NCBI GenBank assembly: GCA_016219645.1
Contig: JACRLR010000018.1
Coordinates: forward strand, 62,001 to 126,000
Length of the DNA stretch: 64,000 bases
Reading direction: 5' to 3'
Source of the DNA: Nitrospirota bacterium
Lineage (GTDB): Bacteria; Nitrospirota; Nitrospiria; Nitrospirales; Nitrospiraceae
Shown: positions 1 to 64,000 of the stretch, piece after piece
Layout: every line of letters begins with the position of its first letter
Numbering within the stretch: position 1 is the first letter of the stretch
The notes under the pieces: model-generated
Databases searched by the model: none
What the model was told of the DNA's origin: nothing
What the model saw: the letters and a program-made list of their open reading frames with translations, nothing else
Translations under genes and position numbers: made by a program

Positions 1-157
1 GCGAGCAGCGGTTATTCAGGAGAGCCGCACACCCGACTCAGGAATTGGTTCCTGACCCTTAACCGGAGGCTCGCCCGATTTAACTGGATGCCGGCAACCA
101 CATTTATGGTATGCTTCTTGACAATGCTCTGCGTGATGAGGCCTTCCCCCACAACCC
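1..157. other. Left edge, no gene assigned
   Basis: No convincing gene lies here. One plus-strand frame stays open from the window edge to a stop near 165 and could be the tail of an upstream gene, but I do not recognise the sequence and it would overlap the next gene's start. A TTGACA hexamer near 116-122 has no good -10 box at the right distance. Confidence 0.3.
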
Positions 158-1177
158 ATGCTTAAAATTTCCCTCCTTTTTATGGGGCTTCTGACCCTCG
201 GGCTCATCGTCTGGCATGTCGGCCCAGGGCGCATTTACGACGTGACGGCGCAGCTCGGGCCGGTGGCGCTCCTTGTCATGCTGATTCCATCCGTCATCAT
301 GTACGTGGTCGAGGCATATGGATGGAAAGTGACGCTGGGTCCCTCGGCCAAGCACATTCCGTTTTGGCGCGTGCTCGCGATCCGGACAGCGGGGGAAGTT
401 GTGAACATGACCACGCCGGCGGGCTACTCCGGGGGTGAGCCGCTCAAGGCCCATCTGTTGAAGAAACGCAACGTACCGATGGTAGACGGGGTCACCTCGG
501 TCGTCATTGCGAAAACGACGATGACAGTTGCCGAAGTGTTGTTCATCCTCCTCGGCATCGGACTGGGGATGTGGCTGTTAGGCGGGAACGATTCATCCGG
601 CCAGACCCTGGCCGCCGCACTTTTCAGCGTCGGCCTGCTGGCCTTCGGGACTGCTGCGTTTGTCTTTGTGCAGCGGCAAGGACTCTTTACCTGGTCATTG
701 CAGTTTCTACGGAAGGTCGGACTGAAGATTCGTTATCTCGAAGCGCGCGAGGAAAAATTACGCTCGCTGGATCGGACGATCTTAGATTTTTACCGCCATC
801 ACCGCCCGGTCTTTTATGCGTCCACCGGGTTATTCTTTCTCGGTTGGATGGCGGAAGCATTGGAAGTGTACGTCATCATCTATTTTCTCGGCGGTCCCGC
901 CCTGGCCCTGTCCGCCATTTCGATCGGCGCCCTCTCGGTCTTCATCAAGGGAGGCACCTTCTTCATCCCAGGCAGCCTGGGTGCCCAGGACGGCGGGAAT
1001 TTGTTCTTGCTGAACGCCTTCGGTTACTCCGACGTCGCCGGCATCACCTTCGCGCTACTGAGGCGATTTCGTGAACTTGCCTGGATCGGAATCGGGCTCC
1101 TCTGTCTCGCGCTGCTGCGCGGGCATATCGCGAAAATTCCAGAAATCCGCACCCTCGATCCAGAAGTTGGCCCCTAA
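158..1177 (+). CDS. Flippase-like integral membrane protein (lysylphosphatidylglycerol synthase TM-domain / UPF0104 family)
   Basis: A 339-residue protein made almost entirely of hydrophobic helices, about eight by eye. It resembles the LPG synthase transmembrane region (TIGR00374-type, as in AglD or HpnL), thought to act as a lipid or glycolipid flippase. Family-like features are the VVNMTTPAGYSGGEPLKA stretch near residues 90-107 and a glycine-rich GTFFIPGSLGAQDGG stretch near 267-281. The catalytic synthase domain is absent, so this is the stand-alone membrane part. The start ATG lies in an AT-rich spot without a strong ribosome site. The substrate cannot be read from the sequence. The family is fairly sure; the exact role (hopanoid, phospholipid or glycolipid export) is open. 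Confidence 0.8.
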   Translation: MLKISLLFMGLLTLGLIVWHVGPGRIYDVTAQLGPVALLVMLIPSVIMYVVEAYGWKVTLGPSAKHIPFWRVLAIRTAGEVVNMTTPAGYSGGEPLKAHLLKKRNVPMVDGVTSVVIAKTTMTVAEVLFILLGIGLGMWLLGGNDSSGQTLAAALFSVGLLAFGTAAFVFVQRQGLFTWSLQFLRKVGLKIRYLEAREEKLRSLDRTILDFYRHHRPVFYASTGLFFLGWMAEALEVYVIIYFLGGPALALSAISIGALSVFIKGGTFFIPGSLGAQDGGNLFLLNAFGYSDVAGITFALLRRFRELAWIGIGLLCLALLRGHIAKIPEIRTLDPEVGP

Positions 1178-1218
1178 TATCTGATCTCTTTTCCCATCCT
1201 CTGTTCGAGAAGGGAGGC

Positions 1219-1290
1219 GGGGGCGGCCTGGTTGATCTCTCACTGCGCGCGTCCGACGAAATACCGGTGCTCCTTCGAAGCTTGCTCGTT
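1219..1290. repeat. Family A palindromic repeat, partial, reverse orientation
   Basis: ACTGCGCGCGTCC at 1242-1254 is the reverse complement of the right-hand core of the family A elements. The adjoining arm at 1219-1241 ends in GGTTGATCTCTC, like the arms of the copies at 3444 and 54865. The opposite arm is not recognisable, so the copy looks truncated. Confidence 0.55.
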
Positions 1291-1299
1291 GTTCCTTTA

Positions 1300-1396
1300 G
1301 GGAGGGCACCCCTTGTCGGTCCGACTGCGGCCGTCGAGCGAGGCCCTTCTTAGGGCGCGCGCTCCGGGAGCAACGGACCGACAGGGGTGTCCTCCC
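1300..1396. repeat. Family A palindromic element just upstream of cstA
   Basis: Arms of about 23 nt at 1300-1323 and 1374-1396 are complementary except for one mismatch and one bulge. On the minus strand the inside reads as a degenerate family A core (TTGCTC near the left arm, CGGCCGCAGT near the right). The right arm ends 24 nt before the cstA start, so in RNA the hairpin would sit in the 5' leader or end upstream transcription. Confidence 0.65.
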
Positions 1397-1420
1397 GTTC
1401 GTTTGTGCTAGGATGCCTGC

Positions 1421-3427
1421 ATGTCGGCGCTTAAGCTGCTCCTTTGGGCCTTTCTTGCCATCCTCGGTGCCGTCGCCCTCGCCTTTGTTACTGGCCTTAT
1501 AAATCCCCACGAAAAGGTCAACGGCCTCTGGCTGGTCGTGGCGGCGGCCTGCATCTATGTGCTGGCTTTTCGCTTCTATGGCCGGTGGATTGCGAAGAGT
1601 GTAACCGAACTGAATGATCAGCGCGTCACCCCGGCTGTCCGGTTGAATGACGGAGTCAACTTTCATCCCACCAACAAGTACGTCCTCTTCGGTCATCACT
1701 TTGCGGCGATTGCCGGTGCTGGGCCGTTACTGGGGCCTGTGTTAGCGGCGCAGTTCGGATTCTTGCCTGGTTTTCTCTGGCTCGTGATCGGTGCGGTGTT
1801 GGCTGGGGCGGTGCAGGACTTCATCGTTCTCGTTGCCTCGATGCGGCGAAATGGCCGCTCGCTACCTGAAATTGCGAGGGATGAACTGGGCCTTGTCACA
1901 GGTACTGCGACGGCGGTGGCGGTCCTCTTCATCGTGATCGTGGCGCTGGCAGGGCTGGGCTTTGCCGTCGTGAATGCGCTCTATCTCAATGCCTGGGGTA
2001 CCTTCACGATTGCGATGACGATTCCTATCGGTCTCTTCATGGGTTTCTATCTTCAAAGGTTCCGGCCAGGACAGGTGGCGGAAGTCTCCCTGCTTGGTGT
2101 GGTGCTGCTGATTGCGGTTGTGATCTTTGGACGAGTGGTGGCGCAGTCTTCAATTGCAGGCTGGTTCGAGCTCGAGCGAACGACGCTGGTCTGGGGACTG
2201 GCCGGCTATGGGTTTCTCGCATCCGTGTTGCCGGGCTGGATGCTTCTGGTGCCGCGCGGATATCTCTCAACCTTCATGAAGCTCGGCGTGGTGGCATTGC
2301 TGGGGGTGGGGGTGATTCTCATAGCGCCGACGATCGAGATGCCGCGCGTGACGATATTTGCCAGCGGAGGCGGACCGATCATTCCCGGGACGCTCTTTCC
2401 CTTCCTCTTTATCACCATTGCCTGCGGAGCCATCTCTGGCTTTCATTCGCTGGTCTCTTCCGGTACGACGCCGAAGATGATTGAACAGGAATCCCAAGCC
2501 ACGGTCGGCTATGGGGCGATGTTATTGGAGAGCTTTGTCGGCGTGATGGCGCTCATTGCAGCTTCTGTGCTTATTCCCGGCGATTATCTGGCGATCAACA
2601 CCATGCTCTCACCCGAGACTCTGGCTGCAATGGGGTTTCCTGTCTCGCGGATTCAGGAGCTTTCACGTCTTGTCGAGGTGGAGGTGACGGGCCGGCCAGG
2701 CGGGGCCGTGTCTCTGGCGGTCGGCATGGCGGCGATTTTTTCTGCGCTCCCTGGTATGGCTGGCCTGATGGCCTACTGGTATCAATTTGCGCTGGTGTTC
2801 GAAGCCCTGTTCATTTTGACGACGATCGACACTGGCACACGCGTGGGGCGCTATCTTATCCAGGAGCTGGGTGGACGTGTGTATGCTCCGTTGAGGCGGA
2901 TGAATTGGTGGCCTGGTGTGGCAGTGAGCAGCGGACTCATCGTTGGAGCCTGGGGCTATCTCATCGGGACCGGCAGTATCTCGACGCTCTGGCCGATGTT
3001 CGGTGCAGCGAATCAGTTGCTTGGCACGTTGGCCCTCTGTATCGGAACGACGGTGCTTATCAAGATGTGGAAGGCGCAGTATCTCTGGATCACGCTGTTG
3101 CCAATGCTGTTTGTCGGGACCATCACCTTGATGGGGTCTTACGAAATGTTCGGCTTATTCGTGACCAAGGCCTCGTCCCTTGCCGACAGCGGCCAGGCCG
3201 TTGCTTTGTATTTGGATGCGGGGCTGGTGGCGGTGGTGGCCTTGCTCGCGGTGATCGTCTTGGGCGATAGTATCAGACAGTGGTATGGCTATCTTGTCTT
3301 GAAGCGGCCTTTCACCAGCAGCGAAGTGGTGGTGATGGCCGGTGGGAGTTCGCCAGGAAGATTGCAGATGACGATTTGTCAGGATGAGGAGCAGCGGGTG
3401 CAGTTGCCCGGGGGAGGGTGCTGCTAG
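1421..3427 (+). CDS. cstA: Carbon starvation protein CstA family transporter
   Basis: A 668-residue polytopic membrane protein of the CstA family, which imports pyruvate or peptides and is induced on carbon limitation in enterobacteria. The diagnostic stretch FHPTNKYVLFGHHFAAIAG is present near residues 81-99, followed by GPLLGPVLAAQ. The length suits CstA (about 690-700 in E. coli). The ATG start has an AGGATG ribosome-site-like sequence nearby. A family A hairpin lies 24 nt upstream and another ends the region downstream. The C-terminal tail after the last helix is polar and ends in GGGCC. In an autotroph a pyruvate importer would fit mixotrophic scavenging, but that is inference. Confidence 0.9.
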   Translation: MSALKLLLWAFLAILGAVALAFVTGLINPHEKVNGLWLVVAAACIYVLAFRFYGRWIAKSVTELNDQRVTPAVRLNDGVNFHPTNKYVLFGHHFAAIAGAGPLLGPVLAAQFGFLPGFLWLVIGAVLAGAVQDFIVLVASMRRNGRSLPEIARDELGLVTGTATAVAVLFIVIVALAGLGFAVVNALYLNAWGTFTIAMTIPIGLFMGFYLQRFRPGQVAEVSLLGVVLLIAVVIFGRVVAQSSIAGWFELERTTLVWGLAGYGFLASVLPGWMLLVPRGYLSTFMKLGVVALLGVGVILIAPTIEMPRVTIFASGGGPIIPGTLFPFLFITIACGAISGFHSLVSSGTTPKMIEQESQATVGYGAMLLESFVGVMALIAASVLIPGDYLAINTMLSPETLAAMGFPVSRIQELSRLVEVEVTGRPGGAVSLAVGMAAIFSALPGMAGLMAYWYQFALVFEALFILTTIDTGTRVGRYLIQELGGRVYAPLRRMNWWPGVAVSSGLIVGAWGYLIGTGSISTLWPMFGAANQLLGTLALCIGTTVLIKMWKAQYLWITLLPMLFVGTITLMGSYEMFGLFVTKASSLADSGQAVALYLDAGLVAVVALLAVIVLGDSIRQWYGYLVLKRPFTSSEVVVMAGGSSPGRLQMTICQDEEQRVQLPGGGCC

Positions 3428-3443
3428 GGGGGGGGGAAGAGAT

Positions 3444-3625
3444 GGAGCCTGATGATCTTCTGTGCTCGCGCAACGCGCGGCCTCCGAAGGCCCTCGCGCG
3501 GGCTCATGGCACGTCCCGGGAAATCGATTGCGAAGCAATCGGAGGGTAGGGCGGGTGAAAAATATCTGCCAGTGGGCGGGCGGGTGAGAAAGCTGCGCGC
3601 AGTGGGAGATCGAGCAGGCCACTCC
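3444..3625. repeat. Family A palindromic element, long form
   Basis: The left arm starts GGAGCCTGATGATCTTC and leads into the core TGCTCGCGCAACGCGCGG. The right side carries GCGCGCAGT followed by GGGAGATCGAGCAGGCC, complementary to the left arm with some mismatches. About 110 nt of unrelated sequence, including the small hairpin CGATTGCGAAGCAATCG, lies between the core halves. It fills the cstA-yajQ gap. Confidence 0.65.
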
Positions 3626-3687
3626 TTGAGATATCGAAGAGAGTTTCTTGAGAACATAAATGGTTGAAGTGATGAGAGGAGGGGATC

Positions 3688-4185
3688 GTGGCGGAGCAGT
3701 TTTCATTTGATGCCGTTTCAGAAGTGAACATGCAAGAGATGAAGAATGTCGTCGATCAGGCGACGAAGGAGATCAAGCAGCGGTTCGACTTCAAAGACTC
3801 GAAGACGGAGATTACGTTGAAGGAGAAGGAAAAGGAGCTGGTTCTGGTGTCCGACGACGAATATAAACTCAATGCGGTGAACGATATCATCAAAACCAAG
3901 TGCGTAAAGCGCGGGGTCTCACTAAAGGCGTTTACCTATGGGAATATAGAGCCGGCGCTGAGCGGGACGGTGCGTCAGGTGGCGAAGATTCAAAACGGGA
4001 TCGCGGTGGACAAGGCGAAAGAGGTGGCGAAGGCCATCAAGGAGTCCAAGTTGAAAGTGCAGGCACAGATTCAGGGCGAGCAAGTTCGAGTGCTGAGCAA
4101 GAGCAAGGATGAACTCCAGGCGGCTATGGCGTTTCTCAGGGGCAAAGATTTTGGGATTGATCTTCAGTTCACCAATTACCGCTAA
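3688..4185 (+). CDS. yajQ: YajQ family nucleotide-binding protein
   Basis: A 165-residue soluble protein with full-length similarity to YajQ (UPF0234). It starts MAEQFSFDAVSEVN and contains RFDFKDSK near residue 32 and RGKDFGIDLQFTNYR at the C-terminus, all family hallmarks. Structures of the family show two ferredoxin-like folds, and some members bind cyclic di-GMP. The start is GTG with a strong purine-rich site (GAGAGGAGGGG) upstream. It stands alone between two repeat elements. Cyclic di-GMP binding here is an inference from family members; no partner gene is adjacent, although a PilZ protein is encoded near 51.7 kb. Confidence 0.93.
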   Translation: MAEQFSFDAVSEVNMQEMKNVVDQATKEIKQRFDFKDSKTEITLKEKEKELVLVSDDEYKLNAVNDIIKTKCVKRGVSLKAFTYGNIEPALSGTVRQVAKIQNGIAVDKAKEVAKAIKESKLKVQAQIQGEQVRVLSKSKDELQAAMAFLRGKDFGIDLQFTNYR

Positions 4186-4312
4186 TGCGGGATGGTGAAA
4201 AATGCCGCCAGCGTTGTTCTCGCATCGTTCAGGCCCTCAACGTACCGCAAGGGTACGCCTCGGGTCTTCACTCGCTGCGGTCTCGCTGAACGACATTTTT
4301 GACCATCCCGTA
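4186..4312. repeat. Family B palindromic element after yajQ
   Basis: It begins directly after the yajQ stop. The arms TGCGGGATGGTGAAAAATG (4186-4204) and CATTTTTGACCATCCCGTA (4294-4312) are complementary apart from two mismatches. The core holds CTCAACGTACC-NNN-AGGGTACG, itself a small hairpin, then CTCGCTGCGG and TCTCGC. The same core recurs at 56763. The A and T runs in the arms could make it a bidirectional terminator. Confidence 0.7.
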
Positions 4313-4328
4313 AGATCTCGTCTTGTGC

Positions 4329-5345
4329 ATGGCTAGAATTCTTTTTCTCGCTCTTCTGCTGGCACTATCCATTACAGGATGTGATCGCAGCGATCCTATC
4401 GTCGTGATTCAGCTCCATCCGAAGAATCCCGACATCATCTACGTCGCGACGAACGACTACATCTACAAGACGCGTGATGGAGGCCAGACTTGGGCCAATC
4501 TGTCACATGGGATGAGTCACTCGCGGGTGATTTCGATGGCGATTGATCCGGCCTATCCCGCCACGGTCTATGCCGGTACGAAAGGCGATGCGGTGTACAA
4601 GAGTTACGATGGAGGGCAGCGTTGGGTTTCACAACGAACTGGACTGGACGATGTGACGATCTCTTCCGTGGTCAACCAGTTTCTCTTCGATCCGACGGAC
4701 AACACTCATTTGTTCGTTGCGACAACGATGGGCATATTTGAAACGAAGAATGCCGGAGACAGTTGGACGAAGCGAATGGACGGTATGAAAGAAGTGCTGA
4801 TGGTGATGACGCTCGGGCTGGACCCCACGAGGCCATCGATTCTCTATGCGGGCACGAGCGGCGGTGTCTATAAATCGCTCGATCAAGCCGGTCGTTGGGA
4901 GAAAGTGAACAGCGGACTCGTGGATCCTGCCATCATTAAATCATCGCGTGCGTTAAACGTCACAGCGATTCTGGTCGATCCCTATGAAGCAGACACGGTT
5001 TATGCCTCGACGCTCGAAGGGCTCTATAAGTCAACGGATGCGGCGGCGTCGTGGGTGCGCATCGGCCAGTCGCTGCAGGATCAAATGGTGTTTTCGATGG
5101 TCTTGGATCGGACGAGAAGGGGCGTGATCTACTTGGGTGGGCGAGAAGGCATCCACCGGAGCGAAGATGGCGGGAGCACATGGACCGCACTGAATAGGGG
5201 GTTGGCAACTCTGAACGTGCGTTCCCTGGCGCAGAGCCTCATTGATCCGCAGATCTTTTACCTGGGGACGAACGGGAGCGGCTTGTATAAGAGTCGGAAT
5301 AGGGGAGAGGAGTGGGAACCGGTCCCCACCGTTCTGCCTGGCTAG
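4329..5345 (+). CDS. Seven-bladed beta-propeller lipoprotein (BNR/Asp-box repeats)
   Basis: From the ATG at 4329 the protein has a short signal sequence ending in the lipobox ITGC (Cys18), so it is probably lipid-anchored in the envelope. Seven Asp-box-like motifs follow (KTRDGGQTW, KSYDGGQRW, ETKNAGDSW, KSLDQAGRW, KSTDAAASW, RSEDGGSTW, KSRNRGEEW), fitting a seven-bladed sialidase- or YCF48-like propeller. Between them are DP...VYAGT strands. No sialidase catalytic residues are evident, so an enzyme function is not supported; binding or assembly roles are more likely. A TTG six bases earlier is in frame, but the ATG gives the better signal peptide. Confidence 0.75.
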   Translation: MARILFLALLLALSITGCDRSDPIVVIQLHPKNPDIIYVATNDYIYKTRDGGQTWANLSHGMSHSRVISMAIDPAYPATVYAGTKGDAVYKSYDGGQRWVSQRTGLDDVTISSVVNQFLFDPTDNTHLFVATTMGIFETKNAGDSWTKRMDGMKEVLMVMTLGLDPTRPSILYAGTSGGVYKSLDQAGRWEKVNSGLVDPAIIKSSRALNVTAILVDPYEADTVYASTLEGLYKSTDAAASWVRIGQSLQDQMVFSMVLDRTRRGVIYLGGREGIHRSEDGGSTWTALNRGLATLNVRSLAQSLIDPQIFYLGTNGSGLYKSRNRGEEWEPVPTVLPG

Positions 5346-5351
5346 ATGAGG

Positions 5352-6407
5352 TTATTGTTGTGGGCCGGAGTTTTGTTGCTGGATGGTCGAACCGACTGAC
5401 GACGACCCGAACGACGAGCCAACGCTCGACTCCTCGAGGCTTGAGCCGACGCTAGAGCCACCAAAGCTCGACCCTATCGTCGAATCCGATAGACTTGATC
5501 CCACTGTAGAACGCTGCAGCGAAGAGCCAACCGCCGAAGATGATTCGTGGTTCAAGGTGGACTGGCCGATCGAAGGGCCCGCACGGCCTGTGGCACCGAT
5601 CCCAAACCCTGCCGGGCCTGAACCGCCGATATCGTGGCTATTTTTCGATGACGTGCCTATGTTTTGGCCGGACACGCCTTCTGCACCGATCGCGTTGCCG
5701 GTTTTCGGGGTTTTCCCAATGTTCGGCCCTGCGGCTGGTGCCGTGCCAATACTTGTGCCGGTCTTTGGTCCTGTTGGGAGCTCCGGCGCACGGATGTCCC
5801 TCTCAATCGATTCTTCCATGTCACGTATCGCGCGCGTCTCCCGACCCGAGTGTTCAAAGCTCCCTGAGTCACGAGCCTTGGTCGAGGTGTTGATGCGTTC
5901 GAGCGTCGCGCGCAGCTTCTTCAGATCAGCGCGGGCTTTGGCGACAGTCGGGATCATTTCCCGGAGCATGATGCCGCGTGAGGCCATCGAATGATTCGAC
6001 AGATTGGCTTGGGCGGATTTGAGGAGATCTCCAACCTCGTCTCCCATGTCTTCGATCTGTTGAAGTTCAAAAAGGTCGGTTTTGCAGCAACCGAGGAAGT
6101 GACGATACTTGGTCAGGAAAGACGATACGTCGCTCTGCAGATTTTCGACCTTGAAGTCATGTACCGGTTTGTTTCTCGTGGATGTTCCCCCTTCTTGTTC
6201 TGTTGTGTTGATTTCTTCCTTTTCAACAATTGGCAGGCACCCTGGTCCTTGCTTTGCCGAATACTGCCGATCAGGTTTCTGATCGGGGCACCAATAGAGA
6301 GGTGATGCCGCTGACGCCGCTTTGACTGTTATACCGTTGAACGTAAAGGTGCCCCCCCCAATCACAACAATCAGGCAGAGCGTTCTCACGGTTATGAATG
6401 ATCGCAT
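5352..6407 (-). CDS. Secreted low-complexity repeat protein
   Basis: A 351-residue protein of unknown function. The N-terminus is a signal peptide (hydrophobic residues about 8-24, then VKAASA). The middle (about 80-195) is charged and probably helical. The C-terminal part is built from two repeats: first seven 10-residue units of the form GxxIGxxxxx, then six 9-residue units of the form (V/I)GSS(L/F)xxS(T/S). Such regular Gly/Ser repeats suggest an extended or solenoid surface structure. Two adjacent cysteines (CC) precede the helical part. It converges with the propeller gene 6 bp away. I know no family for it. An open frame on the opposite strand is a by-product of the repeats. Confidence 0.65.
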   Translation of the reverse strand: MRSFITVRTLCLIVVIGGGTFTFNGITVKAASAASPLYWCPDQKPDRQYSAKQGPGCLPIVEKEEINTTEQEGGTSTRNKPVHDFKVENLQSDVSSFLTKYRHFLGCCKTDLFELQQIEDMGDEVGDLLKSAQANLSNHSMASRGIMLREMIPTVAKARADLKKLRATLERINTSTKARDSGSFEHSGRETRAIRDMEESIERDIRAPELPTGPKTGTSIGTAPAAGPNIGKTPKTGNAIGAEGVSGQNIGTSSKNSHDIGGSGPAGFGIGATGRAGPSIGQSTLNHESSSAVGSSLQRSTVGSSLSDSTIGSSFGGSSVGSSLEESSVGSSFGSSSVGSTIQQQNSGPQQ

Positions 6408-6799
6408 CAGATCATTCTCAATCCGACTCGAATTCTTGTCAATAAAACTCTCAACTTCGTAGGCTTGAGGACTCTTCAGTGGCCATGAGCCAATGGCTAT
6501 GCTCCTGCCAATTTCTCACCGGACATGTATTCACGTGGCGATTAAGGGAAATGATAGGGCTCACTGTGTTGCCCAAGAGGTGATGGAGCTTCACTAGCGT
6601 GGCCTGGCGGAGCGAACACCACACGGCGAGAGCTTGATTGTTAGGCGTCACCATCCTGCCTGATGCACTCCGGTGACCTAAGCAGTATGAGCGAAATCCC
6701 GACATACCGACGATTTTCCCACACCCCTCCAGATGGCGCACACGTTTCCCTCGTCAAAAACCAGAGAGTCTTAGACTTCATAAGTCCATGTATTTCCTG
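6408..6799. other. Intergenic region, no gene recognised
   Basis: About 390 bp between the divergent repeat-protein gene and the dcw promoter. A minus-strand open frame at 6451-6741 has no recognisable domain and no good ribosome site. I see no tRNA, riboswitch or mraZ remnant. It probably holds the promoter of the minus-strand gene. Confidence 0.4.
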
Positions 6800-6827
6800 T
6801 TGACAAGTCTTTTTTGCGGTGTATACT
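6800..6827 (+). promoter_or_regulatory. Sigma-70-type promoter of the dcw cluster
   Basis: TTGACA at 6800-6805 and TATACT at 6822-6827 are separated by 16 bp. The start of rsmH is 47 bp downstream of the -10 box. This is the best promoter match before the long run of tightly packed division and cell-wall genes and probably drives much of it. Confidence 0.7.
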
Positions 6828-6874
6828 GCCTGCGCTGGTGGGAGAAAGTGGGTGAATCTGGCCGTAAATGATTT

Positions 6875-7792
6875 ATGGAGGCTCCGCGACATATTCCGGT
6901 TATGGCGGATGAGGTCCTGTTTTGGCTAGTTCATGAAGGTGCCCGAATCTATCTTGATTGTACCGTGGGATACAGTGGGCATGCTGAAAAACTTCTTGAA
7001 GCGACTGGTCCAGACAGCAGGCTTATAGGGCTTGATCGTGATGCAGCAGCCATAGCAGCGAGTCGAGACAGGCTCGCGCGATTTGGGGACCGTGTGCGCC
7101 TTCTCCATGGTCACTTCATGGGTCTGAAGCAGCATCTTGCTGCCAGTGGTATTGGGCGAGTCGATGGAATCTTGTTTGATCTTGGGGTCTCGTCCGCGCA
7201 GCTGGAAGAGCCCACTCGCGGATTTAGCTTTCAGGGGGATAGCCCGTTGGACATGCGTATGGATCAATCGATGAGCGGGACCGCAGCTGACCTGGTCAAT
7301 CGATGGCCGGAGGCACAGTTGGCCGACACGATTTTCCAATTCGGCGAAGAACGGTTTTCTAGGCGGATTGCTCGTGCCATTGTTCATGCGCGTGAACGCC
7401 ATCCCTTGGCCACGACGAAAGAGTTGGTCTCCGTGATTGAAGGGGCGGTTCCGGCCAATTATCGGCATGGCCGTATCCACTGTGCGACGAGAACGTTCCA
7501 AGCCTTTCGCATTGCAGTGAATCAAGAGCTAGACTGTCTGGAGCCGGCCTTGCGTGATGCGGTTGACGTGTTGTCTCCCGGCGGCCGCCTCTGCGTGATT
7601 TCATTCCATTCGCTCGAAGATCGGATTGTCAAACACACGTTCCGGGCGCTCTCCGGGAAGAACGATCCCGCACTGTGGGTGCTCACCAAGAAGCCTCAGG
7701 TTCCCACCGGAGAAGAGTCGAACCGGAATCCTCGATCCCGCAGTGCCAAATTGCGGGCCGCTCAACGGATATCCAGGGAGGGTCAGTTATGA
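6875..7792 (+). CDS. rsmH: 16S rRNA (cytosine(1402)-N(4))-methyltransferase RsmH
   Basis: A 305-residue SAM-dependent methyltransferase (formerly MraW) that methylates C1402 of 16S rRNA. The SAM-binding region is LDCTVGYSGHAEKLLE near residues 27-42, and GILFDLGVSSAQLE near 104-117 is the family signature; RTFQAFRIAVNQEL and FHSLEDRIVK follow. The length is typical. It is first in the dcw cluster, where mraZ normally precedes it; mraZ is missing here. Its stop overlaps the ftsL start (ATGA). The ribosome site is weak. Confidence 0.97.
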   Translation: MEAPRHIPVMADEVLFWLVHEGARIYLDCTVGYSGHAEKLLEATGPDSRLIGLDRDAAAIAASRDRLARFGDRVRLLHGHFMGLKQHLAASGIGRVDGILFDLGVSSAQLEEPTRGFSFQGDSPLDMRMDQSMSGTAADLVNRWPEAQLADTIFQFGEERFSRRIARAIVHARERHPLATTKELVSVIEGAVPANYRHGRIHCATRTFQAFRIAVNQELDCLEPALRDAVDVLSPGGRLCVISFHSLEDRIVKHTFRALSGKNDPALWVLTKKPQVPTGEESNRNPRSRSAKLRAAQRISREGQL

Positions 7793-8124
7793 AGACATTG
7801 ACCATTGTGGCTGGTGTGGTGTTGGTCTTCGTGTTTGTGTGGGAACGTGTCGATGTCGTTCGGGTGGGTTATCACATCGAACGGTTGAAGGGCCAGAAAG
7901 TATTGCTGGAGCGAGAGCGGGATCAGTTGCAAGTGAAATTTTCCGCGCTGACGGCTCCAGAGCGAATTGCGAAGGTGGCGACAGACAAGTTCGGGCTGAT
8001 TCCGCCGATGCAGGGTCAAGTACTGATGGTCCATGAACCGGGTGAGGCGCCGAGCGCACCACTCCTACCTGCGGAGCAGGTCCGTGTGGCGAGACATATC
8101 TCAAGCGGGAGGGCTGGCGAGTGA
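7789..8124 (+). CDS. ftsL: Cell division protein FtsL
   Basis: A 111-residue bitopic membrane protein: a short N-terminus, one membrane helix (about residues 4-18), then a coiled-coil-prone stretch (IERLKGQKVLLERERDQLQ) and the APERIAKVATDKFGLIPP motif typical of FtsL C-terminal parts. It forms a complex with FtsQ/DivIB and FtsB in the divisome. The ATG chosen overlaps the rsmH stop by 4 nt; earlier in-frame starts would lie deep inside rsmH. Assignment relies on topology, motif and position between rsmH and ftsI. Confidence 0.88.
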   Translation: MKTLTIVAGVVLVFVFVWERVDVVRVGYHIERLKGQKVLLERERDQLQVKFSALTAPERIAKVATDKFGLIPPMQGQVLMVHEPGEAPSAPLLPAEQVRVARHISSGRAGE

Positions 8125-9836
8125 CTTCCGGCCCTTCTCGCGGTCGCCGCTACGTCATGTTGCTCCTACTCCTCTGTGGGTTCGGGATTATTTTATTTCG
8201 ACTGGTCACGCTCCAAGTGCTTCAAGCTGCGGAACTCACGGCGCGAGCTGATCGCCAACATCAAAAGACTGTGTCCTTCGAAGGGGCCAGAGGCACAGTG
8301 TCGGATCGGCATGGCAAGGTGCTCGCGATGAATGTGGAGGTGCCGTCTGTGTTTGGCATCCCGGCGTCGCTTGAGAGCCCGTCGGTCATTGCCCGTACGC
8401 TATCGCCGGTGCTCAATATTCGAAGCACTGAGCTCGAAAGAAAGCTCCGGCAAGACAAGAGCTTCGTATGGTTGGCGCGAAAGGTCGAGCCTGAACAAGG
8501 TCGCCAGCTTGGACAATTGTCGTTGAACGGCATCGGTGTGGTGATGGAGGGCCGGCGGTTTTATCCCAAAGGTCCGTTGCTGGCCCATGTCCTCGGATTT
8601 TCCGGTATGGATGGCCAAGGGCTTGAGGGGCTCGAGCGCCGGTACGACTCGCATCTGCTTGGAGAAAAGCGCGTCACCGTGTTGCAGCGCGATGCATTAG
8701 GCCGAACGGTTTTCCCTAAAGGTTTGACGGAGCAAGTGCCCGCACCCGGACATTCCCTGACGCTCACCGTGGACGAGGTCATTCAATACATTGCAGAAAA
8801 AGAACTCGAGGAGGCCGTCACTCAGTCCCGCGCAAAGTCCGGGACTGTCATCGTCATGGAGCCACAATCGGGAGCGATTCTTGCGCTCGCCATCAGCCCG
8901 AGATTCGATCCAAATGTCGTCGCTGCGTTAACACCTGATCGGTGGCGCAATCGCGCGCTCACGGATACGTACGAGCCTGGGTCGACCATGAAAATCGTGG
9001 TTGCGGCTGCGGCGCTCGAGGAAAAAGTGATGACGCCAGACTCCTTGGTATTCGGTGAAAACGGCCGCATGGTGATCGCGAACACGACCATTCACGACCA
9101 TGAAAAACAGGGATGGATGACATTCTCCGAAGTGATCCAAAAATCCAGCAACATCGGCACAGCCAAAGCCGGAATGGCTCTTGGAGAGCTGCGGCTCTAT
9201 CGCTACCTCCAAGCATTCGGATTCGGCCAACGCACCGAGGTCGATTTGCCGGGTGAAGTACAGGGACTTTTGAAGGCTCCCAAAGACTGGGGACGCCGGT
9301 CGCTGGCATCCATTTCGATGGGGCAGGAAGTCGGGGTGACACCTCTCCAAATGGTGTCGGCAGTCGCGACCCTCGCCAACGGCGGCGTGATGATGAAGCC
9401 CTATGTGGTGTCCGAGATTCGCGATGAGAAAGGGCGCTTGCTCAAGGAAGTTCTCCCGCAAGTAAAACGGCGTGTCGTGTCACCGGACACGGCCAGGATG
9501 ATGACGACGATGTTGGAGGGTGTCGTCACGAATGGGACTGGGGCGAAGGGGGCTATTCCAGGATTTCGCGTGGCGGGCAAAACCGGGACCGCGCAAAAGA
9601 TCGATCCGCGAACCGGAGCCTATTCATCCACGCAGTTCGTCGGGTCATTTGTCGGGTTTGTGCCGGCAGAGGCTCCGCGTTTGGCGATGATCGTGATTCT
9701 TGATGAACCTCAAGGAGAGGCTTGGGGTGGGACCGTGGCAGCACCCGTCTTTAGGCGTGTTGGGGAGCAGGTGCTCAATTACCTCGGTGTGTCGAGAGAA
9801 GACACTGTGAAAATCGCACTGGCAATGAAGGACTAA
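8121..9836 (+). CDS. ftsI: Peptidoglycan D,D-transpeptidase FtsI / penicillin-binding protein 2
   Basis: A 571-residue class B penicillin-binding protein, the septal transpeptidase. A single N-terminal membrane helix is followed by a PBP dimerisation domain and a transpeptidase domain with STMK (about residue 288), SSN (about 342) and KTGTAQK (about 487), all catalytic motifs intact. No PASTA domains follow, unlike SpoVD-type proteins of Gram-positives. The start is GTG, overlapping the ftsL stop by 4 nt. It works with FtsW, encoded further down the cluster. Confidence 0.96.
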   Translation: MTSGPSRGRRYVMLLLLLCGFGIILFRLVTLQVLQAAELTARADRQHQKTVSFEGARGTVSDRHGKVLAMNVEVPSVFGIPASLESPSVIARTLSPVLNIRSTELERKLRQDKSFVWLARKVEPEQGRQLGQLSLNGIGVVMEGRRFYPKGPLLAHVLGFSGMDGQGLEGLERRYDSHLLGEKRVTVLQRDALGRTVFPKGLTEQVPAPGHSLTLTVDEVIQYIAEKELEEAVTQSRAKSGTVIVMEPQSGAILALAISPRFDPNVVAALTPDRWRNRALTDTYEPGSTMKIVVAAAALEEKVMTPDSLVFGENGRMVIANTTIHDHEKQGWMTFSEVIQKSSNIGTAKAGMALGELRLYRYLQAFGFGQRTEVDLPGEVQGLLKAPKDWGRRSLASISMGQEVGVTPLQMVSAVATLANGGVMMKPYVVSEIRDEKGRLLKEVLPQVKRRVVSPDTARMMTTMLEGVVTNGTGAKGAIPGFRVAGKTGTAQKIDPRTGAYSSTQFVGSFVGFVPAEAPRLAMIVILDEPQGEAWGGTVAAPVFRRVGEQVLNYLGVSREDTVKIALAMKD

Positions 9837-9844
9837 AGGCGGCC

Positions 9845-11362
9845 ATGGCGCACGATCCCGTCACGATCAAGCAATTGCTCGCCGCACTCCGTGGGCACGT
9901 CGAGATTTTGGAGCAGCGAGGCGATGCGAGCGGTCTAGTCCATGCCATTACAGACGATTCGAGAGCCGTGACGAGGGGGAGCCTATTTGTTGCGGTCAAG
10001 GGTGAGCGTGTCGATGGCCATGGATTTATCGACCAGGCGATCAAGGCGGGAGCGGTTGGGGTGATTGCCCAGTCGTCTGTGCCTTCGGGGGCATTGCCCT
10101 TTGTGCAGGTGGCTGATTCGCGCAAAGCGCTCGGGCTTCTCGGCAGCCGATTTCATGGAAATCCATCTGCCCGTCTCAAGATGATTGGCGTCACCGGCAC
10201 GAATGGGAAGACGACGACAACCTATCTCTGTAAAGCGTTATTGGAAGGGGTCGGCCAGCGGGTGGGGTTGATCGGCACAGTGGGGTACCAGATCGGACAG
10301 GAATCACTTCCGGCTTCTCACACAACGCCCGGCGCACTGGATCTTCAAGAACTCTTGTCAAGGATGGTCGAAAGCGGACTCACTGCCGCGGTGATGGAAG
10401 TGTCGTCCCATGCCCTTGCGTTAGACCGGACCTCCGGCTGCGAGTACGACCTGGCGGTGTTCACGAACCTCACGCAGGATCATCTAGACTTTCATCATAC
10501 GATGGATGAGTACTTTGAAGCGAAGTTGCGCCTGTTTACCGGATTGGCCGGGGGACAGAAGGCTGGGAAACGTGCATTCGTCAATATGGACGATCCGCGT
10601 GGGAGTGCGGTTCTGGCAGCCTGTTCTGTGCCAGTCTGGAGGTATGCCATTCAGAACCGAGCCGATCTCCGGGCAGAACGAGTGCGCCTGTCGCTTGCCG
10701 GGACCACTTTCTCTGCTGCGACTCCCGCGGGCACGTTTACCGTCGAGAGCCGATTGGTCGGAGAGCACAACATCTACAACTTGCTGGGGGCGATTGGCGT
10801 GGCACTGCAGGAAGGGGCGACGCCCGATCAGATCTGCGAAGCGACCGCCCATATCACCAATGTCCCTGGTCGCTTCGAGCGGGTGTCTTCCGGGCAAAAT
10901 TTTACCGTCGTCGTCGATTATGCCCATACAGAAGATGCACTCCTCAGATTGTTGACGGCGGCCCACACGTTGAAGGCCGGTCGGATCATTACTGTCTTCG
11001 GCTGTGGAGGTGACCGGGATCGAGGGAAGCGGCCCAAGATGGGTCGCGCCGCCGTGGAATACAGCGATGTGGTGGTCTTGACTTCCGATAATCCTCGAAC
11101 CGAGGACCCCATGGCAATTCTGCGTGAGGTAGAGGTTGGCGTGCGGGATGCGTTAGCACGGCGAGGCCATGTGCAGTATCACTTGGTACCGGACCGGCGT
11201 GAAGCGATCGGTGTTGCCATCCGCGAGGCGCACGCCGGCGATATGGTGCTCATTGCCGGAAAGGGTCATGAAGATTATCAAATTATCGGCACCAAGAAGT
11301 TTCATTTTGACGATCGCGAAGTGGCGCGCGAAGCGATTCAGCAATTGCGGGATTGTGCGTGA
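9845..11362 (+). CDS. murE: UDP-N-acetylmuramoyl-tripeptide synthetase MurE, meso-DAP type
   Basis: A 505-residue cytoplasmic ATP-dependent ligase adding the third amino acid to UDP-MurNAc-L-Ala-D-Glu. The P-loop GVTGTNGKTTTT is near residues 114-125. The DNPR motif near residues 415-418 is the signature for meso-diaminopimelate rather than lysine, consistent with a Gram-negative wall. Mur-ligase features such as EVSSHAL and GCGGDRDRGKRPKM are present. It starts 8 nt after ftsI. Confidence 0.97.
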   Translation: MAHDPVTIKQLLAALRGHVEILEQRGDASGLVHAITDDSRAVTRGSLFVAVKGERVDGHGFIDQAIKAGAVGVIAQSSVPSGALPFVQVADSRKALGLLGSRFHGNPSARLKMIGVTGTNGKTTTTYLCKALLEGVGQRVGLIGTVGYQIGQESLPASHTTPGALDLQELLSRMVESGLTAAVMEVSSHALALDRTSGCEYDLAVFTNLTQDHLDFHHTMDEYFEAKLRLFTGLAGGQKAGKRAFVNMDDPRGSAVLAACSVPVWRYAIQNRADLRAERVRLSLAGTTFSAATPAGTFTVESRLVGEHNIYNLLGAIGVALQEGATPDQICEATAHITNVPGRFERVSSGQNFTVVVDYAHTEDALLRLLTAAHTLKAGRIITVFGCGGDRDRGKRPKMGRAAVEYSDVVVLTSDNPRTEDPMAILREVEVGVRDALARRGHVQYHLVPDRREAIGVAIREAHAGDMVLIAGKGHEDYQIIGTKKFHFDDREVAREAIQQLRDCA

Positions 11363-11403
11363 AAGCCCAAGCCACGGTCGGGATCGCACAGGATGAGGAA
11401 TCG

Positions 11404-12858
11404 ATGGGACTCTTTACAGTCGAGGAAATACGAGAAGTCATCAGCGTGAAAGTCCTCGCTGGACCGGACTCCTTCTCGGGGAAGCACCTGATCAGACAGA
11501 TCAGTACTGATTCCAGGTCAGTTCGGCGCGGTGATCTATTTGTCGCGCTCAGAGGCGACCGTTACGACGGTCATGAGTTTGTGCCTGCCGCGCTTGCTCA
11601 GGGCGCAGCCGGAGCCATCGTTCACGATCAATACCGCCTTCCGCCTGGCTCTGCAGCGGTACGCAAGGTCGACAGGCAACCCGTGCCCTTTCTCTTCGGA
11701 GTGCGTGACCCCCTATTTGCTTACCAACAATTGGCGACCCATTATCGCAGTCGGTTCCATATCCCTATCATGGCAGTGACTGGGAGCAACGGCAAGACGA
11801 CGACGAAAGATATGGTAGCGGCGGTGCTGGCCCAGCGGTGGCCGGTGTTGAAGACAGATGGGAATCTCAACAATCGGATCGGCGTACCGGCGACTCTTTT
11901 ACGGCTCACGACTCGCCATCATGCGGCTGTCATTGAGATGGGGGTGGATCAGCAGGGGCAGACGACCAGACTCTGTGAGATTGTGAAGCCTACGATCGGG
12001 TTAATTACCAATATCGGCCCCGATCATCTCGAATTTTTTGGAAGTATGGAGGGGTCGGCACAGGCCAAGGCGGAACTGTTGGATATGCTTCCTGCCGATG
12101 GCACGGCGATTCTCAACGCCGACGATCACTACTTTGGCTACCTCGCTGCGCGTGCACAATGCCGTGTTCTGTCGTTCGGATTTTCGGAGATGGCTGATGT
12201 CCGAGCGAGCGAGGTCACGTTCGATGTTCGCCAGGGAACGGCCTTTCGCTTGCACCTCCCTGGGAAAAGCCGCCCCACCGCTATTCGAATCAAGGTCCAT
12301 GGTACTCACAACGTCACCAACGCGCTCGCAGCCGCAGCAGTCGGCGCTGCGCTGGCCCTGTCCGGTTCGATGATCGCCCAAGGGCTAGGCCGATTCCGTC
12401 CTGCCGCGATGCGATCGCAGGTCGTGACCCATCATGGTGTCCATATCATCAATGATTGTTACAACGCCAACCCTGCTTCGATGAGGGCCGCGCTCCAATT
12501 GCTGGCCCAGTGGAGTCCCGCACGCGAACGGATTGCCGTGTTGGGAGACATGTTGGAGCTTGGCCCTGAAACCAGGCAGATGCACCGAGACGTTGGACAG
12601 TTTCTCGCTACGCAGGGGCTGTCGCGGTTGATCGTCTGCGGGACGCTGGGCCAGGATATCGCAGAGGGGGCCCGGAGGGGCGGTATGGCAGGTTCGCAGA
12701 TCGACGAAGTAGTCGATGCAGCCGCCGCGGCTGATCACCTCAAGAAGCTTGTACGGCAAGGTGATGTCGTGTTGGTGAAAGCCTCTCGCGGATTGAAACT
12801 GGAACAGGTTGTACAGGTTCTGATGGGGATGAGGGCAGTCATCAAACGGGCCTCGTAA
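11404..12858 (+). CDS. murF: UDP-N-acetylmuramoyl-tripeptide--D-alanyl-D-alanine ligase MurF
   Basis: Adds D-Ala-D-Ala to complete the UDP-MurNAc-pentapeptide. From the ATG at 11404 it is 484 residues, with N-terminal ISTDSRSVRRGDLFVALRG, P-loop VTGSNGKTTTKDM near residue 122 and NDCYNANPASM in the C-terminal domain. I chose 11404 because AGGATGAGGA precedes it and the family usually begins close to an FTxEEI-like segment. A GTG at 11359 overlapping the murE stop (GTGA) is an in-frame alternative giving 15 more residues. Confidence 0.94.
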   Translation: MGLFTVEEIREVISVKVLAGPDSFSGKHLIRQISTDSRSVRRGDLFVALRGDRYDGHEFVPAALAQGAAGAIVHDQYRLPPGSAAVRKVDRQPVPFLFGVRDPLFAYQQLATHYRSRFHIPIMAVTGSNGKTTTKDMVAAVLAQRWPVLKTDGNLNNRIGVPATLLRLTTRHHAAVIEMGVDQQGQTTRLCEIVKPTIGLITNIGPDHLEFFGSMEGSAQAKAELLDMLPADGTAILNADDHYFGYLAARAQCRVLSFGFSEMADVRASEVTFDVRQGTAFRLHLPGKSRPTAIRIKVHGTHNVTNALAAAAVGAALALSGSMIAQGLGRFRPAAMRSQVVTHHGVHIINDCYNANPASMRAALQLLAQWSPARERIAVLGDMLELGPETRQMHRDVGQFLATQGLSRLIVCGTLGQDIAEGARRGGMAGSQIDEVVDAAAAADHLKKLVRQGDVVLVKASRGLKLEQVVQVLMGMRAVIKRAS

Positions 12859-12924
12859 GGAGCGGAGCCATTTCCATGCAAAAGTCGGCCGGGCGGACAG
12901 GCTCATTGTTAAGGTAAAGGCGGC

Positions 12925-14001
12925 ATGCTCTACAACTGGCTGTATCCATTTCATACGGACTATTCGTTTCTGAACGTCTTTCGGTATTTGAGCTTCCGCA
13001 TAATCTATGCGGCGGTGACGGCGTTCTTGATCGCCTTTGTGCTGGCCCCACGGGTAATCAAGAAGTTGCAAAGCATGAAGCTGGGACAGCAGATTCGCGA
13101 CGACGGTCCTAAGAGTCATTTGGCGAAGAGCGGCACGCCTACCATGGGTGGGATACTTATTCTCTTCGCTGTGGTCCTGTCGACGCTCCTCTGGGCAGAC
13201 ATCGCGAAGCCCTATGTCTGGCTCGTGCTTGCCGCCATGTTGGGGTTCGGAGCGATCGGATTTGCGGATGACTATCTCAAGTTCATCAAGGCTCAATCGA
13301 AGGGATTGTCGGCGGCGCAGAAATTTACGGCACAAGTGGCTCTGGCCTTGGCGATTGCGTTGGCCCTCTATTTCATGCCCGGCTATTCAACCAAGCTCAG
13401 CATCCCATTTTTCAAGAATTTCGTTCCCGATCTCGGCTGGTTCTATGTCGTCTTTGCCGTAGTGGTGATTGTCGGGAGTTCCAATGCCGTCAATCTGACC
13501 GATGGTCTCGATGGATTGGCGATCGGACCGGTCATGATCACGGCCCTGGCCTATACGATCGTGGCCTATGTTGTCGGTCATCGACTCATGTCGGACTATC
13601 TGCTCATTCAGCATATCGAAGGCGCTGGTGAGCTTGCGGTGTTCACCGCAGCCATCTTGGGAGCGAGTCTGGGATTTCTGTGGTTCAACACCTATCCGGC
13701 CTCCGTGTTCATGGGGGATGTCGGTTCGCTTCCCCTGGGAGCGGCGCTGGGCACGGTTGCAGTGATCAGCAAGCATGAGCTGCTTCTCCTGATGGTCGGT
13801 GGGGTATTTGTGATTGAAGCGGTCTCGGTCATTTTTCAGGTGCTCTCATTCAAATCGCGGGGGAAACGTATTTTTCTCATGGCACCCATCCACCATCACT
13901 TTGAGATGAAAGGATGGGAGGAGCCGAAGGTTGTCGTGCGTTTGTGGATTATCGCCATCTTATTAGCCTTGTTGAGCCTGAGTACCTTAAAGCTCCGGTG
14001 A
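12925..14001 (+). CDS. mraY: Phospho-N-acetylmuramoyl-pentapeptide transferase MraY
   Basis: A 358-residue polytopic membrane enzyme that moves phospho-MurNAc-pentapeptide onto undecaprenyl phosphate to make lipid I. Signatures are [13 protein letters not shown] near residues 66-78, FADDYLK near 113-119, [13 protein letters not shown] near 191-203 and the [12 protein letters not shown] loop near the C-terminus. The length is typical. It has a short purine-rich site (AAAGG) and follows murF by 66 nt; murD begins 4 nt after it. Confidence 0.97.
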
Positions 14002-14005
14002 TCAT

Positions 14006-15415
14006 ATGGTGGGGGAAGCGGCTGTGGAACTCGCTGGAGCACGTGTCACGGTCATGGGACTTGCCAGGAGTGGCGTGTCGGCTTGCCGGTTGCTTCAGGC
14101 GGCGGGAGCACGTGTGACGGTGGCCGATCGGAAGGAATCGGGGGAACTGACGTCAGTCCTCGGGGCCATCGACCGTGATCATGTCAGTGTGAGCGTCGGG
14201 GCGGGTTACGAATCGTCGCTCGATGAAGCGGATCTGGTAGTAATCAGCCCCGGAATATCTTATCGGCTGGGCCCGATCGAAGCGGTGCGTCGGCGTGGCG
14301 TGAAGGTGATCAGCGAATTGGAGTTGGCCTCGCAGTTCCTCCGAAGCCCGCTCCTTGCTGTTACGGGTACCAATGGCAAGAGCACAACCGTGACTTTGAT
14401 CGGAAAGTTTCTCGCAGAGAGCGGTCAGCGGGCCTTTGTCGGCGGCAATTTGGGTATTGCCTTGAGCGATGCGGCGGTAGAAGACCTTTACGCCAGCCAG
14501 TCAGGGAAGCCGAGCCCGTATGACTATCTTGTCGTGGAGGTCTCCAGTTTTCAGCTCGAGACGATCGACCGGTTCCATCCCTGGATTGCTTCCTTGCTCA
14601 ACGTGACGGTCGATCACCAGGACCGGTATGAGTCGCTGGATGAATACGTCGCGGCGAAACAGCGGATCTTCGAGAATCAAACCGCGTCCGACTTCGCCCT
14701 GTTCAACCTTGACGATGAGCGGGTGGCCGCACTGCGGCAGCGTGTCCGCGCAAAGCACCTCGGGTTTGCGATTGCGTCGAAGATCGGGGCTGATCTATCG
14801 GGAGGAACCTACCTCGAAGGCGACCGGATCGTGACGACGGTGACCGGTATACGGCAGGAGATTTGTCGTCGAAGCGAGATTCGTCTCATCGGCAATCACA
14901 ACGTGGGCAATGTCATGGCGGCCACGACCTATGCCGTGCTGTGTGGATGTCCTCTGGACGCGATTCGTCGAGTGCTCACGACGTTTCCTGGGCTCGAACA
15001 TGCCCTTGAGATTGTCCGTGAACGTCGAGGAGTTCGGTTCGTCAACGATTCGAAGGGCACGAATGTCGATGCCACGCTCAAAGCGCTGGAGAGTATCGAT
15101 CAACCGATCTGGCTCATTGCCGGTGGACGGGATAAAGGTGGTGACTTTTCTCGACTTACCTGGGCGATCAGCCGACGGGTGACGCGCGTGATTCTGATAG
15201 GAGAAGCGGCACCGCTGCTGCGACTGGCTTGGGCGGGTGCCGCCACGATAACTGATGCAGCTACCTTGCGGGACGCTGTGGATCTTGCAGCGCAGGAAGC
15301 ATCACCGGGTGACGTCGTGTTGTTGTCTCCAGCCTGTGCCAGTTTCGACATGTTTGCGGACTATCAAGACCGTGGTCGGCAATTCAAGGCATTGGTCCAT
15401 GCCTTGCCGGCGTGA
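14006..15415 (+). CDS. murD: UDP-N-acetylmuramoylalanine--D-glutamate ligase MurD
   Basis: A 469-residue Mur ligase adding D-glutamate to UDP-MurNAc-L-Ala. The N-terminus holds the Rossmann-like [14 protein letters not shown] stretch, followed by P-loop [15 protein letters not shown] near residue 117 and [16 protein letters not shown] near 348. It starts 4 nt after mraY and ends 32 nt before ftsW. Length is slightly above the usual 440-450. Confidence 0.96.
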
Positions 15416-15447
15416 CGTGCAAGGCGAGGGAGGGGTGGCTCTGAGCA

Positions 15448-16644
15448 ATGGCGAATCGATCAGCCGGGACTCTGGCGCTTCCATGGTCACAGACCAATCA
15501 ACGATCGGGCAAGCAGCGCGTAGCGTCGGACCATACTCTGCTTGTGGTCACCATGATCCTGGCGTTGGTCGGACTCGTCATGGTGTTCAGCGCGAGCGCG
15601 ATTGTGGCAGGCAACCGGTTCCAGGATTCCGGGTTTTTTCTGAAGCGGCAGATCGCCTGGCTCGCATTCGGCCTTGTGTTGATGCAGCTTGCGTCACGCA
15701 TCGATTACACGTTGTGGAAGAAGCTCTCCATTCCGATGCTGGCATGCATGTTGCTCCTTCTCGTCTTGGTGCTGGTGCCATCGCTTGGTGTGTCAGCGAA
15801 GGGGGCGAGGCGATGGTTGCGGTTAGGGCCTCTTTCGGTTCAACCGGCGGAGATGGTCAAGCTCGTGGCGGTCATCTTCATGGCAGCGTATCTGACCAGA
15901 AAAGGAGACAAGATTACATTGTTTCGCAACGGCCTTCTGCCGGCCCTGATCGTGATCGGCCTGCTGAGCGGGCTGGTCTTGCTCGAACCGGATTTGGGGA
16001 CGGTCCTGGTGCTGGGACTGGTGACGGTCGGCATGTGTTTTCTCGCCGGGGCACGGATCTCCCATCTCTTGGCCATAGGCCTCTGCGCCATTCCGATCGT
16101 GCTTGTGCTGGTCCTTGGTTCGAGTTATCGACGCCAACGGCTCATGACCTTTCTGGCTCCATGGAAAGATGCGTCGGATGCCGGCTTCCAAATCACGCAA
16201 TCCTTCTTGGCCTTCGGCAGCGGCGGTCCGTTCGGAGTGGGCTTGGGAGAGGGCAAACAAAAGCTCTACTTTCTTCCGGAGGCGCATACAGACTTTGTGC
16301 TGGCGCTGGTCGGCGAAGAACTGGGGTTCATCGGAACCGCCGTTGTGACTCTGCTGTTTGCATTTTTTGTGTGGCGGGGGTTTCAGATCGCTGCGCGTGC
16401 CCGGGTGCCGTTCGGCCGTTATCTGGGCATGGGCATTACTCTATTGATCGGAGGCCAGGCGTTGGTGAACGCGGCGGTCGTGACAGGGCTGTTGCCGACC
16501 AAAGGGCTCACCCTGCCCTTCGTCAGCTACGGAGGGTCGTCATTGGTGGTCAGTCTGACGGGAGTGGGTATTCTGCTCAGTATCTCCCGCGACCGGCATG
16601 CCGGTGGGCCTCGGGGTGGACGTGGTGGGTCGGATCACGAATGA
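15448..16644 (+). CDS. ftsW: Peptidoglycan glycosyltransferase FtsW (SEDS family)
   Basis: A 398-residue membrane protein with about ten helices. It polymerises lipid II at the septum together with FtsI. SEDS features include VFSASAIVAGNRFQD near the first helix, GARRWLRLGPLSVQPAEMVKL near residues 110-130, EAHTDFVLALVGEELGFIG near 278-296 and LPFVSYGGSS near 354-363. A cytoplasmic N-terminal extension of about 30 polar residues precedes helix 1. The stop overlaps the murG start. Confidence 0.95.
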   Translation: MANRSAGTLALPWSQTNQRSGKQRVASDHTLLVVTMILALVGLVMVFSASAIVAGNRFQDSGFFLKRQIAWLAFGLVLMQLASRIDYTLWKKLSIPMLACMLLLLVLVLVPSLGVSAKGARRWLRLGPLSVQPAEMVKLVAVIFMAAYLTRKGDKITLFRNGLLPALIVIGLLSGLVLLEPDLGTVLVLGLVTVGMCFLAGARISHLLAIGLCAIPIVLVLVLGSSYRRQRLMTFLAPWKDASDAGFQITQSFLAFGSGGPFGVGLGEGKQKLYFLPEAHTDFVLALVGEELGFIGTAVVTLLFAFFVWRGFQIAARARVPFGRYLGMGITLLIGGQALVNAAVVTGLLPTKGLTLPFVSYGGSSLVVSLTGVGILLSISRDRHAGGPRGGRGGSDHE

Positions 16645-17768
16645 TGATCGTCATTGCAGCAGGAGGAACTGGTGGCCATCTCTATCCGGCTGTGGCCTTG
16701 GCGCGAGAATTTCTCCGGCGCGACCCCACGACAACGGTCCTCTTCGTGGGGACCGCTCGCGGGCTTGAATCGAATGTGCTCAACCACGAGGGATTCGACC
16801 TGGCCTTGATCAGCGCCAAGCCGGTAATGGGCAAGGGGCTGTGGGGGGTAGTGGCAGGCTTGTGCGCTCTGCCGGTGAGCTTAGGGCAGTGTCTACGGAT
16901 ACTGAAGGTGAGACGGGCGGATCTAGTCATCGGGGTTGGCGGGTACACAAGTCCCATGATGATTCTTGCTGCCGCATTGAAAGGGGTGGTGCGCGTGATT
17001 CTTGAACCCAATGCGAATCCTGGCATGGCCAACAAAGCGGTAGGTCCGCTTGCGCATCGGGTTTTTCTCGCGTTCGAGTCGGCGGCTGACTCGTTCAATC
17101 CTTCGAAGGTGCGTGTAGTAGGGACCCCGATTCGTAAGGCGTTCCTTGAGGGTGATTACCGGGGCCGTGAGAAATCGAGGCCGCTTCATCTTTTGGTTTT
17201 CGGCGGGAGTCAGGGAGCGAAGGCGGTGAATACGGCGGTGATGGAAGCGTTGTCCGAACTGATGGCGCAGCTGCCACAGCTCACAGTCACTCATCAGACC
17301 GGCGAGTCGGATCATGCGCGGGTGGCTGAGGCCTATCGTCTCGCCGGCGTCGAGTCACGGGTTGAGGCCGTGCGATTCCTCTACGATATGCCCGCGTCGT
17401 TGCGGGAGGCGGATCTGGTCATCGCGAGAGCCGGAGCCATGACAGTGGCCGAGCTCACAGCCTGTGGAAAGCCGGCCATCCTGATTCCTCTGCCGTCGGC
17501 TATCTATGACCACCAGACGAAAAATGCCAGGGTGATGGAGGCGGCAGGGGGGGCCGTGCTGCTCCCGCAATCTACGCTCACAGGGTCCGTGTTGGCTCGC
17601 ACAGTGGCAGGCCTTCTCGGGGATCCGGAGCGATTGCGAGGCATGGGAGAGGCCAGTCTGTCGATGAGACGAATAGATGCGGCCGAGGCGATCGTTCGCG
17701 AATGTTACCTACTCATGGGGGGGCATCATGATGTCAACCACTCTGTTGGAGCGGAAGGGATCCGATGA
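16641..17768 (+). CDS. murG: UDP-GlcNAc--lipid I N-acetylglucosaminyltransferase MurG
   Basis: Makes lipid II from lipid I at the inner face of the membrane. The 375-residue protein begins MMIVIAAGGTGGHLYPA, the acceptor-binding glycine loop, and carries VFGGSQGAKAVN near residue 190 and the donor site ARAGAMTVAELTACGKPAILIP near 262-283. The ATG overlaps the ftsW stop (ATGA); a second ATG follows directly. The same frame stays open far upstream through murD and ftsW, but only this part is coding. Confidence 0.96.
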   Translation: MMIVIAAGGTGGHLYPAVALAREFLRRDPTTTVLFVGTARGLESNVLNHEGFDLALISAKPVMGKGLWGVVAGLCALPVSLGQCLRILKVRRADLVIGVGGYTSPMMILAAALKGVVRVILEPNANPGMANKAVGPLAHRVFLAFESAADSFNPSKVRVVGTPIRKAFLEGDYRGREKSRPLHLLVFGGSQGAKAVNTAVMEALSELMAQLPQLTVTHQTGESDHARVAEAYRLAGVESRVEAVRFLYDMPASLREADLVIARAGAMTVAELTACGKPAILIPLPSAIYDHQTKNARVMEAAGGAVLLPQSTLTGSVLARTVAGLLGDPERLRGMGEASLSMRRIDAAEAIVRECYLLMGGHHDVNHSVGAEGIR

Positions 17769-17832
17769 AATTGGGCAACGCAGACAGGATTCACAATCAC
17801 ATCCCCTGGTCGGTGGAGTAAGGCGCGCATCG

Positions 17833-19224
17833 ATGTTTCGCAAGACTCAACAGATTCACTTAGTAGGAATCGGGGGGTCTGGGATGAGCGGCATCGCCGA
17901 GGTGTTGCTGACGATGGGGTACAAAGTGACTGGTTCGGATCTGGCGGCTTCCGATACGACGCGGAGGTTGGAAGAACTCGGCGGCCGCATCTTTGTCGGA
18001 CATCAGGAGTCTAATGTAGGAGAGGCGCAGGTGGTGGTCATCTCCTCTGCCGTGTCGGTGCAGAATCCCGAGGTCGCAGCGGCCAAAGCGAGACAGATCC
18101 CCGTAATTCCTCGGGCCGAGATGCTCGCGGAATTGATGCGACTGAAATTTGGAGTCGCTATCGCCGGTGCGCACGGGAAGACCACGACGACGTCGATGGT
18201 GGCCAATGTGCTGGCCCAGGGCGGGTTGGATCCGACCATGGTGATCGGGGGAAAAGTGAATGCGTTGGGGAGTCATGCCCGCCTCGGGCGAGGCGAGCTC
18301 CTCGTGGCAGAAGCCGATGAGAGTGACGGATCGTTTCTACGCCTGTCTCCGACCATTGTCGCGGTGACGAATCTCGATCGGGAGCATCTCGATCACTACG
18401 GCAGTATGGAGCGCATCAACGAATGCTTTCTCGAGTTTATCAATAAGGTGCCCTTCTATGGATTAGCCGTATTGTGTGCCGACGATGATCGGCTCAGGGC
18501 GCTCTTTCCGAACATTGTGAAGCGCTATCAGACCTACGGACTCAGTGAGCATGAGGGCATCCTGCCGGACTTTTTTGCGACAGAGATCAACATGAGTCAA
18601 TGGGGTGCCGACTTTCGGGCGCAGTATCGTGGGCGCAATTTGGGCCCGTTCCGTCTTGCGGTACCTGGCAGGCACAACGTATCCAATGCGCTGGTGGCGA
18701 TTGCGATCGGCCTTGAATTGGATGTGCCGGTGGACCTCATTAGAAAAGCATTGGCAGCCTACAGCGGAGTTGAGCGCCGCTTTCATCTGCGAGGTGAAGC
18801 CAAGGGGATTATGGTTGTCGATGATTACGGGCATCATCCGACCGAGATCAAGGCCACTTTGGCCGCAGCGAAGCAAGGGTGGGGAGACCGGCGGTTGGTG
18901 GTGCTGTTTCAGCCCCATCGCTATACCAGAACGCGAGACTTGCTGGAGGATTTTGCGAGAGCGTTCGACCAGTCGGATGTCTTGTTCTTGGCGGACATTT
19001 ATGCGGCGGGAGAGCAACCGATTCCCGGAGTGTCAGGAGCCAAGCTGGCCGAGACCGTTCGTGCGGCCGGCCACCCTTCTGTGACCTTTGTGGAAGAAAA
19101 AGATCAGTTGGTAGATCAGGTGTTGCCCCATCTGAAATCAGGTGACATCCTCATCACATTGGGGGCCGGGGATATCTGGAAGGCGGGGGTTGGGCTGTTG
19201 ACTCGATTGAACACCGTTACGTGA
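17833..19224 (+). CDS. murC: UDP-N-acetylmuramate--L-alanine ligase MurC
   Basis: Adds L-alanine to UDP-MurNAc, the first peptide step. From the ATG at 17833 it has 463 residues, the normal size, and opens MFRKTQQIHLVGIGGSGMSG as MurC proteins usually do. P-loop GAHGKTTTTSM is near residue 113, with DYGHHPTEI and QPHRYTRT later. In-frame ATGs at 17728/17731 would add about 35 residues unlike the family and overlap murG, so I prefer the later start. It follows murG and precedes murB by 4 nt. Confidence 0.95.
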   Translation: MFRKTQQIHLVGIGGSGMSGIAEVLLTMGYKVTGSDLAASDTTRRLEELGGRIFVGHQESNVGEAQVVVISSAVSVQNPEVAAAKARQIPVIPRAEMLAELMRLKFGVAIAGAHGKTTTTSMVANVLAQGGLDPTMVIGGKVNALGSHARLGRGELLVAEADESDGSFLRLSPTIVAVTNLDREHLDHYGSMERINECFLEFINKVPFYGLAVLCADDDRLRALFPNIVKRYQTYGLSEHEGILPDFFATEINMSQWGADFRAQYRGRNLGPFRLAVPGRHNVSNALVAIAIGLELDVPVDLIRKALAAYSGVERRFHLRGEAKGIMVVDDYGHHPTEIKATLAAAKQGWGDRRLVVLFQPHRYTRTRDLLEDFARAFDQSDVLFLADIYAAGEQPIPGVSGAKLAETVRAAGHPSVTFVEEKDQLVDQVLPHLKSGDILITLGAGDIWKAGVGLLTRLNTVT

Positions 19225-19228
19225 TGCC

Positions 19229-20179
19229 ATGAAGCGGGGTGGCCAACGTGTCAGGACAGCTGCGAACGTTCATGCGCAATTTACGCAAGCAGACCTACGG
19301 GCTGCTGTGGCAGGGCTCCGAGGGACCGTGTCTTTCCAGGCTCCATTGCGAGACTACACGTCGTTCAAGATTGGAGGGCCGGCGGATGTCTTAGTTGAGC
19401 CGGCTGATATTGAGGACGTCTGTCTGCTGGTCCAGCAGGCACGCGCGCGAAAGGTTCCGTTCTTCGTTCTGGGCGGGACGAATCTGCTCGTCCGGGATGG
19501 GGGAATCCGCGGCATTGTGATCAGCCTAGCAAGGTTGCGGGGGATCGAAGAAGAACCGGAGTTTACCCTCTATGCCGAAGGGGGAGTCGGGATGCCGACG
19601 TTGATCGGCCATGCCATCCGTCATTCCCTGGCGGGACTGGAATGGGCGGCAGGAATTCCAGGGACTGTGGCCGGCTGTGTGGTGATGAATGCCGGTACGA
19701 AGCTCGGAGAAATGAAGGATTCGATCAAGGCCGTTCGCATGGTGAATATGAATGGTCAGGTCGTAGATGTGCCGGCAGCTCGGGTGGGGTTCGAGTATCG
19801 CCGGGCTTTGCTGCCGCGCGGTATCGTCGTGGGGGTATGGGTTCAGTTGCAGCAAGGGGTTCGATCAGAGATTGAGCGAATGGTTAAGGACTATCTCCAC
19901 TATCGACGGGACACGCAACCGCTCGCGTTGCCAAGCGCTGGTTGTGTATTTAAGAACCCTCCAGGCGACTCAGCAGGCAGACTGATTGAGGCAGCCGGCT
20001 TCAAGGGGGTACGCGTCGGTGATGCAGAGGTTTCGTTGAAGCATGGCAACTTCATCGTAAATCGGGGGGGGGCGCGCGCGGCGGACGTGATTGCTCTGAT
20101 CGGGAAGGTCCGTAGCGCTATTCGCCGCCGAACCGGCGTACGGTTGGATCTTGAACTCAAAATTGTAGGAAAGCCCTAG
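19229..20179 (+). CDS. murB: UDP-N-acetylenolpyruvoylglucosamine reductase MurB
   Basis: An FAD- and NADPH-dependent reductase forming UDP-MurNAc. The 316-residue protein has SFKIGGPADVLVEP near residues 45-58, GGTNLLVRDGGIRGIVI near 83-99, the FAD loop AGIPGTVAGCVVMNAG near 140-155 and QPLALPSAGCVFKNPPG near 229-245, with the length and layout of the shorter (type II) MurB. The first 30 residues are a variable leader. It sits 4 nt after murC and 4 nt before ddl. Confidence 0.96.
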   Translation: MKRGGQRVRTAANVHAQFTQADLRAAVAGLRGTVSFQAPLRDYTSFKIGGPADVLVEPADIEDVCLLVQQARARKVPFFVLGGTNLLVRDGGIRGIVISLARLRGIEEEPEFTLYAEGGVGMPTLIGHAIRHSLAGLEWAAGIPGTVAGCVVMNAGTKLGEMKDSIKAVRMVNMNGQVVDVPAARVGFEYRRALLPRGIVVGVWVQLQQGVRSEIERMVKDYLHYRRDTQPLALPSAGCVFKNPPGDSAGRLIEAAGFKGVRVGDAEVSLKHGNFIVNRGGARAADVIALIGKVRSAIRRRTGVRLDLELKIVGKP

Positions 20180-20183
20180 CTGT

Positions 20184-21194
20184 ATGAGTGAGCCTTCTCC
20201 GACAGAGAGACCCCTTCTGACCCGAGCCAGGATCGGGGTCCTGATGGGTGGGCAATCAGCCGAACGTGATGTGTCGCTCCGGACGGGGACCGCGGTGCAT
20301 CGGTCGCTGGTCCGGCGTGGCTACAACGCAGTGACGATCGATGTCGGGCCGACGCTTTATCAGGATTTGCGCGACCAGAAGATCGACGTGGTGTTTCTCG
20401 CATTACACGGGCCAGGCGGTGAAGATGGCGCGATCCAAGGATTTCTTGAGACCCTGGGAATTCCCTATACGGGATCCGGTATCCAAGCCAGTGCGATTGG
20501 CATGCATAAAGTTACCACGAAAACCCTCTTGACCTCGGCGCGTATTCCCGTGCCGGCCGGCACAGTTGTAAAGCGGGGGGCGAAGGCCTCACAGGCCACA
20601 GTGATGAAGGCAGCGAAATTGCGCTGGCCTGTCGTGGTGAAACCAGCATCGCAGGGGTCCACGATCGGCGTCACCATCGTGCGGAAGCCCGCGCAATGGC
20701 GCGATGCCCTGGCCCTGGCCCACCGCTACGATGTGGATGCGATGGTCGAGGCCTATATCCCGGGGCATGAAGTCACCGTGCCGGTCATTGAGAGGCGCGA
20801 AGGCTCTCCATTGGTGCTCCCAGCCGTCGAAATTGTCGCTCCGGGAGGTTTCTACGATTTTTCGGCGAAGTATGAGTCGGGGAAAACGCAATATCTCTGT
20901 CCCGCGCCATTGACGAGGTCGGTGACGCGGCAGATTCAGGCCTTGGCGCTGCGCACCTATGAGGTACTGGGCTGTGAAGGTGCCGCCAGGGTCGATTTTC
21001 GTATCACCCTGCGCGGCCGCCCCGTGGTGTTGGAGATTAATACGGTGCCGGGCATGACCGAAACAAGTTTGCTGCCGATGGCGGCGGCGCAGGCAGAGAT
21101 CGACTATGACGAGCTGACAGAACGGATTCTTGAGTCAGCCCTCGTTCGTGCAGCCCGTCTCGACCGTTTGTCAGGCGGAGGGGGTGCCCGATGA
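20184..21194 (+). CDS. ddl: D-alanine--D-alanine ligase
   Basis: An ATP-grasp enzyme making the D-Ala-D-Ala dipeptide used by MurF. The 336-residue protein has RIGVLMGGQSAERDVSLRTG at the start, ALHGPGGEDGAIQGFLE near residue 74, KPASQGSTIGVTIV near 153-166 and the metal-site stretch VVLEINTVPGMTETSLLPMAA near 282-302. Its stop overlaps the ftsQ start by 4 nt. Confidence 0.96.
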   Translation: MSEPSPTERPLLTRARIGVLMGGQSAERDVSLRTGTAVHRSLVRRGYNAVTIDVGPTLYQDLRDQKIDVVFLALHGPGGEDGAIQGFLETLGIPYTGSGIQASAIGMHKVTTKTLLTSARIPVPAGTVVKRGAKASQATVMKAAKLRWPVVVKPASQGSTIGVTIVRKPAQWRDALALAHRYDVDAMVEAYIPGHEVTVPVIERREGSPLVLPAVEIVAPGGFYDFSAKYESGKTQYLCPAPLTRSVTRQIQALALRTYEVLGCEGAARVDFRITLRGRPVVLEINTVPGMTETSLLPMAAAQAEIDYDELTERILESALVRAARLDRLSGGGGAR

Positions 21195-22060
21195 GGTTGC
21201 TGTTCCGGAAGCGAGCAGTGAGAGAAGTCGGTCCCCGGGTGAACCAATGGAAGGGTGCGCGTGCGAGTCAGATGTCGGATCACCGGCAACAGGCGCGTCG
21301 GGAGAGACTCCTCTCGCAGGGGCGATGTGTGTTGCGCGTGGGGCGGTGGATCGTTGGTCTTGGGGCATTGGCGTGGGTCTTGGCCATCGTCACGCAAGAG
21401 ATGGGGCCGGTTCTTCAGAGCTGGCTGGAGATCCGCGAAGTAGAGGTTGAAGGCATGCACCGTGTGACGAAGGGGGAAGTAGTGGAGCGGCTCGTCTTGA
21501 AACCTGGCATGGGACTCCATCAAGTCAGCACGTCGTTTCTCGCTGAGCGCGTGCGGGCGCATGCCTGGATCAAAGAGGCGGAGGTCGAACGCAGACCCCC
21601 GCATCTCCTGTATGTCGCCATAGTAGAACGCATGCCTGCCGCCATCGTTCGGAGCGGAGCGGACCATTGGTTGAGCGATGAGAACGGGTACCTGCTGACT
21701 CACTTGGGCAGACAGGATGACCGGACGTTGCCGCTGTTGACCGGGCTGGATCCCCAGGCTCTCCAACGCGGCGAGGCAGGAATCCGCAATGCGGTGCAAT
21801 CCGGGGTCGTGCTGGCCAAACTCATTGCCAAAACCTTCGACGGGCGGGTTGAAATTGACCTCACGAATTCCTCGAATGTGGTGGCGTCAGCCAATGGGGT
21901 GCGTTTCCAATTCGGTGACGATTCTCTAGTCGATCAATGGGAGCGGTTTCAGAAAGTCAGGCCCTCATTCAAGTCTGCTTCACTCGATGGTCGGAAACGT
22001 GAAGTAAGCGAGATCGATCTGCGTTATGACAATCGCGTCATTGTGCGGGAAGGGGTGTGA
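21191..22060 (+). CDS. ftsQ: Cell division protein FtsQ
   Basis: A 289-residue bitopic protein: about 50 polar, basic cytoplasmic residues, one membrane helix (GRWIVGLGALAWVLAIVTQEM), then a POTRA domain beginning IREVEVEGMHRVTKGEVVERL and an FtsQ/DivIB-type domain (VERMPAAIVRSGADHWLSDENGYLL). FtsQ scaffolds FtsL and FtsB in the divisome. It overlaps ddl upstream and ftsA downstream by 4 nt each, and the neighbours confirm the call. Confidence 0.92.
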   Translation: MRLLFRKRAVREVGPRVNQWKGARASQMSDHRQQARRERLLSQGRCVLRVGRWIVGLGALAWVLAIVTQEMGPVLQSWLEIREVEVEGMHRVTKGEVVERLVLKPGMGLHQVSTSFLAERVRAHAWIKEAEVERRPPHLLYVAIVERMPAAIVRSGADHWLSDENGYLLTHLGRQDDRTLPLLTGLDPQALQRGEAGIRNAVQSGVVLAKLIAKTFDGRVEIDLTNSSNVVASANGVRFQFGDDSLVDQWERFQKVRPSFKSASLDGRKREVSEIDLRYDNRVIVREGV

Positions 22061-23301
22061 GGGCTGTGCCGAAGCGTGATCAAATTCTTGTGGGGTTGGA
22101 TATCGGGACTACGAAGATTTGCGCCATAGTTTCGGAAGTCACCGATGGAGGGGCGCTCAGCATCATCGGGGTTGGATCCTGCCCGTCACGAGGGCTTCGA
22201 AAAGGCGTGGTGGTCGATATCGAGAGCACCGTGGAATCGATCAAGAAGGCGGTCGAGGAAGCGGAGCTGATGGCGGCGGTCCAGATCAATTCTGTGTATA
22301 CCGGCATCGCCGGAAGCCATATCTCTGCGGAGAATTGTAAGGGGGTCGTGGCGCTCAAAAAATCAGAAGTGACGCGTGAAGATATTCATCGTGCGATCGA
22401 GAGCGCACGGACCCTGGCGGTCATTCCTCATGAACGACGGATTCTTCACGTGCTGCCGCGAGAATTCATGGTGGATGGGCAGGAGGGGGTTCGGGAGCCG
22501 CTGGGCCTGTCCGGGAACCGTCTTGAAGTCAACGTGCATGTGATTACCGGTGCTGTGACGTCAGCGCAAAATATCATCAAGTGCGTGAACCGCGCGGGGC
22601 TCGATGTCGTGGATATGGTGCTGCAGCCTCTGGCGTCCAGTGAGGCTGTCCTCAGCGTGGAAGAGCGTGACCTGGGAGTCGCCATGGTCGATCTGGGTGG
22701 TGGAACGACGGACCTTGCGATTTTCCTCGACGGGAGCATCAGGCACTCCGCGGTCTTGCCGATTGGTGGGCAGAATCTCACGAAGGATCTCGCGATCGGG
22801 TTGCTGACCTCTCAGACGCAAGCCGAAAAGATCAAGCTACATCGCGGCATCGCCCGAACAGGGTTGGTGCAGGGCCATGAAACGGTAGAGGTTCCGTCTG
22901 TTGGGGATCGCCCTGCACGCACGTTTTCCCGCCGTGACATTGCTGAGATTCTTGAGCCGCGTGTCGAAGAAATATTCGAGCTGGTGCGTCGGGAAATCAC
23001 GCGCGCCGGCTACGAGGGCATGTTGGGGGCGGGGGTGGTCGTGACAGGCGGAACGTCGTTGTTAGAAGGGATGCCTGATGCGGCTGAGCAGGTCTTGAAT
23101 CTTCCGGCCCGACGGGGTGCACCTAGCGGGATTGGAGGGCTTCGCGACATCGTCAGTAATCCCATGCATGCCACAGGTGTCGGCCTGTTGCTCCACGCCC
23201 GGCACCATGCTGAGGAGATGGCCACGGCCGGTCTGCGGAGCGGACGGCCGTTGTACAAGGTATTCGATCGTATGAAGTCCTGGATGTTCGAGTTCTTTTA
23301 A
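22057..23301 (+). CDS. ftsA: Cell division protein FtsA
   Basis: An actin-like ATPase (414 residues) that tethers FtsZ to the membrane. It has the phosphate-1 motif VGLDIGTTKICAIVSE near residues 12-27, a 1C domain with YTGIAGSHI, the MVDLGGGTTDLAIF loop near 209-222 and GVVVTGGTSLLEGM near 326-339. The C-terminus (YKVFDRMKSWMFEFF) is an amphipathic membrane-targeting helix as expected. The GTG start overlaps ftsQ; a GTG 9 nt further is a possible alternative. Confidence 0.96.
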   Translation: MRAVPKRDQILVGLDIGTTKICAIVSEVTDGGALSIIGVGSCPSRGLRKGVVVDIESTVESIKKAVEEAELMAAVQINSVYTGIAGSHISAENCKGVVALKKSEVTREDIHRAIESARTLAVIPHERRILHVLPREFMVDGQEGVREPLGLSGNRLEVNVHVITGAVTSAQNIIKCVNRAGLDVVDMVLQPLASSEAVLSVEERDLGVAMVDLGGGTTDLAIFLDGSIRHSAVLPIGGQNLTKDLAIGLLTSQTQAEKIKLHRGIARTGLVQGHETVEVPSVGDRPARTFSRRDIAEILEPRVEEIFELVRREITRAGYEGMLGAGVVVTGGTSLLEGMPDAAEQVLNLPARRGAPSGIGGLRDIVSNPMHATGVGLLLHARHHAEEMATAGLRSGRPLYKVFDRMKSWMFEFF

Positions 23302-23355
23302 CCACTCTGCGAGACGGATGGCCGTGACGCGGATTCTATCAAGGGAGGTGTCTTG

Positions 23356-24552
23356 ATGTTTTCATTTGAAGAGGATGTCGTGTCCCCTGTTCGGATCAAA
23401 GTGATCGGTGTCGGAGGCGCCGGGTGCAATGCTCTGAACACCATGATCATGTCTGGATTGGCGCGGGTCGATTTTATTGCCGCGAATACCGACCTACAAG
23501 CATTGGATCGGTCGCGTGCGTCGTATAAAGTTCAACTGGGGCCTGAGAGGACCAGAGGGCTCGGCGCTGGGGCCAAGCCGGAAGTCGGGAAAGACTCTGC
23601 GTTGGAAAGCAAAGATCAGATTCGGGAGTGTCTTGAGGGCGCCGATATGGTCTTCGTGACTGCGGGAATGGGTGGTGGAACCGGGACTGGTGCTGCACCG
23701 ATCGTGGCGAGTATCGCGCGCGAACTCGGTATCCTGACGGTCGGGGTCGTGACGAAGCCTTTTTCATATGAAGGTCACCGCCGAATGATTCATGCGGATG
23801 AAGGGATTCGAGACCTCCGTCGCCATGTGGATACGTTGCTCGTGATTCCAAATCAGCGGTTGCTCGGCATCGTCGACAAGGCGACACCGTTGCTCGAAGC
23901 CTTCAAGGTGGCCGATGACGTCCTTCGGCAGGCGATCCAAGGGATTGCGGATGTGATTACGACCACAGGCCATGTGAACGTGGACTTTGCCGATGTCCGC
24001 ACTGTGATGTCGCATACGGGCCGTGCGGTGATGGGCATGGGGGTGGCGTGCGGGACGAATCGGGCGATCGAAGCGGCGCAAAAGGCGATTTGCAGCCCGT
24101 TGCTGGAAGAAGGCAGCGTGGAAGGTGCCCGTGGTGTGTTGTTGAATATCACCGGTGGGCCCAACATGTCGCTGCATGAAATCGAGGAAGCGGCCACGAT
24201 TGTGCAACAGACAGCCGATCCTGAAGCGAATATCATTGTGGGGCAGGTGATCAACCCGGATATGGGTGATGACCTGGTCGTGACAGTGATCGCCACAGGA
24301 TTTGAACTGAAGGAGCCGTCTGCTCAGGCTCCTGTAGCTGCGGCCCGGGCTTCTCGCGCTGGGCAACAGGCGATGGCTGGTGTTGGACAGGCGGTGGGAG
24401 AACGGTCGTACGGGGAGCGACCCCTCAAAGATCTTGACCGCCCAACCTTCTTGAGGCGGATGGGAGATGCAAGGGAGTCGATGGAGCGGACTGCGGCGGT
24501 TGTTGACGATGAGTGGGATGTGCCCACGTTTTTGCGCAAGCAGGCTGACTGA
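23356..24552 (+). CDS. ftsZ: Cell division protein FtsZ
   Basis: The tubulin-like GTPase that forms the Z ring, 398 residues from the ATG at 23356, which has a strong AAGGGAGGTG ribosome site (a TTG one codon earlier is less likely). The GTP-binding loop [17 protein letters not shown] is near residues 105-121 and [11 protein letters not shown] near 209-219. After the globular domain comes a linker of about 70 residues. It ends in [11 protein letters not shown], the conserved C-terminal peptide bound by FtsA and other partners. A second similar peptide, [11 protein letters not shown], lies about 30 residues before it. Confidence 0.97.
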
Positions 24553-24590
24553 GCTGCGAGGGCTGCAAACGTTAGTAGTCTGAAGGGAGT

Positions 24591-25331
24591 ATGGCTATGG
24601 GGACAGGGGTCATCACGGTTCCTGCTTTCTCGTCTGCGCGCGACGGCGTCCGACATTTCTTCGGCACGCGCAGCCATGCGGATTCTCTGGCGCTTGATAT
24701 AGGAATACCCGTTCGTCGGCCCAGGGTGCCGGGAAGTGGCTGGCTGCTGTCTGTCAAACAGGTACATGGAACCGATGCCTTGGTGGTGGATCGTCCCCTT
24801 ACTGAGTCGGATCAGTTCCCCGGTGGGTGGGACGCATTGGTGACCGATCAGCCAGGCGTGACGGTGGCGGTGCGCACGGCGGATTGTGTGCCTGTGCTCG
24901 TGCATGACTCGCGTCGACGTGTTGTTGCGGCGATTCATGCAGGCTGGAGAGGCGCAGTTGCAGGGGTCGTTTCGAGGACGATCACCCTGATGGCAACCAG
25001 ATTTGGATCGACGGAGTCTGATCTGCGGGTCAGTATTGGGCCTTCGGCTGGCCCCTGTTGCTATGAAGTCGACGATCCGGTGCTCGACCAGCTTCGAAGA
25101 GAATTACCTGAGTGGCAGTCAGTCGTGCGGGGTTATCGAGGACACAAGGCTCGACTGGACCTCAAGGCCTTGATCCGACGGCAAGTGGAGAGGCAGGGTG
25201 TGCCTGCATCCTCTGTCTCGGCAGTGAATCTCTGTACCATTTGCCAAGATCAGCTCTTTTATTCGTATCGACGAGAAGGCCGCGTGAACGGGACAATGAT
25301 CAGTGGAATTACGCTGCTTTCTCATCGATAG
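24591..25331 (+). CDS. pgeF: Peptidoglycan editing factor PgeF (polyphenol oxidase/LACC1 family)
   Basis: A 246-residue member of the YfiH/PgeF family. In E. coli PgeF prevents L-Ser misincorporation into peptidoglycan precursors; other members show purine nucleoside or laccase activity. The metal-site residues are visible: His in VKQVHGTDAL (about residue 59), Cys in RTADCVPVL (about 100), His in AAIHAGWRGAV (about 117), and GPSAGPCCYEV. AAGGGAG precedes the ATG. It lies 38 nt after ftsZ, fitting a wall-quality role. Confidence 0.92.
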   Translation: MAMGTGVITVPAFSSARDGVRHFFGTRSHADSLALDIGIPVRRPRVPGSGWLLSVKQVHGTDALVVDRPLTESDQFPGGWDALVTDQPGVTVAVRTADCVPVLVHDSRRRVVAAIHAGWRGAVAGVVSRTITLMATRFGSTESDLRVSIGPSAGPCCYEVDDPVLDQLRRELPEWQSVVRGYRGHKARLDLKALIRRQVERQGVPASSVSAVNLCTICQDQLFYSYRREGRVNGTMISGITLLSHR

Positions 25332-25352
25332 GAACGCGTCCTGGTGCGGGCA

Positions 25353-25382
25353 CTGACAATTGCCAAGCGGTTTCGGTAGAAT
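25353..25382 (+). promoter_or_regulatory. Possible promoter before proC
   Basis: CTGACA at 25353-25358 and TAGAAT at 25377-25382 with an 18-bp spacer. The 222-bp gap between pgeF and proC has no gene; a yggS gene, often found here in other bacteria, is absent. Confidence 0.35.
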
Positions 25383-25553
25383 AATCGTTGAACGTCCGAG
25401 AGACGACGTTGCACGTCTTGCCAGCCAGAACACTAGGCGTATGGACGCTGGTTCGATTGGGATTGGCGAGAATACTCATCCCAGTTGTGAGTAAGCCCAG
25501 CATAAGCCTCGGAAGTCAGGACTACCGGATGGGCTGCTGACTTAGGAGGGCAT

Positions 25554-26372
25554 GTGTCTAGTCGAATGATTACGAGGAAAATCGCGTTCATCGGGGGTGG
25601 CCAGATGGCTGAGGCCATGATCAGCGGCCTTCTCTCGGGGCAGGTCTGTTCTGCTGAGTCGATATGGGCGACGGATCCCGTTGCCGAGCGCCGTGATCGC
25701 TTAAAAGGTCAGTTCGGCATTCGAGTCGGGTCTGCCAACCGTGAGGCTGTCGCCTGGGCTGACGTCATTGTCTTGGCCGTGAAACCTCAGACGCTTCCTG
25801 CTGTGCTCAGCGAGATTGGTCCTCACCTGGTCCATGGACTTGTGATTTCGATTGTGGCAGGGGTCATGATTCGGACGATTGCAGAACAGGCAGGCGGCGC
25901 GGCGAGAGTGGTCCGTGCGATGCCAAATACTCCAGCCTTAGTTCGGGAGGGTATGACCGCTCTTGCAATGGGTGTAGGGGTATCAGACGATGATGCTGGC
26001 CTGGTTCGAACGATATTCGAAACTGTCGGTCGCGTGGTGGCTGTTGAAGAACGACTCATGGATGCGGTGACCGGGTTGAGCGGCAGTGGGCCGGCCTATG
26101 TATTTCAGGCCATCGAGGCATTGGCGGACGGGGGAGTCATGGTGGGTCTGCCGCGGCAGACCGCCGAACTCCTTGCGGCACAAACTGTATTCGGCTCGGC
26201 TCGTTTAGTGCTTGAATCAGGAGTGCACCCCGCTCAACTGAAAGACCGAGTAGCCTCTCCCGGAGGCACGACTATTGCCGGGCTTCATCAGCTCGAACAA
26301 CGGGGATTTCGTGCTGCGCTGATGGCGGCGGTCGAAGCGGCCACCACACGGTCGAAGGAGTTGGGGCGCTGA
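25554..26372 (+). CDS. proC: Pyrroline-5-carboxylate reductase
   Basis: The last step of proline synthesis, reducing pyrroline-5-carboxylate with NAD(P)H. The 272-residue protein has the N-terminal Rossmann loop AFIGGGQMAEAMISGLL, VLAVKPQTL near residue 69, VRAMPNTPALVREGMTAL near 121-138 and the C-terminal signature LKDRVASPGGTTIAGL near 230-245. The start is GTG with AGGAGGG upstream. Its stop overlaps the yggT start by one base. Confidence 0.96.
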   Translation: MSSRMITRKIAFIGGGQMAEAMISGLLSGQVCSAESIWATDPVAERRDRLKGQFGIRVGSANREAVAWADVIVLAVKPQTLPAVLSEIGPHLVHGLVISIVAGVMIRTIAEQAGGAARVVRAMPNTPALVREGMTALAMGVGVSDDDAGLVRTIFETVGRVVAVEERLMDAVTGLSGSGPAYVFQAIEALADGGVMVGLPRQTAELLAAQTVFGSARLVLESGVHPAQLKDRVASPGGTTIAGLHQLEQRGFRAALMAAVEAATTRSKELGR

Positions 26373-26668
26373 TGTTTGTTGCGGGCAATGCTCTTTCGGC
26401 AGTGGCGATAATACTTGATTATGTCCTAACGCTTTATATGTGGGTGATCATCGCCCGTGCGCTGATCTCGTGGGTGAATCCGGACCCATGGAATCCCATT
26501 GTGCAATTTCTCAATCGAGTGACCGAACCTATCTTGGCGCCGATTCGTCGGATGATTGGGCTGCGGATCGGGGTGGATGTGTCACCAATCATTGTGATAC
26601 TGATCATTATTTTTTTGCAGAAGGCCGTTGTGCAATCACTCGAAGAGTTTGCTATGAGGATGAACTGA
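26372..26668 (+). CDS. YggT family membrane protein
   Basis: A 98-residue protein with two hydrophobic helices, one at each side of the ARALISWVNPDPWNPIVQFLNRVTEP region (residues about 27-52), which is the hallmark of the YggT family. The family is linked to membrane and division functions in several bacteria, but its molecular role is not established. Location between proC and divIVA matches its usual context. Confidence 0.9.
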   Translation: MFVAGNALSAVAIILDYVLTLYMWVIIARALISWVNPDPWNPIVQFLNRVTEPILAPIRRMIGLRIGVDVSPIIVILIIIFLQKAVVQSLEEFAMRMN

Positions 26669-26669
26669 G

Positions 26670-27200
26670 ATGACCATGGGGGATGCCATGAAAATTACAC
26701 CACTTGATATCCAGCAAATGGTGTTCAAGGTCAGCATGCGCGGGTATGACAAAGAGGAGGTCAACCGCTTTCTTGAAGAATTGGCACAGACGATCGAGTC
26801 GTTGAATCGGGACAATGCAGTTCAGCGAGAAAAGATCATGTTTTTGGAGCAGCAGCTTGCTGAATTGAAGCGGACGGAAGCGACATTATCGAGCACCCTT
26901 TTGTCTGCTCAATCGCTGGCCGATGATGTAAAGCGGAATGCCCAGCGGGAGGCGGAGCTCGTCATCAAGGAGGCTGAACTGAAGGCAGGGGAGTTGATCC
27001 ATCGGGCCAGGGTCGAGCTGACCGATATGCAGAGCGACATCTCGTCGCTCCAGAAACAGCGATTGCTCATGATTGAACGATTGCGCGCGTCGTTGCGGAT
27101 GTTCGAGCGTTTATTTGAAGTGGAAGAGCGGGAAGCGTTGCATGACGCCGCGGCCGCATCGGAAGAGAAGCTCGAAGGAGAATCGAGCCCGGCGCTCTGA
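26670..27200 (+). CDS. divIVA: DivIVA domain-containing protein
   Basis: A cytoplasmic coiled-coil protein of the DivIVA family, which marks curved membrane and division sites. The core MKITPLDIQQMVFKVSMRGYD-like N-terminus, followed by EEVNRFLEELAQTIESL, fits the membrane-binding domain; most of the remaining 130 residues are predicted coiled coil. ATGs at 26670, 26676 and 26688 are in frame. The third matches the usual family start; the first is best placed for the GAGGA site. DivIVA is typical of Gram-positives but occurs in other phyla with this yggT neighbourhood. Confidence 0.9.
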   Translation: MTMGDAMKITPLDIQQMVFKVSMRGYDKEEVNRFLEELAQTIESLNRDNAVQREKIMFLEQQLAELKRTEATLSSTLLSAQSLADDVKRNAQREAELVIKEAELKAGELIHRARVELTDMQSDISSLQKQRLLMIERLRASLRMFERLFEVEEREALHDAAAASEEKLEGESSPAL

Positions 27201-27279
27201 TCTGTTGGATCTGGCCGGTCCTTGGCCCTGCTTTGATCCCGGTTTTCTTCTCGCCGCCCAGCAGCAGATTCCCGCGCCC

Positions 27280-28434
27280 ATGACAGATGTCTTGCCTATG
27301 GCCACCTCTCGTGTCCTCCAGGCCGCACTGCAATCGGCCGTTGACGACGGTGTATTTCCTGGTGCCCAACTGGCGGTGCGCCTGCGCGGTGAGTTGCAAT
27401 GTGTGGCCATGGCAGGGCGGTTGTCTTCAGAGCCCTTCGGGGCTCCAGTACAAGCCTGTACCATCTATGACCTCGCTTCTCTCACGAAACCGCTGGCAAC
27501 GGCCACATCCATCTTGCTCCTGATTCAGGCCGCCAAATTTTCTCTTGAGGATCCCGTTCAACAGATACTCGCCGAACTTGAAGGGACACCGATCGGTCAG
27601 GCCACTGTGCGGGAGCTCTTAACCCATCGCTCGGGTCTGCCAGGATGGCGACCTTTCTATGAACGGCTTGATGCACGAGGGATTATCTCCGGGCTTTCTA
27701 GCCGGGATCAACCCGTCAAACAACAAGTATTGCGCATGATTCGCGACGAACCGTTGATCTATGCGCGCGGGGAGCGAAGCATTTACAGCGACCTTGGATT
27801 CATGTTGTTAGGATTACTGGTGGAGCGTCTCAGTGGAGTTGCGCTCGATCGTTGGTGTGAAGAAGCCATCTTCCGGCCGTTAGGGGCCGATCCTCTGCTG
27901 TTCTGCCCCACGGCAGGGCAAGTCCAACTCGAAGTTGGATGCTCGGCCGTTGACATCTCAAGAATCGCGCCGACCGAATGGGATGAGTGGCGCAATCGGT
28001 TACTATGCGGGGAGGTGCACGACGAAAACGCAGCGGCTATGGGTGGTATTGCTGGTCATGCCGGGTTATTCGGGACTGCCGAATCGGTGCTGGTTGTCTC
28101 CGGGGCCTGGCTCAGCGGTTATCATGGAAGAAGTTCGATGCTGGACGGAGGGCTTGTCAGACAGTTTACAGCCCGCCAAGAACTGTCCGCCGGATCGAGT
28201 TGGGCGTTGGGATGGGACACTCCATCAGCTCCGTCATCATCAGGGTCATTTTTTTCCGAGGAGTCGTTCGGGCATCTAGGGTATACCGGGACGTCACTGT
28301 GGATTGATCCGCGGTGCGAATTAGAAGTCGTGCTGTTGTCCAACCGGGTACATCCGAACCGGAGGAACGAAAAGATCAAGACCTTCCGTCCCTATATCCA
28401 CGACCTGGTATACCGGGAGTTTGTGCCTGTGTAA
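27280..28434 (+). CDS. Serine hydrolase of the beta-lactamase / class C (EstB-like) family
   Basis: A 384-residue protein from the ATG at 27280. Motifs are SLTK (catalytic Ser and Lys, about residue 67), YSD (about 168, in the place of YxN) and HLGYTG (about 330, in the place of KTG). Together these define the beta-lactamase-related family of esterases, D-aminopeptidases and wall hydrolases. No clear signal peptide is seen, so it may be cytoplasmic. The frame extends upstream into divIVA, but that part does not resemble the family. It ends 9 nt before the convergent unknown gene. Confidence 0.82.
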   Translation: MTDVLPMATSRVLQAALQSAVDDGVFPGAQLAVRLRGELQCVAMAGRLSSEPFGAPVQACTIYDLASLTKPLATATSILLLIQAAKFSLEDPVQQILAELEGTPIGQATVRELLTHRSGLPGWRPFYERLDARGIISGLSSRDQPVKQQVLRMIRDEPLIYARGERSIYSDLGFMLLGLLVERLSGVALDRWCEEAIFRPLGADPLLFCPTAGQVQLEVGCSAVDISRIAPTEWDEWRNRLLCGEVHDENAAAMGGIAGHAGLFGTAESVLVVSGAWLSGYHGRSSMLDGGLVRQFTARQELSAGSSWALGWDTPSAPSSSGSFFSEESFGHLGYTGTSLWIDPRCELEVVLLSNRVHPNRRNEKIKTFRPYIHDLVYREFVPV

Positions 28435-28443
28435 CAGGCTCGG

Positions 28444-28761
28444 CTACGCGGGGTCCTGGTAATCGACCCAGGTCTCTTTTTCGGCGAGATATTTCATGCC
28501 TTTGAAATTTGCGCGGGTTCTCATTTTGCTGAAGCCCAACTTCTGCATCGATTCGACCAGTTCTTGTACCGCGGCGGTGATGGTTGGATGGGAGTGTCCC
28601 TCGACGATCAGAGCTTCATACATGACCTTGGCAGCGTAACCTGAGGCTGTTCGATTGACAAGGACCGTCCGATTGAAATACCGATCGCTAGGGTCGACTC
28701 CTTCAAGCTGGTGCTTTTCAACCAGCCCTTCTCTTTTGAAGAGCAGAGGAAGAGAACTCAT
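28444..28761 (-). CDS. Hypothetical protein, 105 residues
   Basis: Unknown function. From the ATG at 28761 the protein opens MSSLPLLFKREGLVEKHQLEG and holds VNRTASGYAAKVMYEALIVEGHSHPT-like alternating strands and helices, then QELVESMQKLGFSKMRTRANFKG. It looks like a small globular cytoplasmic protein with no membrane segment. A GGGGG run lies upstream of the chosen start; an earlier TTG at 28833 is possible. It is divergent from pgsA and convergent with the hydrolase gene. The base composition looks like its neighbours, so I take it as real. Confidence 0.65.
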   Translation of the reverse strand: MSSLPLLFKREGLVEKHQLEGVDPSDRYFNRTVLVNRTASGYAAKVMYEALIVEGHSHPTITAAVQELVESMQKLGFSKMRTRANFKGMKYLAEKETWVDYQDPA

Positions 28762-28837
28762 TACGACCCCCGTGATACCCGGTTGGGATAGACTGAGACT
28801 TTGAATTATAGGGCGGGGCATTGCTGACTGCAAGCCG

Positions 28838-28867
28838 TTGACAACTACCTAAAGGCCCTCCTATCAT
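28838..28867 (+). promoter_or_regulatory. Sigma-70-type promoter of pgsA
   Basis: TTGACA at 28838-28843 and TATCAT at 28862-28867 with an 18-bp spacer. The pgsA ATG is 38 bp downstream. Confidence 0.6.
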
Positions 28868-28905
28868 CTCCCCCCGCCGTGGTGGGTTTCTGTGTTCCAG
28901 ATGAT

Positions 28906-29442
28906 ATGAATATCCCCAACAGCTTGACCATCCTCCGTATTCTCCTCATCCCCTGCTACATTGGGCTGCTGATATACGGGAGATTCAATGAAGCGCTTGT
29001 CGTGCTTCTCGTGGCTGGGATCACTGATGCGCTCGATGGGGCGATCGCGCGCATGAAGAACCAGCATACAAGGTTCGGGGCCGTGTTGGATCCTCTGGCT
29101 GATAAATTACTCCTGACCTCGGGGTTCATCACGCTATCAATGATTCATTTGATTCCTTTGTGGGTAACCATCCTCGTGGTCAGCCGGGATGTGATACTGT
29201 TGCTGGGAACGGCGGTCGCACACTTCACAGAGTCTCGCATCGATATCACTCCCACATTCTTGGGTAAAGGCACCACGTTTCTCCAGTTGTCCTATGTTGT
29301 CGTCGTGATATTCTTGACCTCCCGTCACATCGACCTCAGCATCATGCTGCCTCTCTTGCTCGGCATGGTTTCCTTCACGCTGTTATCCGGGTTGCACTAT
29401 CTCTACAGAGGGTTTCGACACACGAGTGTGACCGGCGGCTAA
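28906..29442 (+). CDS. pgsA: CDP-diacylglycerol--glycerol-3-phosphate 3-phosphatidyltransferase
   Basis: A 178-residue membrane enzyme making phosphatidylglycerol phosphate. It begins MNIPNSLTILRILLIP, typical of PgsA, and carries the CDP-alcohol phosphotransferase signature DALDGAIAR...G...D...D (residues about 44-70) with all Asp residues present. Four to five membrane helices follow. I chose the ATG at 28906 over a GTG at 28879 because of the standard N-terminus. It has its own promoter. Confidence 0.94.
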   Translation: MNIPNSLTILRILLIPCYIGLLIYGRFNEALVVLLVAGITDALDGAIARMKNQHTRFGAVLDPLADKLLLTSGFITLSMIHLIPLWVTILVVSRDVILLLGTAVAHFTESRIDITPTFLGKGTTFLQLSYVVVVIFLTSRHIDLSIMLPLLLGMVSFTLLSGLHYLYRGFRHTSVTGG

Positions 29443-29500
29443 AGGGTTGTATTTTTTGACCTTACCTACCTCGCACATTGCGTCGAGAATATGCATTTGT

Positions 29501-29529
29501 TTGACAGGTTTTGAGGTGGCCAGTAGACT
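29501..29529 (+). promoter_or_regulatory. Sigma-70-type promoter of pilC
   Basis: TTGACA at 29501-29506 and TAGACT at 29524-29529 with a 17-bp spacer, 71 bp before the pilC ATG. No sigma-54 (GG-N10-GC) site was noticed in front of this gene despite the adjacent pilR. Confidence 0.65.
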
Positions 29530-29600
29530 CGCCATGTAGGTATTCCTCTCGGTCTACAACCGGCCAGTGCTATGGCCATATCGAAGGGTGAGAGTTGCGC

Positions 29601-30818
29601 ATGGCTACCTTTGCGTACGTCGGACGAACCAGAGGGGGTACGGTCAAGAAGGGCGAGTTGAGCGCGAAAACCCGCGATGAGGCGGTGGATCAACTCCGCA
29701 AGCAAAGCGTCGTTGTCACCAGTCTGGAAGAAAAAAAGAGTGGAGCAGGTGGATTCAAGATAAACTTGGGCTCCGGCCTCACCGATAAAGACCTGGTTGT
29801 ATTTACACGGCAATTTGGCACGATGATCAATGCGGGTCTGCCCTTGGTGCAGTGCCTCGAAATCCTCTCGACCCAGTCCGAGAATAAAGTACTACGAGAG
29901 ACGATTGGTGAAGTAAAGGTTCAGGTTGAGGCAGGTTCGACTTTCTCGGATGCCTTGCGGCGCTTTCCCAAAATCTTCGACGATCTCTACGTGAATTTGG
30001 TTCATGCCGGTGAGGTGGGGGGCCTGCTCGATACGATCCTGACACGTCTCGCCGTATACATTGAGAAAGCGATGAAGCTCAAAGGGCAGATCAAGTCTGC
30101 CATGGTATATCCCATCACGATCATGGGCGTCGCAGTTGTTGTTATTACTATCCTCATGCTCTTTGTCATTCCAATCTTTGCAAAGATGTTTCTTGACCTG
30201 TCAGGTGGGAAAGTGGCGTTGCCAGGTCCTACGCAAATTGTTATCGACACGAGCAACTTCTTTATAGCCTACTGGTACATCATTCTTGGCGGTATTGTGG
30301 GGCTCATCTTTGGTATTAAGAAATATTATGGGACGGTTAAAGGTCGGAAGGTCATTGATAAATTGCTTCTCAAGGTACCAGTGGTGGGAGACCTCATCAG
30401 AAAGGCTTCGGTCGCCAAGTTTACCCGCACGCTCGGGACTTTGCTCTCGAGCGGGGTTCCATTACTCGATGGCATGTCCATCTGCGCAAAGACATCGGGC
30501 AATAAGGTTGTTGAAGAAACGTTGCTGGATGCTCGCCTCAGTATCAGTGGCGGAAAGACCATCGCCGATCCCTTGGCATCGAGCGGGGTGTTTCCCAAGA
30601 TGGTGACGCATATGATTGCCGTCGGTGAATCAACCGGCGCGCTCGACGCCATGTTGGGGAAAATCGCAGACTTTTACGAAGAAGAAGTTGATCAGGCGGT
30701 TGCCTCGTTGACGGCGTTGCTTGAGCCGGCGATGATGGTGTTTCTGGGGGTTGTCATCGGGTTTATCGTGATTGCCATGTATCTTCCGATATTTAAAATG
30801 GCGTCCGCAATCGGGTGA
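29601..30818 (+). CDS. pilC: Type IV pilus inner-membrane platform protein PilC (GspF family)
   Basis: A 405-residue inner-membrane protein with two T2SF domains (about residues 70-190 and 270-395) and three membrane helices, ending in a helix with LEPAMMVFLGVVIGFIVIAMYLPIF, the PilC/GspF C-terminal signature. The N-terminal MATFAYVGRTRGGTVKKGEL is also typical. It anchors the pilus assembly ATPases PilB and PilT, neither of which is encoded in this window. It is followed by the pilS-pilR pair. A TTG two codons earlier is a weaker start. Confidence 0.93.
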   Translation: MATFAYVGRTRGGTVKKGELSAKTRDEAVDQLRKQSVVVTSLEEKKSGAGGFKINLGSGLTDKDLVVFTRQFGTMINAGLPLVQCLEILSTQSENKVLRETIGEVKVQVEAGSTFSDALRRFPKIFDDLYVNLVHAGEVGGLLDTILTRLAVYIEKAMKLKGQIKSAMVYPITIMGVAVVVITILMLFVIPIFAKMFLDLSGGKVALPGPTQIVIDTSNFFIAYWYIILGGIVGLIFGIKKYYGTVKGRKVIDKLLLKVPVVGDLIRKASVAKFTRTLGTLLSSGVPLLDGMSICAKTSGNKVVEETLLDARLSISGGKTIADPLASSGVFPKMVTHMIAVGESTGALDAMLGKIADFYEEEVDQAVASLTALLEPAMMVFLGVVIGFIVIAMYLPIFKMASAIG

Positions 30819-30861
30819 TACTCGTGTTTCACCTACTCTTCTCACCAAGCTGGGCCAGATT

Positions 30862-30897
30862 CCCGGCATGAAGGCTCCAAGCCTTTCCGGGTGCTCT
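30862..30897 (+). terminator. Hairpin after pilC, possible terminator
   Basis: CCCGG-(4)-AAGGCT loop AGCCTT-(1)-CCGGG forms a stem with an internal loop. It is followed by TGCTCTATTT rather than a clean U run, so termination is uncertain. Confidence 0.35.
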
Positions 30898-31017
30898 ATT
30901 TGGCGACTGTCAAATGGGTGATGATAGGGTCCCTGGCCGCTTATCCGAGGGGAATGAACAAGGCATATCTCTCTTCATGTTCCGTCCAAATCCTTTCCGC
31001 CCGGTGGTCTTCCAGTC

Positions 31018-32715
31018 ATGAGTAATCTTCGCACAAGACTCTATTGGATCATGGGGCTTCGAATGGCTCTTGTGACCCTGATGCTCGGCCTGTCCCTCGT
31101 ATTTCAAGTCGGGAAGGACGGGCGGATTGAAACGTTCTACACCCTGATTATCGTTGCCTGCGTCTTGACGATCCCTTCCGCTATTCTGCTCCGAATGCTC
31201 ACCTCACAAGCGGCTCTCACGATACTTTTTTGGACTCAAGTGGCGATCGACTTCCTCCTTGAAACTGTGTTGGTGACGAGAACGGGAGGGATCGACAGTC
31301 CGTTCGCAGTGCTGTATGTGATGACGGTGGCAGTCGCGAGCCTCGTTCCGCGCCGGCGGGTAGGGCTTCTTACCGCCTGTTTTTGTATTATTTTTTTTGG
31401 AGCCTTAACGAATATTCAACTGTATGGTCTTATCGAGGAGTGGGGTTGGATGCCGCCGAGTCGGCTGACTCTGCCTGAAACATTTCAAACATTCGGGGTC
31501 TATGCCCTTGCCCTGCTTGTCGTTGGGATTCTGGGTGGGACCTTGGCCGAACAACTTCAGCTGGCAGATCGATCGTTGCGCGAGAAGGAGCAGGGGTTAA
31601 CGCGTCTCCAAGTCTTTCACGAGAATATCGTTCATAGCATCAGCAGCGGCGTATTTACTGCAGATGCCGGGGGATGCATCACGTCATTCAACCCAGCGGC
31701 ACAGGAAGCGACTGGGTATACGATTGCTGACGTGGCCGGACGTCCCTGGCGCGAGGTTTTCAACTGGCATCCTAGTGAACCAGCAGACGAACGACTCAAT
31801 GGTGCGGTGCCCGCGGCGACGAGATTCGAAGTAGAATGTAAGCGTGCTGATGGTAACCGACTGATTCTCGGAATGACCCTTTCTCCATTGCATGAACAGG
31901 GGAAGCAGACAGGCTTGGTCGGTGTGTTCAAAGATCTGACACAGATTCGAGATCTTGAAGAGGAGATGCGTCGAAAGGAGTGGCTGGCGAGTTTGGGTGA
32001 AATGTCTGCCGGGATGGCCCACGAGATTCGGAATCCGCTTGGCGCATTGGCTGGCGCAATGCAAATGCTCCGGAAAGATGCCATAGAAGATGAAACCAAT
32101 CGCCGGTTGATGGACATTGCGATTCGGGAGGCAACGCGCCTTGACAACATCATCACCGAGTTTCTCCAGTACGCACGTCCGCCGGCGCTTGATCTCGCGG
32201 AGCGTGATCTCAATAAAGTGCTTGCTGAGACGCTCGATCTCGTTCAACATGAAGCGCGGACACGTTCCAAGATCAACATCGTTACGTCTCTGGCGGTCGA
32301 ACCGCTTACCGCCATGGTTGATCAGGATCAGTTCCGGCAAGTCTTCTGGAATATGGCAACGAATGCATTTGAAGCGATGCCTAATGGTGGTCAGTTGACG
32401 ATCTCGACGAGTTGCCGCCGCATTGAAATTGGTGAACGTAGGGGAGACGTCATTGAAATCGCGTTTCACGATACAGGGGAAGGGATTCCGCGACAGAATC
32501 TCGACAAGATTTTTCTTCCGTTTTTCACGACGAAAAAGGAGGGGTCGGGACTGGGTCTTGCCGCGGTACATCGCATCGTCGATCTGCACGGCGGGTGGAT
32601 CAAGGTTGAAAGTCAGGAACGGGAAGGCTCTCGGTTTGTCGTATGTATGCCGCGTTCAGGGGAAACCGGGGTGCGGTTGTGGCATGAGGGACGGACACCG
32701 TGGAAAAGATCTTAG
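31018..32715 (+). CDS. pilS: Sensor histidine kinase PilS
   Basis: A 565-residue membrane sensor. About six N-terminal helices (residues 10-170) precede a PAS domain (about 205-310) and a HisKA/HATPase core. The phosphoacceptor motif is AGMAHEIRNPLGALAGAMQML near residues 330-350, and the ATP lid holds DTGEGIPRQNLDKIFLPFFTTKKEGSGLGL. This layout matches PilS, which in Pseudomonas senses pilin in the membrane and phosphorylates PilR. The stop overlaps the pilR start by 16 nt, so they are translated together. Confidence 0.9.
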   Translation: MSNLRTRLYWIMGLRMALVTLMLGLSLVFQVGKDGRIETFYTLIIVACVLTIPSAILLRMLTSQAALTILFWTQVAIDFLLETVLVTRTGGIDSPFAVLYVMTVAVASLVPRRRVGLLTACFCIIFFGALTNIQLYGLIEEWGWMPPSRLTLPETFQTFGVYALALLVVGILGGTLAEQLQLADRSLREKEQGLTRLQVFHENIVHSISSGVFTADAGGCITSFNPAAQEATGYTIADVAGRPWREVFNWHPSEPADERLNGAVPAATRFEVECKRADGNRLILGMTLSPLHEQGKQTGLVGVFKDLTQIRDLEEEMRRKEWLASLGEMSAGMAHEIRNPLGALAGAMQMLRKDAIEDETNRRLMDIAIREATRLDNIITEFLQYARPPALDLAERDLNKVLAETLDLVQHEARTRSKINIVTSLAVEPLTAMVDQDQFRQVFWNMATNAFEAMPNGGQLTISTSCRRIEIGERRGDVIEIAFHDTGEGIPRQNLDKIFLPFFTTKKEGSGLGLAAVHRIVDLHGGWIKVESQEREGSRFVVCMPRSGETGVRLWHEGRTPWKRS

Positions 32716-34082
32716 TTGTTGACGACGAGAGAGGGCTGCGCGAAGTCCTGAGCATCATGCTCAAACGGGCGGGCTATGCCGTGATCGAGGCGTCGGATGG
32801 TGAAGAGGCCATCGGCCATATAGACAAGGAGATATTCGATCTCGTCATTACAGACCTTCGTATGCCGAAGGCTGATGGTATGGCGGTCTTGAAGGCGGTG
32901 AAGTCTTCTTCTCCTGAGACCGTGGTCCTCGTCATTACGGCATTTGCGACTGCAGACTCGGCGGTTGATGCGATGAAACAGGGTGCGTATGACTACCTGA
33001 CCAAGCCGTTTCAGGTTGATGAAGTACAGCTGATCATCCGCAACGCCCTGGAGAAGAGGCGTCTCTCGGCGGAAAACATTCTCCTAAAGCGTGAAATGGC
33101 GAGCCAGTCGTCGTTTGCCCAACTGGTCGGCCAAAGTGAGAGTATGCAAAAGGTATTCGACGTGGTGCGCCAGGTCGCAGACGCCAAGAGCAATGTGCTG
33201 ATTTGTGGAGAAAGCGGAACGGGAAAAGAGTTGGTGGCTCGCGCGATTCACTATAACAGTGCCCGAAGCTCGATGCCCTTTGTGGCAGTGAATTGCAGTG
33301 CCGTGCCGGAGACGTTACTCGAAAGCGAACTCTTCGGGCATATGAAGGGGTCCTTTACCGGTGCGATGGCCAATAAGGCAGGGTTGTTCGAGGTCGCCAA
33401 CGGCGGCACGATTTTCCTGGATGAAATTGGCGATACGACCCCGATAATCCAAGTCAAGCTGCTGCGTGTTATTCAGGAACGGGAATTCCGGCGCGTAGGC
33501 GGCAATCAGGATATCAAGGTCGATGTGCGCATTGTAGCCGCGACCAATAGGGATCTGGAAAAGGCCGTGGCCGATGGCTCATTTCGTGAAGATCTCTATT
33601 ACCGCTTGGATGTGATTCCGATTCGGCTCCCGCCGTTGCGCCTTCGAACAGGAGACATTCCGCTTCTTGTAAACCATTTCCTGGAGAAGTTTTCACAGGA
33701 GAGCGGCAAGCCGGCTCCCGTATTGACCTCAGGGGCGATGCAGGTGCTGCTGGGGCATGAATGGCGCGGTAATGTGCGCGAACTTGAAAATCTCATTGAG
33801 CGCGTGGTTACTTTTTCCTCCGGTGCACCTGTGTCGGACGAGGATATCCGCGGCTGGCTTCACCGTGCCGTCACCCCACAGCAGCAGGGAGTGCCTACCG
33901 ATTTGCCTGAAGACGGATTAGACTTAGAAGAACTTATCAACGGGATAGAAAAAGACCTGCTCTTAAAAGCGCTCGAACGAGCCATGTGGGTCAAGAAAAA
34001 GGCCGCACGGCTTCTGAAACTCAACACGCGATCCTTTCGCTATCGACTAGAGAAGTATGCTATCAAGGGAGGCCGTGATTAG
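32700..34082 (+). CDS. pilR: Sigma-54-dependent response regulator PilR (NtrC family)
   Basis: A 460-residue activator: receiver domain (about 1-120) with the phosphorylated Asp in VITDLRMPKADG near residue 52, AAA+ domain with Walker A GESGTGKELVARAIH near 169 and sigma-54 contact loop GSFTGAM (a GAFTGA variant) near 218, and a C-terminal Fis-type HTH ending RLLKLNTRSFRYRLEKY. It should activate sigma-54 promoters, classically pilA, which is not in this window. GTG start inside pilS. Confidence 0.92.
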   Translation: MEKILVVDDERGLREVLSIMLKRAGYAVIEASDGEEAIGHIDKEIFDLVITDLRMPKADGMAVLKAVKSSSPETVVLVITAFATADSAVDAMKQGAYDYLTKPFQVDEVQLIIRNALEKRRLSAENILLKREMASQSSFAQLVGQSESMQKVFDVVRQVADAKSNVLICGESGTGKELVARAIHYNSARSSMPFVAVNCSAVPETLLESELFGHMKGSFTGAMANKAGLFEVANGGTIFLDEIGDTTPIIQVKLLRVIQEREFRRVGGNQDIKVDVRIVAATNRDLEKAVADGSFREDLYYRLDVIPIRLPPLRLRTGDIPLLVNHFLEKFSQESGKPAPVLTSGAMQVLLGHEWRGNVRELENLIERVVTFSSGAPVSDEDIRGWLHRAVTPQQQGVPTDLPEDGLDLEELINGIEKDLLLKALERAMWVKKKAARLLKLNTRSFRYRLEKYAIKGGRD

Positions 34083-34998
34083 CCCCCAGCCGAGCCCAGC
34101 CACGATCATCGTTATTGCCCCTGCCAAAATCAACTTGACCCTGCGCATCCTCGACCGTCGTCCCGACGGGTTCCACAATCTCTGGTCGATCATGCAGACG
34201 GTTGCTCTCGACGACGAGATAGAAATCACGTTACGAACCGACCGCCAGGATATTCATCTGAGGTGTGATGTGATGCAACTGGCTGCAGACCAGAGTAACC
34301 TCGTCTATCGCGCAGCTACCGCGGTGTTGGCGCGGGCTCAGCGATCGATTGGACTCGATATTGGGTTGCGTAAGCGTATTCCAATGGGAGCAGGCCTCGG
34401 TGGCGGGAGCAGTGATGCTGCAGCGACCATCATAGGCTTGAACCTTCTCTTACAGCTGGAGTGGTCTCCGGCGCAGATGGCTGATGTCGGCCATTCGTTG
34501 GGTAGCGACGTGCCATTTTTTCTTTTTGCCCCTTCATCGTTTGTGGCAGGTCGAGGAGAAACAGTCCGGCCTGTGGTGATTGAAGGGCGCCGCTGGGTTG
34601 TGCTCGTCAATCCAGGTTTTGGGGTCGATACGAAGTGGGCCTATCAGGAATTGGCTGCTACCAGGACCGCTGTGACGCCTCTTTCACCGGCCCACCGAAA
34701 ACTCGATCGGCAGTCGCGGGTGAGCTGGACCGAATTGGTTGCGGCGGCAGAGAACGATTTCGAGGCACCGGTTTTCGCCGCGCATGAAAAGCTTCGGGAG
34801 ATCAAGCGGAGTCTACAGGATCACGGAGCCGAGATCGCGCTACTATCCGGAAGTGGAGCAACAGTGTTCGGGGTGTTTGCGGACGAAGGGCGCGCCCGCC
34901 TGGCTCAAGCTCATTTTATAAGAGAGAACGTGATGAAGGTGTTTGTCATTCAGACCTGCTCCAGTCCGCTCGCCTGGCGATATGAACAACCGCGATAG
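34057..34998 (+). CDS. ispE: 4-diphosphocytidyl-2-C-methyl-D-erythritol kinase IspE
   Basis: A GHMP-family kinase of the non-mevalonate isoprenoid pathway. The N-terminal APAKINLTLRILDRRPDGFHNL and the ATP-binding loop PMGAGLGGGSSDAAA (near residue 109) identify it, with LLSGSGATVFGVFADE near the C-terminus. Of the possible starts I keep the ATG at 34057; a GTG at 34075 overlapping the pilR stop would also serve and lies right behind AAGGGAGG. The gene overlaps pilR by 26 nt, so it may be cotranscribed with it despite no functional link. Confidence 0.94.
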   Translation: MLSREAVISPQPSPATIIVIAPAKINLTLRILDRRPDGFHNLWSIMQTVALDDEIEITLRTDRQDIHLRCDVMQLAADQSNLVYRAATAVLARAQRSIGLDIGLRKRIPMGAGLGGGSSDAAATIIGLNLLLQLEWSPAQMADVGHSLGSDVPFFLFAPSSFVAGRGETVRPVVIEGRRWVVLVNPGFGVDTKWAYQELAATRTAVTPLSPAHRKLDRQSRVSWTELVAAAENDFEAPVFAAHEKLREIKRSLQDHGAEIALLSGSGATVFGVFADEGRARLAQAHFIRENVMKVFVIQTCSSPLAWRYEQPR

Positions 34999-35010
34999 AC
35001 GGAGGCTCGG

Positions 35011-35040
35011 TTGACAACTCCCCGTACATTCCGTTACAGT
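35011..35040 (+). promoter_or_regulatory. Possible promoter of prs
   Basis: TTGACA at 35011-35016 and TACAGT at 35035-35040 with an 18-bp spacer. The prs start is about 150 bp downstream, leaving a leader with a small GGCGT/ACGCC hairpin. No tRNA was found in this gap. Confidence 0.45.
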
Positions 35041-35191
35041 TTGCCCCCTCAATTGGCTTCCTCAACAGCGCGCAGTGAATGATAGGTAGGCGTAACGATC
35101 ACGCCCACCGACGTCCGCCGTCGAGACGACCAAATACGACACGATATTAGACTGTGATGCGGCTGCATCCTAAGGACCCTCTGAGAAATCG

Positions 35192-36133
35192 ATGAGCGGA
35201 GAGCTAAAGATATTCTCTGGCAATGCGAATCCGGCCTTGGCCCATGAGATTTGTTCCTACCTCGGGACCAAACTCGGCGAGGCGACGGTCGGGTCCTTCA
35301 GCGACGGTGAAATTCGCGTTAAGATTGAAGAAAATGTTCGTGGCGGCGACGTGTTTGTCGTGCAGTCGAGTTGCCAGCCTGTCAACGACTCCCTGATGGA
35401 GTTGCTGATCATTATCGACGCGCTCAAGCGGTCCTCCGCGAATCGCATCACAGCGGTCATCCCCTATTTCGGCTATGCTCGCCAGGATCGGAAGGATCAG
35501 CCGCGTGTGCCGATTTCTGCGAAACTGGTGGCTGATCTCATCAGCACAGCCGGCACCGATCGGGTGCTGACAATGGACCTCCATGCAGGGCAGATCCAGG
35601 GATTCTTCAATGTGCCGGTAGACCACCTCTATGCATTGCCCGTACTATTGGATTACATCACGAAGAAGAAGGTCGTCGACCTCGTGGTTGTCTCGCCAGA
35701 TGCAGGCGGAGTCGAGCGGGCCCGGGCCTTTGCGAAGCGGCTCGACGCGAGCCTGGCGATTATCGACAAGCGGCGTGAAGGACCGAATCAGACGGCCATT
35801 ATGAACATCATCGGCGACGTTGCAGGGAAAAGTGCGCTCCTGCTGGATGACATGATCGACACGGCCGGCACCATTGTGAAGGGGGCGCAGGCCTGTATGG
35901 ATCGCGGGGCTCGGGAAGTCTGGACCGCCTGTACCCACGCGGTGCTCACTGGGCCGGCGTTAGAACGGATTCAGCAATCCTGTCTGAAGCAAGTCATTGT
36001 GACTAACTCAATCCCCTTACGGGGTAAAGAGCTGATCTGCCCGAAGTTGCATCAATTATCGATCGCCCCACTGTTGGGTGAAGCGATCAGGCGAATCCAT
36101 GAAGATGAGTCGGTGAGCTCACTGTTTGCCTAA
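35192..36133 (+). CDS. prs: Ribose-phosphate pyrophosphokinase
   Basis: A 313-residue class I PRPP synthetase producing phosphoribosyl pyrophosphate for nucleotides, His and Trp. Signatures: [13 protein letters not shown] near residue 9, [16 protein letters not shown] near 35-50, [15 protein letters not shown] near 91-105, [17 protein letters not shown] near 169-185 and the PRPP loop [16 protein letters not shown] near 216-231. It begins the run prs-rplY-pth-ychF, the usual order in many bacteria. Confidence 0.97.
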
Positions 36134-36181
36134 GGTGGGAGTTGGGCATCTCGTAAAGCGAAAAGGGGGCGGAGGCGTATC

Positions 36182-36967
36182 ATGAAGTTCGAACTAACAG
36201 TCTCAGTGAGAGAGAAAACCGGAAAGGGTGCGGCACGCCAGCTTCGGCGGGATGGCAAGGTTCCCGGTGTGTTGTACGGTCAAGGTGAATGTCTGCTCTT
36301 GACCATTGAACCGGATAGCCTGGTCAAGATTTTGAAGGCCCAGGCGGGAGGAGCTGCGCTCGTATCGCTCACGCTCACTGGTGCGAAGTCGAAACCGAAT
36401 CGGACCGCGCTCTTACGCGATTTCCAAGTCGATCCGGTTGAAGGGAATGTGCTCCATGCGGATCTGTTTGAAATCTCGATGGACAAGCCGATTCGCGTGA
36501 AGGTCCCCCTGCATTTAACTGGGGGAGTCCCCGCCGGCGTCAAAGAAGGCGGTATCCTTCATCACAATATGCGTGAGTTGCATATCGAGTGTCTCCCTGC
36601 TGCGTTGCCGGACTTCATTGAAGTCGATGCCTCGGGGCTCGCCATTGCGCAGGGTCTCCATCTGAAAGACCTGGCTGCGCGCGAAGGGGTGCGCTATCTG
36701 GATGATCCAGATCAAATGGTCGTGAGTGTCGCGGCGCCGATGACGGAAGCTAAACTCGAATCGCTCCTTGCAAGTGGTGCAGCCGCGCCGGAGGGTGCGA
36801 CGGAGCCTGAGGTGGCTGCAAAGGGTAAAGTGGCAGGTGAAGGCGCTGAGGGTGGTGAGCCGGCGAAGGCCGGTGCCGCAGCTGCCGCTCCTGATGCCAA
36901 AGGCGGCGAGAAAAAAGGGGCTGCAGCGCCAAAAGCTGAGAAGAAAGAAGCCGAAAAGAAGAAGTAA
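36182..36967 (+). CDS. rplY: 50S ribosomal protein bL25 (CTC/TL5 type)
   Basis: The 5S rRNA-binding protein in its longer, two-domain general-stress form. Residues 1-90 are the L25 domain (REKTGKGAARQLRRDGKVPGVLYG) and about 95-185 the TL5 C-terminal domain (VKVPLHLTGGVPAGVKEGGILHH). The remaining 70 residues are a low-complexity Ala/Glu/Lys tail ending KKEAEKKK, longer than in most homologues. A good GGAG site precedes the ATG. It is followed by pth after 2 nt. Confidence 0.95.
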   Translation: MKFELTVSVREKTGKGAARQLRRDGKVPGVLYGQGECLLLTIEPDSLVKILKAQAGGAALVSLTLTGAKSKPNRTALLRDFQVDPVEGNVLHADLFEISMDKPIRVKVPLHLTGGVPAGVKEGGILHHNMRELHIECLPAALPDFIEVDASGLAIAQGLHLKDLAAREGVRYLDDPDQMVVSVAAPMTEAKLESLLASGAAAPEGATEPEVAAKGKVAGEGAEGGEPAKAGAAAAAPDAKGGEKKGAAAPKAEKKEAEKKK

Positions 36968-36969
36968 CT

Positions 36970-37566
36970 TTGTACCTCATCGTTGGGCTGGGCAACCCGG
37001 GGGCTGCCTATGCCCAAACCCGCCACAACGTCGGCATGTGGGTCATAGAGCGGGCCGCGGCTCGGTGGTCCATCCGTCTCACCAAGCGTGGCACGGCTCA
37101 TCGTGGGGGGGGACGGCTCGGATCACAACTCCTCGAACTCGCCGGTGCCCTCGACTGGATGAACCTTACCGGTCCCCCGCTCAAAGGCCTTCTGCGTGAA
37201 TGTTCGCTGACTGCCGACGATCTGATTCTCGTCCATGACGATCTTGATCTTGATCTGGGACGTCTCCGGATCAAACAAGCCGGTGGGCATGGGGGTCACA
37301 ATGGGATCAAGTCGGTTATCGACGCGATCGGGACATCCCAGTTTGTACGGGTCAAGATCGGAATCGGTCGACCGGCGCCGCGTCAGGATTCGGCAGACTA
37401 TGTGTTGCAGCCATTCACGAAGGAAGAGCTTGAGGTGTTGAGCCCTTGTCTCGACCGCGCTGTGGAGGCGTTGGAATGTCTCATTCATCGAGGGGTCGCG
37501 GTGGCGATGAATCAGTTTAATGTTCGCGAGAAACCTGGAGAAGATGAGGGGACGCAGCCAGGCTGA
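36970..37566 (+). CDS. pth: Peptidyl-tRNA hydrolase
   Basis: Releases peptides from stalled peptidyl-tRNA. The 198-residue enzyme starts with TTG (read as Met) because LYLIVGLGNPGAAYAQTRHNVG begins right there, two bases after the rplY stop. Catalytic features: Asn in GLGNPG, His in TRHNVG, Asp in LVHDDLDLDLGRLR, and QAGGHGGHNGIKSV. A stretch of basic residues after GTAHRGGG differs from the E. coli protein. The last codons and stop form the left arm of a family A palindrome. Confidence 0.95.
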   Translation: MYLIVGLGNPGAAYAQTRHNVGMWVIERAAARWSIRLTKRGTAHRGGGRLGSQLLELAGALDWMNLTGPPLKGLLRECSLTADDLILVHDDLDLDLGRLRIKQAGGHGGHNGIKSVIDAIGTSQFVRVKIGIGRPAPRQDSADYVLQPFTKEELEVLSPCLDRAVEALECLIHRGVAVAMNQFNVREKPGEDEGTQPG

Positions 37567-37643
37567 CTCCTTGCTCGCGCACCGCGCACGATCGGAATGT
37601 GCTCGGTGGACGCGCGCAGTCAGAGTCAACCTGGCTGCGTCCC
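37549..37643. repeat. Family A palindromic element overlapping the end of pth
   Basis: Arms of 21 nt at 37549-37569 and 37623-37643 match with one mismatch; GGGACGCAGCCAGG pairs with CCTGGCTGCGTCCC. The left arm contains the last codons and the stop of pth. Inside are the conserved cores TTGCTCGCGCAC and GGTGGACGCGCGCAGT around a small GCAC/GTGC hairpin. It probably also ends transcription of pth. Confidence 0.8.
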
Positions 37644-37688
37644 TGTGAATAAGGTTCTCCGCATAGTCGAGGAGTGAGGTGAGGAACA

Positions 37689-38780
37689 ATGGGACTCTGT
37701 TGTGGAATGATTGGACTTCCGAACGTGGGGAAGACTACCGTCTTCAACGCGCTCACCGGCAGTGGCGCATTGGCTGCCAACTATCCCTTCGCGACCGTCG
37801 ATCCCAATACCGGCATCGCGCTGGTGCCGGATCCGCGGCTCGGAGTCCTTACCGAACTCTTCAAGTCGAAGAAGACAACCTACAGTACGCTTGAGGTTCG
37901 CGATATTGCCGGCTTGGTGGAAGGGGCGAGCAAGGGTGAGGGGCTCGGCAATCAGTTTCTCGGCCACATCCGAGAAGTCGATGCGCTGCTCCATGTCGTC
38001 CGCTGTTTTCAGGGAACGGATGTGGTGCATGTCAGCGGCGGTATCAACCCGCTCAGTGACATCGGTGTGATCGAGACCGAGCTCATGTTGGCCGATCTCG
38101 AGACACTCGACCGGCGAAAGCAAAAGACGGAAAAGAAAGTCCGGGCCGGTGATAAAAAGGCCGCGTTCGAAGTGGCCTTCATAGACAAACTGATCGGACT
38201 GCTAGATAAGGGCGAATGGCTTGGCAACCTGACCTATAGCCCCGAAGAGCGTGTGGTGCTCGATGAATGTCAACTGTTGGCAGCGAAGCCGGTGCTCTTT
38301 GTGGCGAATGTGTCGGAACAGGCAAACGCCGACGAGGCATTGGTCAAGTTGGTTCGTGAGTTCGCCGACAGACGCGGCGCACGAGTCGTCACGATCTGCG
38401 GCCAGCTCGAAGCGGAGCTTTCCACTCTTTCTGAGAGTGAAAGGATGGACTTTCTCAAGGAAATGGGGCTTACGGAATCGGGCCTTGTCCGGCTGACCCG
38501 TGAAGCCTACACCTTGCTGAACATCATTACTTTCTTTACTGCCGGAGAGATCGAATCGCGGGCCTGGCCGATTCCCAAAGGCATGAAGGCTCCCCAAGCG
38601 GCGGGCAAGATTCATTCCGATATGGAGCGTGGCTTCATCCGTGCCGAGGTCTATCACTATGACGATCTTATGGCCTGCGGGTCGGAGGCGAAGGTGAAGG
38701 AGAAGGGACTGTTTCGGCTCGAAGGCAAAGACTACGTCATCAAAGAAGCCGACATCGTCTACTTTCGCTTCAACGTCTAG
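37689..38780 (+). CDS. ychF: Redox-regulated ATPase YchF (Obg-like)
   Basis: A 363-residue member of the OBG-family that prefers ATP. It has the G1 loop GLPNVGKTTVFNALT near residues 9-23, DIAGLVEGASKGEGLGNQFL near 72-91 (G3), a coiled-coil insert, and a TGS domain at the C-terminus ending GKDYVIKEADIVYFRFNV. It binds ribosomes and is linked to stress responses in E. coli. Position after pth is the classical neighbourhood. Confidence 0.97.
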   Translation: MGLCCGMIGLPNVGKTTVFNALTGSGALAANYPFATVDPNTGIALVPDPRLGVLTELFKSKKTTYSTLEVRDIAGLVEGASKGEGLGNQFLGHIREVDALLHVVRCFQGTDVVHVSGGINPLSDIGVIETELMLADLETLDRRKQKTEKKVRAGDKKAAFEVAFIDKLIGLLDKGEWLGNLTYSPEERVVLDECQLLAAKPVLFVANVSEQANADEALVKLVREFADRRGARVVTICGQLEAELSTLSESERMDFLKEMGLTESGLVRLTREAYTLLNIITFFTAGEIESRAWPIPKGMKAPQAAGKIHSDMERGFIRAEVYHYDDLMACGSEAKVKEKGLFRLEGKDYVIKEADIVYFRFNV

Positions 38781-38828
38781 CCTCCGTTCATTTTCTTATT
38801 ACCTCTTGTATCCGTCACCGTCTAGAGT

Positions 38829-39007
38829 CAGGGTGTGCCAAGGCCCTTCGCTCCCGTGCCTCCCGAAGCGACCCAGCGGACTCTGCCGGGCGGAAACCTT
38901 CGGAAATTCCTTCGCGGACTCAGTCAGTTTCCGCTTTCCTTCCCGGCAGAGCCTCGCTGGGTCCCCGCTTCTCCGGCAACGTCCGCTCTGAGCCTTAGCA
39001 CACCCTG
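38829..39007. repeat. Family D palindromic element, left copy
   Basis: Arms CAGGGTGTGCCAAGGC (38829-38844) and GCCTTAGCACACCCTG (38992-39007) are complementary over nearly all positions. Within are further nested arms, GACCCAGCG/CGCTGGGTC and CTGCCGGG/CCCGGCAG. The core is similar to the reverse complement of 40234-40429 (shared CCTTC-GGAATTCC-like and GGGTCCCCG-CTCCGG segments) while the outermost arms differ. Confidence 0.65.
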
Positions 39008-39115
39008 CGGGGCAACTCACCGTCTCTGTTAACACTGGAAGTTTACAGAAGTAGCTTGTTCTGCCATGGAATAAAGCGGTGTCAGACCCCGTGTTCTCGG
39101 ACTCTGAGAAAAGAT

Positions 39116-39207
39116 GGGGGTGGGTGGGACAATCCCTTGCTCGCGCACCCCTCACTTCGGAAAGTGATCGGTGGACGCGCGCAGTTGGGATTATCCCAGC
39201 CACTCCC
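39116..39207. repeat. Family A palindromic element in the island
   Basis: Arms of 21 nt at 39116-39136 and 39187-39207 (ending ACAATCCC and starting GGGATTAT) pair with three mismatches. Cores TTGCTCGCGCAC and GGTGGACGCGCGCAGT enclose a TCACTTCGGAAAGTGA hairpin. A short open frame starting inside it at 39171 is not considered a gene. Confidence 0.75.
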
Positions 39208-39366
39208 GTAAAATGACTGCTGCCTTGCTGTATGGCCTTTTGAGCCTCATGCATTTTTCACTTTCCATCTGGGCGGAGTCTTGCGCCGTTCCCGCTTTTA
39301 ACGTGCCAATCGTTAGTGATAGTAAAGCTGATAGAATTGACGCCACACTTATGAAATAAATAACTT

Positions 39367-39552
39367 ATGAACCTAAATTTTCGACTCCCAGGTTTGGCTC
39401 AGGTGGGTGCCCTTTGCGACAAGTCTCTTACGAGAGAAGAGCCAGACGTGTTCCTTGAGAAGCAATACATCGACCAAACCAATATCTATCTGGTGAGGAT
39501 ATGGCACCAGAACTGCTACCATCAATATTTGGACCAGGGCGAGCAAGTATGA
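39367..39552 (+). CDS. Hypothetical small protein, 61 residues
   Basis: A short open frame 14 nt upstream of the nuclease-like gene and on the same strand. The sequence (starting MNLNFRLPGLAQVGALCDK) has no family I recognise and no membrane segment. AT-rich composition matches the next gene rather than the surrounding core genes. Ribosome site is weak. It may be a real partner gene or chance. Confidence 0.3.
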   Translation: MNLNFRLPGLAQVGALCDKSLTREEPDVFLEKQYIDQTNIYLVRIWHQNCYHQYLDQGEQV

Positions 39553-39566
39553 GTTGAAAAAACTCC

Positions 39567-40157
39567 ATGACTAAATACTCAGAAAGTACATTGCATGAGG
39601 TGATTGAATTGAAAGAGTCCGTATCAGAGTTTGATGTACTGTGCGCAGCAGCTCTGTGGCTCCAAGGTCTTGGAACCGTAGAGGCCGTAGTAGTATCTCC
39701 TGCCAGGGGGCAAGAACTATCCCTCGAAGAACAGAAGCGTCAACTAAAAGAGAAGTTACATCGAGTGGGTTGTGAAAATATTTCTTTCTCAACCAACGGC
39801 CCGGACATAATTGCTCGCGATAAGTCATGTATCTGGAAAGTTGAATGCAAAGGGCTTGGGCGTGGAGCCTCTTCCACCCTTGATAATAATTTCGATAGGG
39901 CCCTCGCTAGCGTGGTTTCATACTATGATGAACCCGCGGGAGAAGGGCACAGCGGTCTCTCAAATGTGATGAGCCAGCTTGCAAATAACGACAAGCCAAC
40001 GCGTCTTGCTCTTGCCTTGCCTAACTCCGACCGGTATATGAACCTTCTGAGAAAAAATGTTAGGCCAGCGCTACGCCGCCGTCTCGACCTTTGGCTTTTG
40101 ATAATTGACCCGCTAACAAGTTCAGTTGAGTGCTATAACCCAACCAGAGAATTTTAA
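39567..40157 (+). CDS. Hypothetical protein with a PD-(D/E)XK nuclease-like motif
   Basis: A 196-residue soluble protein I cannot assign to a named family. Residues 79-95 read PD, twelve residues, then ECK inside KVECKG: the spacing and flanking strands fit the PD-(D/E)XK core shared by restriction enzymes and related nucleases (Asp80, Glu93, Lys95). A preceding helix (EFDVLCAAALWLQGLG, about 21-36) suits the same fold. The gene is AT-richer than its neighbours and lies in a repeat-filled island, so recent acquisition is likely. No methylase or other restriction gene is adjacent. A small GAGTT/AACTC hairpin precedes the ATG. Confidence 0.6.
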   Translation: MTKYSESTLHEVIELKESVSEFDVLCAAALWLQGLGTVEAVVVSPARGQELSLEEQKRQLKEKLHRVGCENISFSTNGPDIIARDKSCIWKVECKGLGRGASSTLDNNFDRALASVVSYYDEPAGEGHSGLSNVMSQLANNDKPTRLALALPNSDRYMNLLRKNVRPALRRRLDLWLLIIDPLTSSVECYNPTREF

Positions 40158-40233
40158 ATAGCAATGGTGTCTGACATCGCTTCTTTATCCAATCTATTCT
40201 TCCTATAAGAACTGCATTGGTATCTCCTCAGCT

Positions 40234-40429
40234 GGTGGCCTGTGGGTCTGAGCGGACTTCACCGGAGCGACGGGGACCCCGCCCGGCGTCTGAAGAAGGA
40301 AAGCCGGAACTGACCATAGCACCGTGGTCGTGAGGCCACGGTGCGGCGGGAATTCCGGAAGGCTTCCGCTTCAGAGCGCCGTGGATGGGGTGTCGTGGGA
40401 GGTGAGAGAGCGAAGAGCCTCAGGCCACC
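40234..40429. repeat. Family D palindromic element, right copy, inverted
   Basis: Arms starting GGTGGCCTG (40234) and ending CAGGCCACC (40429) pair over about 18-20 nt with a few mismatches. The inside is an inverted relative of 38829-39007. A perfect hairpin CACCGTGG..CCACGGTG lies in the middle. Confidence 0.6.
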
Positions 40430-40464
40430 GGCTCCTGTCCCGGAAGCAAGGGAGCGGTTGAGCT

Positions 40465-40647
40465 TAGCCCGCATTATTCACGAGGGTTCGTGACGAAACC
40501 GCTGAGACGTGTTGTGAGACGGGCAAGCGCAGCCGGGAAGGAGGGAAGCATACTTAAACAGTATGTTGACCGACTGAGTGGCGAGCACGCCCGTCGGAAC
40601 AGCGTATCGGCGGTTGCAGTAGAAGCCTTCGTGAATAATGCGGGCTA
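40465..40647. mobile_element. MITE-like element with 19-bp terminal inverted repeats (family C)
   Basis: The ends TAGCCCGCATTATTCACGA and TCGTGAATAATGCGGGCTA are perfect 19-bp inverted repeats; imperfect pairing continues inward (GACGAAACCGC against GCGGTTGCAG). The 183-bp element carries no gene. One end resembles sequences either side of rnc (49208 and 50079). It looks like a non-autonomous transposable element or a large palindromic repeat. Confidence 0.6.
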
Positions 40648-40712
40648 GGCAGGCCGTCGTGGCAACTATCGCGCCGATTACTTGCTGGAGAACGAGTAAG
40701 CGCCTGGTTGGT

Positions 40713-41240
40713 TCATTGGGGGAGCCACAGGGTTTTCTTATCGGCATTCACTTCTGCTTTAAACTGACGGATCGCGGATAGTTTGAATGGCCATAAAAAG
40801 GGAGAATAAGACACAGCTACAGTGACCACCGCGCTCTCCAGTGGCGCATTGATCGTAAATCCTCGATGGCAAGGTGCGGTCGCTTTTCGGTGCGGAGCCA
40901 TGATGGGAAGTGTTTCTTCAGAACCATCAGTCTTATTGTCGAATGTCCCCCCTCCTTCAAATTTCCCTTCCTCTCTGCACACAATGGTCACTCCAAACAA
41001 TGGCACAAGCATATTGTTACTTACGATGAAGGGGTAAGAGAATGGATTGTTGGGTTCTTGTGGGGTGCCGACATCTATGGTCAGGACGGGGGCAAATGCC
41101 ATCAGACCGGAGAGAGAAGCGCATATCAGTATGGTGACAGATATCCACTTCACTGCTCGCTTAAGAGGTGAAGGAGGTTGGTTCGTGATGATGGGGGGGG
41201 TGGGCTCGCCGGCTGGTGTCTTTTTTTTCTTTTTTGACAT
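40713..41240 (-). CDS. Hypothetical membrane-anchored protein
   Basis: A 175-residue protein of unknown function. The N-terminus is strongly basic (MSKKKKKTP), then Pro-rich, followed by a single membrane helix (about residues 34-51, WISVTILICASLSGLMAF) and an extracytoplasmic domain with two cysteines (VCREEG and APCHRG) that might form a disulfide. The topology suggests a type II anchored periplasmic domain. The lysine run comes from a T-rich homopolymer stretch on the plus strand, where indels are easy. AT-richer than the core genes. Confidence 0.6.
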   Translation of the reverse strand: MSKKKKKTPAGEPTPPIITNQPPSPLKRAVKWISVTILICASLSGLMAFAPVLTIDVGTPQEPNNPFSYPFIVSNNMLVPLFGVTIVCREEGKFEGGGTFDNKTDGSEETLPIMAPHRKATAPCHRGFTINAPLESAVVTVAVSYSPFLWPFKLSAIRQFKAEVNADKKTLWLPQ

Positions 41241-41495
41241 GGCTGTGTATTGGATTATTACAGGGTGGCCTTCGGTCAGAGCTTACGCTGCGGAAAGTAT
41301 AGCCCAGGTTCCGTTCATTTTTCTTCAACTAATCGACAGTTTCACAATCGTTATCAACACGGATCACAGACAGGGAATCTCAATATACTGCAGCCGTCAC
41401 TCCGGCTGGCAGATCTGATCCTCCCCACGATTCTCAAAGATTCAAGAACTATGAAGTTCGGCAAGCTCCGTTCCTCCGGCCTGATCTCCAATAAA
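41241..41495. other. Intergenic region without a recognised gene
   Basis: About 250 bp between the island's minus-strand gene and the rpsF promoter. Plus-strand open frames here have no recognisable features. Probably holds the promoter of the minus-strand gene. Confidence 0.35.
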
Positions 41496-41524
41496 TTGAC
41501 AGTTTCTCCACCGCTGTGATAGCG
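41496..41524 (+). promoter_or_regulatory. Possible promoter of the rpsF-ssb-rpsR operon
   Basis: TTGACA at 41496-41501 is a perfect -35 box. The -10 box is ambiguous: TGATAG (15-bp spacer) or ATAGCG (17-bp spacer). The rpsF ATG lies about 90 bp downstream. Confidence 0.45.
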
Positions 41525-41610
41525 TCCAACCTTCTTTACGCCTCATATAGAGGCGCCTACACCTCGCTCCGGACAATTGATCCGGGGCCTTTGTCCAGGA
41601 GGATTGCTGC

Positions 41611-41958
41611 ATGGAGCTCTACGAGTCTCTATTCATTATTCGTGCGTCTGTCTCTGACCAGGAGACCACGGCCTTGATCGAGAAGATGAAGGCGGTGGCA
41701 GAGAAGACCGGCGCGCAGTTCATCAAGTCAGAAAATTGGGGTAAGAAGAAACTTGCGTACGAGGTGAAGCGAGAACGGAAGGGGACCTACGTCTACTTCT
41801 ATTTCAGGGCGCCTAATGTCACGGTCGGTGAATTAGAACGGTCCTATCGTTTGGAGGACTCTATCATCAAGTTCTTGACCGTCCATCTCAAGAAAGAACT
41901 GGTGCCGCCACGGCCGCGTGAGGCGATATCAGAGGAGTTTGCCGGTGGCAGGATTTAA
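41611..41958 (+). CDS. rpsF: 30S ribosomal protein bS6
   Basis: A 115-residue protein of the small subunit platform that binds 16S rRNA with bS18. It starts MELYESLFIIRASVSDQE and has the NWGKKKLAYEVKRERKGTYVYFYF region typical of S6. CCAGGAGGATTG provides the ribosome site. ssb starts inside its last codons and rpsR follows, the common rpsF-ssb-rpsR arrangement. Confidence 0.97.
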   Translation: MELYESLFIIRASVSDQETTALIEKMKAVAEKTGAQFIKSENWGKKKLAYEVKRERKGTYVYFYFRAPNVTVGELERSYRLEDSIIKFLTVHLKKELVPPRPREAISEEFAGGRI

Positions 41959-42346
41959 TAAAGTCATCCTCCTCGGAAACCTTACGAGGAACCCTGAGTT
42001 GCGGTACACGCCGAATGGGACACCTGTGGCCAGTTTGGGTCTCGCGGTCAGCAGGCGATATAAGCAGGGGGACGAATTGAAAGAAGAAGTCTGTTTTGTC
42101 GATATTGTCGTCTTCGGCAAGCAGGCAGAACATTGTGGACAGTATCTGAGCAAGGGGAGTGGGATCATCGTCGACGGTCGGCTGCAGCAGCGCCGATGGG
42201 AAACAGAGGACGGCCAGAAGCGCAGCAAGCACGAAGTGGTGGCTCAAACGGTGACATTTATGCCGAAACGCCAGGACGGCGGTGGTGGCGGAGTTGAGGC
42301 GCCGGTGCACGATGATGCCGGATATGAATCCGATGAACATGTCTAA
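41945..42346 (+). CDS. ssb: Single-stranded DNA-binding protein
   Basis: A 133-residue OB-fold protein from the GTG at 41945 (VAGFNKVILLGNLTRNPELRYTPNG), which overlaps rpsF by 14 nt. Typical SSB residues include FVDIVVFGKQAEHCGQYL and KGSGIIVDGRLQQRRWE. The tail is unusually short, with a GGGGG linker, and ends YESDEHV instead of the acidic DDDIPF-like tip through which SSB recruits partner proteins. It may therefore be a variant SSB, with a canonical one elsewhere, though a sequencing frameshift cannot be excluded. Confidence 0.93.
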   Translation: MAGFNKVILLGNLTRNPELRYTPNGTPVASLGLAVSRRYKQGDELKEEVCFVDIVVFGKQAEHCGQYLSKGSGIIVDGRLQQRRWETEDGQKRSKHEVVAQTVTFMPKRQDGGGGGVEAPVHDDAGYESDEHV

Positions 42347-42364
42347 CAATTAGGGAGACGGTTT

Positions 42365-42622
42365 ATGGAGCGTGAACAACAGGGTGGAGATCGAGAGGGT
42401 GGCGGGCGCTTTTTTCAACGTCGCCGGCCTTGTCGATTTTGTATCGACCAGGGATCGATCGATTTTAAAGATGTCGGGCTGCTGAGAAATTTTCTCACTG
42501 AGCGGGGTCGGATCGTCCCGCGGCGTATCTCCGGCAATTGCATGAGGCACCAGCGCGAGCTGACGGCTGCGGTCAAACGGGCTCGGCACATCGCTCTCAT
42601 CAGTTTTGCGGAAGAACGATAA
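42365..42622 (+). CDS. rpsR: 30S ribosomal protein bS18
   Basis: An 85-residue protein that pairs with bS6. The N-terminus is a polar extension ([15 protein letters not shown]), then the conserved [20 protein letters not shown] and [33 protein letters not shown]. Four cysteines are present; two (CRFC) with a later CMRH suggest the zinc-binding form of S18. It follows ssb by 18 nt with GGGAG upstream. Confidence 0.96.
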
Positions 42623-42661
42623 CCGGTCACGTTGGGGATGGGAATGCAGGCAGGTGCCGTG

Positions 42662-43252
42662 ATGGAATTTCTCAGGCCGCTGCTGGCTGACATAACGGTC
42701 GATGGGCTTTCGCTGGTCGGCGAGGCGACGGCTGAAGAGCTTGGCCTCACCGAGGATGAGGCCATAGTCCAAGGCCCGCTGGCAGTGAGTCTTGAGCTGA
42801 CCAACGTTGAAGGGCTGGTCGCTGTGACTGGTGTGCTGGAGGGTACAGTTATCCGTGAATGTGTGCGGTGCTTAAAAGAGTATGAAGATCCGTTGGCCTT
42901 CTCTGTGCGGGCCGCCTTCGTTCCGGAACCCAAGTCGACGCCGCGTCATCCGAAGCGAGTCGATTCCCGAAAAACAAATACAAAAAACGTAGAGGCCGAG
43001 CAAGAAGAGGAACCGGACGATCAGTATCAATATCAAGGCAATCAGCTGGAACTGGCTCCTATGTTGCGTGAACACATCATCCTGTCTGCTCCGATGCAGC
43101 CTCTCTGCAACGACGACTGTTTGGGGCTCTGTCCACGATGTAGGAAAAACCTGAATGAGGGCCCCTGCCAGTGTTCTGAAGAACTGCCGATGCCGACAGT
43201 TCGAGTAATCCAGGTCACGAATCGCAAGGCCGGAGGATCGTCAGCCTCCTAG
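42662..43252 (+). CDS. YceD family protein (DUF177)
   Basis: A protein of about 196 residues of the DUF177/YceD family, usually encoded just before rpmF, as here, and linked in other bacteria and plants to 23S rRNA accumulation. The family motif IRECVRCLKEYEDPL holds a CxxC, and a second Cys set (CNDDCLGLCPRCRKNLNEGPCQC) near the C-terminus suggests zinc binding. An acidic insert (EAEQEEEPDDQYQYQ) lies between. ATGs at 42638 and 42644 are possible earlier starts. Confidence 0.88.
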   Translation: MEFLRPLLADITVDGLSLVGEATAEELGLTEDEAIVQGPLAVSLELTNVEGLVAVTGVLEGTVIRECVRCLKEYEDPLAFSVRAAFVPEPKSTPRHPKRVDSRKTNTKNVEAEQEEEPDDQYQYQGNQLELAPMLREHIILSAPMQPLCNDDCLGLCPRCRKNLNEGPCQCSEELPMPTVRVIQVTNRKAGGSSAS

Positions 43253-43288
43253 CGTGACCGCCGCTATCGAAAGTGAGAAAGAGTTGCC

Positions 43289-43474
43289 ATGCCAAATCCG
43301 AAACATAAACATTCACGGGAACGACGAGATAAGCGGCGCACACAGAAACTGCGTATCACGCCGCCGGGCATGTCCGTCTGTCCGCAGTGCCACGAGCTTA
43401 AGCTGCCGCACTACACCTGCTTGAATTGTGGAACGTATAAGGGCAAAGCGGTGATCCAGGTCGAAGAGTCCTAG
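43289..43474 (+). CDS. rpmF: 50S ribosomal protein bL32
   Basis: A 61-residue ribosomal protein, MPNPKHKHSRERRDKRR at the start and a zinc ribbon CPQCHELKLPHYTCLNCG, i.e. the C+ (zinc-binding) form of L32. It precedes plsX, the usual link between ribosome and lipid genes. Confidence 0.96.
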   Translation: MPNPKHKHSRERRDKRRTQKLRITPPGMSVCPQCHELKLPHYTCLNCGTYKGKAVIQVEES

Positions 43475-43637
43475 CTCGGAGGCCCCTGGCCCGAGGGAGC
43501 ACAACGGGATTGTGTGTCTTTGCCTGTTGCGTCGAGCACCTTACTGCTCTACACTCCTGCCGCATGTCGCGTGGTGACGCGTTACTCGTCTTGTGTCATC
43601 ACCGACACGTCATCTGTTACGAAACACTCAGTCGCTT

Positions 43638-44663
43638 ATGAAGATTGCGCTTGATGCCATGGGCTCTGACCATGGACCGGCCCCGGTCATAGAAGGGGCT
43701 CTCCAGGCTGCCCAGGAATGTGATGTCGAGGTGCTGTTGGTCGGTGATGAGACGACTCTCAACGCCGAATGTCGTCGTCTTGGTTGCACAGACTCTCGTG
43801 TATCTATTCGGCATGCTTCTCAGGTCGTCGAAATGCACGAGTCCCCGGCTGCCGTAGCCCGGAAGAAGCGGGATTCCTCCATCTGGATTGCTACGGAATT
43901 GGTCAAGAGCGGCGAGGCAAGCGCCGTGGTCAGTCCCGGCAACACCGGCGCCAGTATGGTGGCGTCATTCTTTCTGCTTGGGCTCACGAAGGGTGTCGAG
44001 CGCCCGGCGATCGCGACAAGCTTGCCCACTCTGACCGGTACGGCGATCATGTTGGATGTGGGGGCGAATGTGGACTGTACGGCTCAGCACCTCACTCAGT
44101 TCGCTATCATGGGGAATGAGTACGGCAAATACCTCTTTGGAAAACCCAACCCCCGTGTCGGGCTGTTGAGTATCGGGGAGGAGGACAGCAAAGGGAATGA
44201 AGTCACGAAGGAGGCGTTCAAGCTTCTCAAAGCGAGTACGCTCAACTTCATCGGCAATGTCGAAGGCCGTGATGTCTATAGTGGAAGCACCGATGTCGTG
44301 GTGTGCGATGGTTTTATCGGGAACGTCGCGCTGAAGATTTCCGAGGGGGTGGCCGATACGATCAAGAAGTTATTGATCAAGGAGATCTCCGGATCCTTCC
44401 TCGGTCGCTTGGCGTATCCTCTTATTGCCACGCCACTCCTAAACTTGAAGAAGAAAATCGACTATGCCGAGTTCGGGGGCGCCCCGCTTTTAGGTGTCAA
44501 TGGTATCACGATGATCTGCCATGGTCGTTCATCCGCCAAGGCGATCAAGAATGCCATCCGCCGGGCGAAGGGACTGGCTGAGCATCGCGTCGATGAGTTG
44601 ATTCGACGTGATATTGATGAGAGCCTCTCACAGACCAAGCCCACCGAGGATGCATCGGCATGA
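43638..44663 (+). CDS. plsX: Phosphate acyltransferase PlsX
   Basis: Converts acyl-ACP to acyl-phosphate for phospholipid synthesis. From the ATG at 43638 (MKIALDAMGSDHGPAPVIEGA) it has 341 residues. VSPGNTGASMVASFFLLG, LDVGANVDCTAQHL, LLSIGEEDSKGNEVTKEAF and VVVCDGFIGNVALKISEG are all PlsX hallmarks. Its stop overlaps the fabH start. The 160-bp gap before it holds a weak CTCGG/CCGAG hairpin. Confidence 0.96.
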   Translation: MKIALDAMGSDHGPAPVIEGALQAAQECDVEVLLVGDETTLNAECRRLGCTDSRVSIRHASQVVEMHESPAAVARKKRDSSIWIATELVKSGEASAVVSPGNTGASMVASFFLLGLTKGVERPAIATSLPTLTGTAIMLDVGANVDCTAQHLTQFAIMGNEYGKYLFGKPNPRVGLLSIGEEDSKGNEVTKEAFKLLKASTLNFIGNVEGRDVYSGSTDVVVCDGFIGNVALKISEGVADTIKKLLIKEISGSFLGRLAYPLIATPLLNLKKKIDYAEFGGAPLLGVNGITMICHGRSSAKAIKNAIRRAKGLAEHRVDELIRRDIDESLSQTKPTEDASA

Positions 44664-45634
44664 GAGCCCGCATTGTAGGGACTGGATCGTACGTACCGAC
44701 CAGGGTGTTGACCAATGCCGATCTTGAGCGGATGGTGGCCACATCGGACGAATGGATCGTCGAACGGACAGGCATCCGCGAGCGACATGTGGCCGGTCCC
44801 GGTGAAGCCTGTTCTGATCTGGGGGTAAAGGCGGCGGAGCGGGCCCTGACGGCTGCAGGGGTGAGTGCAGCCGATCTTGATCTGATTCTGCTGGCCACCT
44901 GCACCGGTGATCATCCGCTTCCTGCCACCGCCTGCCTGATTCAACATCAGCTGGGAGCCACGCGCGCGGCGGCCTGTGACCTGTCGGCTGCCTGTTGCGG
45001 GTTCGTCTATGCATTATCGATGGCGGATGCCTATGTGAAAACCGGCATGCGCCATGTCTTGATTATCGGGTCGGAAGTGATGTCGGCAATTACCGACTGG
45101 ACCGATCGCAATACCTGTATCTTGTTCGGCGATGGGGCTGGAGCAGCGGTCGTCAGTGCGAGTGAGAACGACCGAGGTATTCTTTCAACACATCTTCGTT
45201 CTGATGGCGCGCTCTGCGAATTGATTGCGGTGCCGGGGGGGGGATCGCGTTTGCCGCCTTCTGACAAGGTTGTGGCGGAACGGATGCAGTATATCAAGAT
45301 GAGGGGGAACGAGACCTTTAAGGTGGCGGTTCGGACCTTGGAAGAAGTCGCGCGGGAGACCCTGGCTGCGAATCATCTCCGTGTGGAGGACCTCGACCTC
45401 TATGTGCCGCACCAGGCGAATGTGCGTATTCTCAAAGCAGTCGCTGAGCGTCTCGGACTCCCGCCGGAAAAAGTGATGTTGAATCTTGATCGGTATGGCA
45501 ACACGTCAGCAGCATCGATTCCCATTGCCTTGGATGAAGCCCTGCAGCAGGGGCTGATCAAAGAAGGAAGCCTGGTGATGTTAGGGGCCTTCGGCGCCGG
45601 ACTGACCTGGGCATCTGCGCTCATCAGGTGGTAG
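44660..45634 (+). CDS. fabH: Beta-ketoacyl-ACP synthase III
   Basis: Initiates fatty acid synthesis by condensing acetyl-CoA with malonyl-ACP. The 324-residue thiolase-fold enzyme has its catalytic Cys in DLSAACCGFVYAL (near residue 114), His in VPHQANVRI (near 251) and Asn in RYGNTSAASIP (near 281). ILFGDGAGAAVV is also typical. The ATG overlaps the plsX stop by 4 nt. Confidence 0.97.
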   Translation: MRARIVGTGSYVPTRVLTNADLERMVATSDEWIVERTGIRERHVAGPGEACSDLGVKAAERALTAAGVSAADLDLILLATCTGDHPLPATACLIQHQLGATRAAACDLSAACCGFVYALSMADAYVKTGMRHVLIIGSEVMSAITDWTDRNTCILFGDGAGAAVVSASENDRGILSTHLRSDGALCELIAVPGGGSRLPPSDKVVAERMQYIKMRGNETFKVAVRTLEEVARETLAANHLRVEDLDLYVPHQANVRILKAVAERLGLPPEKVMLNLDRYGNTSAASIPIALDEALQQGLIKEGSLVMLGAFGAGLTWASALIRW

Positions 45635-45645
45635 GGGACGAAGCT

Positions 45646-45740
45646 TTCAGCGATCAGCTGTCAGCTCCGGATCGGAAATTCTCGCTGATGGCTGAGGGCT
45701 GACCGCTGACGGCCTTCCAGAACTTTTTCCCGTTGACATT
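45646..45740. repeat. Imperfect inverted repeat between fabH and fabD
   Basis: AGCGATCAGCTGTCAGC on one side faces GCTGATGGCTGAGGGCTGA and GACCGCTGACGG on the other, giving a palindrome of short CAGC/GCTG words. A short perfect hairpin, CCGTTGACATTCAACGG (45733 onward), follows; its TTGACA might also act as a -35 box for fabD, without a clear -10. Confidence 0.45.
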
Positions 45741-45853
45741 CAACGGGGATTCGACGATATCTAACGTCATGGGAGCGGCGCGATGCGCTGCTCCAGTGTG
45801 ATCCTGTAAATGATCAAGAGTAACCAGTAGCCTCGTGCAATCACCCCAGTAGT

Positions 45854-46855
45854 ATGGCGACTCTCCAATCCACAAGGTCATCCGGTATTGGACTGGTCTT
45901 TCCGGGACAGGGGTCTCAATCAGTCGGGATGGGAAAAGCGCTGCTTGCAGTTGACCCGGGCATTAAGAGTCTCTATGAAGAGGCCTCCTCGGTGCTGGGA
46001 TATGACATCGCCGCATTGTGTTTTGAGGGGCCCGCAGAACGGTTGAACCTCACGGAATATACACAGCCTGCCTTGCTGGTGAGCAGTATGGCCGCGCTCT
46101 ATGCCTTCAAGCCATTGGGTATTTCGCCGGTTGCAGTGGCCGGTCACAGCCTTGGCGAATATTCGGCGCTGGTTGCAGCGGAGGGCATGACCTATCGGGA
46201 GGCGGTGGGGATCGTGCAGAAGCGAGGCCGCTATATGGCCGAAGCGGTTCCGCCAGGAACAGGGCTTGTCGCTGCGCTTCTCGGTCTCGGCGCTGACGTG
46301 GTGAAAGAGGTCTGCCGGGAGGCCTCATCTGCTGGAGTCGTGGCTGCAGCAAACTTCAATTCTCCTGGCCAGATTGTCATTGCCGGAGAAAAGGCTGCGG
46401 TGGAACGGGCCATTGAACTGGCAAAGGGCAAAGGATGTAAGAAGGCGATCCCACTCCCCGTCAGTGTGCCGGTCCATACGCCGCTTATGCAGCAGGCCGC
46501 TGATCGACTTGCCGAAGATTTGGCAGCGATCAACTGGTCCGATCTCAAGATGCCTTTGGTCAACAATGCGGAAGCGAGAGCGATCAACAAGGCCTGTGAT
46601 ATCCAGGCATCATTGGTACGACAGCTTCCTTCTTCAGTCCTCTGGGAAGATAGCGTGAAGGTCATGGCTGCAATGGGTGTGAAGACGTTCATCGAGGTCG
46701 GGCCGGGAACGGTGTTGTGCGGCTTGATCAAACGGATTCTGCCGGACGCCGTGACTCTGAATGTCAACGATCCGAAGTCGCTTGAGGCGACCCTAAGGAC
46801 GTTAAACGTGAATCGTGAAACGGTAATGTCAGAGCGTTTAACGAATAACGTTTAG
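45854..46855 (+). CDS. fabD: Malonyl-CoA:ACP transacylase
   Basis: Transfers malonyl groups to ACP. It has VFPGQGSQSVGMGKAL near the N-terminus, the nucleophile motif AGHSLGEYSALVAA (Ser near residue 98), and VPVHTPLMQQAADRL with the active-site His. The protein is 333 residues, about 20 longer than usual: after the normal end LNVNDPKSLE come residues encoded by a repetitive CGTTAAACG-type sequence. The ORF ends 2 nt before an in-frame-independent ATG preceding fabG. Confidence 0.96.
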   Translation: MATLQSTRSSGIGLVFPGQGSQSVGMGKALLAVDPGIKSLYEEASSVLGYDIAALCFEGPAERLNLTEYTQPALLVSSMAALYAFKPLGISPVAVAGHSLGEYSALVAAEGMTYREAVGIVQKRGRYMAEAVPPGTGLVAALLGLGADVVKEVCREASSAGVVAAANFNSPGQIVIAGEKAAVERAIELAKGKGCKKAIPLPVSVPVHTPLMQQAADRLAEDLAAINWSDLKMPLVNNAEARAINKACDIQASLVRQLPSSVLWEDSVKVMAAMGVKTFIEVGPGTVLCGLIKRILPDAVTLNVNDPKSLEATLRTLNVNRETVMSERLTNNV

Positions 46856-46860
46856 CGATG
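46797..46860. repeat. Short-word palindrome forming the 3' end of fabD
   Basis: ACGTTAAACGTGAATCGTGAAACG is followed after a short loop by GCGTTTAACGAATAACGTTTAGCG, an imperfect palindrome of CGTTAAACG-like words. It encodes the non-conserved last ~18 residues of FabD and its stop. Confidence 0.55.
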
Positions 46861-46872
46861 AACGGAGTTGTG

Positions 46873-47616
46873 ATGTCACTTCAAGGCAAGGTTGCGATTG
46901 TGACAGGGGCGGCTCAAGGAATTGGGCGTGCAATAGCGGAAGTGCTGGCCCAAGCCGGGGCCGATATTGCGGTGGCTGATCTCGATCCGAGCCGGTCGAT
47001 GGACACGATTGCGGCGGTCGAGCAGCTTGGGCGCAAGGCATTAAACGTCAAAGTCAATGTGGCAGACGCCGCTGACACCAAGGCCATGGTCGATCACGTG
47101 CTCAAGGAATGGGGGAAGGTCGATATCCTGGTGAACAATGCCGGGATTACGCGAGACGGGCTATTATTGCGGATGAAGGAGGAAGACTGGAACCTGGTGT
47201 TGCAAGTCAATTTGAACGGGACGTTCAATTGCATCAAGGCGGTCTTGCTCTCGATGACCAAGCAGCGGTATGGTCGTATCGTCAACATTGCGTCGATCGT
47301 CGGGGTGATGGGAAATGTGGGCCAGGCGAATTACGCAGCATCGAAAGCGGCGGTGATTGGATTGACCAAGACGGTTGCACGTGAATATGCCAGCCGCTCA
47401 ATCACGGTGAATGCGGTCGCGCCCGGTTTCATCGATACGGCCATGACACAGGGATTATCGACAGAAGTGAAAGACACGCTTCAGAAGCAAATTCCCTTAG
47501 GGCGGCTGGGTACTCCGGCTGATATTGCGGCGGCGGTGCGCTTTCTCGTGTCGGACGAAGCCGCCTATATCACAGGGCATGTCTTACATGTGAACGGTGG
47601 GATGTTGATGGTGTAA
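46873..47616 (+). CDS. fabG: 3-oxoacyl-[ACP] reductase
   Basis: A 247-residue short-chain dehydrogenase that reduces 3-oxoacyl-ACP with NADPH. It has the cofactor loop VTGAAQGIGRAIAE, VNNAGITRDGLLL near residue 88 and the catalytic Ser-Tyr-Lys set (NIASIVGVMGNVGQANYAASKAAVIGL). The ATG at 46873 (MSLQGKVAIVTG) with CGGAG upstream is preferred; an ATG 15 nt earlier is also possible. Confidence 0.96.
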   Translation: MSLQGKVAIVTGAAQGIGRAIAEVLAQAGADIAVADLDPSRSMDTIAAVEQLGRKALNVKVNVADAADTKAMVDHVLKEWGKVDILVNNAGITRDGLLLRMKEEDWNLVLQVNLNGTFNCIKAVLLSMTKQRYGRIVNIASIVGVMGNVGQANYAASKAAVIGLTKTVAREYASRSITVNAVAPGFIDTAMTQGLSTEVKDTLQKQIPLGRLGTPADIAAAVRFLVSDEAAYITGHVLHVNGGMLMV

Positions 47617-47635
47617 CGGCTCTATCAGAATATTG

Positions 47636-47641
47636 TATAAT
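47636..47641 (+). promoter_or_regulatory. Possible -10 box of an acpP promoter
   Basis: A perfect TATAAT 40 bp before acpP. The matching -35 region is poor, so this is only suggestive of a separate acpP promoter, which many bacteria have because ACP is needed in large amounts. Confidence 0.3.
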
Positions 47642-47681
47642 GCTGCGGGCTATAGGCCTGCAGTGACAAGGAGGATACAGG

Positions 47682-47939
47682 ATGGGAAAGGAGGCAGGAA
47701 AAGCAATGGGTACTGTGGATGAACGGGTGAAAAAAATTATCGGTGAGCAGTTAGGAGTTGAAGAAGATGAGGTGACGCCGGAAGCCAGTTTTGTGGAAGA
47801 CCTTGGCGCCGATTCGCTCGATACGGTTGAGTTGGTGATGGCCCTTGAAGAAGAATTCGGCATTGAAATCCCCGACGAAGATGCGGAGAAGATTCTGACG
47901 GTCGGGAAAGCACTGGACTATATAAAGGAAAAAGCGTAG
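47682..47939 (+). CDS. acpP: Acyl carrier protein
   Basis: The acidic carrier of growing acyl chains. The phosphopantetheine serine is in [20 protein letters not shown]. Two starts each have their own good ribosome site: the ATG at 47682 behind AAGGAGG (85 residues), and the ATG at 47706 behind AAAGGAGG (77 residues, beginning [17 protein letters not shown] and nearer the usual ACP length). The upstream site overlaps the first codons of the longer form. Confidence 0.95.
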
Positions 47940-47954
47940 CAGCCTCAGAACGTG

Positions 47955-49205
47955 ATGAGTCCTCGCTCGACCAGGCGGATTGTGGTAACCGGTCTGGGGC
48001 TGATTACGCCTCTGGGAACCGGTGTCGACAAGACATGGAAGGCCATCTGTGCCGGCGAGTCCGGCATCAGTCGAATCACAAAATTCGATCCTGCAGCGTA
48101 CGATGCCCAAATCGCCGGCGAAGTGAAAGACTTCGATCCAGCCCAGTTCATCGAGAAAAAAGAAATCAAAAAGATGGATACGTTCATCCATTATGCCGTG
48201 GGCGCAGCCCAGCTGGCAGTGGATGATGCGGGGTTTACCGTAGCGCCGGAAGAGGCCACGAAAGTCGGTGTCTATATTGGCTCTGGTATCGGAGGGCTAG
48301 GATCGATCGAGCACTATCATAAGATTCTGCAGGAAAAAGGCCCTGGGCGTGTCTCCCCATTTTTCATTCCCATGACCATCATCAATCTGGCCTCCGGTCA
48401 GGTGGCGATCAGGCTGGGTGCCAAGGGACCGAACTCCTGTGCTGTGACTGCCTGTGCGACGGGCAATCATTGCATCGGGGACGCGTACCGACTGATTCAG
48501 GCTGGTGATGCTGATGTCATGATTGCCGGCGGGGCGGAGGCCGCCATCACGACGTTGGGTGTCGCAGGGTTTGCGGCGTCGAAAGCCCTGTCATTCCGCA
48601 ACGACGATCCGACGAAAGCGAGCCGGCCATTCGACAAGGATCGTGACGGGTTCGTGCTTGGCGAGGGCGCCGGAGTTGTGGTCTTGGAAGAATTGGAGCA
48701 CGCGCGTCGGCGAGGCGTTCGTATCTACGCCGAGTTGATCGGCTACGGCATGAACAGCGACGCCTACCATATTACTGCCCCGTCTGAAGAGGGCGAAGGC
48801 GCAGTCCGGTGCATGGAGTTGGCGCTCAAAGATGCCGGTATCCGCAAGGACCAGGTCGGGTACATCAACGCGCATGGCACGTCGACGATGGCTGATGCCA
48901 TTGAAACCAAAGCCATCAAGCAGGTGTTCAGTGAGCAGGCCTACCACATACCTGTCAGTTCGACTAAGTCGATGACCGGCCACCTACTCGGGGCAGCTGG
49001 CGGGATTGAAGCGGTGTTTACGGTTCTGGCGCTTCACCACGGGATACTCCCACCGACGATCAACCTCGATCATCCGGACCCTGCCTGCGACCTGGACTAT
49101 ATTCCGCATAGGGCCAGGCCTGCTACGGTAACGGTGGCGCTGTCGAATTCTTTTGGATTCGGTGGGGTCAATGCCTGCCTGCTCTTCAGGAAGCCTGATG
49201 TCTAA
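47955..49205 (+). CDS. fabF: Beta-ketoacyl-ACP synthase II
   Basis: The elongating condensing enzyme, 416 residues from the ATG at 47955 (a GTG one codon earlier is possible). It has [15 protein letters not shown] at the start, the catalytic Cys in [15 protein letters not shown] (near residue 163), and the His pair in [14 protein letters not shown] (near 303) and [15 protein letters not shown] (near 337). The C-terminal [14 protein letters not shown] is typical. Confidence 0.97.
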
Positions 49206-49207
49206 CC

Positions 49208-49270
49208 AGCATCATTCATGAGCGCTTCAGCGGCAATTGCCGGTCTGCTGCTACGACGCGCTTTCCGCCA
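49208..49270. repeat. Family C-like repeat end before rnc
   Basis: GCATCATTCATGAGCGCTTC at 49209 onward and the following CGGCAATTGCCGG resemble one end of the 40465-40647 element (CATTATTCACGAAGGCTTC on its minus strand). A related inverted piece lies after rnc. Confidence 0.45.
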
Positions 49271-49366
49271 GCGGGCTTGCTGCTCGAATTCTCTCTGTAC
49301 TGTTGGGGGCTGGGGCCATGGTTGGGGGTCTCTGTCCCCGGTGTGTGGTATGCGGATCCATCGACT

Positions 49367-50074
49367 ATGACTTCGGCTTCTTCTGCCGATGTGCTCCAAT
49401 CCTCGTTGGGTTATCGATTCAAGGCTCTGTCCTTGCTCGAGGAGGCCTTGACCCATTCCTCCCTGGTCAATGAACAGAAAACAGCGTCGCCTCAACATAA
49501 CGAGCGGCTTGAATTTCTCGGCGATGCCGTGTTGTCGCTTGTGATCAGTGAGTATCTCGCTTCCGTGTTGCCGCAGTCTTCAGAGGGGGTGCTCTCCAAG
49601 GTGAAAGCACGTTTGGTCAGCGAGGCGTCGTTGGCGCAGGTGGCCCGTAGGCTCGGACTCGGGGAGCATCTCAAGCTCGGGCGCGGGGAGGACCGTTCGA
49701 AAGGGCGTGAAAAAGATTCGTTGTTGGCCGATGCACTGGAGGCGGTACTTGCGGCGGTTCATCTTGATGGAGGGTTCGAAGCAAGCCGCAGGGTGACGCA
49801 CCAAATTTTCGCAGAGGAACTCACGCATGTTGCCGCGCAACAGGAGCAGCCGGGAGCAGGCGACTATAAAACTCAGTTTCAAGAATGGTGTCAAAAGCGG
49901 TACGACACATTGCCGCGCTATGTGACCGTTCGAGAAACAGGACCAGACCACCAAAAGTTATTCGAGGTGGAACTGTCCATTCAGAGCCAGGTCGTCGGCA
50001 GAGGGTCTGGACGCAGCAAGAAGGAGGCGGAGCAACAGGCGGCGAAGCAGGCTCTCCAACAGGTAGAGGCTTGA
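49367..50074 (+). CDS. rnc: Ribonuclease III
   Basis: Cleaves double-stranded RNA in rRNA and mRNA maturation. From the ATG at 49367 it has 235 residues. The RNase III signature HNERLEFLGDAVLSLVISEYL is near residues 44-64 and KDSLLADALEAVLAAVHLDGG near 119-139, with the catalytic acidic residues present. The C-terminal dsRNA-binding domain begins at about 163 (DYKTQFQEWCQKR) and ends GSGRSKKEAEQQAAKQALQQ. An open frame upstream of 49367 is unlike the family and overlaps a repeat. Confidence 0.95.
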   Translation: MTSASSADVLQSSLGYRFKALSLLEEALTHSSLVNEQKTASPQHNERLEFLGDAVLSLVISEYLASVLPQSSEGVLSKVKARLVSEASLAQVARRLGLGEHLKLGRGEDRSKGREKDSLLADALEAVLAAVHLDGGFEASRRVTHQIFAEELTHVAAQQEQPGAGDYKTQFQEWCQKRYDTLPRYVTVRETGPDHQKLFEVELSIQSQVVGRGSGRSKKEAEQQAAKQALQQVEA

Positions 50075-50078
50075 TCAA

Positions 50079-50136
50079 GCTCGCCCGAACGTTGGCGATT
50101 GCAGCAGAAACACTCATGAGTGATGTGGGCGAGTCG
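50079..50136. repeat. Family C-like repeat end after rnc
   Basis: GCAGCAGAAACACTCATGAGTGATG is an inverted relative of the sequence before rnc at 49208. Small outer arms CTCGCCC (50080) and GGGCGAG (50127) pair around it, just after the rnc stop. Confidence 0.45.
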
Positions 50137-50190
50137 GCACGGTAGGGTCACCTCACAAGGGGATCAGTTACTAATCCAGGGAGGCGTATC

Positions 50191-50796
50191 ATGCAGAGAC
50201 GAATGATTGTGAAAATGTCCGCGGTGGCGCTCACGCTTGCTGGGGGTCTGTTGCTGGGGATGGGTACCCTCTTTGCGGCTGACAAGTCTGCGGCAGGAAC
50301 AGTAGAAGGAATAAAAGGTCCCAAGGCGACGCTCAAAACGAAGTTTGGCGATATGGACATCGTCTTCTTTCCCGAGAAGGCCCCCAAACATGTTGAAAAT
50401 TTCATCGCGTTGGCAAAATCCGGTTTCTATAACGGCACGATCTTTCATCGAGTAATTCCAGGATTCATGATCCAGGGAGGCGATCCCAATACCAAAGATC
50501 TGAACAAGCCGGAGACCTATGGTCAGGGGGGGCCGAGCCAGAAGCTCAAAGCCGAGTTCAATGACATCCCTCACCGGCGAGGGATTCTCTCCATGGCACG
50601 CACGAATGATCCCAACAGTGCCGGTTCGCAGTTCTTCGTTGTCGTCAAGGATTCGAATTTTCTCGATGGGCAATATACGGTCTTTGGTGAAGTGGTGAAG
50701 GGGATGGAGGTGGCGGACAAGATTGTCAACTTGCCGAGGAACAGCCGTGATCTTCCCACAGAGCGCGTGGAGATGACGGTCGTGGTGGGCGAGTAA
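50191..50796 (+). CDS. Exported cyclophilin-type peptidyl-prolyl isomerase
   Basis: A 201-residue protein with an N-terminal signal sequence (hydrophobic residues about 9-28, likely cleaved after LFAA). The cyclophilin domain covers the rest: FHRVIPGFMIQGGDPN near residues 86-101 with the catalytic Arg, FNDIPHRRGILSMARTNDPNSAGSQFFVVV near 131-160 and YTVFGEVVKGMEVADKIV. It should assist folding in the periplasm. GGGAGG precedes the ATG. The next gene, 3 nt on, encodes a close paralogue. Confidence 0.93.
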   Translation: MQRRMIVKMSAVALTLAGGLLLGMGTLFAADKSAAGTVEGIKGPKATLKTKFGDMDIVFFPEKAPKHVENFIALAKSGFYNGTIFHRVIPGFMIQGGDPNTKDLNKPETYGQGGPSQKLKAEFNDIPHRRGILSMARTNDPNSAGSQFFVVVKDSNFLDGQYTVFGEVVKGMEVADKIVNLPRNSRDLPTERVEMTVVVGE

Positions 50797-50799
50797 ACG

Positions 50800-51444
50800 A
50801 TGCGAGGTTGGCGGACGATGACGCATGATTCTGTTGTCATAAAAAGTCTCGTGTTGGCCGGCATGCTATTGGGGATTGGTCTTCTTACGGGCTGTGGAGG
50901 AAAGGCCGAGGTGGCACCGGTTCCGTCTCCGCCTCCGCCCAGCGTCGGTCCAAGAGCCATCATCAAGACAAAGTTCGGAGACATGCATCTCAAGTTCTAT
51001 CCGGATGTGGCTCCAAATCATGTTGGAAACTTCATCAAGCTGGCCAAATCAGGCTTTTACGATGGGACGATCTTTCACCGGGTGATTCCAGGCTTTATGA
51101 TCCAGGGAGGTGATCCCAATACCAAGAACTCGCTGCGCAAGGACACCTATGGGCAGGGTGGGCCGAAGGATGAGAAGGGTAATCCGATCTTGCTCAAAGC
51201 AGAGTTCAGCGACATCCCGCACAAGCGAGGCATTGTGTCGATGGCGCGAGCGAACGAGCGGGACACAGCTGGGTCGCAGTTTTTCATTGTCGTCGAGCCG
51301 TCTCACTTCCTCGATGGAAAATACACGGTGTTTGGCGAGGTAGTAAGAGGGCTTGGCGTCGCCGATAAGATCGTGGCTCTCGCAAGAAATGCTCAGGACC
51401 TACCGAACGAGCGGATTGAGATAACGGTGACGATTGTTGAGTAG
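50800..51444 (+). CDS. Lipoprotein cyclophilin-type peptidyl-prolyl isomerase
   Basis: A 214-residue paralogue of the preceding protein. The signal sequence ends in the lipobox LLTGC, so it is probably membrane-anchored, followed by a Pro-rich spacer (PVPSPPPPS). Cyclophilin motifs are intact: FHRVIPGFMIQGGDPN, SDIPHKRGIVSMARANERDTAGSQFFIVV and YTVFGEVVRGL. It differs by a short insert GPKDEKGNPILLKAEF. An ATG at 50818 is an alternative start. The pair is evidently a tandem duplication with diverged localisation. Confidence 0.92.
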   Translation: MRGWRTMTHDSVVIKSLVLAGMLLGIGLLTGCGGKAEVAPVPSPPPPSVGPRAIIKTKFGDMHLKFYPDVAPNHVGNFIKLAKSGFYDGTIFHRVIPGFMIQGGDPNTKNSLRKDTYGQGGPKDEKGNPILLKAEFSDIPHKRGIVSMARANERDTAGSQFFIVVEPSHFLDGKYTVFGEVVRGLGVADKIVALARNAQDLPNERIEITVTIVE

Positions 51445-51469
51445 CGGTGTGGTTTCACGGACCCAGAGC

Positions 51470-51535
51470 ATCCGCAATAACAATGTGCTCGCTCGATGTG
51501 CGCAGTTGGAGTTCATGAGGCTGCGCTGCTCGTGG
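51470..51535. repeat. Degenerate family A element
   Basis: TGTGCTCGCTCGATGTGCGCAGTTGGAGTT at 51483 onward looks like a collapsed family A core (TGCTCGC and TGCGCAGT with the middle missing), written here as two overlapping short motifs. The flanks are weakly complementary. It lies after the second cyclophilin gene. Confidence 0.4.
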
Positions 51536-51560
51536 AGTGTAGAAAGTAGAAAAGCGGATG

Positions 51561-51887
51561 CTATTTTTTGATGGTATCGATGAATGTACGGAGACGGGCT
51601 CGTTCCGACGGGAAGAACAGAATGAAGCTCAGACCGAAAGCGCGGCCTGAGACCCAACGTACAGAGGCTCGTTCAACCTTGATGGGAGGCGACTGGTCGG
51701 GTAGGTAAATTGTGAGCTGAACGTCGAGCCCTTCCGCCATGTTGACGTCAGATTCGGCTCGACAGCCGGAGGTTGAGATGTTCGTCACTGTCGCATCGCC
51801 TTCAATCTCTCCGGAAGCAAATCCCAGGATGCAGCGTAACTCCACTCGGCGCGCTTTTCTGATCTTTTGTTCTCTCCCAGCGCTCAT
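51561..51887 (-). CDS. PilZ domain-containing protein
   Basis: A 108-residue single-domain protein. The PilZ signatures are RKARRVELR near residues 10-18 (RxxxR) and NISTSGCR near 36-43 (in place of DxSxxG), so c-di-GMP binding is likely but the second motif is a variant. It ends the minus-strand run of three genes (propeller protein, zinc protein, PilZ), 35 nt after its neighbour. A link to the type IV pilus genes at 29.6-34 kb is possible but not shown. Confidence 0.82.
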   Translation of the reverse strand: MSAGREQKIRKARRVELRCILGFASGEIEGDATVTNISTSGCRAESDVNMAEGLDVQLTIYLPDQSPPIKVERASVRWVSGRAFGLSFILFFPSERARLRTFIDTIKK

Positions 51888-51922
51888 GGTCAGTGTCCTA
51901 CCGTACTGGGCGTGGTTCCCCG

Positions 51923-52618
51923 TCAGTGGTGATGGCAGCCAGGTCCATGGGTATGGGGCTCAGGCGCCGGTGGCGGCATGAACTGCTGCCCTGGCAGAAT
52001 GATGTGGCCCGGCTCACGTTGCTTGGTCAGGTATTCTGCGATCTCAGGGTGGTAAGCCCGCACATATCCGATGAGCCCAGCGAGAAATCGTTGCGATTGA
52101 AAGTCCGTGCCGGAAAAGCGCGAGACGAAGGCGATCGCACGGTCCAGAATCTCCGGCGCGGAAGACATATCGGCGATCTGCTCAGGATTTTGCTTTTTGA
52201 ACGTGTCGTACTCCTTCTTGAGATATTCTGCGAATACCGGCATCGGTGCAGCGGGTATATGGAGGGGGCTGAGCGTCCGTCGCAGGGCCTGCAGCGCTGC
52301 CACGACTTCCGCATCCTGCCCGTCGCGGCGTCCCTGGAAGTACCCGAACGTCACCACTTCAATGAGATTGAACAGGGCTACGGATTTGTCACCGCCTAGC
52401 TCGGTCAACTCGCGATAGAACTCTCGGCGTATCGGCATAAATTGTACCGCGAGTCGTTTCTGCTGGTAGTCGCTCCCGGATTCGAGATAGAGGCAATCGG
52501 CAGGGCATGAGACGCGCACGATTCGATGTTCGCCGCAACATTGGCTGCAGATCAGTCCCCCCAAAGCGGGGCATGGCCGCTTGCCTTTTCGCTGTGAACA
52601 ATAGGCGCAGTGGCTCAT
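51923..52618 (-). CDS. Hypothetical protein with N-terminal zinc-binding cysteines and His-rich tail
   Basis: A 231-residue soluble protein I do not recognise. It begins with a cysteine cluster (CAYCSQRKGKRPCPALGGLICSQCCGEH-like, residues 4-31, plus CPADC), probably one or two zinc sites. The middle is mostly helical. The C-terminus ends in a His-rich segment (HTHGPGCHHH), a possible metal-binding tail. Its ATG overlaps the stop of the propeller gene by 4 nt, so both are translated together. Confidence 0.75.
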   Translation of the reverse strand: MSHCAYCSQRKGKRPCPALGGLICSQCCGEHRIVRVSCPADCLYLESGSDYQQKRLAVQFMPIRREFYRELTELGGDKSVALFNLIEVVTFGYFQGRRDGQDAEVVAALQALRRTLSPLHIPAAPMPVFAEYLKKEYDTFKKQNPEQIADMSSAPEILDRAIAFVSRFSGTDFQSQRFLAGLIGYVRAYHPEIAEYLTKQREPGHIILPGQQFMPPPAPEPHTHGPGCHHH

Positions 52619-53649
52619 TTCTTTGTTGGCCCTTCCGGTGCCGGCTTCGGCGGAGGGGGAATGAAACCGTAGTCTGCCAATGTCCGTTTCTCTTGTTTGG
52701 ACTTCGCGCTGCTGGGGGTTTCAAGTCCGTTCATTTCAGCCGCATGGGCCGACTCGAATGGGACAAGGATGAGGTTGTTTGCACGGTCGATGCTCAGGTC
52801 ACCCGGCGAGGGCAGAAACTCGGCGATGACTTGAAACCGCTTGTCCCAGCTCATGCGCCAAACTTTTCCTGTCGTGAAATCGGACACGTACATATTGCCC
52901 CAGCGGTCGAAGTCTACTCCACGGAGATTCTGAAAGCGGTTGGAAAAGAATCCATTAGAGAAGAGCTCCGTCACCATGCCTTCTGGAGAGACCTCGAAGA
53001 TCTTGCCCTTGTCCCAGCTCACCGCAATGATCTGGCCGGACTTGGGATGGACAGCAAGGCCTGAGGGACCGGCCAGGGCCAGGTCTGTTACTAGCACGGA
53101 CAGAGTCTGAGTGGCTAGATCGACGCGATAGATCGTGTTGGCTTTCTGATCGGAGCAGTACAAGTGGCCCTTGCCATCAAAGGCCACGTCGCTCAAGGAG
53201 GCCCGTGGCAGCTCAGATTGTGCGGTAGCCGGCGATCGGACGGTGAGCATCATGACCGGCTCGCCGGTGGCAGTGTTAAAACCCCGTAAGGTATTGAGGT
53301 CCGCCACGTAGAGGACATGCTCCACCACGGCCATGCCTTTGGGGGCATGGAGGGTCACGTCACCCTTCCCGCCCTGGATGAATTTGAGATTCAGAAGTTT
53401 GCCATGGGGATCGAGCTTGGTGATGAATCCGTTGTTGTCGGCGGCCTCCGCCTCGCCGTTCACGCTCGAAATAAAATAGCCCTTTTCGATGGGATCATTC
53501 ACAAAGCTATAGGGAGACTGGAGTTCGGTCACGGTGATCTGGGCGCTGAGCGGGCTGACGATCGCAACGGATACGATCCAGATGAGCCAGGCCACAGGAT
53601 GACGGACGACGCGTGTCAGAAGGGGCATCACGGAGGAGGTTCTGCTCAC
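52615..53649 (-). CDS. Exported NHL/SMP-30-type beta-propeller protein
   Basis: A 344-residue protein with an N-terminal membrane or signal helix (VAWLIWIVSVAIVSPLSAQ, cleavage after LSA likely). Repeats of the type HAPKGMAVVEHVLYVADLNTLRGF, SDVAFDGKGHLYCSDQKANTIYRV, SGLAVHPKSGQIIAV and LRGVDFDRWGNMYVSDFTTGKVWR build a six-bladed propeller like SMP-30/gluconolactonase or NHL proteins. The C-terminus is Pro-rich. Substrate unknown; a binding or sensor role is as likely as an enzymatic one. Confidence 0.8.
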   Translation of the reverse strand: MSRTSSVMPLLTRVVRHPVAWLIWIVSVAIVSPLSAQITVTELQSPYSFVNDPIEKGYFISSVNGEAEAADNNGFITKLDPHGKLLNLKFIQGGKGDVTLHAPKGMAVVEHVLYVADLNTLRGFNTATGEPVMMLTVRSPATAQSELPRASLSDVAFDGKGHLYCSDQKANTIYRVDLATQTLSVLVTDLALAGPSGLAVHPKSGQIIAVSWDKGKIFEVSPEGMVTELFSNGFFSNRFQNLRGVDFDRWGNMYVSDFTTGKVWRMSWDKRFQVIAEFLPSPGDLSIDRANNLILVPFESAHAAEMNGLETPSSAKSKQEKRTLADYGFIPPPPKPAPEGPTKK

Positions 53650-53720
53650 AAGCTCGATGGCGGTTGATCTTGGTTGCCGAATCCATCGTAGCTGTCAAGC
53701 GAAGAACCTGTCAAGAAATG

Positions 53721-53840
53721 GGCGTAAGGCGTAACGCGTTAGGCGTTAGGGGTGAGGCGTGAGGGGTATGGAGAGAGAACGGATTGTTTCTTCTTTTGTC
53801 TCCCGTCTCGCGTTTCACGCCTCACGCCTGACGCCTCACG
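53721..53840. repeat. Short-word palindrome (GGCGT/ACGCC)
   Basis: The left side is a run of GGCGTAA, GGCGTTA, GGTGAGGCGTGAGG words; the right side, after an AT-rich middle, is the complement as CACGCCTCACGCCTGACGCC. A related fragment, TTACGCCTCACGCCTTACCC, lies at 58835. It sits between the two divergent genes. Confidence 0.55.
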
Positions 53841-53898
53841 TCTTGGCTGGTCGTTGACTTGATCAAAAATGCCCTGGTATGGTGCCGACTCCGAATAC

Positions 53899-53980
53899 AA
53901 GTCAAGGTTGAGGTCAAGGCTGAGTGAATGGTCGTTCTGGTTGCTCTTGCTCAGCCTCAACCTTAACCTTAAACCTTGTC
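53899..53980. repeat. Short-word palindrome (AAGGTTGAGG/CCTCAACCTT)
   Basis: CAAGGTTGAGGTCAAGGCTGAG (53905 onward, shown only in part) pairs with CTCAGCCTCAACCTTAACC (53950 onward). Similar CTCAACCTTAACC words recur at 57006. It lies directly upstream of folD. Confidence 0.5.
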
Positions 53981-53996
53981 ATAAGTGGAGGAACCC

Positions 53997-54857
53997 GTGG
54001 CAGCACGATTGATCGACGGCAAAGCGTTGGCATTGCAAGTTCGGGAGGGGCTCATAGCCGAATCGGCGGCAGTCTTGGCTAAGACCGGGGTGAAACCTGG
54101 CCTGGCGACGATTCTGGTGGGCGACGATCCCGCTTCGCATCTCTATGTGAAGAGCAAACAGAAAGCCTGTGATGCGGCGGGCATCTATATCGATGATCAC
54201 AAATTGCCGGCGAGTACGACTCAAGCAGAGCTGTTGGCCTTGATCGCAAAAGAGAATGCTGATCCCAAGATCCATGGGATTTTGGTCCAGTTGCCGCTCC
54301 CGAAACATATCGACAGCAAAGTTGTGCTTGAAGCTGTGTCGCCTGACAAGGACGCAGACGGGTTTCATCCGTACAATTTCGGTCGACTTGTTGAGGGGCA
54401 TCCCGTGTTTGAAGCCTGCACACCGAAGGGCGTTATCAAGATGATCGAATCCACCGGTGTGAGTATCGAAGGGAAACGCGCTGTCGTATTGGGTCGGAGC
54501 AATATTGTCGGCAAGCCCTTGGCGCTCATGTTGCTCCAGCGCAACGCCACAGTGACGATTTGTCACTCCAAGACCAAAGACTTGCCCGCGGTTTGTCGCG
54601 AAGCCGAATTGTTGCTGGTGGCGATTGGGAAAGCCAGGTTTGTCACGGCCGACATGGTGAGAGAAGGGGCAGTCGTCATAGATGTGGGAACGAACAAAAC
54701 CCCTGAGGGTAAATTGTGTGGCGATGTCGATTTTGAGCCGGTCAGTCAGAAAGCGGGCTGGATCAGTCCTGTGCCGGGTGGTGTGGGGCCGATGACGATC
54801 GCGATGTTGCTGGACAATACGGTGGAGTCTGCGAAGAGAATGGCGGGAATGCTGTAG
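53997..54857 (+). CDS. folD: Bifunctional 5,10-methylene-THF dehydrogenase / methenyl-THF cyclohydrolase FolD
   Basis: Interconverts 5,10-methylene- and 10-formyl-tetrahydrofolate. From the GTG at 53997, placed behind GGAGG, it has 286 residues. Motifs: YVKSKQKACDAAGI (with the catalytic Lys) near residue 50, GILVQLPLPKHID near 92-104, AVVLGRSNIVGKPLALMLL near 158-176 and PVPGGVGPMTIAMLLDNT near 255-272. It leads a one-carbon group with metF and panB. Confidence 0.97.
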   Translation: MAARLIDGKALALQVREGLIAESAAVLAKTGVKPGLATILVGDDPASHLYVKSKQKACDAAGIYIDDHKLPASTTQAELLALIAKENADPKIHGILVQLPLPKHIDSKVVLEAVSPDKDADGFHPYNFGRLVEGHPVFEACTPKGVIKMIESTGVSIEGKRAVVLGRSNIVGKPLALMLLQRNATVTICHSKTKDLPAVCREAELLLVAIGKARFVTADMVREGAVVIDVGTNKTPEGKLCGDVDFEPVSQKAGWISPVPGGVGPMTIAMLLDNTVESAKRMAGML

Positions 54858-54864
54858 GTGGAAA

Positions 54865-54963
54865 GGGGATGGAGGCTGATGATCTTCTGTGCTCGCGCAA
54901 CGCGCGGTCGCGGACTCCCCTCGTTGGACGCGCGCAGTGGAAGATCAATCAGCCCCCATCCCC
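54865..54963. repeat. Family A palindromic element after folD
   Basis: Arms GGGGATGGAGGCTGATG.. (54865-54887) and ..CAATCAGCCCCCATCCCC (54940-54963) pair with one mismatch and one bulge. Cores TGCTCGCGCAACGCGCGG and GTTGGACGCGCGCAGT lie inside. It begins 7 nt after the folD stop. Confidence 0.8.
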
Positions 54964-54998
54964 GAAGAGATAACGAACGAGTTTTGAAGCATTAGTTG

Positions 54999-55047
54999 TA
55001 AGGATGAGGGGAGAGATGCGCGCAGTAGGGAGCCCCCAATCCTCCTA
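54999..55047. repeat. Collapsed family A palindrome before metF
   Basis: A shorter copy: GTAAGGATGAGGGG faces CCCCCAATCCTCCTAC around a fused GCGCGCAGTAGGG core. It follows the full copy by 35 nt. Confidence 0.5.
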
Positions 55048-55084
55048 CAACAGCGGGTGAAGTGTAAGGGGGTACGGAAAGAAC

Positions 55085-55978
55085 ATGAGCCGGGAGCCGA
55101 GGCGATTACGAGAGGTGCTTGATCGGGGACAGTTTGCTGTCACGATTGAGTACAATCCCCCCAAAGGCACGAATATCTCAGGCGTATTGGAAAACGCCAA
55201 ACAGCTGGTGGGACGCGTGCATGGGGTCAACGTGACGGACAATACGGCTGCTGTGGTGCGGGCCGGGTCTCTCTCTGTGTGCCGACTCCTCTATGAACTC
55301 GGCCATGATCCTGTGATGCAAATGACCTGTCGTGACCGGAACCGGATTGCGATGCAATCGGACCTGATGGGGGCCTCCATGCTCGGTATCCGCAATATAC
55401 TCTGTCTCACTGGAGACTATCCGACGGTTGGGGACCATAAAGAGGCAAAACCGGTTTATGATCTGGATTCAGTTCAAGTCATGCAGCTCGTGCAAGGACT
55501 CAACAACGGGAAGGATTTTGTAGGAAACAAGTTAGATGGCGCCACGCAGTTTACCATCGGGGCTGCTGTGACTCCGGAAGCAGATCCGCTCGGCCCGATG
55601 CTCGCCAAGTTCGAAGTGAAGGTAAAAGCCGGCGCTCAGTTTTTCCAGACACAGGCGATTTACCACCCGGAGCAGTTTGCCTCCTTTATGCAGGTGGTGC
55701 GGCCCTTCAAGGTCAAGGTACTGGCGGGAATTCTCGTCCTCCGGAACGCCAGGATGGCGGAGTTCATGAATGCCAATATTCCTGGTGTGTCAGTTCCCCA
55801 GGAGATGATCGACGAGCTCAGGGCTGCAGGCCCCGAGCGTGCGGAGGATGTGGGAGTGGACATCGCGGTGCGGACCATCAAGGCGGTGAAACCTTTTTGC
55901 GACGGGGTCCACATCATGGCGATCAAGGCCACACACAGGCTGGCTGACATTATCGCCAAGGCGGAAGTGGGTTCATGA
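55085..55978 (+). CDS. metF: Methylenetetrahydrofolate reductase MetF
   Basis: Reduces 5,10-methylene-THF to 5-methyl-THF. The 297-residue TIM-barrel protein has FAVTIEYNPPKGTN near residue 17, QMTCRDRNRIAMQSDLMGA near 79-97, ILCLTGDYPTVGDH near 103-116, FTIGAAVTPEADPLG near 157-171 and AQFFQTQAIY near 182-191, resembling the MetF of acetogens and other anaerobic-type lineages more than E. coli MetF. Its stop overlaps the panB ATG. A small MTHFR C-terminal-type protein is encoded at 58945. Confidence 0.92.
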   Translation: MSREPRRLREVLDRGQFAVTIEYNPPKGTNISGVLENAKQLVGRVHGVNVTDNTAAVVRAGSLSVCRLLYELGHDPVMQMTCRDRNRIAMQSDLMGASMLGIRNILCLTGDYPTVGDHKEAKPVYDLDSVQVMQLVQGLNNGKDFVGNKLDGATQFTIGAAVTPEADPLGPMLAKFEVKVKAGAQFFQTQAIYHPEQFASFMQVVRPFKVKVLAGILVLRNARMAEFMNANIPGVSVPQEMIDELRAAGPERAEDVGVDIAVRTIKAVKPFCDGVHIMAIKATHRLADIIAKAEVGS

Positions 55979-56763
55979 CGATTCCAGAATTTCAACGACA
56001 CAAGCGTGAGAAGAAGAAGCTCATCGTCGTCACAGCCTACGATGCATTGTTCGCGCGCATTCTCGAACAGGCCGGTATTGAGACGATCCTGGTCGGTGAT
56101 TCACTGGGAGTCGTCGTGCAGGGGAAGGCCAATACGATCTCGGTGACGATGGAGGACATGCTGTATCACACCAAACTTGTGGCAGGAGCTGCCCTGCAAG
56201 CACTCGTCATCGGTGATATGCCGTTTATGTCCTATCAAGCCAGTCGGGAAGAGGCGGTCCGCAATGCGGGACGGTTTCTGCAAGTCGGGGCTCACGCGGT
56301 CAAGTTGGAAGGCGGCGCGGCTGTAGCCGATCAGGTGGCTGCAATGACGAGTATCGGCATTCCCGTCATGGGGCACCTCGGCATGACTCCCCAATCTGTG
56401 CACCGATATGGCGGCTACAAAGTGCAAGGGAGAGACTCGGACCATGCGCAGGCATTGCTGAATGATGCCAAGGTTCTTGAAGCAGCCGGCGCGTTTGCTC
56501 TTGTGCTCGAAGCGATCCCTGCCGAGCTGGCTAAGATTGTTACAGAACAGGTGGCTATTCCTACCATTGGAATCGGCGCCGGGCCGCATTGTGATGGCCA
56601 GGTTCTTGTGCTCTATGATCTTCTTGGATTATTCGATGATTTCGTGCCAAAGTTTGTGAAGCCCTATGCCCACCTGAAGGCGGATGCGCTCCAAGCCCTT
56701 CGACGCTACAAGGAAGAAGTCGAGCAGGGGAAGTTTCCCAGCGACTCCGAGTCCTACCACTAG
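55975..56763 (+). CDS. panB: 3-methyl-2-oxobutanoate hydroxymethyltransferase
   Basis: Uses 5,10-methylene-THF to make ketopantoate for pantothenate and CoA. The 262-residue TIM-barrel protein shows TAYDALFARILEQAGIETILVGDSLG near residues 20-45, IGDMPFMSY near 82-90, AVKLEGG near 110-116 and GHLGMTPQSVHRYGGYKVQG near 138-157. Metal ligands Asp and Glu are in place. Its methylene-THF demand explains the link with folD and metF. Its stop codon lies in the arm of a family B palindrome. Confidence 0.96.
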   Translation: MTIPEFQRHKREKKKLIVVTAYDALFARILEQAGIETILVGDSLGVVVQGKANTISVTMEDMLYHTKLVAGAALQALVIGDMPFMSYQASREEAVRNAGRFLQVGAHAVKLEGGAAVADQVAAMTSIGIPVMGHLGMTPQSVHRYGGYKVQGRDSDHAQALLNDAKVLEAAGAFALVLEAIPAELAKIVTEQVAIPTIGIGAGPHCDGQVLVLYDLLGLFDDFVPKFVKPYAHLKADALQALRRYKEEVEQGKFPSDSESYH

Positions 56764-56936
56764 CAGGCTGCTGAAAAAGGCTCCCAACTTCGTTCTCGGC
56801 TCGAAACAATCCTCAACGTACCCCGAGGGTACGTCTCCGGTTCTTTCTCGCCTGCGGCATCGCCATGGGTAAGACGCGCGTCTCGGCGCGCGTGGGGTGG
56901 GAGGGTGAGATGGAAGACCTTTTTGAGCAGCCTGCA
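56762..56936. repeat. Family B palindromic element after panB
   Basis: AGCAGGCTGCTGAAAAAGG (56762-56780, containing part of the panB stop) pairs with CCTTTTTGAGCAGCCTGC (56918-56935) with one mismatch. The core has CTCAACGTACC-NNN-AGGGTACG and CTCGCCTGCGGCATCGC, as at 4186. A third arm, AGCAGGCTGCTCAAAAAG, follows at 56983-57000 and matches the right arm exactly in inverse. Confidence 0.75.
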
Positions 56937-57084
56937 GGAGCATTCTCCTAATCTTTCCACAGGTGCGGATCATCGAAGTTCTAGCAGGCTGCTCAAAAAG
57001 CTTACCAACGCTCAACCTTAACCTCGTCCTCAGCCTTCTTCAGACGCTGCGGCCTTGCTTTCCCAAAGCCTGGTCCTAGTGCGG

Positions 57085-57588
57085 TTAGCCTAAGGCGATG
57101 AGTGGAGCGTGTGGGTGGGCGCTGATCAAGTGCGCCTGTAACGCTTCTGTGAGGCGAGGCACGTCGATGCCTAGATACGAAGGAGGAACCTTCTGCAATC
57201 GAATGATCCCACTGCGAAGAAGGTTACGTGCTGCCGCGGAGTTACCGAGAAAAGATTTGAGATTTGCGGCGGCGACTTGGATGAGGGCTTGGAAGAAGTT
57301 TCCTTGCGCGGTATCGTGCCCCACGGCGTGCCACAGCCCCTCGAAGACCTCGTGACATTCCCACCAATAGGCGAAATTGTAGAGATCAATTCCATAGAGA
57401 TAGTCTTCAGAAGTGTGCCATTTGTCGGCGGGGAATGGCGTTGGTTTCGGCTCCGGCAGTCCATAGGAATGTCCGCGTGGATCACGGCGTGGATGTGGGG
57501 CCCTTCCGGGCACGAAATGGTATGGGGGGAATGGACGGGTTGAGTAGCGAGGCCAGTGCGGGTCTGGCGGTTCAGGCTCAGTCACCAC
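57085..57588 (-). CDS. DUF309 domain-containing protein
   Basis: A 167-residue protein from the GTG at 57588. The DUF309 core is YGIDLYNFAYWWECHEVFEGLWHAVGHDTAQGNFFQALIQVAAANLK-like (about residues 75-120), a helical domain with a conserved WECHEVFE motif (Trp, Glu, His) whose function is unknown. The first 60 residues are Pro/Arg-rich. It overlaps the end of apaH by 11 nt, so translational coupling is likely. A longer reading frame upstream would overlap apaH by 125 nt and is rejected. Confidence 0.8.
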   Translation of the reverse strand: MVTEPEPPDPHWPRYSTRPFPPYHFVPGRAPHPRRDPRGHSYGLPEPKPTPFPADKWHTSEDYLYGIDLYNFAYWWECHEVFEGLWHAVGHDTAQGNFFQALIQVAAANLKSFLGNSAAARNLLRSGIIRLQKVPPSYLGIDVPRLTEALQAHLISAHPHAPLIALG

Positions 57589-58399
57589 GACACCCGACGT
57601 TGTTGCAGTCGACTTGAAATACCGTCCGGTCTTCCAGTCGTATGGCCGTGAGCTGTCGTCCCCATACACAGCCGCTGTCGATCGTGAGGAGATGCTCTTC
57701 ACAATGAAGCCCTAGTGCGGCCCAATGTCCGCAGATGATCGTTGTATCGCGATGTTTTCGATCCTCAATCTTGAACCAAGGGAAGTATCCAGAGGGGATC
57801 AGGTCCGGAGGTCCATTAAATGACGATTCCATCCGACCATCGGGTGAACAGGCTCGGAGTCTTGTCATGACTTTGACGATGGTCGCGAGCCGAGTGGGAC
57901 CATTCAGGCTTGAAGACCATTGGAGATGTTTACTGGGGTACAACGCGCGAAGGATGTCTCGATACGCAGGACCTCGCAAGCCAGCTTCAACTTCACGCGC
58001 CAGCTTCTCTGACTCATCGATGGTCCACTGAGGGAGCAAACCTGCGTGGACAAGGACAAAAGGACCCTCGCGATACAAGAGCCGCTGTTGCCGTACCCAC
58101 GCCAGGAGCTCGTCGCGATCTGGCGCGGCCAGTATTCCTTGTAGCGTGTCTTCCGGACGCACCGTGACAATACCCTCGGCCACGGCAAGAAGGAAAAGGT
58201 CGTGGTTACCCAATACGACAACAGCTCGATCTCGAAGATTCTTGATGTAGCGGAGGACGTTCAGTGAATCCGGACCCCGGTTGACGAGATCTCCGACGAA
58301 CCAAAGACGATCTACGGAAGGGTCAAATCGAATATGTTGGATGAGGCGTTGCAAGGCATCGGAACATCCTTGCACATCGCCGATTGCGTAGGTGGCCAT
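57578..58399 (-). CDS. apaH: Bis(5'-nucleosyl)-tetraphosphatase, symmetrical
   Basis: A 273-residue metallophosphatase that hydrolyses Ap4A to ADP and can remove Np4 caps from RNA. Motifs: AIGDVQGCSDALQRL (D-x-Q/H), FVGDLVNRGPDSLNVLRYI, VVLGNHDLFLLAVAEG, ILAAPDRDELLAWVRQQ, LVHAGLLPQW and ICGHWAALG. The lengths and order match E. coli ApaH. It lies between queF and the DUF309 gene on the minus strand. Confidence 0.95.
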   Translation of the reverse strand: MATYAIGDVQGCSDALQRLIQHIRFDPSVDRLWFVGDLVNRGPDSLNVLRYIKNLRDRAVVVLGNHDLFLLAVAEGIVTVRPEDTLQGILAAPDRDELLAWVRQQRLLYREGPFVLVHAGLLPQWTIDESEKLAREVEAGLRGPAYRDILRALYPSKHLQWSSSLNGPTRLATIVKVMTRLRACSPDGRMESSFNGPPDLIPSGYFPWFKIEDRKHRDTTIICGHWAALGLHCEEHLLTIDSGCVWGRQLTAIRLEDRTVFQVDCNNVGCRGD

Positions 58400-58426
58400 A
58401 CCTCAGAGTAAGACAGAAAATGCCGA

Positions 58427-58840
58427 TTATGGATACTTCGCTTCGATCTTGCTCGACAGCCCGCCGCGTGCGGTAAAGGTGCCGGTGACTTTCGCCCAGA
58501 CAGGCCGGCAGGCTTTGACAATATCGTGGAGGATGCGGTTCACGGAGTTCTCGTAAAAAATGCCAACGTTCCGGTAGGCGTGGACGTATATCTTGAGGGA
58601 TTTCAGCTCGAGACAGGCTTTGTCCGGCATATAGTGCAGGGCGATGGTTCCGAAATCCGGCAAGCCGGTCTTTGGGCAGATCGCTGTATATTCCGGGATT
58701 TCGATGGTGATTTCGTAGCCCTTGTATTGGTTCGGGAATGTTTCAATGTCCGGAAGAGGAGCAGTGATGCCGCTCTTAGCATGCCGCTCATTATAGCCTA
58801 GCCTTGTCGCCGGCAGAATTTTTTTCTCCTTACGCCTCAC
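58427..58840 (-). CDS. queF: NADPH-dependent 7-cyano-7-deazaguanine reductase QueF (type I)
   Basis: Reduces preQ0 to preQ1 in queuosine synthesis. The 137-residue protein is the short, single T-fold type. The catalytic Cys is in YTAICPKTGLPDFGTI (near residue 55), and ELKSLKIYVHAYRNVGIFYE is the QueF motif (E(S/L)K(S/A)hK(L/Y)). No preQ1 riboswitch was noticed upstream. It shares the minus strand with apaH, 27 nt downstream. Confidence 0.94.
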   Translation of the reverse strand: MRRKEKKILPATRLGYNERHAKSGITAPLPDIETFPNQYKGYEITIEIPEYTAICPKTGLPDFGTIALHYMPDKACLELKSLKIYVHAYRNVGIFYENSVNRILHDIVKACRPVWAKVTGTFTARGGLSSKIEAKYP

Positions 58841-58862
58841 GCCTTACCCTTTCAAGTTGATC

Positions 58863-58932
58863 CGGTTTGTTTTGTTTGTCTGGTTTGTTTGGTTGAACGA
58901 GATAACCAAACCAACGAAACAAACCAAATAGA
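58863..58932. repeat. Family E palindrome (GGTTTGTTT words)
   Basis: A run of GGTTTGTTT-like words on the left is complemented by AACCAAACC and GAAACAAACCAAATAGACG on the right with a GGTTGAAC loop. A second copy lies at 63843-63914. It sits between queF and the MTHFR-C gene. Confidence 0.6.
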
Positions 58933-58944
58933 CGAGTATTTTCG

Positions 58945-59193
58945 TTAGACTTGTTTCATCCATTCCACTCGGCCAATTTTCTCTAATTGAATGTAGAGGG
59001 TGACCCAAGGACACACCATCTCAGGATACACCTCACAAAAGCCCCCTTTTCGCACACCTCCGCAAGGGCCATGACTCATGAATTTCGGGCACTCGGCTTT
59101 GAGCGAGTTGTCAGGTATCGGGGGGCGCTTATGGACCCCACCGGTCTGTTGGGCGCTTTCGTCTTCCCCTGGGATGATGACGTGTGTCGGCAT
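58945..59193 (-). CDS. Stand-alone methylenetetrahydrofolate reductase C-terminal-type domain protein
   Basis: An 82-residue protein. The cysteine pattern CPKFMSHGPCGG...GFCEVYPEMVCPWV (residues about 35-63) is that of the MTHFR C-terminal domain (Pfam MTHFR_C), a zinc- or cluster-binding-like segment found fused in MetV-type proteins of acetogens. Here it stands alone, without a long MetV body. Four cysteines and the GPCGG signature are intact. The nearby metF (55085) is the obvious partner; a complex is inference. Confidence 0.75.
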   Translation of the reverse strand: MPTHVIIPGEDESAQQTGGVHKRPPIPDNSLKAECPKFMSHGPCGGVRKGGFCEVYPEMVCPWVTLYIQLEKIGRVEWMKQV

Positions 59194-59440
59194 AGGCCCT
59201 AGTCTAGACAGGTTTTATTGAATCGGCAATCTCTCTTTCTTACCCCATGACTGAGGACGCGCATTCTGCAGGTATGAAAACATCGCGAAACTTAGATTGT
59301 TAGGGCCAATGGCCTACAGGCTTGGAGTATGCTGGGCCTTCTATCTGATAGGGTGGGCCTTATGAGAAGTTGTGTTGATTATTAGTACGTTATAGTATGT
59401 TGCCGTGAACTTGGGACCCAGGAACTGTGACGTTTCTCAT
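59194..59440. other. Intergenic region without a recognised gene
   Basis: About 250 bp between the divergent MTHFR-C gene and the oxidoreductase promoter. I see no gene, tRNA or riboswitch. It should hold the promoter of the minus-strand gene. Confidence 0.35.
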
Positions 59441-59470
59441 TGACAGTCTTTTTTGGCCTTTGTTACCATG
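59441..59470 (+). promoter_or_regulatory. Probable promoter of the 2-oxoacid:ferredoxin oxidoreductase operon
   Basis: TTGACA at 59441-59446 with TACCAT at 59465-59470 (18-bp spacer) or TTACCA (17 bp). It shares GTCTTTTTTG directly after the -35 box with the dcw promoter. The first gene starts about 135 bp downstream, with a long leader. Confidence 0.5.
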
Positions 59471-59604
59471 TGGCTCGCGTGAAGGTTGATAAGCAGGTCA
59501 GTTCCGTTCATTCACCCGCGGATTCCTGCGGGTTTGCGCGTATTAACCGTGTCTTGCCAGTGAGACAATAGAATTCCGTTAAAACGGCAGAGGGAGGTGT
59601 TCCA

Positions 59605-60507
59605 ATGAGTCTTGACTATGTAAAATTTTCCGGTGGATTTGAGAAGTTCATGCCCAAAGAATATCGGGACATGGTCGAACATGGCCCGTTCGGAAAGAAA
59701 ATTACAGTCTCCCAAATGGGGAGCTTCAAGGAAATTCTCGAAGAACATCCCATGTGTGCCGGTTGTGCGATGACTCTGTTCATCCGCCTAGCGATCATCG
59801 CCTTCCCCAACCCAGAAGATACCATTACTGTCGGAACGGCAGGCTGTGGACGGTTGGCAATTTCACAGGCTGCGATCCCCTTTGTGTATGGGAACTACGG
59901 AGATCAGAACGGTGTGGCGAGCGGATTGAGCCGCGGGTTGCGGTTGCGATTCGGTGACAAGCCGAAGGATGTCGTCGTTATGGCGGGAGACGGCGGGACG
60001 GCTGATATCGGCTTCCAGCAAGTGCTCCATTCCTGGTTCCGGAAGGAACGATTCACCACGATCATGTTGGACAATGAAGTGTACGGCAATACCGGTGGGC
60101 AGGAGAGCGGGATGACCAACCGCGGCGCCGTTCTCAAGATGGCCCCGCTGGGGAAGAAGTTCGAGAAGATGGATATGTTGCAAATGGCGAAGGTGGCCGG
60201 CTGTGCCTATGTGGCATCGGTGGTCCCCAATAATCCCCGTCGTGTCGAGAGCGTCATCAAGAAGGCTGTGTTGATTGCTCGTGAAGTAGGCGCCACCTAT
60301 ATTCAGGCCTACACCTCCTGCAACATCGAGTATGCGATTCCAACCGACAAGGTCATGGAAGACGCGAAAGCCGTTGAGAACGATCGGTATCAGTTCACGG
60401 AGTATGTGAGCGATGAGGCTAAGCAGTATCTGACTGAGCGGTATGGCTACAAAGAATATCTTCCGAAGCCGGCTGCTCCTGCCGCGGCAATTCCAAACAA
60501 AGCATAA
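59605..60507 (+). CDS. 2-oxoacid:ferredoxin oxidoreductase, beta subunit (TPP-binding)
   Basis: A 300-residue thiamine-diphosphate-binding subunit. The TPP motif is MAGDGGTADIGFQQVLHSWFRKERFTTIMLDNEVYGNTGGQ-like (near residues 127-170). Cysteines in HPMCAGCAM (near 50-53), TAGCGR and TSCN match the four ligands of the proximal [4Fe-4S] cluster. Such enzymes carry out reductive carboxylation of acetyl-CoA or succinyl-CoA in the reverse TCA cycle. GGGAGG precedes the ATG. First of five genes; substrate (pyruvate or 2-oxoglutarate) cannot be fixed from sequence alone. Confidence 0.92.
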   Translation: MSLDYVKFSGGFEKFMPKEYRDMVEHGPFGKKITVSQMGSFKEILEEHPMCAGCAMTLFIRLAIIAFPNPEDTITVGTAGCGRLAISQAAIPFVYGNYGDQNGVASGLSRGLRLRFGDKPKDVVVMAGDGGTADIGFQQVLHSWFRKERFTTIMLDNEVYGNTGGQESGMTNRGAVLKMAPLGKKFEKMDMLQMAKVAGCAYVASVVPNNPRRVESVIKKAVLIAREVGATYIQAYTSCNIEYAIPTDKVMEDAKAVENDRYQFTEYVSDEAKQYLTERYGYKEYLPKPAAPAAAIPNKA

Positions 60508-60530
60508 GCGACCAGGAGGGAGGTCCGGAC

Positions 60531-61244
60531 ATGGCAAAGCGCTTCAACATTCGGATGGCAGGGGTCGGTGGTCAGGGTGTCGTGACCGGATCACACATTC
60601 TCAGCACCGCGGTGATCCATGCAGGCGGTGAAAGCACAATCGTCCCATTTTATGGATCAGAAAAGCGGATGGCGCCGGTTGAGAGTTACGTCCGTGTGTC
60701 GGATGAACCGATCTATGAGATCGGAGAGATCACTTTTCCCCATATCATTATTATTTTCCACCCACAAGTGATTACCCACGGCAAGTCGTATACGATGCCG
60801 TTCTACTTCGGACTGAAGGAAAATGGAATTGCGCTGATCAATAACGATGGGCCGATGTCGCTTCACAGAGATCAGGCGCGCGAGCTGGAAGAGCGCCATG
60901 CCAAACTGTATTATTTCCCCGCCACCAAACTGTCCCTCCAAGTCGCCGGGATGGACCTTGCGACGAACATGGCCTTGATGGGCTGTATCGGAGCCATCAC
61001 GGGCCTGACGTCTGTTGAGGCGCTGGAGGAGTCGGTGAAGGAGCGATTCCTTGGCAAAGGATTCGTCGTATCCGGTGGAACGGCCGCGTTGGACAGTGTC
61101 GTCGAGCGGAAATTCAAGAAGAAGCAGGAATTGATCGATAAAAATGTGGCAGTGATTCAGGCCGGCTGGAATTACGCAGTCGATCACGGTTGGGCTGCGG
61201 AATCGGTCAAACGGTCAGAAGCCCGTGTGCCCGTGAGTGCCTAA
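60531..61244 (+). CDS. 2-oxoacid:ferredoxin oxidoreductase, gamma subunit
   Basis: A 237-residue subunit of the POR gamma family (Pfam POR), which lies at the interface of the complex. The N-terminal NIRMAGVGGQGVVTGSHILSTAVIHAGG and FYGSEKRMAPVESYVRVSD are typical, and TTALD-like residues close the domain. It lies 23 nt after the beta gene with AGGAGGGAGG upstream. No cofactor of its own is evident. Confidence 0.92.
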   Translation: MAKRFNIRMAGVGGQGVVTGSHILSTAVIHAGGESTIVPFYGSEKRMAPVESYVRVSDEPIYEIGEITFPHIIIIFHPQVITHGKSYTMPFYFGLKENGIALINNDGPMSLHRDQARELEERHAKLYYFPATKLSLQVAGMDLATNMALMGCIGAITGLTSVEALEESVKERFLGKGFVVSGGTAALDSVVERKFKKKQELIDKNVAVIQAGWNYAVDHGWAAESVKRSEARVPVSA

Positions 61245-61271
61245 CTAGGATTTAGTTACGAAGGAGTCACA

Positions 61272-61604
61272 ATGTATTTGGTTGCCAATATCAGTGTTGA
61301 GATCTGTGCCGCAAAGAGCTGCAAGCTCTGCACGCAATATTGCCCTGAAGCGAATACCATTCAGTATAGCGAAGACATGGGGAAGGATCAGGGCTTTAAG
61401 TATGGCTCCGCATATGTGGCGGTGGATCGGTGCAAGGGCTGCGCGCTGTGTGTGTGGGTCTGCGACACCATGGCGAAAAATAATGCCATTAAGATGACCA
61501 TGATTGATCAATTGCCGTTGGCTGCCGTGACCGACAACATTCGGTATGAAGAGAAAACCACGGTTGCGGTCTTGTCCAATCCAATGACTGTGATAGGCAA
61601 TTAA
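61272..61604 (+). CDS. 2-oxoacid:ferredoxin oxidoreductase, delta subunit (2x[4Fe-4S] ferredoxin)
   Basis: A 110-residue ferredoxin-like subunit. Two cluster motifs are visible: CKLCTQYCPEANT with a preceding Cys near residues 12-24, and CKGCALCVWVCDTM near 57-70. It should carry electrons between external ferredoxin and the catalytic subunit. It lies between the gamma and epsilon genes, in the order beta-gamma-delta-epsilon-alpha. Confidence 0.92.
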   Translation: MYLVANISVEICAAKSCKLCTQYCPEANTIQYSEDMGKDQGFKYGSAYVAVDRCKGCALCVWVCDTMAKNNAIKMTMIDQLPLAAVTDNIRYEEKTTVAVLSNPMTVIGN

Positions 61605-61618
61605 GGGGGGAAACGCGA

Positions 61619-62383
61619 GTGGCAACGACGCAAGATACAAGAGAACGCATCATTGTTCCAGGTCCTGCTGGATTTCATCCTCCGTCGGCAGCTCAGTTAG
61701 GGGTCTCTCTTCCTGACCCTGGAGAAGGGCTGTACTATGGATTGCTGGAACCCAACGAAGACAAGGTCATCGAAGAGATGGCCCGTAAGATGCTGACCAG
61801 TCCCAACGCGACCATTTTCCCTGGTCCATTAGTTCTCTGGGCCTGGAACGAACATGCAATTGAAAAGGCCAGGGCAGTACTGGAGATCGCAGCCCAAATT
61901 CCGAATGTCATGATCATCCCCATGCCGGACTACCGTCCGAAGTATCCGAAGATCGACCCGGAAGAGGTCATCAATCCGAACCATCCGAACCTCACGATTT
62001 GGGGCAACAAGATTGAAGCCTGTATCTTTGTCGGGGTGCATTGCCACTACGCCAATTTGACCTTGAAGATGATTCGTGCAGGGACCAACTGCCTGACGAT
62101 GGCGATCTGTGCGGAGCAGGGGCATGAAGATGCGATGCTGACGATCAGAGATTCGGACGTGGTCAAGTTGAAAAAGACCGCGCAGGTCTTCAAGCGGGTG
62201 CGTGAAGAAATGGGCATCAAATTGCCCGATAACGGGGAGAACGTGCGATTTACCGGCACGCAATCACGAGTTCACGGCGGGAAAACTCACACGAGTCCCC
62301 TCACCTTTGCGCCGGTGACAGTCGGCGCCGGCAGCGCGGGAGCCTTTGGCCATTCCGCTGAACAGATGAAGCGCGAAGGTTAA
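61619..62383 (+). CDS. 2-oxoacid:ferredoxin oxidoreductase, epsilon subunit
   Basis: A 254-residue protein matching the fifth subunit known from the five-subunit enzymes of Hydrogenobacter and Nitrospira and absent from the usual four-subunit type. Its sequence (LTSPNATIFPGPLVLWAWNEHAIEKA, PMPDYRPKYPKIDPEEVINPNHPNLTIWGNKIEACIFVGVHCHYANLTLKMIRAG) shows no cysteine cluster motif or TPP site. Function is structural or regulatory by inference. The start is GTG behind GGGGG. No signal peptide. Confidence 0.85.
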   Translation: MATTQDTRERIIVPGPAGFHPPSAAQLGVSLPDPGEGLYYGLLEPNEDKVIEEMARKMLTSPNATIFPGPLVLWAWNEHAIEKARAVLEIAAQIPNVMIIPMPDYRPKYPKIDPEEVINPNHPNLTIWGNKIEACIFVGVHCHYANLTLKMIRAGTNCLTMAICAEQGHEDAMLTIRDSDVVKLKKTAQVFKRVREEMGIKLPDNGENVRFTGTQSRVHGGKTHTSPLTFAPVTVGAGSAGAFGHSAEQMKREG

Positions 62384-62428
62384 GACTACGGTTGAACAGC
62401 CCGGGCCATATAGCCAAGAGGTGTCATC

Positions 62429-63781
62429 ATGAGTGAAGCGCTCGAAGCAGAACAAAAGACAAATCCCCAGGGCGATCCCATCACGAGTGTCGCCGCGCCA
62501 AAAGTGGAGGTGGGCACAGCAAGGAAGGACCCCCATGCCGAAGCGAAACGGCAGAAGGTGGTCACGCCGGAATACATGTTTCTCGAAGCCCCGCGCACGA
62601 AGGAGTTCATCACTGGGAGCGAAGCGGCCAAAGAGGCGGTTCGGCGCTCCAGCGTGGATCTGGCTATCGCCTATCCGATCACCCCGCAGAGCGAAACGAT
62701 GCAGCTGATCGGCGTGCTCTACGGCGAAGGATACGTAAAGGAATACTACCGTGGTGAAGAAGAAGTCGGTGTGATGGCGGCGATTGCCGGTGGGTCACGG
62801 GCGGGTGTGAGGTGTTTTACGGCAACGGCCGGCCCGGGAACCTTGCGTGGCATGGAAGGGATCGCATCATGGCCGGGCCATCGTTTACCGGCCGTGGCAA
62901 TGTTTACCTGCCGAGTGGTGAATGCTCCCTTGGCGATTCAGCCGGACAATATCGAAGTTGCTTATTTGTTGAACTGCGGCATGCTTGTCTTTCACGCCGA
63001 AAACCAGCAGGACATGTTCGATTTCATCATGGCCGGGTTTACGATCAGCGAGAAAAATGATGTGACGCTGCCGGTCGGTGTCTGCTGCGACGGGTTTTTT
63101 GTGACCCATGCCCGTGGGTATGTCCGGATGCAGGATCGCGGCATCAGGCTTCCTCCGCGTGAAGCCTGGCGCGGAGCGGTTCCGGTGCTTGACGCGGAGA
63201 ATCCTCCCGCCCGCCTGTCACGCGACGCTCCGGTGCAGAAGTCGAATTTCATGGCCTACAATATCCACGCAGTCTGGCAGCAGGAAGTCTGGGCTGCCGT
63301 GGAGCGGTCGCGCAAGTACATCAATAAGTATATGGGTGGCTTGCTGACAGCTGAGAACGTAGACGATGCCGAGGCAGTCATTATCGCCTCGGGCAGTGCT
63401 GCGGCCCAGTCACGGGAGGCCGTTCGCATCTGTGCAGAAAAAGGTATCAAGATCGGCTTGATCAAGGTCCGATCGCTGCGTCCGTTTCCAACACAGGAGT
63501 TACGGCAACTTCTTGCCAAGACGAAGCTCATCGTCGTTCCAGAATTCAATTATGTCGGTTGGCTGGCAAAAGAAGTGGCGACAGCGATCTACGGGTACTC
63601 TCATGCCAAGATTATCGGTGGGCCGAGGGTATACGGTGGTCAGTCGATGCCGGTTGAATTGATTGTGGACGAAGTCGAGTCCGGTCTAACCGGGAAGAAG
63701 TCGACCAATGTGGCAATGTCCTCAATCATGGGTGGAGCCGTCAGTCAGGATGACGTGGCGCACTTCATGCGCAGCATCTAA
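62429..63781 (+). CDS. 2-oxoacid:ferredoxin oxidoreductase, alpha subunit
   Basis: A 450-residue subunit with the pyrimidine-side TPP domain. AIAYPITPQSETMQLIG near residues 79-95 and EEEVGVMAAIAGGSRAGVRCFTATAGPGTLRGMEG (near 110-145) are family signatures, and the C-terminal domain II (GIKIGLIKVRSLRPFPTQELRQLLAKTK) follows. A 55-residue polar extension precedes the domain. It ends the operon, followed 26 nt on by a strong terminator. Confidence 0.93.
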   Translation: MSEALEAEQKTNPQGDPITSVAAPKVEVGTARKDPHAEAKRQKVVTPEYMFLEAPRTKEFITGSEAAKEAVRRSSVDLAIAYPITPQSETMQLIGVLYGEGYVKEYYRGEEEVGVMAAIAGGSRAGVRCFTATAGPGTLRGMEGIASWPGHRLPAVAMFTCRVVNAPLAIQPDNIEVAYLLNCGMLVFHAENQQDMFDFIMAGFTISEKNDVTLPVGVCCDGFFVTHARGYVRMQDRGIRLPPREAWRGAVPVLDAENPPARLSRDAPVQKSNFMAYNIHAVWQQEVWAAVERSRKYINKYMGGLLTAENVDDAEAVIIASGSAAAQSREAVRICAEKGIKIGLIKVRSLRPFPTQELRQLLAKTKLIVVPEFNYVGWLAKEVATAIYGYSHAKIIGGPRVYGGQSMPVELIVDEVESGLTGKKSTNVAMSSIMGGAVSQDDVAHFMRSI

Positions 63782-63807
63782 ACGGTAGGTTTGGGAAAAA
63801 CACAAGG

Positions 63808-63842
63808 GCCCGATCCCTTCTGGGATCGGGCTCTTTGTTTTT
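63808..63842 (+). terminator. Rho-independent terminator of the oxidoreductase operon
   Basis: GCCCGATCCC (63808-63817), loop TTCT, GGGATCGGGC (63822-63831), followed by TCTTTGTTTTTT. A perfect 10-bp stem and a T-rich tail, 26 nt after the last stop. Confidence 0.9.
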
Positions 63843-63914
63843 TGGTTTATTTCGTTTGTTTGGTCTATTTGGTTGAACAAAACAAACTAAATGAACCAAA
63901 CAAACCAATCGACC
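63843..63914. repeat. Family E palindrome, second copy
   Basis: GGTTTATTTCGTTTGTTTGG and a GGTTGAAC loop are followed by the complementary ATGAACCAAACAAACCAATCGACC-type sequence (the last 20 nt at 63895-63914). Its words and layout match 58863-58932. It lies between the terminator and the convergent gene. Confidence 0.6.
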
Positions 63915-63920
63915 GTTTCT

Positions 63921-64000
63921 CTACCCCTGCAGCTCGTCCTGCACCATCTCTTCACTCTCCGGCATGCCATAGGCTACGTACTTGGCGTAGGAGAGATAGA
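63921..64000 (-). CDS. C-terminal end of an unidentified protein, cut by the window edge
   Basis: A minus-strand frame open from the edge to a stop at 63921 encodes YLSYAKYVAYGMPESEEM and then VQDELQG. The 25 residues look like the acidic C-terminal tail of a cytoplasmic protein, but I cannot name the family. It converges with the oxidoreductase operon. Confidence 0.6.
   Translation of the reverse strand, partial: YLSYAKYVAYGMPESEEMVQDELQG

Follow-up and report, generated by a model that had tools for sequence, protein, structure and literature searches.

A rare PD-(D/E)XK nuclease-like protein family with a member in the ychF-rpsF gap of a Nitrospirota genome

The nuclease-like gene and its gap

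The window analyzed here is a stretch of 64,000 nucleotides, contig positions 62001-126000, from the 3.65-Mb genome of a Nitrospirota bacterium. Within it, ychF (37689-38780) and rpsF (41611-41958), named by reading their translations, are separated by ~2,830 bp. The two genes are adjacent across the order, and the gap between them measures ~100-250 bases in the order's other families and 444 to ~3,000 bp in the genus of the window. Readings of translations indicate that the content of this gap differs from one congener to another: examples are a membrane protein, proteins resembling beta-barrels and further frames of unknown kind, and one congener has no gene there. When the window gap was compared with those of ten congeners by blastn, matches on the left stopped at 39245/39252 and matches on the right started at 40180/40201, which delimits a segment specific to this strain. 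A first-pass annotation had described the region as a small accessory island; since the gap genes differ among congeners, this description holds when taken to mean a gene-turnover spot between ychF and rpsF. The features of the segment are as follows.

39253..40179, no strand: strain-specific insert, without similarity to the gap of ten congeners
39367..39552, plus strand: 61-codon frame, probably not a gene (no homologue, family match or upstream counterpart)
39567..40157, plus strand: PD-(D/E)XK nuclease-like gene, 196 codons from the ATG at 39567 (from the open reading frame list, homologues, invariant residues and the fold of the homologue L018)
39597..39602, plus strand: GAGGTG, possible ribosome-binding site, with a 6-base spacer to the TTG at 39609
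39609..40157, plus strand: probable true coding region, 182 codons from the TTG at 39609
39804..39851, plus strand: codons for D80 to K95, the PD...ECK hairpin (from the sequence and model strands 81-84 and 89-93)

The 196-codon frame and its PD-x12-ECK motif were present as first annotated, with P79-D80 and E93-C94-K95 spaced by 12 residues. The AT-rich codons reported for the gene were likewise evident, as its GC content is 47.6% with a GC3 of 0.44, compared to 56.2% and 0.645 in the neighboring housekeeping genes. By codon-usage score, neither the 196-codon frame nor the 61-codon frame stood out from its alternative frames. The real start of the nuclease frame is probably the TTG at 39609 behind GAGGTG, judging from the sequence. 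Initiation at this codon would give a protein beginning MKESVSEFDVL, matching the starts of the homologues, whose N-termini lie a few residues ahead of a conserved glutamate. Residues 1-15 of the longer form, translated from the ATG, were of low confidence in the structure model.

The ychF-rpsF gap is packed with dispersed palindromic repeats, and these may promote its turnover. At 40462-40650 lies a near-perfect palindrome of 189 bp (fold z-score -13.3); numerous copies of it, with identities reaching 97%, are scattered over the genome, and it looks like a recently active MITE-like element. Inverted copies of another palindromic repeat flank the nuclease gene at 38829-39007 (fold z-score -8.0) and 40230-40433; related copies are dispersed in the genome and also occur within the gaps of congeners. 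The third dispersed repeat, of ~90 bp at 39117-39207, is again present in many genomic copies and adjoins ychF in genomes G012 and G004. The strain-specific segment is bracketed by a 17-bp inverted repeat, AAGCGGTGTCAGACCCC at 39074-39090 and GGTGTCTGACATCGCTT at 40166-40182, which might mark one end of a mobile element that was once present. A single gene-carrying transposon made of the flanking inverted repeats was considered and dropped, because the same repeats occur singly across the genome. No match to Rfam was found over the gap. A frame of 175 codons on the minus strand (40713-41240), with a K-rich start, one hydrophobic stretch and no Pfam match, is found in none of the congener gaps. 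In the corresponding gap of genome G024 (L084, ~860-1275), the intact ychF is followed by a second, partial copy of its 3' end, a sign of duplication at this location.

Conserved residues and predicted fold

Searches of the window protein against Pfam, PHROGs, NCBIfam, PADLOC and PDB sequences returned nothing above chance, and no Pfam family was matched at E-values up to 5. The NCBIfam tautomerase match (E 0.012) and a PDB sequence match to a designed protein were both taken as chance. When the family was compared with the defense models of PADLOC-DB (2023 version), only a chance-level match to Cas4 was obtained (E 0.051). Direct search with the window protein retrieved no relative from genome contigs, viral contigs, plasmids, phages or the 100 nearest genomes. 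The first true relative, L002, was found by a phylum-wide search in the protein's own phylum (39-43% identity, E 8.6e-18); a break interrupts its reading frame close to the C-terminus, and similarity resumes in another frame. Three other candidates from the same search (L003, L004 and L005) were chance matches with internal stops or frames within unrelated genes.

The most conserved piece of the protein, NNFDRALASVV, was converted to a DNA pattern and scanned over ~85,000 species, with one genome for each. All six matches to this pattern were homologues (tblastn E 1e-18 to 1e-29), two from Chloroflexi and one each from Chitinophagaceae, Rhodobacteraceae, Hyphomicrobiaceae and Phycisphaerae, with one of the six ending at its contig edge. 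Together with L002, this brings the number of true homologues to seven. Another pattern search, steered by an alignment that included two made-up rows, produced no match, and those rows are not evidence.

Members of the family are single-domain proteins of ~165-195 aa with the signature ECKG...NNFDRA. In the alignment, D80, E93 and K95 are invariant in all eight relatives at ~36-43% identity, as are W90, C94, G96, T104, N107-A112, A114, S115, V117, Y119, L147 and A150, and E21 is present in each of the seven sequences long enough to cover its position. The usual PD-(D/E)XK active site comprises two or three acids and one lysine (PMC1189080), and the bipartite (P)D...Xn...(D/E)XK motif of this superfamily is conserved throughout the family. 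Taken alone, the PD...ECK motif of the window protein is weak and within chance, with PD-x5-30-[DE]xK arising in 5.8% of shuffles of the sequence. The motif gains significance because its three residues are invariant among the aligned relatives. Nuclease activity of these proteins is suggested by the superfamily to which their sequences point.

The window protein was modeled with six homologues, and the same sequences were used for a model with the homologue L018 as the target. The window protein gave a model of low confidence (pLDDT 68.5), and a structure search with it returned no meaningful match; it shows the same order of elements as the model of L018, which was of high confidence (pLDDT 92.1, pTM 0.90, with the five models agreeing to within one unit). 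The best match to the L018 model was the XisH structure 2okf, aligned over 115 residues with an rmsd of 3.1 (Z 9.7), and the remaining top matches were XisH 2inb (Z 8.8) and PaqCI, a type IIS enzyme (Z 8.6 and 8.3), followed by SdaI (Z 7.5) and the NucS-type repair endonuclease of P. abyssi, 2vld (Z 7.4). Matches at Z 5.2-7.5 also include BsmI, BspD6I, Can2, FokI, YaeQ, NotI, McrBC and MspJI. Since unrelated folds reach middling Z-scores against L018 as well (LpoA 6.5, dehydrogenases ~6), we rely on the four highest-ranking rows and on the recurrence of PD-(D/E)XK proteins among the matches. PaqCI, SdaI and 2vld share their core fold with L018 but are larger, multi-domain proteins of ~10-16% identity.

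In both models, D80 (D66 in L018) opens one strand and E93 (E79) closes the next, so that the register of the hairpin sets the two acids face to face and K95 (K81) next to them. The first-pass annotation had proposed a PD-(D/E)XK nuclease-like protein in which these three residues would cluster on a restriction-endonuclease core. The L018 model does show the expected order of helices and strands, with an alpha-beta core in which neighboring strands carry the motif; its hairpin register would bring the three residues near one another, and the residues named are the ones conserved in the family. Neither a missing core nor a separation of these residues was apparent in the models. We are highly confident that the family has the PD-(D/E)XK fold.

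Distribution and distant relatives

Profile search detected strong members of the family in 2 of the 395 genomes searched from the window's own phylum, while in two further phyla (301 and 392 genomes) only the seed genome contained one. The gene was absent from all other congeners searched. No family member was found in the phages, plasmids and viral contigs searched, and a second search of plasmids and phages with the homologues as queries gave no match. No association of the gene with defense genes, phages or plasmids was found. The family is rare and widely scattered, an occurrence that fits genes that would move horizontally.

Weaker profile matches (E 3e-9 to 3e-4) led to a second group of apparently unnamed winged-helix-plus-nuclease proteins (L026 1489-2427, L027 1258-1893 and L028 1192-1803). 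Profile-profile comparison links this group to the window family (probability 98.6, E 7e-16) through a shared nuclease domain. In contrast to the window family, which has no N-terminal winged helix, proteins of the L026-L028 group carry a MarR-like winged helix at the N-terminus and are missing the NNFDRA signature. L026 matches the Mrr catalytic domain (Mrr_cat, PF04471) at E 9.6e-4, with 19.7 bits against a curated cut-off of 21. The window family gave no profile match to PF04471, and its tie to Mrr is via the L026-L028 group only. Beside both L026 and L027 are frames that also contain nuclease-like motifs (LVEVKRK; IFEAKRG), and L027 has a transposase-like neighbor as well. Another distant relative, of 164 aa (E 5e-6) and with GEDIHA...WILEVKG, is located at L095 1411-1905 in G026, a genome of the same genus; the gene that follows overlaps it, encodes 236 aa and has no Pfam match.

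Possible function and alternatives

Our leading interpretation, held with moderate confidence, is that the gene encodes a lone, horizontally moving PD-(D/E)XK DNA endonuclease, an accessory protein directed against foreign DNA that acts on modified or abnormal DNA in an Mrr-like manner. E21, D80, E93 and K95 would bind a divalent metal and cut DNA, and the gene would spread horizontally and settle in tolerant gaps. The first-pass annotation had reported no partner methylase, and none adjoins the window gene. With no methylase, a lone nuclease must spare ordinary host DNA, which suggests that its substrates may be modified or structurally abnormal DNA, like those of the Mrr type. Defense is favored over host repair by the distant link to Mrr, by the occurrence in scattered phyla and by the conservation of the active site, and the role of the lone nuclease is probably defensive. 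Against this interpretation, no link to defense genes, phages or plasmids was seen, the window protein itself modeled poorly, and the Mrr_cat match is below its cut-off and belongs to a distant relative. The neighbors of the homologues are also mixed, and several are plain housekeeping genes: those of L014, L015, L016 and L019 are housekeeping or unrelated genes, and L018 has a 176-aa gene without a Pfam match 34 bp upstream. A more specific proposal, which we consider rather unlikely, is a previously undescribed single-gene defense, where a minimal ECKG...NNFDRA endonuclease destroys modified or foreign DNA with no methylase, helicase or immunity partner. Under single-gene defense the gene would cross phyla and plug into turnover spots such as ychF-rpsF.

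Among the alternatives to a defensive endonuclease, a repair or recombination nuclease of the Hjc, NucS or MmcB kind, cutting branched or mismatched DNA for the host or for a mobile element, is somewhat unlikely. The fold class is shared with the P. abyssi repair endonuclease 2vld, MmcB-like phage models gave a match (E 0.015), and a chance-level match to Hjc was seen in one member (E 0.052). At the sequence level, however, there is no match to those repair families, and the gene is very rare and absent from the other congeners searched, unlike housekeeping repair genes.

The structural matches to PaqCI, SdaI, BsmI, NotI and FokI would also be consistent with an orphan type II restriction endonuclease that cleaves a specific unmodified site and whose methylase was lost or is located elsewhere. 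An N6_N4 DNA methylase gene is present ~430 bp upstream of L002, but L002 is itself a broken gene and the only homologue to have a methylase nearby; the window gene, L014, L015, L016, L018 and L019 all lack an adjoining one. A specific nuclease without protection should also kill its host, and we regard this alternative as improbable.

XisH is a recognized member of the PD-(D/E)XK superfamily (PMC1189080), and excision of the fdxN element requires both XisH and XisI (PMC4874684). As XisH is the closest solved fold to the L018 model, the family might be considered an XisH-like accessory factor of site-specific recombination. Comparisons with fetched annotated XisH sequences showed an order in common with the window family, namely a D...ExK hairpin, a helix, a LALAxP-like strand and a C-terminal strand. 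The profile-profile link to XisH is weak, however (probability 18), and no member of the family matched PF08814 (XisH) at E-values up to 1; the search for PF08814 in the window's own genome and those of the homologues gave no match, but the control gave none either. In addition, while xisI follows xisH in six of six plasmid loci viewed, no overlapping xisI-like gene follows position 40157, where the next frame is on the opposite strand and has no Pfam match, and no recombinase gene was annotated or detected in the gap. A role of the XisH type is thus very unlikely.

The proposal in the first-pass annotation that the nuclease gene forms a two-gene toxin-antitoxin-like or selfish module with the 61-codon frame, which stops 15 bp ahead of the nuclease ATG, is unsupported and extremely unlikely. 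None of the loci retrieved contains a relative of the 61-aa frame, which also has no family match and no counterpart, with no conserved small gene seen upstream at the homologue loci, and dozens of spurious frames as long occur by chance in the same stretch. Overall, what the first-pass annotation observed was confirmed, while what it made of these observations was partly supported.

The proteins described here make up an uncatalogued family inside a known superfamily, and they involve no new mechanism. The analysis adds to this superfamily a family for which Pfam, NCBIfam, PHROGs and PADLOC gave no match and which may have been described outside these collections, and its signature lets others locate further members. 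The ychF-rpsF gap is a handy natural site for following the gain and loss of small accessory genes in the genus. If the protein is a stand-alone restriction enzyme, it would represent a very small one-gene defense and a possible tool to cut modified DNA.
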